A DNA stretch of 39,497 nt from Sphingomonadales bacterium (GTDB taxonomy: Bacteria > Pseudomonadota > Alphaproteobacteria > Sphingomonadales > Govanellaceae). Positions 1-39,497 of this stretch are shown here, one piece after another. The stretch covers positions 1-39,497 of the forward strand of contig JACFMS010000025.1 of NCBI GenBank assembly GCA_019455285.1, written 5' to 3'. The notes below the pieces were generated by a model that was given only the letters and a program-made list of their open reading frames with translations, had not been told where the DNA came from and searched no databases. Within the stretch, counting starts at the first letter, position 1. Every line of letters begins with the position of its first letter. A program made the translations under genes and the position numbers.

Positions 1-467
1 CAGTCGATGCCGCCCACCTGCTGGAAGTAGGTGAACTGCGTCACCTCCATGCCGTCGCACCACACTTCCCACCCCAAACCCCAGGCGCCCAAGGTCGGGC
101 TTTCCCAGTCATCCTCCACGAAGCGGATGTCGTGCTCCAGGGGGTCGATGCCGAGCGCGCGCAGGCTGTCGAGGTACATGTCCTGGATGTCGGCGGGCGA
201 CGGCTTTAAGATCACCTGAAACTGATAGTAGTGCTGCAAGCGGTTGGGATTTTCGCCATAGCGGCCGTCCTTGGGCCGGCGCGACGGCTGGACATAGGCC
301 GCCTGCCACGGCTTCGGCCCTAAGGCGCGCAAGGTGGTCGCCGGGTGGAAGGTGCCGGCCCCCACCTCCATGTCGTAGGGCTGGAGGAGGACGCAGCCTC
401 GCGCCGACCAGAACTGCTGCAAACGCAGGATCAGGTCTTGAAACGAAGGAGCCTTTGTCTTCGCCAT
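1..467 (-). CDS. glyQ: Glycyl-tRNA synthetase alpha subunit, N-terminal part (runs off window)
   Basis: This is the catalytic alpha subunit of the bacterial alpha2beta2 glycyl-tRNA synthetase, which charges tRNA-Gly in the cytoplasm. Only the first 155 residues are present; the gene continues past base 1. The translation begins [20 protein letters not shown] and contains the very conserved stretches [15 protein letters not shown] and [11 protein letters not shown]-like [20 protein letters not shown], followed by the [20 protein letters not shown] segment that is diagnostic of GlyQ. The ATG start is unambiguous from the family N-terminus. It lies about 70 bases downstream of an S49 peptidase gene on the same strand. 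The beta subunit gene (glyS) would be expected to follow outside the window. Confidence 0.96.
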
Positions 468-537
468 GCCGCCCTGCCCGATCTTGCTTTAAAGGGTTGG
501 AATTGGCCGCGAACCTACAGGCCGGACCCCCCAAAGG

Positions 538-1377
538 TCAAGCGCCGAACCGGCTCCATAAGGATCGAGTTTCCAGGCCGTCCAGAAGGTCGTCGGCGAG
601 CGACGCGCGGGTCAGCCCCAGCCGGCCTTTCAGCCACCCCCGCTCGGGCCAGAACACCTTGAAGCGCGTCTTGTCGCCGAACTTCGCCTTGATCACGGTT
701 TTCATGTCGCCAAGCCCGTCCACCAGGCCCAAATCCTTGGCCTCCTCGCCGATCCACATGTCGCCGGAAAACAGGCTCTCGTTCTCTGGGGCGATCTTGC
801 CGGCGCGGCGGCTGACCACCAGGTCGCAAAAGATGCGGTGCATGCGGCGCAATACCTCATCCAATCGCGCCACGTCCTCCGGCTTTTCCGGCGAGAACGG
901 ATCGAGCATCCCTTTGCGCGCCCCGGCGGTATGGAGCCGCCGCTCCACCCCCAGCTTCTCGATGGCGCGGTTAAGGCCGAAGCCGGCGGAAATGACGCCA
1001 ATGGAGCCGACGATGGAGGCCGGGTGGGCATAGACCTCATCGCCAGCCGCCAGGATCATGTAGCCGCCCGACGCCGCCACATCCTCGGCAAAGGTATAGA
1101 CCGGCACCTTCTTTTCGGCGCTGAGCGAGCGGATGCGGTCATGGATCATCGCTGACTGCACCGGCGAGCCGCCGGGCGAGTTGATGGTCACCGCCACCGC
1201 CTTGACGCCATGGAGACCAAAGGCCGCCTCCAGGCATCCCTCGATACGGGCCAAATCCACCGCCTTGCCCATACGCCCGCGGGCCATGATGGCGCCGTGG
1301 ATCGGCACCACGGCGACCACGGCCGGCGGGTTTTTGAAAAACTTGAAGGGCAGGAAGGACAGGCGGTTTCTGATCAT
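538..1377 (-). CDS. S49 family peptidase (SppA/SohB-like signal peptide peptidase)
   Basis: A 279-residue serine protease of the S49 family, which cleaves remnant signal peptides or membrane-protein fragments at the inner membrane. A short hydrophobic stretch near residues 17-32 may anchor it. The family core is clear: INSPGGSPVQS at 66-75, the nucleophile Ser103 in AASGGYMIL, SIVGSIGVI at 121-129 and the general-base Lys155 in ARKGMLDPF, matching the Ser/Lys dyad of short single-domain S49 enzymes. The length fits the short SppA type rather than the long tandem SppA. Its ATG overlaps the stop of the upstream methyltransferase gene as ATGA, so it is translationally coupled. Substrate cannot be told from sequence. 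Confidence 0.9.
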   Translation of the reverse strand: MIRNRLSFLPFKFFKNPPAVVAVVPIHGAIMARGRMGKAVDLARIEGCLEAAFGLHGVKAVAVTINSPGGSPVQSAMIHDRIRSLSAEKKVPVYTFAEDVAASGGYMILAAGDEVYAHPASIVGSIGVISAGFGLNRAIEKLGVERRLHTAGARKGMLDPFSPEKPEDVARLDEVLRRMHRIFCDLVVSRRAGKIAPENESLFSGDMWIGEEAKDLGLVDGLGDMKTVIKAKFGDKTRFKVFWPERGWLKGRLGLTRASLADDLLDGLETRSLWSRFGA

Positions 1378-2135
1378 GGGATTACCTTGGGGGCTACTTT
1401 ATGGGGAAACGGCGAACCGTGACGCAGGATGGCTTCGGCGGCGGGGGTAAAGGCCCCACCCTCGCCATGGAGCACGAGGCCGGGGGTCAGGGCAAGCGGG
1501 CCTTTGCCGCCCTTTCTCGCCAGCACGATCACCCGATTGGCCACCGCGCCGGCCTTGGGCCACAGAGGCATGATTTCGATGTCGCCAGCCTTGCCTGAGA
1601 GCCCTGCCAGCACGTCGGCCAAGCGGTCGGCGCGCTGAATGACGGCAAGCCGGCCCTTAGGCTTGAGGAACTTCAGGCACTGCGCCACCCAAGCCCGGGT
1701 ATCCAGCGTCGTTTCCATATGGGCCCGCGCCTTGGCCGTATCGGGCGGCGCCGTAGCGGCAGCGGGATCGTGATAGGGCGGGTTGCTCACCACCCAGTCA
1801 AAGGCGTTGTGCGGCAACTCGCGGGGAGCCTGGGCGAGATCGCCTTCCACCACCCGCACCCGATCGCCCAGGCCGTTCTTCTCGGCATTGGCGCTGGCCA
1901 GTTCCACCAGTGAAGGTTGCACCTCCAAGGCATCCACCATCACCCCTGGTAGCCGGTAAGCGACAAGGAGCGCCACCACGCCGCACCCGGTCCCCACATC
2001 CAGCACCCGTTCGCCGGGGCGGGCAGCCACGGCGGCGGCGAGAAACACGCTGTCGGAGCCGGCCCGCAAGCCCGCCTTGGGCTGGGCCAGCGTCAATCGG
2101 CCGCCCAGGAAATCATCCGCCGTCAGCGCCGTCAT
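1374..2135 (-). CDS. tRNA1(Val) (adenine37-N6)-methyltransferase family protein (TrmN6/YfiC-like)
   Basis: A 253-residue class I SAM-dependent methyltransferase. SAM-binding motif I is VLDVGTGCGVVALL and the catalytic N6-adenine motif is SNPPYHDP, the NPPY signature of adenine-N6 enzymes. The N-terminal segment DDFLGGRLTLAQPKAGLRAGSD resembles the YfiC/TrmN6 family, which modifies A37 of tRNA-Val. The reading frame is open further upstream, but the start at 2135 is chosen because it begins the family N-terminus and overlaps the upstream DUF2007 stop as ATGA. Its own stop overlaps the S49 peptidase start in the same way, giving a tightly coupled three-gene operon. An RNA versus protein substrate is inferred only from the family. 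Confidence 0.86.
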   Translation of the reverse strand: MTALTADDFLGGRLTLAQPKAGLRAGSDSVFLAAAVAARPGERVLDVGTGCGVVALLVAYRLPGVMVDALEVQPSLVELASANAEKNGLGDRVRVVEGDLAQAPRELPHNAFDWVVSNPPYHDPAAATAPPDTAKARAHMETTLDTRAWVAQCLKFLKPKGRLAVIQRADRLADVLAGLSGKAGDIEIMPLWPKAGAVANRVIVLARKGGKGPLALTPGLVLHGEGGAFTPAAEAILRHGSPFPHKVAPKVIP

Positions 2136-2380
2136 GCCCGCTCTTCCTTGGTCAACACATGGCCCAGTCCGATATCGCCAATGAGGCGGCGGGCGCGCTC
2201 GGCGTCGGCTTCCGCCACGCATAGCCGCTGCGGCAGGGCGCCGACGCTGCCCTCCAGCACGCTCATTTGACGATCAAGATGAAAGACCGCGATCCCTTCG
2301 CCCTCCAGGAGCGAGGTTAGGCGATGCAACAGGACCACATCGGTGCTTAAAACCAAAACTTCCACGTTCTCCTCGGCCAA
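2132..2380 (-). CDS. DUF2007 domain protein (putative signal-transducing protein)
   Basis: An 82-residue protein with the DUF2007 fold seen in many alphaproteobacteria. The pattern is a beta strand (VEVLVLSTDVVLLHRLTSLL), a short EGIAVFHLD strand and a C-terminal helix-strand (LCVAEADAERARRLI). The family has no established biochemical activity; it is sometimes annotated as a putative signal transducing protein related to PII-like small domains. It is the first gene of the DUF2007-methyltransferase-S49 peptidase operon and overlaps the next start by four bases. The 77-base gap to the divergent prenyl synthase gene should hold promoters for both directions. Confidence 0.8.
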   Translation of the reverse strand: MAEENVEVLVLSTDVVLLHRLTSLLEGEGIAVFHLDRQMSVLEGSVGALPQRLCVAEADAERARRLIGDIGLGHVLTKEERA

Positions 2381-2457
2381 AAAAACTAGAGCGGGCGCTG
2401 CCGGACCATGCTATGACCGGACTTCTATCCTGAAGGGGATAATGGAGAAATTCGGTC

Positions 2458-3480
2458 GTGGCCATCGTAGTACCGTTCGACGACGAGAAAAAGCGCGCCA
2501 GCGCCGACGCCTTCGCCATCCTGACCAAACTGGTCGAAACCGACTTGGCGCGGGTCAACGACTGCATCATTCACCGCATGGAAAGCCCGGTGGCGCTGAT
2601 CCCGCAACTGGCCGGGCATCTCATCGCCTCGGGCGGCAAGCGGCTGCGGCCGATGCTGACCCTGGCCGCCGCCAGGCTCTGCCAGTACGACGGCGACCGC
2701 CAGGTGCAACTGGCCGCCTGCGTCGAGTTCATCCATACCGCCACCCTGCTGCATGATGACGTGGTGGACGATTCGGACCTCCGCCGGGGGGTGGAGACCG
2801 CCAACGTCATCTGGGGTAACAAGGCGAGCGTCCTGGTGGGCGACTTCCTGTTCAGCCGCGCCTTCGAGCTGATGGTGGAGGACGGCTCGCTGAAAGTACT
2901 GAAAATTCTCTCCCGCGCCTCGTCAGTGATCGCCGAGGGCGAGGTCTTGCAACTGACCACCGCCAACGACACCGAGACCACCGAGGACCAGTATCTGGAG
3001 GTCATCAGCGCCAAGACGGCGGCCCTGTTCGCCGCCGCCTGCCGCATCGGCGCGGTGGTGGCCGAGCGGCCGACGGCGGAAGAAAAGGCCTTGGACAGCT
3101 ACGGCAAGAACCTCGGCATCGCCTTCCAGTTGGTGGACGACGTGCTCGACTATTCCGCCAAGCAGGCGACCTTGGGCAAATCGGTGGGCGACGATTTCCG
3201 CGACGGCAAGATCACGCTGCCCATCGTGTTGGCCTTCCGGCGCGGGACGGAGGACGAGCGCGCCTTCTGGCGGCGTACCCTGGAGGACATGACCCAGGAT
3301 GACGGCGACTTGGAGCGCGCCATCGGCCTTCTCACCCGCCACCGGGCGCTGGATGACACCTTGGACCGCGCCCGCTATTACGGCGGCATGGCCCGCGACG
3401 CTCTGGCGCTGTTCCCCGACAGCCCGACCAAACGGGCGCTCATCGGCATCGTCGATTTCTGTATTGAACGGGCCTATTGA
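2458..3480 (+). CDS. ispB: Long-chain all-trans polyprenyl diphosphate synthase (ubiquinone side chain)
   Basis: A 340-residue trans-isoprenyl diphosphate synthase that elongates allylic diphosphates with IPP to make the side chain of ubiquinone. Both aspartate-rich motifs are intact: the first, DDVVD, at 100-104 followed by DLRRG, and the second, DDVLD, at 227-231. SGGKRLRP at 58-65 is the conserved IPP-binding stretch. Ala95, the fifth residue before the first motif, is small, as expected for long-chain (octaprenyl or decaprenyl) products. The start is GTG at 2458 with GGAG at 2444-2447. It is divergent from the DUF2007 operon and upstream of tRNA-Pro. Exact chain length cannot be read; C50 is usual in alphaproteobacteria. 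Confidence 0.92.
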
Positions 3481-3535
3481 TGGGTCTATAAGGGCGAACG
3501 TTTTTGGCGGGCCCCTCCCGGGGCTTGTAGGCTGT

Positions 3536-3612
3536 CGGGGAGTAGCGCAGCCTGGTAGCGCACCTCGTTCGGGACGAGGGGGTCGCTGGTTCGAATCCAG
3601 TCTCCCCGACCA
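3536..3612 (+). tRNA. tRNA-Pro (anticodon CGG)
   Basis: A 77-base tRNA with encoded CCA. The 7-bp acceptor stem is CGGGGAG pairing with CTCCCCG, followed by discriminator A and CCA at 3610-3612. The anticodon arm is CCTCG-TTCGGGA-CGAGG, with anticodon CGG reading CCG proline codons. The T arm contains GGTTCGAATCC. It lies 55 bases after the prenyl synthase gene and converges with the acoC gene. I saw no second copy of its 3' end in the window that would mark an attachment site. Confidence 0.97.
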
Positions 3613-3641
3613 ACTATCAGGCGATGTCCTCGTGCATCACC

Positions 3642-4760
3642 CTAATCCTTCTCCGCCAGAAACGCCTCGATCAGCTTATTGACTTCGCCGGCTGCTTCCA
3701 TGTGGGCCATGTGGCCTGCATCCGGCAGAATATGCGCGGTTAACGGCAGCCCTATAATCTCGGGCAGCAGAATGACCTCATCCTTCGCCCCCCAGAGACC
3801 CAGGATTGGCGCTTTGATGGTATCCAGACGGTCGCGCAAGGCAACAAGCGCAACGGGATCAAGGGCCGCCTTGGCGATGGCGTGCAAAGCCTCTTCCACG
3901 CCATCGAGCCGCTTCATCTTGATCATGTCATCGAGCATGTCGCGGGTGATGAGCGATTTATCGGTGAACAACAGCTCGGCCACCGGCTGCAAGTCCTTGC
4001 GCCGCGCGGCGGCGAGATAGCCGTTCACATAATCCCTATTGACCGCGCTGCCGTAGCCCGCGCCGCAGATGGTGGCGACGGCGTTCACCAGCTCGGGGTA
4101 TTTAAGGGCAAGGTTAAGCGCAAGCGCGCCGCCTAAGGAATGGCCGGCGACATTGACCGGGCTGAGACCCAATGCGCGGATGGCAGCCGCCACCACCCCC
4201 GTCAAGCCGTCAAGGGAAGGATCGGCAACGGCCTTCGACGAGCCGCCATGACCGGGAAGATCAAACGCATAGACCGCCCGCTCCTTCGCCAGTTCCGCCT
4301 GATTAAAGAGCCAGTTGTTCAAATCGCCGCCAAAGCCATGGATCAGCACCAGCGGCACGCCGCCTTCGAAATCAGCGGGCGCGAGTTTCAAGTACTGGAT
4401 GGTCTGGCCATGAACATTGATCTTGTCCGGCAAGGGCGCTTCCGCTTCGGCCGCCTCGGCCGCGAACTTGTCCTTCATTTCCGCCACATAGGCGTCGAGA
4501 TCGGAATCCGATGCGCTCATATCGGCGATGACGCCGAGGAGCGCGCCCACTGGCAGCGTTTCATCAACATGCGCCACGATCCGCCGCAGCACGCCGCTTT
4601 CCGGCGCTTCCAGCACGTTGGCGATCTTACTGGATTCAATATCCGCCAAGTCTTCGCCCTTCGCCACCTTATCGCCCACAGTTTTATGCCAGGCGGTAAG
4701 CTTGCCTTCAGTCATGGCCAAGCCCCACTTAGGCACCCGCACAGGTACGATTGCAGACAT
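3642..4760 (-). CDS. acoC: Acetoin dehydrogenase E2, lipoyl domain fused to alpha/beta hydrolase (AcoC)
   Basis: A 372-residue E2 component of the acetoin dehydrogenase complex, which takes the acetyl group formed by AcoAB and transfers it to CoA. Residues 1-80 form a biotinyl/lipoyl domain with the lipoyl-lysine candidate K45 in ESSKIAN. Residues about 110-372 are an alpha/beta hydrolase: [10 protein letters not shown] near 141, nucleophile S208 in GHSLGG, an Asp in WGAKDEV and His in DAGHMAHME. This lipoyl-hydrolase architecture, instead of the usual HxxxDG acyltransferase domain, is characteristic of AcoC. It is the last gene of acoABC, 5 bases after acoB, and converges with tRNA-Pro. No terminator is obvious after it. 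Confidence 0.93.
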
Positions 4761-4765
4761 CGAAC

Positions 4766-5779
4766 TTAACCTTTATAAGCCATGACCTTGCGCACCGCCG
4801 CTTCGATCTTCGCCGGCGAGGGGATATATAAATCCTCCAGCGGCGGCGCGAACGGCACCGGCGTATGCGGGCAGGTGACCTGGGCAATCGGCGCCTTGAG
4901 CGCGCCGAAGGCATGCTCCACTACCAAGCCGGCGATATCCCGGGCGATGGAGCAGCGCGGCGGGCTTTCATCCACAATGACCAGACGGCCCGTATCTTCC
5001 ACCGCTTCGATGATGGTGTCTTCATCGAGGGGCGAGGTGGTGCGCGGATCGATCACCCGCACGCTAATTTTTTCCTTGGTCAGCTTATCGGCAACCTCAT
5101 TGGCGAAATGCGCCATGCGGCCGAAGGCGACGATAGCCACGTCATCGCCGTCGCGGGTGATCTCCGCCTCGCCGAAGGGAATGGTGTAAGCATCGTCCGG
5201 CACGTCCGCCGTGGTGTCGTAGAGAAGCTTGTGCTCGCAAAAGATCACCGGGTCATCGTCGCGGATGGCCTGCGTCAGCAATCCCTTGGCGTCGTACGCA
5301 TTGGACGGGATCACCACTTTGAGCCCCGGCACATGGGTAAAGATCGGATAGAGCGTTTGCGAATGCTGGGCGGCGGCGCGAAAGCCCGCGCCGATGGTGG
5401 TGCGGATGACCAGCGGCGTCTTGGCCTTGCCGCCGAACATATAGCGAAACTTGGCCGCCTGGTTATATATCTGATCGAAACACACGCCAAAGAAATCGAC
5501 GAACATCAATTCCGCCACCGGCCGCAAGCCATTGACCGCGGCCCCCGCCGCCGCGCCCATGATGGCGGATTCGGTGATCGGCGTGTCGATGACGCGACTT
5601 GCGCCGAATTCGCCGATCAATCCCTTGGTAACGCCCAAGGGTCCGCCGTAAGCATCGATCTGGCCGCTGCCGCCTTGGCCGCCGGCCACGTCCTCGCCCA
5701 TGACGATGACGCGCGGATCGCGGCGCATTTCTTGAAACAAGGTTTCATTGATCGCTTGTCGGAAGGTTTTTTTGGCCAT
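4766..5779 (-). CDS. acoB: Acetoin dehydrogenase E1 beta subunit (AcoB)
   Basis: A 337-residue transketolase-like beta subunit that, with AcoA, forms the TPP-dependent E1 cleaving acetoin to acetaldehyde plus an acetyl group carried to AcoC. Recognisable E1beta features are the N-terminal QAINETLFQEMRRDPRVIVMGEDVAGG, the DTPITESAIMGAAAGAAVNG stretch, MFVDFFGVCFDQIYNQAAK, and the C-terminal transketolase domain with VIDPRTTSPLDEDTI. The C-terminal motif differs from the bkd E1beta encoded at 38296-39309, so these are two separate complexes. It sits between acoA (13-base gap) and acoC (5-base gap). Assignment to acetoin rather than pyruvate rests mainly on the AcoC neighbour. Confidence 0.92.
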   Translation of the reverse strand: MAKKTFRQAINETLFQEMRRDPRVIVMGEDVAGGQGGSGQIDAYGGPLGVTKGLIGEFGASRVIDTPITESAIMGAAAGAAVNGLRPVAELMFVDFFGVCFDQIYNQAAKFRYMFGGKAKTPLVIRTTIGAGFRAAAQHSQTLYPIFTHVPGLKVVIPSNAYDAKGLLTQAIRDDDPVIFCEHKLLYDTTADVPDDAYTIPFGEAEITRDGDDVAIVAFGRMAHFANEVADKLTKEKISVRVIDPRTTSPLDEDTIIEAVEDTGRLVIVDESPPRCSIARDIAGLVVEHAFGALKAPIAQVTCPHTPVPFAPPLEDLYIPSPAKIEAAVRKVMAYKG

Positions 5780-5792
5780 GGTTGTTGCTCCG

Positions 5793-6764
5793 TCAGGCGT
5801 ACTTCACATAAACGTCGGTTGTAAGGTCAGCCGCGCCGGGAAATTCTGCTGCTTTCGCTTTCGCCACCGCGCGATCGATGAGGGTGGCGACGTCCCGATC
5901 GATGGCGTCGAGCTGCGCCGCTTCAAGGAGTTTCGTCTCGGTCACCCGCTGGCGGAATTTTTTCAGGCAGTCCAGGTTCTCGCGCAACCCAGGCACCTCA
6001 TCCGCCGCGCGATAGAGCTGCGGGTCGCCCTCGAAGTGACCATAATAGCGAGTGATGCGCATTTCGATGGCGCTGGGGCCGCCGCCGGCGCGCGCCCGCT
6101 CCACCGCCTCGCGGGATGCCTCATGGACGGCGAAAAAATCCGAGCCGTCCACCGTCACCCCCGGCATGCCGAAGGCGGCGGCGCGCTGGGCGATATCTTT
6201 CGCGCCCACGGCGTAGGACACTCCGGTGCCCTCGCCGTAGCCGTTGTTCTCGATGACGAAAATCACCGGCAGTTGCAGCACCACCGCCATGTTCATGGCC
6301 TCGAACGTGGTGCCCTGATTGGACGCGCCGTCGCCGGCAAACGACACCGCCACCTTCCCCGTCTTCAAGGTCTTGGCCGCCAGCGCCGCGCCCACCGCCA
6401 ACGGCGGGTTGCCGCCGACGATGCCATTGGCGCCCAGCATGCCCTTGGCGAGATCGGCGATATGCATGGAACCGCCCTTGCCGCCGCACAAGCCGCCCTT
6501 CTTGCCGTAAATCTCCAGCATCATGGCTTCCACGTCGCAGCCCTTGGCGATGCAATGGCCATGGCCGCGGTGGGTCGAGCCGATCATGTCCTCGTCGGTT
6601 AAATTCATGCACATGCCCACCGCGCACGCCTCCTGCCCGGCGTAGAGGTGCACGAAGCCGGGGATGCCGCCCAACGCAAATTCGTCGTGGAGGCGGTCCT
6701 CGAAGGCGCGGATGGTGCGCATCCGGCGGTAGGAGTCTAATAAATCTTCGCGGCTTAATTGCAC
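5793..6764 (-). CDS. acoA: Acetoin dehydrogenase E1 alpha subunit (AcoA)
   Basis: A 323-residue TPP-binding alpha subunit of acetoin dehydrogenase E1. The TPP motif runs from GDG at about 144 to NN at about 174 (GDGASNQGTTFEA ... VIENN). GFVHLYAGQEACAVG and HRGHGHCIAKG are typical E1alpha segments. I choose the GTG at 6764 because GGGAGG lies 7 bases upstream (6772-6777) and the family N-terminus is LSREDLLDSYRRMRTIR. An ATG at 6812 would add 16 residues but has no ribosome site. First gene of acoABC; no acoR regulator, acoX or acoL is next to it, and I found no clear sigma-54 promoter upstream. Confidence 0.92.
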   Translation of the reverse strand: MQLSREDLLDSYRRMRTIRAFEDRLHDEFALGGIPGFVHLYAGQEACAVGMCMNLTDEDMIGSTHRGHGHCIAKGCDVEAMMLEIYGKKGGLCGGKGGSMHIADLAKGMLGANGIVGGNPPLAVGAALAAKTLKTGKVAVSFAGDGASNQGTTFEAMNMAVVLQLPVIFVIENNGYGEGTGVSYAVGAKDIAQRAAAFGMPGVTVDGSDFFAVHEASREAVERARAGGGPSAIEMRITRYYGHFEGDPQLYRAADEVPGLRENLDCLKKFRQRVTETKLLEAAQLDAIDRDVATLIDRAVAKAKAAEFPGAADLTTDVYVKYA

Positions 6765-6909
6765 GGAAACGCCTCCCTTAAGCAATGAATAGTTCAGGGC
6801 AAAAAAACTCATACCACCGCCATCACCTTAGCAGCGGCACACGCCCTGGAATATAGCGCAAAACGATAGGTCGTCGGCGGAGAGCTGTAACCGACGGAAT
6901 CTACTCAAA

Positions 6910-6942
6910 AAGGGCTTGCGCCGCGGCCAGGAGGTCGCGGCG
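6910..6942 (-). terminator. Weak candidate terminator after the barrel-protein operon
   Basis: On the minus strand a 7-bp GC stem (6936-6942 with 6919-6925, 10-base loop) is followed after a short spacer by a run of five T. The distance from stem to T-run (about 8 bases) is long for an intrinsic terminator, so this is tentative. It lies 26 bases past the stop of the last barrel-protein gene and before the acoA leader. The surrounding gap, 6765-6967, holds no other feature I can support. Confidence 0.3.
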
Positions 6943-6967
6943 ATTCGCCTCAGATTCTGGTGCGGCC

Positions 6968-7618
6968 CTATTCGAGGAACAGGCGGATTTCGAGCTTGCC
7001 GAACATCACGCCATCGACCGTAAAGCCGGTCAGGCGGTCAATTTCGACAAAGCTGCCCTTGATATTGGCGAATTCGCCGCTGCCGCCGACGATCCGGCCG
7101 CGGCCGCTGGGCAGCGGCCCCACGGTGGTGGTTACTGTCCAGTCGCCCACCCAGTCCTTGCCCGATTTCATGGTGGGCTCGACGATATTGGGCCCCAGCC
7201 CGCCGGAGTGTTCGATTTGGTGCAGGAAGATCATGCCCCGACCCGGAATGGATAGCGTCCACGCCGTATCCCAGGAAATTTCCGCCGCTGCCGGATCGCC
7301 GGGGAAAATTTCCAGCTCTGAGGCGAAGCCGACGACATTGCCGTTCTCGTCCGCCAGTTTCATGATCAGCGCCAGGGTGTTGTTGAGCGCCGGTTCGGTA
7401 AAAAGGGCAATGCCCTCCGGCCCGGTGCGCAGCGGCATTTTGCCGCCGGTGGTCAACGCCACGCCATGATCGGGCAGAATGCCGAAGAACGACAGCACCT
7501 TCTCGCCCGGCGCAGGCTGGCTGTAGGCCGGTATATTATTAGCCTGGGCCATTGCGCTGATCGGCATGGCAAGCGCCATCAGCCCCACGGCGATAGTCCA
7601 AGATTTCGCTGTCTTCAT
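6968..7618 (-). CDS. Secreted allene-oxide-cyclase/dirigent-like barrel protein (paralog 1)
   Basis: A 216-residue protein with a clear signal peptide (MKTAKSWTIAVGLMALAMP, cleavage likely after AMA near residue 24). The body looks like a small beta-barrel: alternating strands ending in IVGGSGEFANIKGSFVEI, which matches the GxGxFxxxxG turn typical of allene-oxide-cyclase-like and dirigent-like barrels. Such barrels bind hydrophobic ligands; no enzyme activity can be claimed. The start at 7618 has AAGGAG just upstream; the frame is open for 79 more codons but those overlap the preceding gene. Last of three tandem paralogs that follow a TonB-dependent receptor gene. Function is unknown; family assignment is by pattern and moderate. 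Confidence 0.75.
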   Translation of the reverse strand: MKTAKSWTIAVGLMALAMPISAMAQANNIPAYSQPAPGEKVLSFFGILPDHGVALTTGGKMPLRTGPEGIALFTEPALNNTLALIMKLADENGNVVGFASELEIFPGDPAAAEISWDTAWTLSIPGRGMIFLHQIEHSGGLGPNIVEPTMKSGKDWVGDWTVTTTVGPLPSGRGRIVGGSGEFANIKGSFVEIDRLTGFTVDGVMFGKLEIRLFLE

Positions 7619-7634
7619 CTCGCTCTCCTTGCAG

Positions 7635-8336
7635 TTATTCGTCAAAAACAACGCGCAATTCCATGGTGCCGGCAAGCTGTTTGCCGGGCGAGAAATCCCG
7701 TAATTCGGCAAATTCGATGAAATGGCCGCGCTTACCGGCAAACTCGCCCGTGCCGCCGATGACTTGTCCGTAGCCATCCGGGCGCGGTCCCAGGGTATTG
7801 AGGTTTTTCCAGCTTCCCTGCCACGACTTGTTGAATAGTAAGCCAGGCAACACAAATCTTTTGAACAGGGTCCAGTTATCTTCCACCTGATAGAGAAACA
7901 GCACGCCGCGTCCCGGCGCGATCACGGTCCAGGTGGTGTGGGTCATGACCTTGCCCTTGATCAGGCGGCTCCCCTCATGACCGGATTCCAATTCGGTGGC
8001 GATGGCGACGATGTTGCCGTCGTCGTCCCGCATCTTGTTGATGAGCGCCAGGCCATCCTTGACGTTGGGTTCGCTGAGCACGCGGTCGGTTGCCGGCATC
8101 ATGGGAAAGATCGCCGGCGAGCCGGAGGTGACGAGCGATATCACGTCGCCGTCCCTTTGGTCGGAGAGCGTATAGCGGAAAATCTCCGGCGCTTTGGCGC
8201 TGGCTTCAAAGGCCGGCAATATCCGCTCCGTTCTGGCGGCATGGGGAAACGGGAAGTAGTAGAGCCCCGTCGCCAGCAAGGCCGCGCCCAGAATGCCCCC
8301 GCCCAGAAACAGGAGCGTGTTCTTCAGGAAGGTCAT
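7635..8336 (-). CDS. Membrane-anchored barrel-like protein (paralog 2)
   Basis: A 233-residue paralog of the two neighbouring proteins. The N-terminus carries a hydrophobic helix (LLFLGGGILGAALLATGLYY, about residues 8-27), which could be an uncleaved anchor or a signal peptide, so the barrel domain should face the periplasm. Shared motifs include APGRGVLFLYQVE (compare IPGRGMIFLHQIE in paralog 1), LGPRPDGYGQVIGGTGEFAGKRGHFIEF and a C-terminal MELRVVFDE. Its ATG overlaps the stop of paralog 3 (ATGA), and it ends 16 bases before paralog 1, so the three are co-transcribed. The conserved GGTGEFA turn suggests the same ligand-binding barrel. Ligand unknown. Confidence 0.75.
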   Translation of the reverse strand: MTFLKNTLLFLGGGILGAALLATGLYYFPFPHAARTERILPAFEASAKAPEIFRYTLSDQRDGDVISLVTSGSPAIFPMMPATDRVLSEPNVKDGLALINKMRDDDGNIVAIATELESGHEGSRLIKGKVMTHTTWTVIAPGRGVLFLYQVEDNWTLFKRFVLPGLLFNKSWQGSWKNLNTLGPRPDGYGQVIGGTGEFAGKRGHFIEFAELRDFSPGKQLAGTMELRVVFDE

Positions 8337-8881
8337 TCCATTCTCCCTTCACTGGTCAGGACAAGCCTATACCCGCCATTTTCCGAGGTCTCCGTCATCC
8401 GGCCTCGGAAAGCGGCGAATTCATCGGTGCCGCCGACGACTTCGCTGCATTGATCCGGGGCGCTTGGCGCGCAATGAGCGGCCAATGTGCCGCGCAGGGT
8501 CAAGACCAACGTCCAGGAGATGTCTCGGGCGGCGGGATCATCGCCAATGGCGACATATCTGGCGCCAACGCCGATGACAGTGCCTTGCGCATTCCGCACT
8601 TTCATCGTCACCACTTCGCTGCCGCTCAAGGCGGGCTCTTTTATTTGCTGGATGGCCTGTGGAAAGAGCCGCATTGCGCCGCTTCCGTCATGGGTAACCG
8701 CCAGAATATCCTCAGCGCCAACATGGAATGTCTCGACGCTGCGGCCGCTGTCATCGACCTGCACCAGGGGAGCGGCCCCAGGCGGATCCACCATCGGCAT
8801 GGAGAGCATTGCCGCCATGGCCGCTGCTCCCACTACACCGCCCAGCAAGACATACCCGCTCCGGGGACAACTCTTCGCCAT
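8333..8881 (-). CDS. Membrane-anchored barrel-like protein, shorter (paralog 3)
   Basis: A 182-residue divergent member of the same trio. An N-terminal hydrophobic segment (YVLLGGVVGAAAMAAMLSMP) is likely an anchor or signal. Shared features are ISWTLVLTLRGTLAAH, aligning with the ISWDTAWTLSIPGRG region of paralog 1, and VVGGTDEFAAFRGRMTET, the GGTxEFA turn. It has a pair of cysteines (HCAPSAPDQCSE) immediately before that turn which the other two lack, possibly a disulfide in the periplasm. The start at 8881 has AGGA about 9 bases upstream; an upstream in-frame ATG at 8965 would overlap the receptor gene heavily. The stop overlaps the paralog 2 start by four bases. Confidence 0.7.
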   Translation of the reverse strand: MAKSCPRSGYVLLGGVVGAAAMAAMLSMPMVDPPGAAPLVQVDDSGRSVETFHVGAEDILAVTHDGSGAMRLFPQAIQQIKEPALSGSEVVTMKVRNAQGTVIGVGARYVAIGDDPAARDISWTLVLTLRGTLAAHCAPSAPDQCSEVVGGTDEFAAFRGRMTETSENGGYRLVLTSEGRME

Positions 8882-8903
8882 TTGATCAGTCCTGATTTGA
8901 GCG

Positions 8904-11132
8904 TTAGAAATTGACCTTGCCCGACAGCGACCACTCCCGCGGCCGGCCATACTGCGCGGATGCAAAGCCCAAGCTATCCAGCACGCTGACGGCCGAAGAT
9001 TTATAACGCTTGTTGGTGACGTTATTGACCGCCAGGGTCAGGCTGTAGCGGCTGTCCGCCGGCTCCAACGAAGCTTGCAAGTTCAACAGGCCATATCTTT
9101 TCTGGGTGACCGATGGCAGATTGTTGACCTCGTAATAAATCTTGCTGCGGTAACTGAAGTCGCCGCGCACCGTAAGGTGACCCCAGTCGTTGAGCGGCAC
9201 GGCATATTGCGCCGATACTGATGAGGAGAATTTCGGCGTCGAGGCAAAATGCGAGTCCTCGGTGATCGGGGCGCCGGCTTCGACCGAGGTAAACTCCGCG
9301 TCGATGATGCCAACCGACGCCGCCAACAACATGCCCTCCATAGGCGCGGCGAGCAATTCAAACTCTGCGCCCATGACCCGAGCTTTTGCGGCGTTATCAA
9401 CAATGATCACCTGCACCCCTTCCGAATCGGCGGTGCTTAAGGTGAATTGAATATCCTTGTAATCGTTGTAGAAGACAGTGCCGTTAAAGCGGACGCGGTT
9501 ATCCAGCCACTCGGATTTGAATCCGGCTTCGTAACTCCACATCTTTTCCGGGTCGTAGGGCAGGATTTCGTTGGCGACCGTCGAGCGGCCATTAAAGCCG
9601 CCGCTTTTGAAGCCGCTGGCGGCGGAGATATAGGTCATGAAATGTTCGGTCCAGCGATAATCAAGACCAACCTTCGGCGAGAAGGAGTTCCATGAATCAT
9701 CACGGCTCATCGGCTCAATCAGATAGACGTCGCTCAAGAAAAGATAGAGCGACGTGCTGTAGTCCTTTTTCTCATGCGTGTATCGAACGCCCAGAGTGGC
9801 GTTCAGCTGATCGGTCAAGGCATAACTGCCCTGGCCATAGAGCGAGGCGCTCTTGGTAATCTGCGTCGAGTCAATAATTCGCGACAGATCCAGGCCAATG
9901 ATCGGCAAAAGATCCGGATAGAGGAAAACCTCGATATCGGTATGGGCGTTTTCATGGAGATAATAGCCGCCAATCACCCAATTCAGATGGTCATTGAAGG
10001 ACAGGCCGGAAAGCTGCAGTTCCTGTGTGAACTGGCGCTGACGATTGAAATCGTCTTCATTGACGATGGTCTGCGGCGAGCCATCCGGATCGGTGCCGAA
10101 CCGCGATTTCAAGTGACGATAGGCGGTGATGGATTTCAAGGTCACGCCATCAAGGTTCCACTCCAGCGTGCCGTTGACTCCCCAAATATCCTGATTGTTG
10201 AAATTATTTCCCGTGGCGTTGCTTTCGTAGGGATCATCGGTGATGTAGCGGTCATCATAGGGAGCTACGAACAGGTTGTAGAGCATCACCAGCGGCACGG
10301 CGGAAATTTCTTCCAAGTGCGTCTGGGAGAATTTTTCGCGCACCCGGGTCTTATCGAAGGATAGCGTAACCTCCAGGTCATCGGACGCCATCCAGCGCAG
10401 CACCCCTTGGATGGCCGCGCTGTCTTCATCCCCTTGCTCTTCTCCGGTCAAGAGCCGGGTGCCGAAGCCATCGGCGCTGCGGGCGCTGACGGCAACCTTG
10501 GCCGCCAGCTTGTCGGCGATCAGCGGCGCTTCCCCGCGGGCGCGCATGTCGATGCGATCGAAGCGGCCGATCTTGCCTTCGATGCTGCCGCCAAACTCAG
10601 TCAGGCTGGGCCTGGCCGAAACAATGTTGATGGCGCCGCCGATGGTGTTCTTGCCATAAAGGGTGCCTTGCGGGCCGCGCAGGATTTCGATCCGCTCGAT
10701 GTCAACAAGATCGAAAATGCTGCCCAGACTGCGGGCGAGATAGACGCCGTCGACATAGACGCCGACGCCGGGGTCGGTGGTCATCAGGTAGTCGACCTGG
10801 CCGACGCCGCGGATGAAGCCCTGGCCGGAATTCCTGCCGCCCACGCCGCTGGGATTAAACTGCACATTGGGCGCGTGCTGGGTGATATCGGATAGGGTGA
10901 CGATTTGGCGCTGGGCGATCTCATCCTTGGAAAAAGCGACGATGGAAACCGGCGTATCCTGCAGCCGCTCCTCCCTTTTGCGGGCGGTAACGGTGATCTC
11001 ATCCAGCGCCGCCATCTCCGCCTGCTGACTGAGCGCTTGGCTGGGCGCCGCCAGAAACGGCATTGCTGCGGCGCACAATAAGGCGGCCGTCGACGTCGTA
11101 CCCCGACTGAATAATAATCCTGATGTCCGCAT
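8904..11132 (-). CDS. TonB-dependent outer membrane receptor
   Basis: A 742-residue TonB-dependent receptor: signal peptide (hydrophobic AALLCAAAMPFLAAP, about 16-30), TonB box DEITVTARKREERLQDTPVSI near residue 45, plug domain with RGPQGTLYGKNTIGGAINI, then a 22-strand type barrel ending in a C-terminal Phe (SLSGKVNF) as outer-membrane proteins require. The style matches the large pesticin/FecA-like group whose substrates are often not iron, so ligand is not assignable. ATG at 11132 is preferred: GAGG lies 7 bases upstream, whereas the GTG at 11147 overlaps that site. First gene of the operon with the three barrel proteins; divergent from the double-HTH regulator gene. Confidence 0.93.
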   Translation of the reverse strand: MRTSGLLFSRGTTSTAALLCAAAMPFLAAPSQALSQQAEMAALDEITVTARKREERLQDTPVSIVAFSKDEIAQRQIVTLSDITQHAPNVQFNPSGVGGRNSGQGFIRGVGQVDYLMTTDPGVGVYVDGVYLARSLGSIFDLVDIERIEILRGPQGTLYGKNTIGGAINIVSARPSLTEFGGSIEGKIGRFDRIDMRARGEAPLIADKLAAKVAVSARSADGFGTRLLTGEEQGDEDSAAIQGVLRWMASDDLEVTLSFDKTRVREKFSQTHLEEISAVPLVMLYNLFVAPYDDRYITDDPYESNATGNNFNNQDIWGVNGTLEWNLDGVTLKSITAYRHLKSRFGTDPDGSPQTIVNEDDFNRQRQFTQELQLSGLSFNDHLNWVIGGYYLHENAHTDIEVFLYPDLLPIIGLDLSRIIDSTQITKSASLYGQGSYALTDQLNATLGVRYTHEKKDYSTSLYLFLSDVYLIEPMSRDDSWNSFSPKVGLDYRWTEHFMTYISAASGFKSGGFNGRSTVANEILPYDPEKMWSYEAGFKSEWLDNRVRFNGTVFYNDYKDIQFTLSTADSEGVQVIIVDNAAKARVMGAEFELLAAPMEGMLLAASVGIIDAEFTSVEAGAPITEDSHFASTPKFSSSVSAQYAVPLNDWGHLTVRGDFSYRSKIYYEVNNLPSVTQKRYGLLNLQASLEPADSRYSLTLAVNNVTNKRYKSSAVSVLDSLGFASAQYGRPREWSLSGKVNF

Positions 11133-11227
11133 GGTCTTTCCTCTCACTTTTAAGAATTCTTCTGCTTATCAGCCCCCTAAGGTAATTTATTAGACCATGG
11201 GCCAAGGCCGCCTCAAATAGGCGGGTA

Positions 11228-11255
11228 TGATCATTTTTCCGGGAAGTTTTGATCA
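11228..11255. promoter_or_regulatory. Candidate operator: paired TGATCA sites around TTCCGGGAA
   Basis: Two perfect TGATCA palindromes (11228-11233 and 11250-11255) lie 22 bases apart, two helical turns, on either side of a central TTCCGGGAA. The whole element is roughly symmetric. It lies just upstream of the -35 of the putative LuxR-type gene promoter, in the divergent region shared with the receptor operon. It is a plausible binding site for a dimeric regulator, perhaps the divergent regulator itself, but that is inference. Confidence 0.4.
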
Positions 11256-11257
11256 GA

Positions 11258-11286
11258 TTGAGGACGGGCTGAGCATCTGATATGGT
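11258..11286 (+). promoter_or_regulatory. Candidate sigma-70-type promoter of the LuxR-type regulator
   Basis: TTGAGG at 11258-11263 and TATGGT at 11281-11286 are separated by exactly 17 bases, each matching four of six consensus positions. The predicted start of transcription near 11293 would leave a leader of about 40 bases before the ATG at 11335, which has a strong G-rich ribosome site (GGGGGGAA). Confidence 0.35.
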
Positions 11287-11334
11287 TGAGGCAGGATAGC
11301 AGGCTGGCAATAAGGTATATGCGGGGGGAACGCC

Positions 11335-12651
11335 ATGAGCTTAGCGCTGCATGACAGGGACTACCAGCATATCGTTTCCATCGGCTCCGAGATCCTTGAA
11401 TACCGCTCCATGCCCGAGCTGATGGATGCCTCCATGCAGCGGATCAAAGGCGTCATTCCCGCAAAATGCATGATGTTCCTGCTGGCCAGCTCACCAAGTT
11501 GGCGGCTGGAGGAGACACGCACCATCGGCATTGACGATGACTACCCCACCCTCCACCACAGTCATTTTCATGAGGATCCGGGCAGACCCTATTTGATTGA
11601 AAATTGGCGGCTTGGTCGGCCGAAAGTGATGAATTCATCGCTCATCTGGCCGGTCGGCTTTGAGCCCCGCGATCGATTTTACCGCACCCTGTTGAAGCCG
11701 CGCGATCTTCGTCACTCGATGGTGATCTCCATCCCCATCGACAGCCATTTGTTCGGCAGTCTGGTGATGCTGCGCTCCAGCGGCGCGGGACCCTTCACAC
11801 ACCGGGACGAGACCTTTGCAGAAACCATAACGCCTTTCCTGAAAGGCGCAGTGGATCGCGCTTACGCCCATGAGAAAAACCGTCGGCTTGACTGGCTGTT
11901 ATCAGAAATCGGTCAGGACTTGCCCTATCAGGATTTCATCATGGTCGATCGGCAATTGGCCTTGATCTGCGGCTTACCGTCATCATCGACATTTCTACAG
12001 GATATCATCCGCGACATTCAAAGACCTTCGGGCCAAAAGCCGACGATCGCCCCCGATCTGCGTCCCATTTGCCTCAAGCTTCTGGAAGCGGAAAACAAGC
12101 GTCACGTTAAAGTGACAATCTCGTTCAGCGACGCCAAGCGGTGGGGATTGCAACTGTCCCTGGAGATTAGAAAACTTACCTATGGCCAGGATAGCGCCCT
12201 TTCCCTGCACATTTGCCGGGCAAACGATGCCATCGATGCAGCGGCGACTTTTGATCATTACAATCTGACGCGGCAGGAAAGCCTCATTGCCAGAGAGGCA
12301 TCCTTAGGTCTGACAAACGCCGAGATCGCCAAGCGGCTGGCGATCTCGCCATCCACGGTCGCCAATCACCTGTCGTCGGCATTAGCAAAAACCGGCCTTA
12401 AAGCCCGCTGGCAGATGATGCGCAAATCAAATCTGGCGCAGAAAATTGCGGCATTGCCGTTGACCAAGCGCGAACGTCAGATCTTGCAGGCGCGAGCCTC
12501 GGGCTTACCGACGCCGGCGTTGGCCGCCAAATTCAATATCGGAGAAGTTACGGTCCGCAACCATTTGCGGTCGATCTACCGGAAGCTTGGGGTGTCGGGA
12601 TTTCGCGGCGTGATGGCATATCTGGAGGCCATGGATACTGGCCCGAACTGA
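11335..12651 (+). CDS. LuxR/GerE-type transcriptional regulator with two C-terminal HTH domains
   Basis: A 438-residue regulator. Residues 1-180 resemble the N-terminal sensory region of a group of LuxR-type regulators (DPGRPYLIENWRLGRPK at 81-97, FYRTLLKPRDLRHSM near 115-129, AGPFTHRDE at 151-159), probably GAF-like. Residues 180-305 are unassigned. Two GerE-like helix-turn-helix domains then follow: 309-363 (LTRQESLIAREASLGLTNAE ... STVANHLSSALAKTGL) and 374-430 (LTKRERQILQARASGL ... VTVRNHLRSIYRKLGV). Most LuxR proteins have one. It is divergent from the receptor/barrel-protein operon and is the obvious candidate to regulate it. It converges with a receiver protein gene only 6 bases away. 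Signal unknown. Confidence 0.88.
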   Translation: MSLALHDRDYQHIVSIGSEILEYRSMPELMDASMQRIKGVIPAKCMMFLLASSPSWRLEETRTIGIDDDYPTLHHSHFHEDPGRPYLIENWRLGRPKVMNSSLIWPVGFEPRDRFYRTLLKPRDLRHSMVISIPIDSHLFGSLVMLRSSGAGPFTHRDETFAETITPFLKGAVDRAYAHEKNRRLDWLLSEIGQDLPYQDFIMVDRQLALICGLPSSSTFLQDIIRDIQRPSGQKPTIAPDLRPICLKLLEAENKRHVKVTISFSDAKRWGLQLSLEIRKLTYGQDSALSLHICRANDAIDAAATFDHYNLTRQESLIAREASLGLTNAEIAKRLAISPSTVANHLSSALAKTGLKARWQMMRKSNLAQKIAALPLTKRERQILQARASGLPTPALAAKFNIGEVTVRNHLRSIYRKLGVSGFRGVMAYLEAMDTGPN

Positions 12652-12657
12652 TGGACC

Positions 12658-13179
12658 TTAGGCCTTTTCGGTTTCCTTGTTTTGCGCCGCCGTCTTGGAT
12701 TTGCCGCGACGCTCTTTTGCCACATCCACCTTGCGCCGGCGGCGGTCTGGACCGATATAAGCCGGATCGACAATAAAATCTCTGGGACGCAATTTCAACG
12801 AAGTCAGCACTCTTTCCATCGCTTTCAAAGAAAGCGGCATGGCAAGAAACTCCGTGGCGCCAAGATCGCGCGCCGTGGTGATCTGCTCGATGCTCGGTTG
12901 CGAGACGATCATGATGACCGGTATGCGATAATTGTGCGACGCCTTGGGGTTGCGCACGCACTTTAAGAGATCAAGCGCGGGCAGATTGTTGGAAACCCAG
13001 TTGCAGAAGATAATATCCACCCGCTGGGCCGCCAGGTGCTGCAGCATGTCCGGTATGGTTTGCGAAACGTTTATCTCCTTCACGCCGCAGTCGCGCAGCA
13101 ACGCCAGCACTGACTTTGCGTTGCTAGCGTCGGGGTCAACAATCAGCATTCGAATAGCGGCGAATGACGGCATGCTCAT
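12658..13179 (-). CDS. Receiver-domain protein lacking the phosphoacceptor Asp (pseudo-receiver)
   Basis: A 173-residue stand-alone CheY-like receiver domain with a basic tail. The fold is evident (MLIVDPDASNAKSVLALLRD, DIIFCNWVSNN, IPVIMIVSQP, ARDLGATEFLAMPLS), but the position of the phosphorylated Asp is Asn60 (FCNW) and the conserved Lys after beta-5 is Met114 (LAMP). The acidic pair D15/D17 is kept. The C-terminal part has FIVDPAYIGPDRRRRK, a motif shared with the neighbouring receiver protein and common in alphaproteobacterial receiver proteins. It probably cannot be phosphorylated normally. It is 113 bases downstream of its paralog on the same strand. Output and partner are unknown. 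Confidence 0.85.
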   Translation of the reverse strand: MSMPSFAAIRMLIVDPDASNAKSVLALLRDCGVKEINVSQTIPDMLQHLAAQRVDIIFCNWVSNNLPALDLLKCVRNPKASHNYRIPVIMIVSQPSIEQITTARDLGATEFLAMPLSLKAMERVLTSLKLRPRDFIVDPAYIGPDRRRRKVDVAKERRGKSKTAAQNKETEKA

Positions 13180-13292
13180 TTTTCGGCGCGTTTATATATG
13201 CCTATTCTTACGGCTTTATGGTCAGCCGCTACGCTTAAAATATCGTTAAATTTTTTCCCATTTCTTAACCTGGTGGGCAGGAGCGGCGGCCG

Positions 13293-13799
13293 CTAGGTCG
13301 CCAGATCTCCTTTCTGCCGCTCCCGGCGCTCCTGGGGGGTGGGCTGCTTTTTTCGCCGTCGGTCGGGACCGAAGAACGATTTTTCATCGATGAACGGCCG
13401 CGGCCGCTCCAACGCCGACTTCAAGGCCCGATGCATGGCCTGCTGCGAGACCGGCTTGGCGACGAATTCGGTGGCGCCAAGGTCGCGGGCGCGCAGCACG
13501 TGGCGCAACTCCGGCTCGCTTGACATGATGACCACCGGCACGCGGGGGTTGTGAGGCGCATTGCGGTCGCGAATGCAGCATAAAATATCCTGATGGGAGC
13601 TGGCGTCGCTGCGCCAGTCGCACACCACCACATCCGGCGAGCCTAAGCGCAAAAGCTGCAGACCATCCTGCGCGTTGGCGGCGACCATAACCGAGCCGAT
13701 GCCCGACTGGCGAATCAGCGCCGTGATCAGCTTGGCCGAATGGGCATTGCCATCGATCAGAAGGGCGGTCAAGCTGCTTTGCAGAAGGGTAAGCGACAT
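13293..13799 (-). CDS. Stand-alone response regulator receiver protein
   Basis: A 168-residue receiver-only protein. The phosphoacceptor Asp61 (VVCDWRSD), the Lys115 (FVAKPVS) and Asp16 are present, although the usual second acidic residue after Asp16 is Gly/Asn (LLIDGNAHS). The C-terminus FIDEKSFFGPDRRRKK followed by a basic tail matches the paralog at 12658-13179. No HTH or enzymatic output domain is present, so it should act by protein-protein contacts. No histidine kinase gene is adjacent. It is divergent from the DUF6491 gene. The pair probably arose by duplication, with this copy remaining phosphorylatable and the other degenerate. Confidence 0.87.
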   Translation of the reverse strand: MSLTLLQSSLTALLIDGNAHSAKLITALIRQSGIGSVMVAANAQDGLQLLRLGSPDVVVCDWRSDASSHQDILCCIRDRNAPHNPRVPVVIMSSEPELRHVLRARDLGATEFVAKPVSQQAMHRALKSALERPRPFIDEKSFFGPDRRRKKQPTPQERRERQKGDLAT

Positions 13800-13956
13800 G
13801 GGGAAACGCCAAGTTTCTAAAAGGACCGGCGGCTACCTTCTCAACTATCGGTTTATACACGGTAAATGCCGACCGCCCTTATTCAGCAATCGTACATATT
13901 CGGCAAGGCAGGTTTATGATAGCTTCTGTCCAGGAAGCCAACGAGGAGTAACCCCC

Positions 13957-14346
13957 ATGTCCATTCGCCTTACCTTGGCGGCGTTCGCCGCCGTGGCGGT
14001 CGGGGCAGCGACGGCGGCCTTGGCCGATGAAAAAGCCGCCCCGGCCAACAACCCGGATGAGACGGCCCCAGCCTGTCTCCAGCTCTATCAGATCGACCGC
14101 ACCGAGGTGGTCGATGATTACACCCTGCTCTTTCACATGAAGGGGGGGAAGACCTATGTCAGCAAGTTCCCCTACCGCTGCCATGGCCTGAAGTTCGAAC
14201 GCGGCTTTGCCTATTCGACCAGCATTCCGCAGATCTGCGGCAATGTCGACTTCATCACCGTCATCCGGCGCGGCAATGCCTGCCCCTTGGGCCCGTTCCA
14301 GCTCTATACGCCAGAGCCCAAGAAGGACGACAAGGTTAAAGACTGA
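13957..14346 (+). CDS. Secreted DUF6491-like protein
   Basis: A 129-residue protein with a signal peptide (MSIRLTLAAFAAVAVGAATA, cut near ALA-D at 23). The mature part has four cysteines spaced as ACLQLYQI, YRCHGLKF, ICGNVDF and ACPLGPF, with VDDYTLLFHMKGGKTYV between, a pattern I associate with the DUF6491 family of small exported proteins of unknown role; two disulfides are likely. The ATG at 13957 is preceded by GAGGAG about 7 bases upstream, and the signal peptide confirms it; the frame is open further upstream but that part overlaps the response regulator gene. A strong terminator follows at 14390. Confidence 0.75.
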   Translation: MSIRLTLAAFAAVAVGAATAALADEKAAPANNPDETAPACLQLYQIDRTEVVDDYTLLFHMKGGKTYVSKFPYRCHGLKFERGFAYSTSIPQICGNVDFITVIRRGNACPLGPFQLYTPEPKKDDKVKD

Positions 14347-14389
14347 ACGAACAGAAGAGCCTGACCTTCGAGTTAAGGTTAATTCGCCG

Positions 14390-14428
14390 TCGCGCCGGGT
14401 TTGCATTGATCCCGGCGCGATTTTTTTT
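14390..14428 (+). terminator. Strong intrinsic terminator
   Basis: A perfect 10-bp stem, TCGCGCCGGG (14390-14399) with CCCGGCGCGA (14411-14420), an 11-base loop and then eight T. It ends the transcript of the DUF6491 gene 44 bases after its stop codon and insulates the CRP-like site that begins 8 bases later. Confidence 0.92.
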
Positions 14429-14435
14429 CGTAAAA

Positions 14436-14451
14436 TGTGATCTAGATCACA
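14436..14451. promoter_or_regulatory. Perfect CRP/FNR-family palindrome
   Basis: The 16-base sequence TGTGATCTAGATCACA is a perfect palindrome and matches the enterobacterial CRP consensus half-sites TGTGA-N6-TCACA exactly. It also contains GAT-N4-ATC, related to FNR/FixK sites (TTGAT-N4-ATCAA). Its centre is about 68 bases upstream of the predicted transcription start of the small gene at 14555, a position typical for activators of this family. The regulator is not in the window. Confidence 0.7.
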
Positions 14452-14477
14452 ACATCTTGTGGTAAACGTCCTTAAAA

Positions 14478-14505
14478 TTGCCAAAGTTTAATGAAATGGT
14501 AATAA
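14478..14505 (+). promoter_or_regulatory. Candidate sigma-70-type promoter for the small gene
   Basis: TTGCCA at 14478-14483 and TAATAA at 14500-14505 have a 16-base spacer. Transcription would start near 14512, after the ATG at 14507 and before the one at 14555, supporting the later start. The CRP-like palindrome lies upstream at about -68. Confidence 0.45.
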
Positions 14506-14554
14506 AATGTCGCGAAAGTTAAGCGGCAAAAAAAAGTTTGAGGAAACGTCGTCC

Positions 14555-14743
14555 ATGTTTACTTGGCTCAAAAGAAAGCCCGCAGCCGCTGAAGCGACGG
14601 AGATCGATATCTTCGACGCGCCGCCGGTGGTGCTCGGCCGCCCCATCGGCCGGTCGACGCCGAAAGCCAGCGCGGCTGGAGACCAGAAAGTCTGCCTTAA
14701 CCGGGCGGAAGAGCTGATCCGCGCCGCCCGCTCCGTGGCGTAA
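14555..14743 (+). CDS. Small protein of unknown function (62 residues)
   Basis: I do not recognise this protein. From the chosen start it is 62 residues: a basic, slightly hydrophobic N-terminus (MFTWLKRKPAAAEATE), an acidic-hydrophobic patch (IDIFDAPPVVLGRPIG), a flexible middle and a C-terminal helix (CLNRAEELIRAARSVA). The ATG at 14555 has GAGGAA about 9 bases upstream; an earlier in-frame ATG at 14507 would add 16 residues but lies before the predicted transcription start. A CRP-like palindrome and a promoter precede it, which makes it more likely to be real and regulated by global metabolic or oxygen state. It converges with parC. Confidence 0.55.
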   Translation: MFTWLKRKPAAAEATEIDIFDAPPVVLGRPIGRSTPKASAAGDQKVCLNRAEELIRAARSVA

Positions 14744-14762
14744 GGGGTTAGGGCCTATTTAC

Positions 14763-16979
14763 CTAGTCGAAGCGGTTGCTGCGCGGGAAACCGGCTGGCG
14801 GCAGCCGCCCGGCATTACCGCGCGAGCCAATCCAATCCGCCAGATCCGTCTCCGTGCGCTGCCGATCCCCGATCTTCCATGTCAACCCTTCGTTCTTGCG
14901 GAACACCTTGGCGTCGCTGACGCCGCCGTCGCGGTAGCGCTGCAAGAGCACGCCCCGCCCACGGGTCATCTCCGGCAACTCGGCCAAGGGAAAGACCAGG
15001 AGCTTGCGATTCTGGCCAACACTGGCCACATGGTCGCCGTCCGCCGGCACGCAAAGCTTGGCCCGCGCCTTGGGTTCGGTATTCATCACCTGCTTGCCGG
15101 CCCGGGTCTGCGCCACCGCCTTGTCGGCCTCGACCACAAACCCTTTGCCGTCCTCCGAGACGACCAGCAGCCGGCTGCCCGGCCGGTAGAGAAAGAGGGC
15201 GACGATCTCCTCGTCATTGCCAAGATCGATCATGAGGCGCACCGGCTCGCCATGGCCGCGCCCGCCCGGCAGCTTGTCGCCGCTTAAGGTATAAAAGCGG
15301 CCGTTGGAGGCAAAGAGCAGGATTTTGTCGGTGGTCTGGGCATGGAGCCAGAACTTGGCCTGGTCACCTTCCTTGTACTTGATCTCCTCGCTTTGCGCCT
15401 GATGGCCCTTCATGGCGCGAATCCAGCCTTTTTCCGAACAGATGACGGTAATGGGTTCGCGTTCGATCATCGCCTCTAAAGGCACCACATCGACCATCGG
15501 CGCCTCGGCAAAATCGCTGCGCCGCCGGCCAAGCGCGGTCTTGGCGCCGAATTTTTCCTTGATCGCCGCGATCTCCTCGGCAATGCGCTTCCATTGCAAG
15601 GTTTCATCGGCAAGCAGCGCCTTCAGTTCCTTCTTTTCCGCCGACAGCGTCTTGTGCTCGCCCTTGATCTCCATCTCCTCCAACCGGCGCAACGAGCGCA
15701 ATCGCATGTTGAGGATCGCCTCGGCCTGCACGTCGGAGAGCTTGAAGCGCTTCATCAGGGCGGGCTTCGGCTCATCCTCCTCGCGGATGATGCGGATCAC
15801 CTCGTCAAGATTGAGATAGGCGATGAGATAACCCTCGAGCACCTCCAGCCGATGCTCGATCTTGCCCAGGCGATGGCGAGAGCGGCGCAGCAGCACTTCC
15901 AGCCGGTGATCAAGAAAGGCCTGCAAGGCTTCCTTCAAGGACATCACCCGGGGCGTACGGTTCTTGTCGAGCACATTGAGGTTCAAGGGCACGCGCACCT
16001 CAAGCTCGGTGAGCTTGAACAAGCTTTCCATCAGCACGTTGGCTTCCACCGTGCGGGCGCGGGGCTCCAGCACCAGGCGCACTTCATCCGTCGACTCGTC
16101 GCGCACGTCCTGAAGGATCGGCAGCTTCTTATCGGAAATCAGGTCGGCGATCTTCTCAATCAGCTTCGACTTTTGCACCTGGTAGGGAATTTCCGTGACC
16201 ACGATCTGATACTGGCCGCGGCCGGTGTCCTCCACCTGCCAACGCGCCCGCAGCCGAAACGATCCGCGACCGGTTTCATAGGCCTGCTCAATGGACTCTT
16301 TGGCCTCGACGATGGTGCCGCCGGTGGGAAAGTCGGGGCCCGGAATGCGGTTGAGGAGCTGCGCCGTGGTGGCGTTGGGGTGACGGATAAGATATTGGAG
16401 TCCGTCGCACAGCTCGGAGACATTGTGCGGCGGCACGCTGGTGGCCATGCCAACGGCGATGCCGGCAGCGCCATTGGCCAGCAAGTTCGGGAAGGCGGCG
16501 GGCAGCACGTCGGGTTCGCTGTCCTCGCCGTCGTAGGTGGGGTGGAAATCCACCGCGTCCTCGTCGATGCCATCAAGAAGCGCCATGGCGACCTCGGTCA
16601 GCCGCGCCTCGGTATAGCGCATGGCCGCCGCGTTATCGCCGTCGATGTTGCCGAAGTTGCCCTGACCGTCCACCAGGGGATAGCGAACGGCAAAATCCTG
16701 CGCCAGACGCACCAGCGCGTCATAGACCGACTGATCGCCGTGGGGATGGTATTTGCCGATGACGTCGCCCACCACCCGGGCGCACTTCTTAAAGCCGGTG
16801 GCCGGGTCAAGCTTCAACTGCCGCATGGCGAAAAGCAGCCGGCGATGCACCGGCTTTAAGCCATCCCGCACGTCGGGCAGCGAGCGCGACATGATGGTGG
16901 ACAGGGCATAGGACAGGTAACGCTCGCTCAACGCCTCGGATAGTTCGGCGTCGCGGATCTGTTCGGCGGCTTTGATCAT
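14763..16979 (-). CDS. parC: DNA topoisomerase IV subunit A
   Basis: A 738-residue type IIA topoisomerase A subunit that decatenates daughter chromosomes with ParE. The start is ATG at 16979; a TTG two codons earlier is possible. Catalytic Tyr122 lies in [10 protein letters not shown]. Other family segments are [50 protein letters not shown], the [14 protein letters not shown] motif and C-terminal beta-pinwheel repeats ([18 protein letters not shown]). The length (under 800) and lack of a GyrA box support ParC over GyrA. The position equivalent to E. coli Ser80 is Gln83. It lies downstream of recO, separated by a nested inverted repeat. Confidence 0.95.
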
Positions 16980-17025
16980 GGGCAAAAATCTGGAGAGTTG
17001 AGGTTAAAGGAAATGGTAGAGAATA

Positions 17026-17121
17026 CCCCCTCACCCAGCTCCGACTAAGCTCGGTCCACGACCTCGCTAAGTCTTCGCATCCCTCTCCCCCTCCTAGGGG
17101 GAGAGGGGTAGGGTGAGGGGG
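17026..17121. repeat. Nested inverted-repeat intergenic element
   Basis: The outer arms CCCCCTCACCC (17026-17036) and GGGTGAGGGGG (17111-17121) are perfect reverse complements. Inside, CCCTCTCCCCC (17081-17091) pairs with GGGGGAGAGGG (17097-17107) around a 5-base loop. This nested form, built from CCCTCACCC and CCCTCTCCCC blocks, resembles dispersed palindromic elements common between alphaproteobacterial genes. It fills most of the recO-parC gap and would fold in RNA into a long hairpin without a T-tract. Confidence 0.8.
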
Positions 17122-17151
17122 TCGATTTCCTACCCTCTTAAAACGCGGGCG

Positions 17152-17913
17152 TCACTCTACCCCCGGCCGGGCGGCGGACGCAACCCGCTCGGCAAAACGC
17201 AGGCGGGCAGGCGGGAGCGTCGCGCCATGGGGGCCAAGAACGTGGCGTTCAAGAAAAAAGCTGGTGAGCGTCAGCCCCGCCGCCGCCTCTCCCATCGAGA
17301 CGGCGGAACCGCCTTCCCGCAAAAACGCCGGCAATGGCAATAACTTATCGTGATAGGCCCGGCCGGCGGCGGCGCTCACCGCCCGGCCCGATTTCGGCGA
17401 CACATAGATAAGATCATCAACCCCGCCGGTCGCCGCGCAGGCGGTCAAATCAAGGCCATAGCCGAGATCGGCGAGCAGCGCCGCCTCCCACTGCGCCACC
17501 GCCCCCGCCCACCGCGGCCAGGCCGCCGGCTCATCGCCAGAGGCGTCCAAGAGGTCGATCACCGCCAGGAGACCGCTAAATGCCGCCGGATGCGGCTCGC
17601 GCTCCGGCAGCGTGGCGCTGGCCATGGCAATGAGCGCGGTGAGCGCTTCCAGCCTTAAGACATCATGGCAGAGCGCCAACCCGTGGACGCGGGCAATCTC
17701 GGTGGTCAACACTCCCATCTGGGTTTCCAGCCGCGCCCGCCACGTCACGGACAGCAGATTACCTGGCTGCAGGTTGCCGCGCTGACGGCGGGAGTAACCG
17801 CCCTTGACGATACCCAGGACGCGGCCGCGTCCTTCGCACAAAATCTCCAAGAGCGCGTCATGCTCGCCATGCCGCCGCAGCCCCAAGACGATCCCGGTGT
17901 CTCGCCATTCCAT
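17152..17913 (-). CDS. recO: DNA repair protein RecO
   Basis: A 253-residue RecO, which with RecR loads RecA on SSB-coated single-stranded DNA in the RecF pathway. The N-terminal OB fold is clear (MEWRDTGIVLGLRRHGEHDALLEILCEGRGRVLGIVKGG with RRQRGNLQPGNLLSVTWRARL). A helical C-terminal domain follows, including FLREGGSAVSMGEAAAGLTLTSFFLERHVLG. The cysteine zinc cluster found in some RecO proteins is reduced here to a single TACAATGGVDDLIYVSPKSGRAVS segment, as in many alphaproteobacteria. It is the last gene of the lepB-rnc-era-recO series, 27 bases after era. Confidence 0.93.
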   Translation of the reverse strand: MEWRDTGIVLGLRRHGEHDALLEILCEGRGRVLGIVKGGYSRRQRGNLQPGNLLSVTWRARLETQMGVLTTEIARVHGLALCHDVLRLEALTALIAMASATLPEREPHPAAFSGLLAVIDLLDASGDEPAAWPRWAGAVAQWEAALLADLGYGLDLTACAATGGVDDLIYVSPKSGRAVSAAAGRAYHDKLLPLPAFLREGGSAVSMGEAAAGLTLTSFFLERHVLGPHGATLPPARLRFAERVASAARPGVE

Positions 17914-17940
17914 GGTGTGATTGTGGGGCCTGCCGCTCCG

Positions 17941-18846
17941 TCAGTCCACATAGTCGAGACCGAGGGCGCGGTAGCGCTCGCGATCCTCGCCCCAGCCCTC
18001 GCGCACCTTGACGAACAGAAAGAGGTGCACGCGGCGGCCGAGCATCGTTTCCAGCTCCTCACGCGCCGCCTGGCCGATGGCCTTCAGGCGCTGGCCCTTC
18101 TTGCCGATGACAATGGCCTTCTGGCCGTCGCGCTCCACAAAAATCACCTGCGAAATGCGCACGCTGCCGTCTTTCTGCTCTTCCCACCCCTCGGTTTCGA
18201 CGGTGGAGGCGTAGGGCAGTTCCTCGTGCAATTGGTCGTACATTTTCTCCCGCGTCACTTCCGCCGCCAGGAGACGCTCGGAAATATCCGCCAGTTGGTC
18301 CGGCGGATAAAGCCAGGGGCCTTCCGGCACCGCTACGGACAGATGCGCCTTCAAGTCGGCCACCCCGTCGCCGGTCAAGGCCGAGATCATGAAGATATCG
18401 GTAAAAATGCCCGCGGCATTAAGATCAGCCGCGAGCTTGAGAAGAGATTCCCGCTTCACCGCGTCGATCTTGTTGAGGGCCAAGATCGCCTGTCGTCCGG
18501 CGCTCTTGAGACGGGCGATGATGTCCTGGGTCTCATCCGCGCCCTTGCGCTCGGCATCGACCACCAGGACGATGAGGTCAGCTTCTTCCGCCCCGGCCCA
18601 GGCGGCCGCCACCATGGCGCGGTCGAGCCGCCGGCGCGGCCGGAAGATGCCCGGCGTATCGACGAACACCAATTGCGACTGCCCGGCCATGACGATGCCC
18701 AGCGTGCGGGTGCGGGTGGTCTGCACCTTGCGGCTGACGATGGCGATCTTGGCCCCCACCAACTGATTGATCAGCGTCGATTTGCCGGCATTGGGCGCGC
18801 CGACGATGGCGATGAAGCCGCAGCGTGTCTTATCGTCAGCGGCCAT
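17941..18846 (-). CDS. era: GTPase Era
   Basis: A 301-residue Era, the essential GTPase that binds the 3' end of 16S rRNA and guides 30S assembly. G motifs are all present: G1 GAPNAGKST at 16-24, G2 region with TTRTRTLG, G3 DTPGIF, G4 NKID near residue 120, and SALTGDG as G5. The KH RNA-binding domain follows (VIFVERDGQKAIVIGKKGQRLKAIG). Its start overlaps the end of rnc by 11 bases, the usual coupling of rnc and era. Everything fits the family at full length. Confidence 0.97.
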   Translation of the reverse strand: MAADDKTRCGFIAIVGAPNAGKSTLINQLVGAKIAIVSRKVQTTRTRTLGIVMAGQSQLVFVDTPGIFRPRRRLDRAMVAAAWAGAEEADLIVLVVDAERKGADETQDIIARLKSAGRQAILALNKIDAVKRESLLKLAADLNAAGIFTDIFMISALTGDGVADLKAHLSVAVPEGPWLYPPDQLADISERLLAAEVTREKMYDQLHEELPYASTVETEGWEEQKDGSVRISQVIFVERDGQKAIVIGKKGQRLKAIGQAAREELETMLGRRVHLFLFVKVREGWGEDRERYRALGLDYVD

Positions 18847-19516
18847 CGCCGGTCACCTTTTTATACATCGCCTCGGCAGCGGCAACCTCCGCCGTCCGCT
18901 TGGAGCTGCCTTCGCCGGTCACCGGCTCAAATCCTTCCACATCAACGGCGACGACGAATTGCGGCGCATGATCGGGACCGCTGCGCTCGACCTCGCGATA
19001 GGTGGGCGCCGGCAGCCCCCGCCCCTGCGCCCATTCCTGCAGGTCGGTCTTGGCGTGCCGCGCCGCCTCGCCCAACCCATCAAAAAAACGCGCCCAGGCG
19101 CGGCGAATAAGGCCCCGCGCCGCCTCCAGGCCGCCATCCAGGTAGATCGCCCCGATCACCGCCTCGCAACAGTCGGCGAGAATGGCCGGCTTTGTCCGCC
19201 CACCCTCGTCCTCGGCGCCCCGCGACATCAGGACATAGCGAGCGAGGTCCAAGTCCTTGGCCGCCTCGGCCAGGGTTTCGCGCTTGACCAGGGCGGCCAG
19301 ACGCTGGGCAAGCGGTCCTTCCTTCAGTTTCGGGTAGCGCTCCAGGAGCCATTCCGCCACCACCAGACCCAGCACCCGATCGCCAAGAAATTCCAGCCGT
19401 TCGTAGTTAACGTCGCCAGCCAGGCTGGCGTGGCTGAGCGCTTGGCGCAGCAGGGCGGATGATTGGAAGCGATAGCCGAGGCTGTCGTAAAGCGGGGAAA
19501 GGTCGCCGTCCGTCAT
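18836..19516 (-). CDS. rnc: Ribonuclease III
   Basis: A 226-residue RNase III, which cuts double-stranded RNA in rRNA precursors and many mRNAs. The signature ERLEFLGDRVLGL at 39-51 supplies the metal-binding Glu42 and Asp46. The second acidic cluster is in AILADCCEAVIGAIYLDGG. A double-stranded RNA-binding domain fills the C-terminus (TDLQEWAQGRGLPAPTYREV ... GSSKRTAEVAAAEAMYKKV). The start at 19516 was chosen because the protein domain begins there; the open frame extends 90 codons upstream but overlaps lepB. It starts 4 bases after the lepB stop and overlaps era by 11 bases. Confidence 0.96.
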   Translation of the reverse strand: MTDGDLSPLYDSLGYRFQSSALLRQALSHASLAGDVNYERLEFLGDRVLGLVVAEWLLERYPKLKEGPLAQRLAALVKRETLAEAAKDLDLARYVLMSRGAEDEGGRTKPAILADCCEAVIGAIYLDGGLEAARGLIRRAWARFFDGLGEAARHAKTDLQEWAQGRGLPAPTYREVERSGPDHAPQFVVAVDVEGFEPVTGEGSSKRTAEVAAAEAMYKKVTGDGR

Positions 19517-19520
19517 GGGT

Positions 19521-20279
19521 TTAAGAAATCGATGTGAAGAAGCGGCTGAAGCGCATGGCGCCAAACCACTTCCATATCTCCCACAGACGGGCGTTGCCGT
19601 CGGTGGAGAAGGTGATGATCTCAGCCCGGCCGACGAGGTTTTCCGCCGGCACCAGGCCGACGCCGCGCGACATCGGCAGGCGGCTGTCGGCGGAATTGTC
19701 GCGATTGTCGCCCATGGCGAAATAATAACCCGCGGGCACCTCGAACACCGGCGTATTGTCGGCGTCAGTGGCGCCGTAGAGATCAAGGGTCATATAGGAT
19801 ATGCCGTTGGGTAGCGTTTCCTTGTATTGCGCGGCGCGGCGCACCGAGACATTGGGATCGCCGTTTTCATAGTCGTCCACGTGCTCGCGCTTTACTGCCT
19901 CACCATTGATGTAGAGGACGCTATCGATCATTTGAATCTTGTCACCCGGCAGGCCGATGATGCGCTTGATGTAATCGGTGCGGCCGTCACGCGGCAGCTT
20001 GAAGACTGCCACGTCGCCGCGCTCGACCGGTTTTTCAAGCAAACGGCCATGAAACAGCGGCGGGCTGAACGGCAACGAATGCCGGCTGTAGCCATAAGCA
20101 TATTTTGAAACAAAGAGATAATCGCCCACCAGGAGCGTCGGCACCATGGATTCGGAGGGAATATTGAACGGCTGGAAGGCGAAACTCCGAAACACAACGG
20201 CGATCAGCACCGCCACGGCAATGGTGCGGATGGTCTCCCCAAGAGAACCGTTTTTCTGGTCATCCATGATGTCTTCCAT
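19521..20279 (-). CDS. lepB: Signal peptidase I
   Basis: A 252-residue leader peptidase that removes signal peptides from Sec and Tat substrates at the periplasmic face. One membrane helix lies at about 17-36 (IRTIAVAVLIAVVFRSFAF). Catalytic Ser44 is in PSESMVPTLLVGDYLFVSK and Lys105 in DYIKRIIGLPGD; GYYFAMGDNRDNSADSR is box E. The single N-terminal helix and length are typical of alphaproteobacteria. Downstream of acpS (49-base gap) and immediately upstream of rnc; this lepB-rnc-era order is highly conserved. The start could be either Met1 or Met5. Confidence 0.96.
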   Translation of the reverse strand: MEDIMDDQKNGSLGETIRTIAVAVLIAVVFRSFAFQPFNIPSESMVPTLLVGDYLFVSKYAYGYSRHSLPFSPPLFHGRLLEKPVERGDVAVFKLPRDGRTDYIKRIIGLPGDKIQMIDSVLYINGEAVKREHVDDYENGDPNVSVRRAAQYKETLPNGISYMTLDLYGATDADNTPVFEVPAGYYFAMGDNRDNSADSRLPMSRGVGLVPAENLVGRAEIITFSTDGNARLWEIWKWFGAMRFSRFFTSIS

Positions 20280-20328
20280 GTCAATCCTTGCTTTGCGGCC
20301 GCCATCAAGCCGGGTTGCCGGCGCGGTG

Positions 20329-20751
20329 TCAAGCCTGTAACGCCGCGTGTTCGGGCGGAACAGCGGTAATCAACACGATGGCCTGCGCCCAGGGGTAATC
20401 ATCGGTGATGGTCAGATCGATGCGCGGCGCGAAGCTCGGCGGGGTGATTTCCCGCAAGCGGAGGAGCGCGCCGCCGGTCAGCGCCAGGGTCGGCCGGCCG
20501 GTGGGCAGATTGATCACCCCCATGTCGCGCCAGAACACGCCGCGGCGAAAGCCGGTGCCCAAAGCCTTGGCGCAGGCTTCCTTGGCGGCAAAGCGCTTGG
20601 CGTAGGAAGCGGCGCGGCCGGCCCGCCGCTCCGAGCGCTCGATCTCGATCTCGGTGAACACCCGGTCGATGAAGCGCTGGCCGTAGCGCGCCAGCGACTG
20701 CTCGATACGGCGGATGTCGATGATGTCGTTACCGAGCCCGATGACCAGCAT
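20329..20751 (-). CDS. acpS: Holo-[acyl-carrier-protein] synthase
   Basis: A 140-residue phosphopantetheinyl transferase that attaches 4'-phosphopantetheine from CoA to the acyl carrier protein of fatty acid synthesis. Magnesium ligands are Asp9 in GLGNDIIDI and Glu58 in [13 protein letters not shown], both in the expected positions. The GxD motif is GND rather than the more frequent GTD, a minor change. It starts 4 bases after the pdxJ stop and precedes lepB, the standard pdxJ-acpS-lepB order. Confidence 0.95.
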
Positions 20752-20754
20752 CGC

Positions 20755-21525
20755 TCAGCCCAGGTGGGCGCGGGTAGCAAGGCCCCGCCCCTCATCCATC
20801 AGCGCCCGCATCCGGGCAATGGCCGCCTCCAGGCCGCAAAAAATCGCCTCGCCCACCAGGAAATGGCCGATATTCAATTCGACGATTTCGGGGATACGGG
20901 CGATATCGACCACGGTGTCGTAGGCCAAACCATGGCCGGCGTGGACTTCCAGCCCCAGGGCATGGGCCTGCGCCGCCCCGGCCACCAGGCGGCCAAGCTC
21001 CCGGGCGCGGGCTTCGCCCTGCGCCTCGCAGTAAGCGCCGGTGTGCAGCTCCACCTGATCGGCTCCTAAGGCATGGGAGGCGCGGATTTGACCCTCGTCG
21101 GGATCGATGAACAGGGTGACCAGGATGCCGGCCTGTTTCAGGGCGGCCACATAGCGCGCCAAATGATCGCGCCCGCCCACCACATCAAGCCCCCCTTCGG
21201 TGGTCAGCTCCTCGCGCTTTTCCGGCACGATGCAGGCGGCGTGCGGCTGATGGCGCAGGGCCACGGCCAGCATCTCCTCGGTGGCCGCCATCTCCAGGTT
21301 CAAGGGCAGGTCGATCTCCCGGCTCAGCCGCGCAATATCATGGTCGGAGATATGCCGGCGATCCTCCCGCAGATGGGCAGTGATGCCGTCGGCCCCGGCG
21401 CGCGCCGCCAGGTGCGCCGCCCGCACCGGGTCGGGGTGATGGCCGCCGCGGGCGTTGCGGATGGTCGCCACATGGTCGATGTTGACGCCCAGGCGCAAGG
21501 GACGCCGATCAGGTTTACCCGGCAT
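20755..21525 (-). CDS. pdxJ: Pyridoxine 5'-phosphate synthase
   Basis: A 256-residue PdxJ, a TIM-barrel enzyme that condenses 1-deoxy-D-xylulose 5-phosphate with 3-amino-2-oxopropyl phosphate to give pyridoxine 5'-phosphate. Family segments: [17 protein letters not shown] at 11-27, [18 protein letters not shown] with the active-site His/Arg residues, [37 protein letters not shown] and LEVHAGHGL, and the closing [14 protein letters not shown]. All catalytic positions appear present. It begins one base after the stop of the DUF2062 gene and leads into acpS. Confidence 0.97.
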
Positions 21526-21526
21526 T

Positions 21527-22093
21527 CTAACGCTCCTCCGTTCCGCCGCTGTTAGCGGCTGTCATCCGCTCCATCATCGCCAGCGCCCGGCGATGCCGAC
21601 GTTCCATACGCTGGCGCCTGTAGCGATCGATGATCCTGGCTGCTGGCCAATAGGTGGCAAAGAATACCACAACCCCGGCCGGCACGCTGCCCAGCACCAT
21701 GGGGAGCAGCACCGGCGACAGAACGCCCCACGGATCATGCATCACCTCGGCCACGGTATGCCCCCGGATCGAGACGGCATGGGCGTCGATACCGAGAAGC
21801 CAGCAGCCGATCTCGTAGGTGACGACCCAGATCACGGGAAAGGTCCACGGATTGCCGATGATGGTGCCGACGGCGGAGGCCAGGATATTGCCGCGCAGGA
21901 ACCAGGCAAAGGCTGCCGATAGGATAAAATGAAAGCCCATGAACGGAGTCATGGACATCGCCGCGCCGGCGGCAAAACCAACCGCCACGGTATGGGAAGT
22001 TCCCGGCATGCGCACAAGGCGGTGGCGCAGGTAGGTCGCATAGCGACGCCACCCCATGCGCGGCCATAAAAACTGCCAAAAGCGCGTCCACAT
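21527..22093 (-). CDS. DUF2062 domain membrane protein
   Basis: A 188-residue membrane protein of the DUF2062 family. The core includes [65 protein letters not shown] and a last hydrophobic segment around [22 protein letters not shown], giving about three or four membrane helices with a basic cytoplasmic tail. The family function is unknown. Its TAG stop is one base before pdxJ; this placement near pdxJ is frequent in alphaproteobacteria, so the conserved block resumes here after the copper cassette. Confidence 0.85.
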
Positions 22094-22174
22094 GATGGCT
22101 CAAATACTCGCCTCTTGTTGCTTTAGCAATGATGAACACGAGGCAATTTTTCCGCCCAGGAATGTTCCCTGCCA

Positions 22175-22882
22175 TCACTGGGCGTCAAAAGCGATTTCAA
22201 AGCGGAATGGACCATCGCCCAGAACGGGCGGCACTTTGGGATAGGGGCGCGCCTTTCGTATGGCGGCGATGGCCATCCGACGGAGGGCATCATTGCCGTT
22301 ATCGGACTGAAGTTCCACCGACAACAGATCCCCTTCGGGTGACAGCATAAAGGCGACGACCACCGTCCCTTTGCCTCGTATTAGTCGCGGCTTGTAGTGG
22401 GCAAGATGGGTCCATAGTTTTTTTGCGTATTCATTCCTTGCGGCTGCAAGGGCAGCCGCATGGGCCTCAGACCCGGTCAGGGCGGGCATGGCTGGACTAA
22501 CTTCAGCGGGAGCGCTGGATTCAGGCGCCGTGGCCGATATTTCCGCAATCGCCGCTTCCGAGGCCATGACCGGGGAGGGATATTCCGGTGGTTTTTTCTT
22601 TTCAGGAGGGATTGTCAGAAGTTCCTGTTCTGCCGCCTTTTTCATAAGAGGTGGTAGTGACACCGGCCTGAGTTCGGGCTCCTTGTCAGGCTCCGGCATT
22701 AGCGTCACCATTATGAAGGGCATGTCGGCGGCCGATGACGCACTATGGGACGCCGGCCAAGTCAGGATACCGGCGATAATGGCGGCGTGTATTGCCAGGG
22801 ACAGGGAAACGGCCAGCAGACGCCTGGGGACACATTTCGGTGTCCGCCTCAGCTTTTCGCTCCTTGTGACGCCGCCGTTCAT
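22175..22882 (-). CDS. tonB: TonB family energy transducer
   Basis: A 235-residue TonB-like protein that would span the periplasm and drive outer-membrane receptors using the proton-motive force harvested by ExbBD. There is a single N-terminal membrane helix (LLAVSLSLAIHAAIIAGILTW, about 22-42), a Pro/Glu/Lys-rich linker (EPELRPVSLPPLMKKAAEQE, PPEKKKPPEYPSP), and a C-terminal TonB domain from about 150 (KLWTHLAHYKPRLIRGKGTV, VVAFMLSPEGDLLSVELQSD, ALRRMAIAAIRKARPYPKVP). No exbB/exbD is nearby. No good ribosome site precedes its ATG, but a 27-codon ORF ends across it (ATGA). A DUF2946 gene lies upstream. Probably dedicated to the copper receptor of this cassette. Confidence 0.88.
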   Translation of the reverse strand: MNGGVTRSEKLRRTPKCVPRRLLAVSLSLAIHAAIIAGILTWPASHSASSAADMPFIMVTLMPEPDKEPELRPVSLPPLMKKAAEQELLTIPPEKKKPPEYPSPVMASEAAIAEISATAPESSAPAEVSPAMPALTGSEAHAAALAAARNEYAKKLWTHLAHYKPRLIRGKGTVVVAFMLSPEGDLLSVELQSDNGNDALRRMAIAAIRKARPYPKVPPVLGDGPFRFEIAFDAQ

Positions 22883-22962
22883 GCCGTATCAGCACCGGCG
22901 CGAATAGCATCAGATTTATACATAACCATATCCTTGAGATGATGCGGCAGACCCATGTTCAT
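22879..22962 (-). CDS. 27-residue Met/His-rich ORF coupled to tonB (possible leader peptide)
   Basis: A short frame of 27 codons starts with ATG at 22962 and its TGA overlaps the tonB ATG (ATGA). The peptide begins MNMGLPHHLKDMVMYKSD and holds four Met and two His in its first 14 residues, so it could bind copper. The DMVMYKSD part also resembles the DIGLxRxD signature of small DUF1127 proteins, though weakly. No clear Shine-Dalgarno precedes it. It may provide translational coupling for tonB, whose own ribosome site is poor. It could also be chance; confidence is low. Confidence 0.35.
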   Translation of the reverse strand: MNMGLPHHLKDMVMYKSDAIRAGADTA

Positions 22963-23027
22963 GAGATCGCCGGAACAAGCAGGACCCGTCTACGCTGAAG
23001 CGAGCCGGTATCCTAAAATGTTAACAA

Positions 23028-23465
23028 TCACGCAAGGTTGGACGGTGGCGCACGGGGGGTGGCGGCAAGATATAAATCAAGGGATAATGGCGCTGCCGAC
23101 GGGCGCCACAATTGCACGGGAACGGCAGCGGGCATGAAGCCGGCTGTCATAACCGCCTTTCCTACGGCCATTTGGCCGGCAAAGGCAAAGGAACAGGGAG
23201 AATCTTTATGCGGGGCGGAAGGCGCCTTCGCCGGCTGCCCATCCGGCCCCACGACCAGCAGCATGGGCCCGTTACCCGAACAAAGGACAATACCCTGGCT
23301 GCCTGCGGGCATGAACCCGGCGGGGGCCATCACTTGAACGACAAGAGCGAGCACGGCGAGGTGGACGCTGAAAAAGCGCCAGACCGCCGATCCCATTGTT
23401 CGTAATTGCCCCATATCGTTCACTATCTCACCCACCCGCTCGGAGCAAGCACAGCACATAATCAT
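23028..23465 (-). CDS. DUF2946 protein with C-terminal PRAPPS motif (copper-responsive leader candidate), upstream of tonB
   Basis: Up to 145 residues; in-frame Met18 (23414) or Met25 would give the usual family length and no ribosome site decides. A hydrophobic export segment (VHLAVLALVVQVMAPAGFMP, about 34-53) precedes LCSGNGP (Cys62), VVGPDGQPA and SPCSFAFAG (Cys91), the DUF2946 pattern, and the protein ends PRAPPSNLA with RAPP at 138-141. DUF2946 members CutF (Rhodobacter) and CruR (Bordetella) are known copper-responsive upstream ORFs that control translation or transcription of following genes. RAPP is a known ribosome-arrest motif. It precedes tonB by 145 bases and shares motifs with the DUF2946 protein at 26186-26590. 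Sensor function here is inference. Confidence 0.8.
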   Translation of the reverse strand: MIMCCACSERVGEIVNDMGQLRTMGSAVWRFFSVHLAVLALVVQVMAPAGFMPAGSQGIVLCSGNGPMLLVVGPDGQPAKAPSAPHKDSPCSFAFAGQMAVGKAVMTAGFMPAAVPVQLWRPSAAPLSLDLYLAATPRAPPSNLA

Positions 23466-23470
23466 AATTG

Positions 23471-23590
23471 CTATCTTTGGACAACCCCCGGATTCGAATT
23501 GCTAGCAACGGGTGAATTATTCTCGAAGCGTACCTGATTTGGAGTTTTGTACCCAAGGCATTTTCGGGGGCGAGGCTCTTTAATGCGAGG
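23471..23590 (-). pseudogene. IS30-like transposase C-terminal remnant
   Basis: The minus-strand frame reads PRPRKCLGYKTPNQVRFENN followed by SPVA, which resembles the end of IS30-family transposases (RPRK-LGY-TP-EV). Only this tail of about 30 codons is recognisable; the DDE catalytic core is absent and I see no flanking terminal inverted repeats. The rest of the gap 23466-23764 contains the receptor gene terminator (23655-23698) and nothing else I can identify. The remnant sits between the copper receptor and its downstream DUF2946 gene, a sign of past mobile-element activity in this cassette. Confidence 0.5.
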
Positions 23591-23654
23591 TCCCGGCGGA
23601 AGGAACACGCACTTTATCCCGAAAAGGCCGGCGCCGGGCAACAAGCGGTGCAAA

Positions 23655-23698
23655 TAAAACGAAAGGGCGCGAAGGAGATAGGTTCCCTCTTCGCGCCC
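23655..23698 (-). terminator. Intrinsic terminator of the copper receptor gene
   Basis: A perfect 10-bp GC-rich stem pairs GGGCGCGAAG (23665-23674) with CTTCGCGCCC (23689-23698). On the minus strand it is followed by a T-rich tract (TTTCGTTTTATTT). It lies about 67 bases beyond the receptor stop codon, so the receptor and the downstream DUF2946-tonB pair are probably separate transcripts. Confidence 0.8.
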
Positions 23699-23764
23699 TT
23701 CTCTTTTCGGCGAGCGAGACTGAGTCGCTAGGCGTCCATCCCTGGCGCCTATCGACGGCGGTGA

Positions 23765-26065
23765 CTAGAACTTGATGTTTACCCCGGCATAGATCGAACG
23801 GCCCATGCCGGGAACAGTAACACCCCAAGGAACTAGGCCGGGTTTTGGCGGCATAGTCGCACCCTGGCCGGTGTAGGCGCCACTTAGCGGGTGGCTGTAG
23901 AACTCATCGAAAACGTTTTCGACCCCGATGTCGAAGCGTACTCGCTTCCATTCGTAGCTGCTGCGTAAGTGGACGAGGCTGTAGCTGTCGGTCGGAATCT
24001 CGTTCCTCACCTGCGATACCCTATCCTTGTCATCGACCCATTCGAGTTCAATCGTATTAGTCCAACTGTTCAGGCGATGGCTCACCGCCAGTTTTACGTT
24101 CAACGGCATGATGTTGTAGAGATTGTCTCCGGTCGTCCGGTTTTTGCCCCTGACATAGTTCAGGACGCCGCTGGCGGTGAAGTTGCCGTAGCGCTCGGTC
24201 TTCGCCAGGAGCACATGGCCGGATACATCCAGACCATACAATCTAGCCGATTGATTGACGAAGGTAAGGAAGACGAAATCGTCCGTTACGCCCACGCTTT
24301 TAGCGAGCCGTTCGGCATCGATGTAGTCCTTGACGTGGGTGTAGTACGGGCTCACCTTCAGCCCCCACTTCTCCTGGGCGGCATCGTGCAAGTCGAAGGT
24401 GACGCTGACGGTGTGGGCAACCTCCTGATCCAGATCGAGATTGCCGACATAACCATTGCCGTCACCGGCCATGTTGACCATGAGCATCGCCATGCCGCCG
24501 GTTGACCAGGTGTAGCGCTCGTAGAGGTTGGGTGAGCGAGTCTTGCGGGCCAATCCGAACTCGATGGTGCGCGTGGCGTCCAGGGTAAAGCGCGCCAGGG
24601 CGGTCAGATCGAAGTTGTTGTCGGTCCGCTTGCGGTCGGCGGCATTGAAGTCATTCGCATCTGCCGAGTAACCGGCGTTATACCCCTGCACTTTGCCCGC
24701 ATCCATCTCCACCCGCTCAGCGCGGATCCCGAACTGAGTGAGCCACTGTGGGCTCCACCTCGCCTCCCATTCGGTGAACAGGGCCAGTCGGTCCCGCTTG
24801 CCGTCGTTGATGTTCCAGAAGGTGTCCGGCCACATCCCCTTGCCGGCCGGATCCCACCAGTCGTCCAGGCGGTAGCGCTGGGCCTCGGTGCCCACGCGGA
24901 GCAGATCGCGTGCCGTGAGTTTAATATCCGCCTTTACCGCCACACCGGTGTTTTTGCCCTCGGTGTCCATGGGCATGCCGGCTGCGCATCCCCCAGGATT
25001 GCCTTTGGGAGTGCAGGGAATGCCGCTGTCGGAGAAGTTGTTGGGTGAGCTAGGGCCGTACCAGAAGAGCTTGTCATCGCCGAACTGCATCTTGTGGCGC
25101 GTCTTTTCATGATAGACGCGGCCCTCCAGCGAGCCCCAGTCGAGTTCGGCGGTATGGCGCAGGTTGACCTGTATGCTGTCGTTACCGGTCATGTCCATGC
25201 GCTGGTTGGGCCAGTTCTGAAATGGGATGTCCTGCACGCCGAGCTTCAGCTCGGTTAGGTGGTTCTCGTTACGCATGGCGAGGCTAAGCGAGTGGTTGCG
25301 TGATCTGTAAGCCGTTGATCCCACCTCGTCCCCCTCCAGCCACCCTCTACCTGGTGCTGCCAAGCCGGCATCCTTGAATGCCTTGGCTGATTTGTAGTTG
25401 TCGGCTTCCGCTGTGGAGCCGCTATAGGTCATGCTGAGGGTCTCGTTGGCGATGGTCGCTTTGACGTTGGCGCCTCTGGCGTTGCCGTTGCTGCGATAGT
25501 AGAAACCAGTCTCCCCCTTCAGCAGGGTACCCTCACCGGTAGCGGCGAACTCGGGCGCGGACGACTCCGCCAAAATCGTACCGCCAATGCTGTCACCCCC
25601 GAGGCTGACTGGCGTAATGCCGGCAAACACCTTGATGCTCTCCACGTTGGTCGGATCCATGTAGGAGAGAGGTGGATTCATGTGGTTGCCGCAGGCCGAA
25701 ATCAGGTCCATGCCATCGACCTTAATGCGCAAGCGGTCATCGGCCAGACCGTGAATTGCCGGCAGACTGGAACCCCCCCCGGCACCGTACAGGCTCACGC
25801 CAGGCATGTTTTTCAGAAGACTTGCCGTGTCACTGGTGGCGGGCCGCAAAGACTGCAATGCCGCATCGTCGAGTTCTGATGCGTTAAATAGCTGCGCATC
25901 GGCCGCTGGCACCTGTTGATCATCCACAGCCGTAACCGGCATATCGGGCAGCTTCACCGCCTCCTGCGCGGCGGCCGGCAGGACAAGCGCCACCACGGCG
26001 CAGGAAACGGTTAAAGAAGCATGGGCTCGGCCATGGCCGAGCTTTAAAGACTTTGTTACAGACAT
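23765..26065 (-). CDS. TonB-dependent copper receptor (OprC/NosA-like)
   Basis: A 766-residue TonB-dependent outer-membrane receptor. A signal peptide (VSCAVVALVLPAAA, about 20-33) is followed by a TonB-box-like VKLPDMPVTAVD, a plug with NMPGVSLYGAGGGSSLPAIHGLADDRLRIKVDGMDLI, and a barrel ending in Phe (YAGVNIKF). The plug contains ACGNHMNPPLSYMDP, with Cys125, His128 and Met129, very like the CPNHM segment of Pseudomonas OprC, where Cys and Met of this loop bind copper. A second candidate ligand patch is NQRMDMTGND. This places it in the TonB-copper (OprC/NosA) family. ATG at 26065 has GAGGAA just upstream. It is preceded by a DUF2946 ORF and followed by a terminator. Confidence 0.92.
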   Translation of the reverse strand: MSVTKSLKLGHGRAHASLTVSCAVVALVLPAAAQEAVKLPDMPVTAVDDQQVPAADAQLFNASELDDAALQSLRPATSDTASLLKNMPGVSLYGAGGGSSLPAIHGLADDRLRIKVDGMDLISACGNHMNPPLSYMDPTNVESIKVFAGITPVSLGGDSIGGTILAESSAPEFAATGEGTLLKGETGFYYRSNGNARGANVKATIANETLSMTYSGSTAEADNYKSAKAFKDAGLAAPGRGWLEGDEVGSTAYRSRNHSLSLAMRNENHLTELKLGVQDIPFQNWPNQRMDMTGNDSIQVNLRHTAELDWGSLEGRVYHEKTRHKMQFGDDKLFWYGPSSPNNFSDSGIPCTPKGNPGGCAAGMPMDTEGKNTGVAVKADIKLTARDLLRVGTEAQRYRLDDWWDPAGKGMWPDTFWNINDGKRDRLALFTEWEARWSPQWLTQFGIRAERVEMDAGKVQGYNAGYSADANDFNAADRKRTDNNFDLTALARFTLDATRTIEFGLARKTRSPNLYERYTWSTGGMAMLMVNMAGDGNGYVGNLDLDQEVAHTVSVTFDLHDAAQEKWGLKVSPYYTHVKDYIDAERLAKSVGVTDDFVFLTFVNQSARLYGLDVSGHVLLAKTERYGNFTASGVLNYVRGKNRTTGDNLYNIMPLNVKLAVSHRLNSWTNTIELEWVDDKDRVSQVRNEIPTDSYSLVHLRSSYEWKRVRFDIGVENVFDEFYSHPLSGAYTGQGATMPPKPGLVPWGVTVPGMGRSIYAGVNIKF

Positions 26066-26185
26066 TATTCATTCCTCGTAGCGCCAAAGCAGCCCCCCTT
26101 CGCGTTGAAAAACGTGAGGAGGCCATGTGCAGGCAATGCCCGCTGCCTTAAGACGGCAACCGGCAAAACTGCTGTTTTCTAAAGA

Positions 26186-26590
26186 TTAGAGGAGGCGCGA
26201 GGGTGGTGCCCGGGGGCCGATGGCGGGAACGAATCGAGCGGCAAGGAGGGTGGTGTGCAGAAACGGCAGCACCGCCGCCGCCAGCATGACAAAAAGTACC
26301 GGCTCGTACCCTACCGCCGAGGGCGTCGCCGGGCTGGCAAAGGCGAAGGCGCAAGGGGATGCTTTACCAGATTTGGCCGGCGTCTGGACGGGATTTCCCG
26401 AACCGTCCACCGCCACGACATGGGGGCCATAGCCGGTGCATACCACGAAGCCCTGGCCGCCGTCGGCCAACAGGCCCGGCATGAACCCAGGCGGGATGAG
26501 GGTATATGACAGCAGCGCCAAGAGCGCCAAACCTGCGCCTATGGCGCGGGCACCCCGCAACGCTGATATCCAAAACAACCGCACTGGCAA
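26186..26590 (-). CDS. DUF2946 protein with C-terminal PRAPPS motif, upstream of the copper receptor (CruR/CutF-like leader candidate)
   Basis: A 134-residue DUF2946 protein. A hydrophobic export segment (AIGAGLALLALLSYTLIPPG) leads to GFMPGLL, VVCTGYGP (Cys51), VVAVDGSGNPVQTP and SPCAFAFASP (Cys80), and the C-terminus is PRAPPSRLL with RAPP at 127-130. The frame opens with TTG at 26590 (GTG two codons later) and no ribosome site is evident, so the start is uncertain. It lies 120 bases upstream of the OprC-like receptor, the same layout as cruR and its receptor gene in Bordetella, where the DUF2946 ORF mediates copper repression. Where other DUF2946 proteins often have a CxxC-like pair, here it is CAFA. 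Copper sensing is inferred. Confidence 0.82.
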   Translation of the reverse strand: MPVRLFWISALRGARAIGAGLALLALLSYTLIPPGFMPGLLADGGQGFVVCTGYGPHVVAVDGSGNPVQTPAKSGKASPCAFAFASPATPSAVGYEPVLFVMLAAAVLPFLHTTLLAARFVPAIGPRAPPSRLL

Positions 26591-26690
26591 CTGTCTAACT
26601 TGTCGTAAAACTCAGGCTGGGGCGTGGGCATATAACCACAGCCGGAGAAATTGGACAAGCGTCAAGATTGGCAAAAAGGCGGTCTATCCC

Positions 26691-27278
26691 TTAAGCCTTC
26701 AACCCGCGGCTGCCGGGCTTGGTGGCGGGGATTTTCGCCAACTCGGGCGGCACCGCCGTCGGCTCGTAGGTCGGGATATCGAGTCGGGTCAGGGAAAACA
26801 AGGGTACGCCGAGATCGGCCCGGCCGCCGGAGCGGTCAATGAGGCAGGCCACCCCCACCACCTTGCCGCCATTGGCTTCGACGCAATTGATGCATTCCCG
26901 CGACGACAGGCCGGTGGTGATGATGTCCTCACAGATGATCACCCGCGCCCCCTGGGGGACTTCAAAGCCGCGGCGCAGGGCAAACGCCCCCTCTACCCGC
27001 TCGGCGAAAATTGACGGCAGTCCCAACTGTCGGCCAAGCTCGTAACCGACGATGACGCCGCCCATGGCTGGCGCTACCACCATGTCGATTTTATCACCCA
27101 GGCCGTCGCGAATATTGGCCGCCAGCGCCCGGCATAGGGTTTCCGCCCGCCGGGCATTCATCAGCACCCGGGCGCATTGCAGGTAGATCGGGCTATGCAG
27201 CCCCGAGGATAAAATAAAGTGCCCTTCCAGCAGCGCGCCTGCCTCGCGGAAATGGCGCAGCACCTCGTCGTGTTTCAT
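26691..27278 (-). CDS. pyrE: Orotate phosphoribosyltransferase
   Basis: A 195-residue enzyme of pyrimidine synthesis that joins orotate to PRPP to form OMP. The PRPP-binding motif is VIICEDIITTGLS at 113-125, with the acidic pair as Glu-Asp. MVVAPAMGGVIVGYELGRQLG is the phosphate-binding loop region and FILSSGLHSPIYLQ the orotate-site region. The start at 27278 begins the family domain; the longer open frame overlaps rsh. It follows rsh by 28 bases on the same strand. In alphaproteobacteria this gene commonly precedes the pdxJ region; here the copper cassette follows it. Confidence 0.94.
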   Translation of the reverse strand: MKHDEVLRHFREAGALLEGHFILSSGLHSPIYLQCARVLMNARRAETLCRALAANIRDGLGDKIDMVVAPAMGGVIVGYELGRQLGLPSIFAERVEGAFALRRGFEVPQGARVIICEDIITTGLSSRECINCVEANGGKVVGVACLIDRSGGRADLGVPLFSLTRLDIPTYEPTAVPPELAKIPATKPGSRGLKA

Positions 27279-27306
27279 ATCGTTTCTCGCTTTACCCTTT
27301 TCATTC

Positions 27307-29463
27307 TTACCCGCGCGTGCGCTCCACCGAGGTAATAACCGGGGAGGCGCGCAGCGCGGCGACAATACCTGTCAGGTGCTTGACGTCGCGGACCTCGATA
27401 TCGACGATCAGCCGGAAAAAGTCGGGATCGCGGTCCGTGATCTTAAGATTATTAATGTTCCCGCCGTCGCGGGCAACCAATTCCGCAAGTTTGGCCAGCG
27501 CGCCCACCTCATTGTGAATGACGAGATCGACGCGGCCGACAAACACATCGGCCTTTTCCCCTTCCCGCTGCCAGGACAGGTCGAGCCAGCGTTCCGGCAT
27601 GTCCATGAAGGCTTCCAGGGCCTCGCAATCTATGGTGTGCACCAGCACCCCGCGGCCAGGCAGCATGACGCCGACGATGCGGTCGCCGGGCAGCGGATGG
27701 CAGCATTCGCTCAAATGCACCGCGACGCCGGGGGTCAAGCCCTTGATCGGCACCGCCAGATCGCCGGCCTTGCGCTCCTTGACCTTGCCCTTGTCCCGCG
27801 CCAGCGGCAGCGCCCGGGCCAAGGCGGCCTTGAGCTTTAAGCCGGGGAAGATGGCTTCCAGCACCTGATTGTCGGGTAAGGTGCCGGCGCCGACCTGGGT
27901 ATAAAGCTCGGCCGTATCCTGAAGCTTCAATTTGCCGACGGCGTTGGCCAGCGCCTTATCGGTAAATTCCCGCTCCTCGCGCTCGAAGGCGCGGCGCAGG
28001 ATTTCACGGCCAAGTTCCTCGTATTCCTTGCGCTGCTGCTGCCGGACATGGCGGCGGATGGCGGAACGCGCCTTGGCGGTGACCACAAAACTTTCCCAGC
28101 GCGGACTGGGCGTCTGGGCCTTGGAGCGCAAAATTTCCACTTGGTCGCCGTTCTTCAGCTCCGCCCGCAGCGGCACTGGCTTGCCGTTGACCTTGGCGCC
28201 GACGCAGGTATCGCCGATCTGTGAGTGCACGGCATAAGCGAAATCCACCGGTGTCGCGCCCTTGGGCAGGGCGATCAGCTCGCCCTTGGGCGTGAAGCAG
28301 AATACCTGATCCTGGAACATGGCAAGCTTGGTGTGTTCCAGGAACTCCTCGGGCGAGGAGGCATGCTCTAATATCTCCAGCAATTCGCGCAGCCACTTGT
28401 ATTGCGTGCCGTCGACCTTGCCGGCTTTCTGCTTGTAGCGCCAGTGAGCGGCCACGCCCAACTCGGCGATCTGGTGCATGCGTTCGGTGCGGATCTGGAT
28501 TTCAATGCGCTGGCGTTCCGGCCCGATCACCGCCGTGTGCAGCGACTGATAGCCATTCTGCTTCGGTGTTGAAATGTAGTCGTCAAACTGGCCCGGCACC
28601 GCCTGCCATTTGCCGTGAATGACGCCAAGCACGTCATAGCAGGTTTCCACCTTATCGACGATGACGCGAAAGGCCATGATATCGGAAAGCTGCTCGAAGG
28701 TGATGCTGTGCCGCTCCATCTTGCGCCAGATGGAGTATGGGGTTTTCTCGCGCCCGGTGATCTTGGCCTTGATGCCATGCTTATCGAGGAGGGACTTTAG
28801 CTGCTCGATGATGCGCTGGCGCAAATCCTCGCCGCCCTGGGAATGAAGAAAATTTAGCCGCGCGACAATAGATTCGCGAGCTTCCGGGAACAGCTGCTCG
28901 AACGCCAGCTCTTCGAGCTCCTCCTTGATCTCGTGCATGCCGATGCGGGCCGCCAGCGGCGCATAGATATCCATGGTCTCCATGGCGATGCGACGGCGCT
29001 TTTCCGCGTCCCTGATGTAATGCAGTGTGCGCATGTTATGGAGACGATCCGCCAGCTTCACCAACAGCACGCGGATGTCGTTGGACATGGCCAGCAGGAA
29101 TTTACGGAAGTTCTCAGCCTGGTGCACCGCCTCCGATTTCATCTCGATGCGCGACAGCTTGGTCACCCCATCGACCAGCTTGACCACTTCCTCGCCGAAC
29201 AGCTCCTCGATCTCCGCGTAGGTGGCGAGGGTATCTTCAATGGTATCGTGCAACAGCGCCGTGACGATGGTGGCGCCGTCGAGCTGCATATCGGTGAGAA
29301 TGCCGGCGACCTCCAGGGGGTGGGAGAAATAAGGGTCGCCGGAGGCGCGCTGCTGCGAGCCGTGGGCCTTCATGGAAAACACATAGGCGCGATTGAGCAA
29401 TTGTTCATCGGCTTGCGGGTCGTAGGCGCGAACCCGCTCGACAAGCTCGTATTGCCGGATCAC
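27307..29463 (-). CDS. rsh: RelA/SpoT homolog, (p)ppGpp synthetase/hydrolase
   Basis: A 718-residue stringent-response enzyme. The HD hydrolase domain has HD at 72-73 (HDTIEDT) and LVKLADRLHNM near 135-144, so hydrolysis should work. The synthetase domain includes REKTPYSIWRKM, AFRVIVD, and GQFDDYISTPKQNGYQSLHT; the four-residue catalytic motif reads QFDD (292-295) where bifunctional enzymes usually have RxKD and RelA has ExDD. A TGS domain (FTPKGELIALPKGATPVDFAYAV) and a C-terminal ACT domain (about 645-718) complete the full-length layout. Being the only RSH seen, it is probably bifunctional. It lies between rpoZ and pyrE, a conserved order. Confidence 0.95.
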   Translation of the reverse strand: MIRQYELVERVRAYDPQADEQLLNRAYVFSMKAHGSQQRASGDPYFSHPLEVAGILTDMQLDGATIVTALLHDTIEDTLATYAEIEELFGEEVVKLVDGVTKLSRIEMKSEAVHQAENFRKFLLAMSNDIRVLLVKLADRLHNMRTLHYIRDAEKRRRIAMETMDIYAPLAARIGMHEIKEELEELAFEQLFPEARESIVARLNFLHSQGGEDLRQRIIEQLKSLLDKHGIKAKITGREKTPYSIWRKMERHSITFEQLSDIMAFRVIVDKVETCYDVLGVIHGKWQAVPGQFDDYISTPKQNGYQSLHTAVIGPERQRIEIQIRTERMHQIAELGVAAHWRYKQKAGKVDGTQYKWLRELLEILEHASSPEEFLEHTKLAMFQDQVFCFTPKGELIALPKGATPVDFAYAVHSQIGDTCVGAKVNGKPVPLRAELKNGDQVEILRSKAQTPSPRWESFVVTAKARSAIRRHVRQQQRKEYEELGREILRRAFEREEREFTDKALANAVGKLKLQDTAELYTQVGAGTLPDNQVLEAIFPGLKLKAALARALPLARDKGKVKERKAGDLAVPIKGLTPGVAVHLSECCHPLPGDRIVGVMLPGRGVLVHTIDCEALEAFMDMPERWLDLSWQREGEKADVFVGRVDLVIHNEVGALAKLAELVARDGGNINNLKITDRDPDFFRLIVDIEVRDVKHLTGIVAALRASPVITSVERTRG

Positions 29464-29586
29464 CTCCGCCTCTCCTGCCGATGATCAATAAAAGAACCGC
29501 TTGAGCGCGGCACGCCAAGCACCGTTCCCATCATACGCTGATTATGGCCGCAAGGGGAGCCGGCGAGGAAACGCCGGCTGAATGAA

Positions 29587-29988
29587 TCACTCTTCGTCGA
29601 CGTCGCCTTCCTCGCCGCCAGCGTCATCGTCCTCGTCGTATTGAGCGCGCATCTGCGCCGCAGCATCCGCCATGGCGTTGCCGGCGAAACCTTCGCCCTC
29701 GCCCGCCTTGCGGCCGGCCAGCAGCAGCGACATATCGGGCTCTTCTTCCGGCTCATCAACCTCGACATGCTTTTGCATGCTACCGATGATGGTTTCGCGC
29801 ATGGCATCGGGCATGACCTTGTCTTCGGCGATCTCACGCAGGGCGACCACGGGGTTTTTGTCGTTGTCGCGGTCGAGATGAAGCGGCGAGCCGGAGGAGA
29901 TCTGCCGCGCCCGCTGCGCGGCCATCAGCACCAGTTCAAACCGGTTCGGGACTTTTTCTACGCAATCTTCGACAGTTACACGCGCCAT
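29587..29988 (-). CDS. rpoZ: RNA polymerase omega subunit
   Basis: A 133-residue omega subunit, which helps assemble RNA polymerase through the beta' subunit. The N-terminus [20 protein letters not shown], then [11 protein letters not shown] and [13 protein letters not shown], is the canonical sequence; the ATG at 29988 is chosen over one three codons upstream because it begins this motif. A long acidic tail ([16 protein letters not shown]) is typical of alphaproteobacterial omega. It precedes rsh by 123 bases; that gap contains an 8-bp hairpin (29558-29579) without a T-tract, so read-through to rsh is likely. Confidence 0.96.
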
Positions 29989-30048
29989 GGCGTTCAATCC
30001 TTCAGGCCAAAAAGTCGCTTAGGAAACCCAGGCTTATACAGGCTTGAG

Positions 30049-30576
30049 TTACCCCTGTAAAGGGCGCACCACGTCGCTTTCCGGCAGCTTGGCCAGCATC
30101 TCGCCAACCCCCTCGCCGGTCACCGGATGCTGCCAATCGGGGGCCACGTCGAGGAGAGGCAGGAGGACGAAACGGCGCTCATGCAGCCGGGGGTGCGGCA
30201 GGCGGAAGGCATTGGGGGGGGGCGAAGCCCAGCTATCCCGGCCCGGTAAGACTAGATCATTCACTGCCAGCAGGTCCAAGTCCAGGAGCCGCGCCTCCCA
30301 GCGGGCCTTACGCACGCGCCCGAATTCGCGCTCAATATCGTGTAAAATTTTAAGGATATTCAAAGGCTTGAGCGAGGTTTCCAGGGCTGCAACGCCATTG
30401 ATGAACCAGGGTTGATCGGATTTCGGCACCGGCTCGCTTTCAAACCAGCGCGAGCGTGCGACCAGCGGACCGATGCGATCCGCCAGGGCCGCCAACGCCG
30501 CCTCCAGGGTCGCCCGGGGTGGGCCGAATCGGGGCGACGGCAGGTTGGCTCCTAAAGCAACAAACGCGAGCGCCAT
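30049..30576 (-). CDS. folK: 2-amino-4-hydroxy-6-hydroxymethyldihydropteridine pyrophosphokinase
   Basis: HPPK of folate synthesis, 175 residues, transferring pyrophosphate from ATP to hydroxymethyl-dihydropterin. Features are FVALGANLPSPRFGPPRATLEAAL at the N-terminus, WFINGVAALETSL, and the catalytic RKARWEARLLDLDLLAVND with the two metal-binding Asp residues, then LPHPRLHERRFVLLPLLDVAP. ATG at 30576 has GAGGAA immediately upstream and starts the canonical MALAFVALGANL; an ATG four codons earlier overlaps that site. It precedes rpoZ and is divergent from the NYN gene. Confidence 0.95.
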   Translation of the reverse strand: MALAFVALGANLPSPRFGPPRATLEAALAALADRIGPLVARSRWFESEPVPKSDQPWFINGVAALETSLKPLNILKILHDIEREFGRVRKARWEARLLDLDLLAVNDLVLPGRDSWASPPPNAFRLPHPRLHERRFVLLPLLDVAPDWQHPVTGEGVGEMLAKLPESDVVRPLQG

Positions 30577-30712
30577 CAATTTCCTCATTCGCCGGATATC
30601 AGCCTGGACAGGCCGCCCTGTGGTCGGCTAAGCCTATACCTTATCCGGGGTGCAGGCTCAAAGACTCCGGGCGACTATTTTTGATGACAATATTTTTAAA
30701 GGAATTAACCCC

Positions 30713-31285
30713 ATGCCCCAGCAAACCGACGAATTCGGGTTCCATCCTTCTGACCGCATCGCCCTCTTCATCGACGGCGCCAACCTTCATGCCGCCGCCC
30801 GGGTGTTGAAGATCGATGTGGACTTCCGCCGTCTGCGCAGCTTCTTTGTGACGCGCGGCAGGTTCATCCGCGCCTTCTATTACACCGCGCTCCTGGAGGA
30901 AGGCGATTACTCACCCCTGCGGCCGCTGGTCGACTGGCTCGACTACAACGGCTATCAAGTGGTGACCAAACCCGCCAAGACATTCACCGACAGCGAAGGT
31001 CAGCGGCGCATCAAAGGCAACATGGATGTGGAGATGGCCGTCGATATCATGGATTTCGTCACCCACGCCGACCACATCGTGCTGTTTTCCGGCGACGGCG
31101 ATTTCCGCCGCTTGGTGGAAGCGGTGCAGTGGAAGGGGGCTCGCGTCACGGTGGCGAGCACCACCCGCGGCGCGCCTTCGCTGGTGTCCGATGAGTTGCG
31201 CCGGCAGGCTGATGGCTTCATCGAACTCGATGATATCCGCGATGAGATATCGCGCGAAATCGATGGCGAGGCCGAGGACGCGTGA
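30713..31285 (+). CDS. NYN domain protein (LabA/DUF88 family)
   Basis: A 190-residue single-domain NYN (PIN-like) protein, a family of predicted metal-dependent RNases. Acidic residues expected in the active site are in IALFIDGANLHAAARV, NMDVEMAVDIMDF and LFSGDGDFRRLVEAVQ; the tail VASTTRGAPSLVSDELRRQADGFIELDDI is the standard LabA-like ending. The start at 30713 is preceded by AAAGGA; earlier in-frame codons lack a site. It overlaps the uracil-DNA glycosylase gene by four bases (GTGA), so the two are coupled. Target RNA unknown. Confidence 0.9.
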   Translation: MPQQTDEFGFHPSDRIALFIDGANLHAAARVLKIDVDFRRLRSFFVTRGRFIRAFYYTALLEEGDYSPLRPLVDWLDYNGYQVVTKPAKTFTDSEGQRRIKGNMDVEMAVDIMDFVTHADHIVLFSGDGDFRRLVEAVQWKGARVTVASTTRGAPSLVSDELRRQADGFIELDDIRDEISREIDGEAEDA

Positions 31286-31941
31286 CGTCACGTTTCACGC
31301 CGCGCCGCGCCGATCGCGATCCGCCCAAGGATTGCGGTTTATGTCCCCGCCTGGCAGCATTTCGCGAGGGTAATCGCGCGACCTTTCCCGACTGGTACAA
31401 TGGCGCGGTGCCGGCATTCGGCGTCGCTGATCCTCGGCTTCTGGTGGTCGGCCTCGCCCCGGGTTTGAAAGGCGCCAACCGCACCGGGCGGCCGTTCACC
31501 GGCGACTATGCCGGTGATCTTCTCTATCCCACCTTATTGAAATTCGACTTTGCCCACGGGCGCTATGGCGCCGATCCCGGCGATGGCCTGGCGCTCATCG
31601 ATACCGTGATCACCAACGCGGTGCGCTGCGTGCCGCCGGAAAACAAACCGACGCCCGCAGAAGCGCGCACCTGCGGCCGCTTCCTGAAGGCCGAAATCGC
31701 TGGCTATGGACATCTTAAAGCGATCCTGGCGCTGGGCCGCGTGGCCCATGAGGCGACGCTGCGCGCCCTTGACCTTAAACTCTCAGCTTACGGCTTCGCG
31801 CACGGCGCGGTTCATGACCTGCCCGGTGGCCAGCGGCTTTATGACAGCTTCCATTGCTCGCGCTACAACACCAATACCGGCCGGCTGACCACGGAAATGT
31901 TCGAGGCGGTGGTAGCTGACATCCGCCGCTATTTACCTTAG
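31282..31941 (+). CDS. Uracil-DNA glycosylase, family 5 (UDGb-like, Fe-S)
   Basis: A 219-residue Fe-S uracil-DNA glycosylase that removes uracil from DNA. Four cysteines for the 4Fe-4S cluster are Cys18, Cys21 (DCGLCPRL), Cys116 and Cys131 ([19 protein letters not shown]). Motif I is [19 protein letters not shown] (57-75), and the C-terminal motif is [14 protein letters not shown]. The motif I form with GLAP and no Asp/Glu water-activating residue fits family 5 (UDGb) better than family 4. It starts at GTG in a GTGA overlap with the NYN gene stop and converges with smpB, overlapping its end by four bases. Confidence 0.9.
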
Positions 31942-32408
31942 CCGTAGTCCTTCACCAGCCGCGCCTTCTGGCGCTCCCAGTCGCGCTTGGCGATGGTCTC
32001 GCGCTTATCGTGCGCCGCCTTGCCGCGGGCCAAGCCTAACTCCACCTTGGCCCGACCACGGTCATTGAAATAGATCGACAGCGGCACCAGGGTATAGCCC
32101 TTGCGGTCGGACGCCGCGCCCAGCTTGTTGATCTCCCGGCGATGCAAGAGGAGCTTGCGCGGCCGCCTGGAATCGTGATTGAACCGATTGCCGTGGGTAT
32201 ATTCCGGAATGTGCGCGTTGACGAGGTAAATGTCGCCATCACGCATGTCGGCATAGGCTTCGTTGATGTTGGCCTGGCCGGCGCGCAGCGATTTGACTTC
32301 GGTGCCGACCAGCATGATGCCCGCCTCCACCGTATCATCGATAAAGTAGTTGTGGCGCGCCTTGCGGTTTTCCGCGACCTTGCGGCGCGCGCGCTCGGGA
32401 GCGGCCAT
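31938..32408 (-). CDS. smpB: SsrA-binding protein SmpB
   Basis: A 156-residue SmpB, the tmRNA partner that brings tmRNA to stalled ribosomes for trans-translation. Conserved segments: [91 protein letters not shown] and the basic tail [21 protein letters not shown]. The start at 32408 begins the family domain; earlier codons overlap dapA. It follows dapA by 23 bases, a usual alphaproteobacterial pairing. No tmRNA gene is in the window. Confidence 0.96.
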
Positions 32409-32431
32409 GGCTAACCTCGCGTGCAGTCCGT

Positions 32432-33310
32432 TCAGCCGAGAAGGCCGACGGCATGTAAGGTGGATTTTACCACTTCCCTGGTGCGCTCGGAAACCGGCGC
32501 CATGGGCAGCCGCATATCGGGCGCGCATAATCCGAGGAGGCTGGCCGCGTATTTCACCGGCCCCGGACTGGTTTCGACGAACATGGCGTCATGCAGCACC
32601 GCCAGCTTGTCTTGCAGTTGGAGAGCCTTTGCAAAATCGCCCTTCAACGTCGCCGCCTGGAATTCGGCGCACAGTTTCGGCGCGACGTTGGAGGTCACCG
32701 AAATGCAGCCCCGTCCGCCATGGGCGTTGAATCCCAGCGCGGTAATATCCTCGCCCGACAGCATGAGAAAATCAGGACCGCAGGCGCGGCGCTGCCGGGT
32801 CGCCCGCGCCACGTCGCCGGTGGCGTCCTTGACGCCGATGATGCGCGGCAAATCGTTGTTCAGGCGGGCCATGGTGTCCACCGTCATGTCGACCACCGAG
32901 CGTCCGGGAATATTATAGATGATGATCGGCAGCGGAACGGCGTCATGGAGCGCCTTGAAGTGCTGATAAAGCCCCTCCTGGGTCGGCTTGTTGTAGTAGG
33001 GCGTGACGATCAGGGCGGCGTCCGCCCCGGCCTTTTGGGCATGCTCCATCAGCCCAATGGCTTCATCGGTCGAATTGGAGCCGCAGCCGGCGATCACCGG
33101 CACGCGCTTCTTGGCCACCTCGATACAAATCTCGGTCACCCGGCGATGTTCATCGTGGCTCAAGGTCGGCGACTCGCCGGTGGTGCCGCAAGGCACCAGC
33201 CCGTTGGTGCCTTCCGCAATTTGCCGCTCGATCAGCTTGGCAAAGGCATCCTCATCCACTTTGCCGTTGCGAAAGGGGGTAATGAGGGCGGTGATCGAGC
33301 CCGTGAACAT
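32432..33310 (-). CDS. dapA: 4-hydroxy-tetrahydrodipicolinate synthase
   Basis: A 292-residue DapA that condenses pyruvate with aspartate semialdehyde in lysine and diaminopimelate synthesis. The Schiff-base Lys161 is in [10 protein letters not shown], Tyr132 in IIYNIPGR, and the Thr43/Thr44 pair in [15 protein letters not shown]. All catalytic positions and the length agree with the family. It leads the dapA-smpB operon; an intrinsic terminator of the EF-hand gene lies about 80 bases upstream and separates the two transcripts. Confidence 0.97.
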
Positions 33311-33391
33311 CCATTGCTCCTAAAATTGCCTTAAACACCACGGCGAACATACGGTTTCAAGGCCGCTCGGGCAAGCCATTGACCATCAATA

Positions 33392-33422
33392 AAAAGGCGG
33401 CCGGTGGGACCGGCCGCCTTTT
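33392..33422 (-). terminator. Intrinsic terminator between the EF-hand gene and dapA
   Basis: A perfect 13-bp stem, AAAAGGCGGCCGG with CCGGCCGCCTTTT, around a 5-base loop (33405-33409). The A and T ends make it able to work in both directions; on the minus strand it ends the EF-hand transcript 19 bases after its stop. Confidence 0.93.
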
Positions 33423-33440
33423 GTCCTGACGAGGAGGGGG

Positions 33441-33926
33441 TTATTCGTCGTCAGGCATGTCGGGGGGAGGCATCATGCCGGAGCCGGGGCCATAGCCGCT
33501 CTTCATCCGACGGTCGTCGGACGACAGCTTGCCGTCCTTGTTACGGTCCATCATCATGAACGCCTTATCGCCGGCGGCGGAAAATTCCTCCTTGGAAATC
33601 TTGCCGTCGCCGTTGCTATCAAAGCGCGAAAAGGCCTGATCCTGCATCATTCTGCGGTGGCGTTCCCGTTCGCTGTCCCAATGCTTGATCATCTCCTCCT
33701 TGCTGACGACGCCATCCTTGTTGGCGTCGGCATCGGAAAATTTTGAGCCGTGATGGGTGGTAAACTCGCTTTTGTCGATCACGCCGTCCTTGTTGGCGTC
33801 GACCTCCTGCATCATCATCGCACCCATGCCGGGCTTGCCGGACATTTTGCCGCCCTCCATATGAGCCGCCGCCGGCAAGGCAAGAAGGCTGACGGCCGAG
33901 GCCAGAAGTACGTATCGAAAGGTCAT
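33441..33926 (-). CDS. Exported EF-hand calcium-binding protein (four loops)
   Basis: A 161-residue protein with a signal peptide (MTFRYVLLASAVSLLALPAA, cut near residue 21). Four EF-hand loops can be read: DANKDGVIDKSE at 43-54, DANKDGVVSKEE at 67-78, DSNGDGKISKEE at 103-114 and DRNKDGKLSSDD at 127-138. All keep Asp at position 1 and Gly at position 6; the last ends in Asp rather than Glu. The mature N-terminus and tail are rich in Met (MGAMMMQE, GMMPPPDMP), an unusual addition that may bind soft metals. AAGGAGG precedes the ATG. Monocistronic. Calcium binding is predicted; physiological role unknown. Confidence 0.9.
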   Translation of the reverse strand: MTFRYVLLASAVSLLALPAAAHMEGGKMSGKPGMGAMMMQEVDANKDGVIDKSEFTTHHGSKFSDADANKDGVVSKEEMIKHWDSERERHRRMMQDQAFSRFDSNGDGKISKEEFSAAGDKAFMMMDRNKDGKLSSDDRRMKSGYGPGSGMMPPPDMPDDE

Positions 33927-34060
33927 AGCTACCTCCTTAAGGTTTAAAGCCCTCTCCCGATAGCGGCAACGCTTGCCGCCCCGTCCTGGCAAGTATACGC
34001 GCCCAGCCCAGGATTCCCTGCGTCGGCGCGATAAAGTTGCAAAGAATTGCCCCGCAGTCG

Positions 34061-34927
34061 CTAATGCGTCATCAGCACCGGCATATTGGCCGCCTCGACC
34101 ACGTCCTGGGTGACGCCGCCGAGAATGAGCTCGCGCAGGCGGCTGTGGGAATAGGCGCCCATGACCAGAAGATCGGCGCTTAAGCTTCCCGCCGCCTTCA
34201 GAATGGTTTTGCCGTCCGACAGCCCCTCCTCGCGGGTCTGCACCGTATCGGCGCTGACGCCATGCCATGCCAGGCTATCCACCAGATCCTTGGCCGACGG
34301 CCCATCCAGCTCCTCGCCATCGACGGTCAGCACCATCACCCGTTTGGCCTGCTCCAGGAACGGCAGGGCGGCGGCCACCGCCCGGGTCGCCTCGACGCCG
34401 CCGTTCCAGGCGATCGCCACTGTGCTGCCGATGGCCTTGGGCAGACTGGGCGGCAGCATCAGCACCGGCCGGCCGGAGTTGAACAACAGGCCTTCCAGCA
34501 CGTCGATGCGGTTTTCCAGGTCGTTGGCCTCGGGCCGCGGCGCCACCGCCAGGTCATGCACCCGCCCTTCGACGCCATAGCGATAGTCAAAGCTGCCTAA
34601 AGATTCGCGCCACGCCGCCGAGGGCGTCGCCCCCCGCGCCGCATGATCCACCACCTTGATCCCCGCGTCCTTGACCACGGCATCGAACACGGCGCGCACC
34701 GCCAGCGCCCGCTCCTTGGCAACTTTCTCAGCATTTTCAGATATTTGCACCAAGAGCTCCGCCGGCGTCGGACCGATCACATAAGGCATGATGCCGGTGG
34801 TGTCGAAACGCACATGAACCGCGTTGATGTGGGCATTAAACATCCGGGCTAGGATCACCGCCCCCTCCAGGGCGATCTTGGCCGACCGCTCATAGGCCAT
34901 CGGCGCGAGGATTGTACGAAATGACAT
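34061..34927 (-). CDS. Universal stress protein with two tandem Usp domains
   Basis: A 288-residue protein made of two UspA-like alpha/beta domains. The first (about 1-150) is divergent: TILAPMAYERSAKIALEGAVILA; the second (about 165-288) has STVAIAWNGGVEATRAVAAALPFL and the typical end ADLLVMGAYSHSRLRELILGGVTQDVV, an ATP-type GxxGHSxxR variant (GAYSHSRLRE). Such tandem proteins are common in alphaproteobacteria and are linked to stress survival. It is monocistronic; the gap to the EF-hand gene carries only a small hairpin. Direct neighbours do not suggest a specific role. Confidence 0.92.
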   Translation of the reverse strand: MSFRTILAPMAYERSAKIALEGAVILARMFNAHINAVHVRFDTTGIMPYVIGPTPAELLVQISENAEKVAKERALAVRAVFDAVVKDAGIKVVDHAARGATPSAAWRESLGSFDYRYGVEGRVHDLAVAPRPEANDLENRIDVLEGLLFNSGRPVLMLPPSLPKAIGSTVAIAWNGGVEATRAVAAALPFLEQAKRVMVLTVDGEELDGPSAKDLVDSLAWHGVSADTVQTREEGLSDGKTILKAAGSLSADLLVMGAYSHSRLRELILGGVTQDVVEAANMPVLMTH

Positions 34928-35045
34928 AGGCGCTCCTTCCTCGTTGGTGCTGCCCAGCTATTCTAGTCGGTTGCGGCGCGCTCGTCATGATCGAAATCAA
35001 GCCCTTACGCCAGGCAATGGCGGCCATATGAGGCGAACTTCGGAT

Positions 35046-35516
35046 TCAGGACGCTAGCGGCTCGGTAACGGCGCAGGCGATGGCGTGGGCGAGAAGTGCG
35101 GCGGCGATGACGTCGCTCCAATGGTGCTTATCCGCATCGACCCGGCTGGCGGCCACGGCGACAGCGGCGATATAGGCCGGGATGGCGCGGGTAAAGCCAT
35201 AACGACAGTGGAGATAGGACGCCCCGGCAAAGGCTCGGGTGGCGTGACCGGACGGAAAGGACAGATCATTGCTGCCATCCGGCCGCAGCCGGCGCACGAC
35301 CCGCTTCAAGCCATCGGTCACTGCGACGGAGACAGTATAAGCGGTCGTCAGCCGCGCCAGGCCCTCGCCATCGTTGTGAGAGATGGCCACCGCGCCGGCG
35401 ATGGCGGGAATCGCCACCGCCGCGACATCGCCATAGGTTTCAAATGCCCCGCGGGCGTTCGCCTTGGCGCTGAACAACACCAACGCCAGAATCAGGAATC
35501 CCCGCCGCCACCACAT
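35046..35516 (-). CDS. PAP2-family phosphatase
   Basis: A 156-residue membrane or secreted phosphatase of the PAP2 superfamily, which acts on lipid phosphates. The three motifs are intact: KRVVRRLRP at 71-79, PSGH at 88-91 and SRVDADKHHWSD at 124-135 (SRxxxxxHxxxD). A signal sequence (FLILALVLFSAKANA) starts the protein. ATG at 35516 follows AAGGGAA with a 6-base gap; a GTG eight codons earlier is possible. That ribosome site is buried in a hairpin and a promoter lies just upstream. Substrate unknown; undecaprenyl or lipid A phosphate are possibilities. Confidence 0.88.
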   Translation of the reverse strand: MWWRRGFLILALVLFSAKANARGAFETYGDVAAVAIPAIAGAVAISHNDGEGLARLTTAYTVSVAVTDGLKRVVRRLRPDGSNDLSFPSGHATRAFAGASYLHCRYGFTRAIPAYIAAVAVAASRVDADKHHWSDVIAAALLAHAIACAVTEPLAS

Positions 35517-35520
35517 ACAC

Positions 35521-35556
35521 CGTTCCCTTACCGCATCCACTCACGGTAGGGGAACG
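35521..35556 (-). promoter_or_regulatory. 5' leader hairpin covering the ribosome binding site of the PAP2 gene
   Basis: In the minus-strand RNA, CGTTCCCCTACCG (35544-35556) can pair with CGGTAAGGGAACG (35521-35533) in 12 of 13 positions around a 10-base loop. The second arm contains AAGGGAA, the ribosome binding site of the PAP2 ATG at 35516. The structure would block initiation unless opened by temperature, a ligand or another factor. Confidence 0.6.
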
Positions 35557-35579
35557 ATTCACTTCTGCCAAGTCTTAGC

Positions 35580-35608
35580 ATAATAAAGCATATTTAAAGT
35601 ATAGTCAG
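35580..35608 (-). promoter_or_regulatory. Candidate promoter of the PAP2 gene
   Basis: On the minus strand CTGACT (35603-35608) and TATTAT (35580-35585) are separated by 17 bases, four and five of six matches to consensus. Transcription would begin near 35573 and give a leader of about 57 bases that contains the complete hairpin. Confidence 0.5.
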
Positions 35609-35635
35609 AATGGACCACTGCAGCGGGAATATGCG

Positions 35636-37048
35636 CTAAATATGTATGGCCCGACCGAAGGCGGCAAGCGACGCTTCCGCAAAGGCTTCGGTCAGCGTCG
35701 GATGCACATGGATCGTGCCGGCAATGTCAGCGAGCCGCGCCCCCATTTCCAAGGCCAGCGCGAATTCGCCAGAGAGCTCCGCCACATGGGCACCCACCGC
35801 ATGAATGCCGAGGATGACCTGGCTTTCCTTGTCGGCGGTGACGCGGACAAAGCCGCCGTCCGCGCCGGCTTCCATGGAAAGCGTACGGCCGCTGGCGGCA
35901 AAGGGAAACTTGCCCACCACCACCTCGACGCCTTTTTTCTTCGCCTCGTCGGGTGTCAAACCGACGCCCACCACCTCGGGCTCGGTGAAACAGACGGCGG
36001 CGATCGCCACCGGATCAAAGGCGCGGCGATGACCGGCGATGATCTCGGCCACCATTTCGCCCTGGGCGGACGCCTTGTGCGCCAACATCGGCTCGCCGAC
36101 GAGATCGCCGATCGCCCACACGTTTTTCATCGAGGTGCGGCACATCTTGTCCACCTTGACAAAGGGGCCGTTCATATCCACCGCCATGTTTTCCAAGCCC
36201 CAGCCTTCGGTATTGGGACGGCGGCCGACGGTGACCAGCACTTTATCTACGATCAGACGATGCTCCGCGCCGTTTTTGTCGGCAAAAACAAGATTGGTTT
36301 TGCCCTTCTTTTCTTCCAGCCCGCGCGCCTTGGCTTCTAGATGCACCTCAACGCCGTGCTTCTTCAACCATTGTTCAATGGGCCGGGTGATCTCTTTGTC
36401 ATAAAGCGGCAGGATGCGATCCTGCGCCTCCACGAACGTCACCTTGGCCCCCAGCTTGCGGTAGGCAATGCCAAGCTCCAGCCCGATGTAACCCGCGCCG
36501 ATGACGGCAAGATGAGCGGGCGTCTCGGCCAAATCCAGCGCTTCGGTTGAGGAAATGACATTGCCGCCGAACGGCAGGAACGGCAACTCCACCGCCCGCG
36601 ATCCGGTGGCCAAAATGACGTGCTCCGCCGTGATGGTCAGCATACCATCCGCCGTTCTGACATCGCAGGTCTTGCCGTCGCGAAACGTCGCCCAGCCGGT
36701 GACGCGCTCCACCTTGGCTTTCTTCAGCAACGCCTCGACGCCGGCGTTCAGGCGCGCCACCACCTCATTCTTCCACGCCACCAATTTCTTCATCTCGAGG
36801 ATAGGCGGCTTATCCAAGCGAATACCCAGATGGCCTGCGCCGACGTGGGCCTGCATGGCTTCATACTTACCGGCGGCGTGGATTATTGCTTTTGACGGAA
36901 TGCAGCCGCGAATGAGACAGGTGCCGCCGACCCGATCGGCCTCGACGATCACCGTATCAAGCCCTAACTGACCGGCGCGGATGGCCGCCACGTAGCCGCC
37001 GGGACCGCCCCCGACGACGAGGACCTTGCATGTTCTGATATTGGTCAT
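35636..37048 (-). CDS. lpdA: Dihydrolipoyl dehydrogenase (E3)
   Basis: A 470-residue flavoprotein that reoxidises the dihydrolipoyl group of E2 with NAD+. The FAD-binding VVGGGPGGYVAAIRAGQLG is at 11-29, the redox disulfide Cys44/Cys49 in GGTCLIRGCIPSKAI (IR in place of the more common NV), the NAD site in VIGAGYIGLELG, and the dimer-interface His/Glu in IHVHPTLTEAFAE. ATG at 37048 begins the family domain. Last gene of the branched-chain operon, 4 bases after E2. As acoABC lacks an E3, this protein may also serve that complex. Confidence 0.95.
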   Translation of the reverse strand: MTNIRTCKVLVVGGGPGGYVAAIRAGQLGLDTVIVEADRVGGTCLIRGCIPSKAIIHAAGKYEAMQAHVGAGHLGIRLDKPPILEMKKLVAWKNEVVARLNAGVEALLKKAKVERVTGWATFRDGKTCDVRTADGMLTITAEHVILATGSRAVELPFLPFGGNVISSTEALDLAETPAHLAVIGAGYIGLELGIAYRKLGAKVTFVEAQDRILPLYDKEITRPIEQWLKKHGVEVHLEAKARGLEEKKGKTNLVFADKNGAEHRLIVDKVLVTVGRRPNTEGWGLENMAVDMNGPFVKVDKMCRTSMKNVWAIGDLVGEPMLAHKASAQGEMVAEIIAGHRRAFDPVAIAAVCFTEPEVVGVGLTPDEAKKKGVEVVVGKFPFAASGRTLSMEAGADGGFVRVTADKESQVILGIHAVGAHVAELSGEFALALEMGARLADIAGTIHVHPTLTEAFAEASLAAFGRAIHI

Positions 37049-37052
37049 GATT

Positions 37053-38294
37053 TCACTCGATGAAAATGGCGGCGGGTTGTTCGAGTAGTCCCTTGATCTC
37101 CTGCACCAGATTGGCGGCGTCGGCGCCGTCAATGATGCGGTGATCGAAGGAAGAGGATAGATTCATCATCCGGCGGATGACGATCTGGCCGTTTCTCACC
37201 ACCGGGCGATCCACCGCGTTGTTGACGCCGATAATGGCCACTTCCGGCAGGTTGACGATGGGCGTCGAGACGATGCCGCCCAATTTGCCCAAGCTGGAAA
37301 TGGTGATGGTGGAGCCGCTGAGATCCTCGGCTTTCGCCCTGTTGTCCCGCGCCGCGTCGGCGAGGCGCGCCAATTCCGCCGCCGCCTGCCAGATATCAAG
37401 CGCTTCGACATGCTTGACCACCGGCACTTTTAGCCCGGCGTCGGTTTGCGTCGCGATGCCGATATGCACGGCGTCATATTGCAACAGCTTGCCGCCGGCT
37501 TCATCATAATGGGCGTTGGCTTGCGGTACACGGCGAAGCGCCTTGACTAGCGCCAGCATAAGAAAGGGCAGCAATGTCAGCTTCGGCCGATCGGCGTACT
37601 GCGCATTCAGATGCTGCCGTAATTCTTCCAGCGCGGTGATGTCCACCTCTTCCACATAGGTAATATGCGGGATGTTGCGTTTGGCAAGCTGCATGCGTTC
37701 GGCGATCTTGCGACGCAGGCCGATGATCGGCACTTCCGTAACCGTCGTGCGCTTCCGCCGACCGCCGCTGACCGCCAACCGTCCGCCGCCGGCGATGAAG
37801 GCATCAAGATCGGCATGGGTAATGCGTCCCGCCGGGCCGCTGCCGGGCACGTTGCTAAGATCAATATCCTTCTCCAAGGCGCGCAGCCGCACCGCCGGCG
37901 AAGCCAGCGGCTGGCCGCGATGGGTCGCAACTGGTTTCGCATTTGGCGCTGGTCTTGCTGCAAGCGCGGGCGCGGGCGCAGGCGCAGGCTCAACGAGCGT
38001 CGGCGCGGGCTTGGCCTCCGCCATCGCCGGCTTTTTCTCGACCGCCGCCGCCACATCCGTTTCGAATACGATAAAGTCGGAACCGACGGGAATGCGATCC
38101 CCCGCCTTGCCGGTGATGGATTGCACCACACCCGCCACCGGTGAGGTGATTTCCACCGTGGCTTTTTCCGTCATCACGTCAACCAGGTGCTGGTCTTCCG
38201 CCACCGTGTCGCCGGGTGCCACATGCCAGGCGGCGATTTCCGCTTCCACCACCCCTTCACCGATATCCGGCAGCTTGAAGACGTATGTTGCCAT
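37053..38294 (-). CDS. bkdB: Branched-chain 2-oxoacid dehydrogenase E2 (dihydrolipoamide acyltransferase)
   Basis: A 413-residue E2. Residues 1-80 are one lipoyl domain with Lys44 in DVMTEKATVEI, the MTEKA form typical of branched-chain enzymes. An Ala/Pro linker (APAPALAARPAPNAKPVA) leads to the E1/E3-binding domain (ASPAVRLRALEKDIDLSNVP, GPAGRITHADLDAF) and the acyltransferase domain ending in SFDHRIIDGADAANL with catalytic His385 and Asp389. It transfers branched acyl groups (isobutyryl, isovaleryl, 2-methylbutyryl) to CoA. It starts 1 base after the E1beta stop. Assignment to branched-chain substrates follows from the E1beta neighbour. Confidence 0.92.
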   Translation of the reverse strand: MATYVFKLPDIGEGVVEAEIAAWHVAPGDTVAEDQHLVDVMTEKATVEITSPVAGVVQSITGKAGDRIPVGSDFIVFETDVAAAVEKKPAMAEAKPAPTLVEPAPAPAPALAARPAPNAKPVATHRGQPLASPAVRLRALEKDIDLSNVPGSGPAGRITHADLDAFIAGGGRLAVSGGRRKRTTVTEVPIIGLRRKIAERMQLAKRNIPHITYVEEVDITALEELRQHLNAQYADRPKLTLLPFLMLALVKALRRVPQANAHYDEAGGKLLQYDAVHIGIATQTDAGLKVPVVKHVEALDIWQAAAELARLADAARDNRAKAEDLSGSTITISSLGKLGGIVSTPIVNLPEVAIIGVNNAVDRPVVRNGQIVIRRMMNLSSSFDHRIIDGADAANLVQEIKGLLEQPAAIFIE

Positions 38295-38295
38295 G

Positions 38296-39309
38296 TCAGT
38301 TTCCCAAAACGCGGTTGATGGCCTCGATGATGCGGCCCTGCCCCGGAAAATATTCCCACTCGTGGGCGTGCGGATAAGGCGTGTCGTAACCCGTCACCCG
38401 GACGATGGGCGCTTCCAAGGACCAGAAGCATTCTTCCTGAATTTCAGCGATCAGCTCCGCGCCGAAGCCGCCGGTGCGCGGCGCTTCGTGCACCACCACG
38501 CAGCGCCCGGTGCGCGTCACCGACTGGGCGATAGTGTCCATGTCATAGGGCAGCAATGTTTTAAGGTCGATGACTTCGGCATCCACGCCTAGCCGCTCCA
38601 CGGCGGCGAGCGAAACATGCACCATGGTGCCGTAGGCGAGAATGGTCAGGGCATTGCCGGGACGCACGATCTCCGCTTTGCCGATGGGCACAGTATAACG
38701 TCCTTCCGGCACCTCACCCTTGGGATGCCCGCGCCAGCTTTGCGAGGTCGCCTGATGGTCGCCGTAAAATGGCCCGCCATAGAGCCGTTTGGGCTCGAAA
38801 AAGATCACCGGATCGTTGTCCTCGATGGCGGAAATCAACAGCCCCTTGGCGTCATATGGATTGGATGGCATCACCACTTTCAAGCCGGGTACGTGGACGA
38901 AAATCGCCTCCGGGCTTTGGCTGTGGGTCTGGCCGCCGCGAATGCCGCCGCCGCACGGCGTGCGGATGGTCACCGGCGCGGTAAACTCCCCGGCCGAGCG
39001 ATAGCGTAGCCGCGACAGCTCACTGACGATCTGATCGTAGGCTGGATAAATATAATCGGCGAATTGAATTTCCGCCACCGGACGCAGGCCGTTAACGCCC
39101 ATGCCGATGGCGGCGGCGATGATGCCGCCTTCGGCGATGGGCGTATCGAACACCCGCGCCGAGCCATATTTTTTCTGCAAGCCATCGGTGGCGCGAAAGA
39201 CGCCGCCGAAATAGCCCACGTCCTCGCCGAACACCAACACATTAGGATCGTGGTCAAGTTCGGTATCGAGGGCGGAATTGATCGCCTGCACCAGGCTCAT
39301 CTGCGCCAT
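38296..39309 (-). CDS. bkdA2: Branched-chain 2-oxoacid dehydrogenase E1 beta
   Basis: A 337-residue beta subunit of the branched-chain 2-oxoacid decarboxylase, acting on the oxoacids of valine, leucine and isoleucine. The segments LVFGEDVGYFGGVFRATDGL, FDTPIAEGGIIAAAIGMGVNG, EIQFADYIYPAYDQI, TPCGGGIRGGQTHSQSPEAIF and FFEPKRLY are typical of the branched-chain group and differ from the pyruvate and acetoin E1beta at the same places (compare AcoB at 4766-5779). It begins 3 bases after the E1alpha stop and ends 1 base before E2, a tight operon. Confidence 0.94.
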   Translation of the reverse strand: MAQMSLVQAINSALDTELDHDPNVLVFGEDVGYFGGVFRATDGLQKKYGSARVFDTPIAEGGIIAAAIGMGVNGLRPVAEIQFADYIYPAYDQIVSELSRLRYRSAGEFTAPVTIRTPCGGGIRGGQTHSQSPEAIFVHVPGLKVVMPSNPYDAKGLLISAIEDNDPVIFFEPKRLYGGPFYGDHQATSQSWRGHPKGEVPEGRYTVPIGKAEIVRPGNALTILAYGTMVHVSLAAVERLGVDAEVIDLKTLLPYDMDTIAQSVTRTGRCVVVHEAPRTGGFGAELIAEIQEECFWSLEAPIVRVTGYDTPYPHAHEWEYFPGQGRIIEAINRVLGN

Positions 39310-39312
39310 GTC

Positions 39313-39497
39313 TTACACTCCATGGGCTTGGCGCTGGCGGCGCAAATGACGCGGCATTTCTTCGTAGACATCCTCGAACATGGTCTTGACCGGCGACCAG
39401 GGGCCTTCGTGCAGCGTGCCGTAGGAAATCGCTTCCTTATAAGCCTTGGCGACGCTCTCCTTCAGCTCGCTTTCCAGCCGCAGATGATCCTCCTCCG
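39313..39497 (-). CDS. bkdA1: Branched-chain 2-oxoacid dehydrogenase E1 alpha, C-terminal end (runs off window)
   Basis: The last 61 residues of the E1alpha subunit are present; the gene begins beyond base 39497. The reading EEDHLRLESELKESVAKAYK, then MFEDVYEEMPRHLRRQ near the stop, matches the C-terminus of branched-chain E1alpha (MFEDVYxxxPxHLxxQ). The frame follows from the TAA stop at 39313-39315. First gene of the four-gene operon E1alpha-E1beta-E2-E3. The TPP-binding part is not visible here. Confidence 0.9.
   Translation of the reverse strand, partial: EEDHLRLESELKESVAKAYKEAISYGTLHEGPWSPVKTMFEDVYEEMPRHLRRQRQAHGV

Follow-up and report, generated by a model that had tools for sequence, protein, structure and literature searches.

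A TonB-dependent receptor gene closely packed with three genes for predicted allene oxide cyclase/dirigent-class barrel proteins in a Sphingomonadales genome

The window analysed here (39,497 nucleotides, one contig of a 3.3 Mb Sphingomonadales genome) carries a TonB-dependent receptor gene (TBDR) followed on the minus strand by three short genes, B3, B2 and B1, with a LuxR-type regulator gene divergent from TBDR (Table 1). An earlier note on this DNA had named all of these parts, and all were located, as was the GG[ST]xEFA turn that it described (GGSGEFA in B1, GGTGEFA in B2 and GGTDEFA in B3). The packing is operon-like: TBDR and B3 are separated by 22 bases, the B3 stop and the B2 start have 4 bases in common, and 16 bases lie between B2 and B1, with Shine-Dalgarno-like stretches (judged by eye) ahead of both B2 and B1. 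The B3 start is best read as the ATG at 8881, in preference to the mechanically called TTG at 8965, and the B1 start as the ATG at 7618. TBDR probably starts at ATG 11132, which is preceded by the ribosome-binding-like sequence GAGAGGAA.

Table 1. Genes and sequence features of the locus (positions in the window; operator patterns were picked after inspection, so their chance odds are too favourable)
Feature	Position	Strand	Length	Description
TBDR (TonB-dependent receptor)	11147-8904	minus	747 aa	Plug and TonB_dep_Rec, Pfam above cut-off
B3	8881-8333	minus	182 aa	Putative N-terminal hydrophobic anchor; short barrel paralog (predicted); 1/4 invariant Glu
B2	8336-7635	minus	233 aa	Putative N-terminal hydrophobic anchor; full-length barrel paralog (predicted); 4/4 Glu
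B1	7618-6968	minus	216 aa	Signal-peptide-like N-terminus; full-length barrel (predicted); 4/4 Glu
LuxR-type regulator	11335-12651	plus	438 aa	GerE HTH domain in two copies; N-terminus weakly GAF-like
Stem-loop then CCCTTTTT	6895-6945	minus		-17.1 kcal/mol, z -2.07; between B1 and E1-alpha
Candidate operator CCGCCTCAAATAGGCGG	11208-11224			Identical in sister genome; 1 match in window, 0.02 expected
Candidate operator TGATCA-N16-TGATCA	11228-11255			Identical in sister genome; 1 match in window, 0.02 expected

The receptor was identified by its Plug (E=6e-20) and barrel (E=7e-51) domains in Pfam. Searching the 3.3 Mb genome with it returned 58 matches at E up to 1e-30, itself included, a strong receptor expansion, and linkage of a receptor to the barrel genes is therefore weak evidence when taken alone. 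A second TonB-dependent receptor gene lies within the window at 23765-26065.

B1-B3 matched no Pfam or NCBIfam family at E up to 1, and no named PHROGs family over the cut-off. A PDB sequence search named no family and gave three chance-level DNA ligase matches. The curated cut-offs of Pfam AOC_like (PF18678) and Dirigent (PF03018) were not reached by members of the barrel family. With AOC_like, the genome search hit one place only, on a different contig and below the cut-off; with Dirigent, only the member from genome G236 was matched, over the GG turn (16.3 bits against a cut-off of 29.1, E=0.0082). A plasmid search gave no match, 48 pattern stretches in viral contigs included no relative, and a literature search found no paper joining allene oxide cyclase (AOC), dirigent and bacteria with a TonB-dependent receptor. 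B1-B3 are described as a new, unnamed family that falls in a known class of fold and is linked to a receptor gene, and as exported on the basis of hydropathy. The hydrophobic N-termini suggest the arrangement proposed earlier, with one protein secreted and two probably anchored.

A model of B1, built on a 7-row alignment, had a pLDDT of 73.5 and a pTM of 0.72, with residues 1-27 below pLDDT 50. Foldseek gave 13 PDB matches with E no higher than 0.001. Every one was an AOC, a dirigent protein or a bacterial Diels-Alderase-type cyclase, Tsn15 being one of these cyclases. The best was AOC 4h69 (E=2.6e-5), and query TM-scores were low (0.29-0.45). With VIA-align the top match was pyocyanin demethylase 5k21 (Z 13.1, 2.7 Å over 118 residues), followed by Cyc15 (Z 12.5), PyrI4 (11.9), AbyU (11.5) and AOC (11.2), with designed barrels (Z 7.6 and 6.2) and nitrobindin (5.8) ranking lower. 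The B3 model was poor (pLDDT 53.6); its best Foldseek match was again 5k21 (E=1.2e-4), and VIA-align gave Z 12.0 for Cyc15 and 11.4 for 5k21. Because B1 and B2 were part of the alignment used for B3, its model is not independent of that of B1. B1 is assigned with fair confidence, as a matter of fold and not of function, to the AOC/dirigent class, and B3 probably belongs there too on a low-confidence model; the barrel guess of the earlier note has to this extent held.

Cyclases, Diels-Alderases and guides of radical coupling are the best-known AOC/dirigent-type barrels. Structural homology between PyrI4 and AOC has been described (PMC6218421), as has a distant similarity of AOC to dirigent proteins (PMC4340379). 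B1-B3 would share with these proteins and with AbyU and Cyc15 the predicted barrel, the GG[ST]xEF turn and probably a hydrophobic cavity. They differ in their N-terminal export or anchor segment (by hydropathy), their own set of glutamates, the receptor link and the lack of an AOC_like or Dirigent match over cut-off, and B1 and B2 in about 35 extra residues. The likeness to pyocyanin demethylase is one of fold only, at 14-17% identity to B1 and B3 in the structural alignments, and lends no support to pyocyanin as a substrate.

The three proteins are divergent paralogs, as had been claimed, and their similarity far exceeds what chance would give (B2 against B1, E=2.5e-30 and 33% identity; B1 against B3, E=1.6e-7; family profile against B3, E=2.1e-13). 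In a 12-member alignment, 18 columns, one of them the start Met, were invariant across 10/10 full-length rows; the effective row number is below 10, since the B1 and B2 pairs from the sister genomes and the pair G346a and G869a are near-copies. The invariant residues include Glu101, 103, 136 and 192, Trp120, Trp156 and Gly178-179 (B1 numbering), the Gly pair being that of the GGxG turn; B1 and B2 retain all eight of these. In B3 the four Glu positions are occupied by Arg, Val, Pro and Glu. It is also without about 35 residues (about 138-172 of B1, Trp156 among them) that include a helix and a strand in B1 and B2. Given the loss of three Glu and of this segment, B3 looks like an accessory paralog. 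In a tree of the 12 rows B1 grouped with G346a/G869a (82/91) and the remaining deep forks were weak. Values of dN/dS against the sister genome G010 were 0.067 for TBDR, 0.085 for B1, 0.087 for B2, 0.203 for B3 and 0.157 for LuxR, which places all five genes under purifying selection, B3 being the most relaxed.

The regulator carries two GerE stretches (E=1.2e-24, Pfam), in agreement with the double-HTH LuxR type proposed for it; the N-terminal GAF match was below cut-off. Relatives were present in 5/196 genomes searched, with a close orthologue only in G010. A single-HTH relative on contig C40 of the source genome aligns with residues 111-360 and stops at the first HTH; the second HTH therefore appears to have been added. 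The divergent position and the conserved intergenic region suggest that LuxR may be dedicated to the set. The 131 intergenic columns nearest TBDR, ending at its first codon as read from ATG 11132, show 2 differences from G010 (binomial p 0.006 at 6.7% background), odds that are too favourable because this stretch, like the two dyads of Table 1, was picked after inspection. A promoter scan of the intergenic region found nothing. Beyond LuxR, at 12658-13179 and 13293-13799, are tandem stand-alone response-regulator receiver paralogs, about 40% identical to each other and without a recognised output domain.

Barrel members are few. They were found in 3/147 genomes of the order by sequence search and in 3/396 by profile search, in 3/385 genomes of the class, and in 1/398 of the phylum, the source genome itself (these draws overlap, and all four counts include the source genome); 3/5 genomes of the family of G346 also carry them. 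A scan of named genomes gave two carriers, the sister MAG QEVO01000001.1 (isolate PRO5) and an Emcibacter MAG. The expectation that the genes are kept together elsewhere was borne out in G010, which alone has the complete set including LuxR. It failed in four other carriers (G080, G346 and G869 with two genes each, and G236), where the barrels are unlinked single genes and only G236 has a receptor nearby, about 29-30% identical to TBDR. With several of these carrier contigs no longer than 3.3, 3.5, 5.0 and 8.6 kb, absent neighbours there prove little. The case for a conserved system is weak.

At about 93% identity to G010 the locus matches the background divergence of the window, and a reading of recent transfer since the split from that genome was rejected on this ground. 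A separate tract at 13000-19500 (parC/gyrA-like, recO and neighbours) shares 98.6-100% identity with the sister genome, against mostly about 87-97% in the rest of the compared window with a few short stretches to 99%, and is likely to reflect recent homologous recombination.

Beyond the fold, the neighbourhoods in G236 and G346 are the sole functional hint. In G236, a distant genome of another order, one strand reads TBDR, SnoaL_4, SDR, barrel, P450, P450, with the barrel open frame overlapping the SDR stop. A SnoaL gene lies on the opposite strand between receptor and SnoaL_4, and genes for an FMN dehydrogenase, a luciferase-like monooxygenase and a CoA-transferase are found further on. This row suggests that a hydrophobic cyclic compound is broken down. 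In G346 a Rieske/VanA_C oxygenase gene is found 3.4 kb away from one of the barrel genes. Import of compounds of this kind through a receptor has a precedent in EdcT, the TonB-dependent receptor for estradiol in the estrogen degrader Novosphingobium tardaugens, deletion of which slows growth on estradiol (PMC7793797). The likeness to steroid uptake of this type in sphingomonads is one of gene setting, with a receptor beside catabolic genes and, in G236, also P450 and SDR; as far as the available part of that account goes it mentions no barrel protein, unlike the B1-B3 locus (PMC7793797).

The reading preferred here, at a rough probability of 0.45, is that an imported hydrophobic molecule is bound, and probably chemically converted, in the periplasm in a receptor-coupled manner. 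TBDR would carry a hydrophobic, probably cyclic or polyunsaturated, small molecule across the outer membrane. B1, as a soluble periplasmic protein, and B2, tethered to the inner membrane, may then hold it in the barrel cavity and would most likely convert it by isomerisation, cyclisation or dealkylation before cell entry. The short, tethered B3 could be a partner or carrier, and the double-HTH LuxR may control the set from the shared intergenic region. The AOC-class fold, the invariant Glu, the packed genes, the dN/dS values, the G236 row and the EdcT precedent were counted for this reading; the hydrophobic nature of the ligand is suggested by the fold class and that one neighbourhood. Counted against it were the restriction of the set to one other, close genome, the small number of carriers, the distance of the G236 receptor, the 58 receptor matches in the genome and the low TM-scores. 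The uptake or sensing interpretation of the earlier note is partly supported: it stands as regards the barrel fold and falls short as regards a set kept together beyond G010.

If the barrels were instead non-catalytic periplasmic carriers or co-sensors, passing the ligand to an inner-membrane transporter or reporting to the regulator, one soluble and two tethered forms would suit a relay, and the purifying selection on B3 despite its lost Glu would fit. Four Glu invariant in every full-length row nevertheless exceed the needs of pure hydrophobic binding, the fold neighbours are mostly enzymes, and the gene list and Pfam annotation of the window place no transporter in the operon; this account is considered rather unlikely. 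More doubtful still is a protective role, in which exported enzymes or binders neutralise a toxic hydrophobic metabolite of neighbours, with the receptor linked incidentally or for salvage. Pyocyanin demethylase, which neutralises pyocyanin, is the top match of B1 in VIA-align and of B3 in Foldseek, and the distribution of the barrels is patchy. Its Z is, however, close to that of other members of the fold family, a packed operon with a receptor suits uptake better, and in the same gene list and annotation no resistance or efflux gene was recognised adjoining the operon.

A link to the genes past B1 was considered as well. Acetoin-dehydrogenase-like (aco-like) E1-alpha, E1-beta and lipoyl/alpha-beta-hydrolase E2 genes lie at 6812-3642 on the same strand, E1-alpha beginning 155 bases past B1. 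The proposal that the module feeds them and that LuxR controls both sets draws on this proximity and on G077, where a distant LuxR relative (L046 3-1109) adjoins another aco-like cluster with a dihydroxyacetone-kinase-like gene (kinase named by eye). Against it, the stem-loop between B1 and E1-alpha, whose arms are kept in G010, is a possible terminator, although a terminator scan made no call there and read-through is still allowed; the LuxR relative in G105 adjoins a phosphoglucose-isomerase-like gene instead; and in G017, of the same family, aco-like genes stand without receptor, barrels or LuxR beside them, which rules out an obligate link. Feeding of these genes is accordingly held to be very unlikely. 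The G017 orthologues lie among P450-, SDR- and acyl-CoA-dehydrogenase-like genes (names by eye).

Within the preferred reading of uptake and conversion, a bolder and rather speculative version would see in the barrels a hitherto unrecognised family of exported enzymes of AOC fold with a glutamate tetrad. Fed by the TonB-dependent receptor, they would carry out a cyclisation- or isomerisation-type step in the periplasm on a natural product taken up from outside, and a tethered, degenerate paralog would be their partner. B1, a small protein, looks like a feasible target for crystallography. If the reading is true, an exported, receptor-linked family would widen the AOC/dirigent class and would give a handle on how Alphaproteobacteria import hydrophobic molecules and start to process them.

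Follow-up and report, generated by a model that had tools for sequence, protein, structure and literature searches.

CruR (bp2923) of Bordetella pertussis and its operons have been described (PMC9426467), and its arrest has been demonstrated (PMC12992588). Mutation of the CXXC motif of CruR strongly impairs copper control and the RAPP motif is needed for expression; the upstream C51 is dispensable. The 3' end of cruR is C-rich, and an excess of C over G marks a Rho site. RAPP leaders upstream of "TonB-related" genes have been listed as a group and illustrated with receptors (PMC12992588), and "TonB-like" neighbours of CutF-like genes, probably receptors, have been mentioned (PMC9973294). The main text of the open-access papers searched gave no description of a DUF2946 leader placed immediately ahead of tonB or exbB; a table entry could exist. 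The original prediction, which knew of no DUF2946 leader controlling a TonB gene, agrees with this text but has to be qualified, as TonB and ExbBD genes are found in some operons of the crtA type, which often start with cruR (PMC12914433).

Anatomy of the two-leader locus

The window, i.e. the whole stretch of DNA analysed, comprises 39,497 nucleotides of a Sphingomonadales contig (JACFMS010000025.1). The minus-strand order is pyrE, leader a, a TonB-dependent receptor gene, an intrinsic terminator, leader b, a gap of 145 nt, tonB, a DUF2062-like gene and pdxJ, the last two named from their translations (Table 1). Leader b heads its own unit, with the terminator upstream and the gap to tonB downstream. 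As predicted, a terminator separates it from the first transcript, in the form of a long GC-rich hairpin and, after it, TTTCGTTTTATTT (-32.2 kcal/mol, z = -3.0), and the next gene encodes a TonB, whose C-terminal domain scores above the cut-offs of PF03544 (32.5 versus 24.6 bits, E = 1.2e-7) and TIGR01352 (37.5 versus 27.1 bits). Given one leader each, copper may switch the receptor and its TonB energy supply separately. Separate control of receptor and energizer by the same signal had been proposed; tonB does have a leader of its own behind a terminator, while the common signal is read from context because the CXXC of CruR is missing from both leaders.

Table 1 Features of the locus in window coordinates.
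Feature	Position	Strand	Remarks
Leader b (CruR-like, DUF2946-like)	23028..23423	minus	stop 23028; probable start GTG 23423, ATG 23414 or ATG 23396
Leader b inner sites	23282-23280; 23195-23193; 23054-23043	minus	first conserved Cys codon; SPC Cys codon; RAPP
Leader b–tonB gap, 145 nt	22883..23027	minus	sister species identical at 142/145
tonB, 235 aa	22175..22882	minus	nearest TonBs are those of leader-receptor-tonB copper operons
Possible 27-codon ORF (MNMGLPHHLKDMVMYKSDAIRAGADTA)	22879..22962	minus	stop overlaps tonB start (ATGA)
Promoter-like TTGTCC-N17-TTATGT, 5' of leader b	23456..23484	minus	putative
Intrinsic terminator 3' of receptor gene	23656..23707	minus	hairpin and T-rich tail
OprC-type TonB-dependent copper receptor	23765..26065	minus	C125xxxM129, H324xM326
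Leader a, 5' of receptor	26186..26590	minus	C-terminus GPRAPPSRLL
Promoter-like TTGTCC-N17-TTATAT, 5' of leader a	26630..26658	minus	kept in sister species

Leaders a and b align with 38% identity over 108 residues (E = 1e-13), a resemblance beyond chance. The motifs said to be common to both were found in leaders b and a as GFMP, VLCSGNGP/VVCTGYGP, SPCSFAFA/SPCAFAFA and PRAPPS, and the RAPP codons indeed differ (CGT GCG CCA CCG in b, CGG GCA CCA CCC in a). The RAPP motif stands four residues before the end (RAPPSNLA in b, RAPPSRLL in a) and 46 residues after the SPC cysteine in both leaders. The CXXC copper motif is absent from both, with DSPC and ASPC in its place. An open frame at 23465-23028 on the minus strand had been reported; the frame is present, but at 23465 the sister species lacks the ATG and carries a frame-shifting base, so the start probably lies at one of the three codons in Table 1. 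The DUF2946 label applies loosely, since the PF11162 scores (14.4 bits for leader b and 20.2 bits for leader a) lie under the gathering cut-off of 23.7, and a PF11162 search of the own genome gave no matches and found neither leader. The N-terminus of leader b contains a segment that is hydrophobic by eye (LAVLALVVQVM), and a low-confidence structure model shows one helix at residues 2–27; with a mean pLDDT of 42.5 the model was useless for the Cys–Cys distance. The two leaders cluster with moderate support (92/69), which would fit a duplication predating the split of the two species, as one of several possible origins. Among named records, leader b matched one genome contig, and no match was obtained in plasmid records.

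The receptor has both halves of the OprC copper site. Specifically, C125xxxM129 corresponds to Cys143/Met147 of OprC in a phmmer alignment, and H324xM326 was matched to His323/Met325 by its motif and by conservation in homologues rather than by direct alignment with OprC (ligands from PMC8610252). Both motifs are kept in all 16 aligned OprC-type homologues, and OprC is the only strong PDB match. The best NCBIfam model is of a heme receptor type, yet under every cut-off, and the TIGR01778 equivalog score is 114.8 bits versus a cut-off of 472.45 bits. By sequence, the receptor is thus an OprC-type copper receptor, yet no ortholog by TIGR01778.

The genome contains three TonB_C genes including that of the window. 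The window TonB matches copper-operon TonBs of other genera at 25–56 bits and matches neither of the two further TonBs of its own genome; its best match outside copper operons is a TonB from another genus of its family (30 bits). On these comparisons, it is a dedicated TonB.

The 5' sides of both leaders have the promoter-like TTGTCC-N17-TTAT[AG]T in common. In the sister species, the second hexamer before leader b is changed to TTAGGT. A scan for the sigma-70 consensus found nothing, and a common origin of the two promoter regions was rejected because no alignment was better than shuffles.

The CXXC-less leaders and operon layout in relatives

The sister species keeps the adjacency of leader b and tonB, and also the second leader and terminator between receptor and tonB. 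Leader b differs between the two species by four synonymous and no non-synonymous changes, in line with the predicted selection on its amino acids. However, dS is 0.03–0.08 for leader b, tonB and the receptor versus 0.23–0.35 for the neighbours, and the divergence along the segment is mosaic. The low divergence is partly due to recent exchange of the segment between the two species, so conservation in the sister species is weak evidence, and dN/dS between the two species was rejected as strong proof of selection. Elsewhere in the window, at 19357-17108, about 2.2 kb have one mismatch to the sister species (L005) and are surrounded by about 7% divergence; this near-identity would reflect either a recent exchange or an assembly or binning artefact, at least the sister record being a MAG.

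A profile based on the window detected relatives of the leaders in 94 of 398 genomes of its order. Surveys based on PF11162 undercount this subfamily because that model mostly misses it, as in the window's own genome. In most of the 60 loci that were read, the leader stands at the head of a receptor gene, in many cases with PepSY_TM next, and one heads a PCuAC gene. All aligned relatives (68/68) retain the final PP and a pair of cysteines, which in leader b lie at a distance of 29 residues. The first cysteine of CXXC has been lost from the subfamily, and a C..C at that position is present in just two of the 68 rows (L094 and L095). The distance from the second cysteine to the arrest motif is 45–50 residues, compared with 46 in the window. 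R[GA]PP ends half of the 68 relatives, and the others end in [IST]GPP or similar, often after PPPP. With CXXC absent and two cysteines invariant, both the signal and the binding site are matters of inference, and the metal site was likely rebuilt from the two remaining cysteines. Tentatively, a sensor subfamily without CXXC could read copper via two cysteines about 29 residues apart and separately gate the energizer of copper uptake, with receptor and TonB each set by its own leader and the two leaders differing in sensitivity; we regard this wider proposal as possible but doubtful.

A large clade of leaders (L037-L044, L065-L067, L070-L072 and others) ends in AAPPPP..[IST]GPP without the arginine of RAPP/RGPP. 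These leaders still head the same receptor-PepSY operons, and their arrest motif may differ. Several leaders per cassette are not unusual: three loci (L118, L119 and L120) have tandem DUF2946 leaders, and two more (L145 and L163) have three DUF2946 leaders each. In the tandem loci, one leader ends in PRASP and precedes a gene for a PCuAC copper chaperone, an assignment that Pfam confirms in L118; the other ends in RAPP and lies ahead of a receptor gene or the next gene.

Eight loci of the window's order (L046, L051, L052, L061, L084, L096, L097 and L098) and one of another order (L103) have leader, receptor and tonB arranged in a row on the same strand. The tonB gene starts 3–4 nt after the receptor gene in the five loci measured, and about 2 kb lie between leader and receptor in L098. 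In a separate receptor search, each of the five closest receptors in the order was followed by tonB, with a leader upstream. Because this single operon is a common layout in the order, the window's genus looks like a case in which a leader-receptor-tonB operon was split, and one such operon is most likely the ancestral state.

Directly behind PF11162 matches across Pseudomonadota, the 73 next genes comprised 34 receptors, 18 PepSY_TM and four PCuAC genes, and none matched TonB_C; a leader directly before tonB is therefore rare. The original prediction would have been undermined by a lack of DUF2946-tonB adjacency in relatives, and such adjacency was found: besides the sister species, leaders over energizer genes occur outside the window's genus, since a second alphaproteobacterial family has DUF2946 leaders, ending in RAPP, before exbB-exbD-tonB or tonB-exbB. 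In ten genomes of this distant family (L227-L236), the leader lies directly before exbB-exbD-tonB, with exbD read by eye in L227 and the TonB-like protein there distantly related. The leader–exbB gap is 137–166 nt where both ends are clear, and PF11162 and ExbB (about 1e-30) are above cut-offs where scanned. Unlike those of the window, the leaders of this family carry CXXC, and these leader–energizer pairs are independent of the window's. In L184, the gene 65 nt downstream of a DUF2946 leader is TonB-like and precedes exbB, the TonB match being weak (TIGR01352 E = 0.02).

Most of the ten loci also have a second, divergent DUF2946-like gene upstream. L184, L218 and L226 are further loci of this family with such a leader over energizer genes. 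Among plasmids, the TonB-like protein of this family matched a distant relative at a Methylocystis locus annotated as iron/siderophore uptake, where no DUF2946 gene is listed. From this relative, the family may be methanotroph kin. Neither exbD nor tonB genes are named in the text of a paper on the copper transcriptome of Methylosinus trichosporium.

Regulatory model and alternatives

We read leader b as a regulatory leader peptide of the CruR type that serves a TonB dedicated to copper and gates tonB by a putative RAPP arrest, with a probability of roughly 0.6. When copper is scarce, the ribosome would stall at RAPP, cover the leader's C-rich 3' end and exclude Rho, and transcription would continue into tonB. 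With ample copper, the nascent chain would bind the metal and fold, probably via the two invariant cysteines since CXXC is absent; the stall would then be released and Rho would end the transcript before tonB. Leader a would act likewise on the OprC-type receptor. A second leader and a terminator would have come between receptor and tonB in this lineage, giving two separate units, which may both respond to one signal but at different set points.

In both leaders, the excess of C over G is highest at the 3' end, clearly so in a (0.346) and modestly in b (0.218); other genes of the window reach 0.15–0.33. A stalled ribosome might instead act as in CutF or SecM, opening a hairpin that hides the tonB start, so that control is translational and copper (or export) raises tonB. 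There is precedent in CutF of Rhodobacter capsulatus, a DUF2946-family leader that acts via a stem-loop over the cutO ribosome site; moreover, the tonB ATG has no clear Shine-Dalgarno sequence upstream, and the small ORF that ends in ATGA over this start codon makes translational coupling possible. However, the gap between leader b and tonB has no better fold than its shuffled versions (z = -0.11), on which ground a CutF-like hairpin in it was rejected, and both the RAPP end of the leader, as opposed to the proline-rich end of CutF, and the long gap recall CruR. We therefore consider control of this kind unlikely. The 3' peaks of C over G and the gap without special structure favour the CruR model over the hairpin model, weakly in the case of b. 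The small ORF is rich in Met and His.

It is similarly improbable that operon rearrangement left leader b behind as a relic, i.e. a duplicated leader that no longer senses, with tonB constitutive. The missing CXXC, the low Pfam score and the clustering of a and b, as expected of duplication, would suit such a relic, but the open frame, cysteines, spacing and RAPP are all retained, and an entire subfamily without CXXC nevertheless heads copper operons. In addition, if the protein were unconstrained, four synonymous substitutions out of four would have p of about 0.005 (the fourth power of a synonymous-site fraction of about 26%). Less likely still, the leader senses export state, another metal or the redox state of the cysteine pair instead of copper. 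With CXXC missing, the cysteine pair at its spacing of 29 residues could serve as a different metal site or be joined by a disulfide, and links to Ni/Co or to Zn efflux operons exist for some DUF2946 relatives; against this, the cassette has an OprC-type copper receptor, and the neighbours of the subfamily are copper genes (receptor-PepSY_TM and PCuAC operons).

If leaders of the CruR type also gate TonB and ExbBD, cells would tune the energy supply of copper uptake and not the gate alone, and dedicated TonBs would join copper homeostasis, where CruR-type control has so far been known for the copper receptor operon. The CXXC-less subfamily would demonstrate that leaders of this kind can have their copper site rebuilt, and would offer a direct test of how metal binding releases RAPP arrest.

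Comparison with known systems

Leader b resembles CruR in being a small leader at the head of a copper-uptake unit, with a C-terminal RAPP and a C-rich 3' end; CruR has an export signal, for which the hydrophobic N-terminal segment of leader b is a candidate. The distance from cysteine to RAPP is 46 residues in leader b and 45 in CruR, and the gap to the next gene is 145 and 162 nt, respectively. In contrast, CruR, the experimentally tested one of the two, senses copper by CXXC, which leader b lacks (DSPC/ASPC), and precedes a receptor instead of tonB. CutF of R. capsulatus (PMC9973294) is likewise DUF2946-like; it is an exported leader with a proline-rich end that controls the next gene by copper, as leader b may do. 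It differs in its CxxxC motif and its stem-loop over the next start, and copper raises expression. The exbB-exbD-tonB operons of the distant family share a DUF2946-RAPP leader directly before TonB-system energizer genes, but there the leader has CXXC and is above the Pfam cut-off where scanned, exbB comes first, the TonB-like protein is only distantly related and the receptor is not adjacent. The crtA operons with cruR (PMC12914433) similarly combine a copper receptor, a leader and sometimes TonB genes. Their TonB genes are operon members, whereas the tonB of the window follows a terminator and a separate leader and accompanies a receptor of the OprC type. As leader-receptor-tonB operons are common in the window's order and TonB/ExbBD genes occur in crtA operons, only the separate leader of tonB is unusual.
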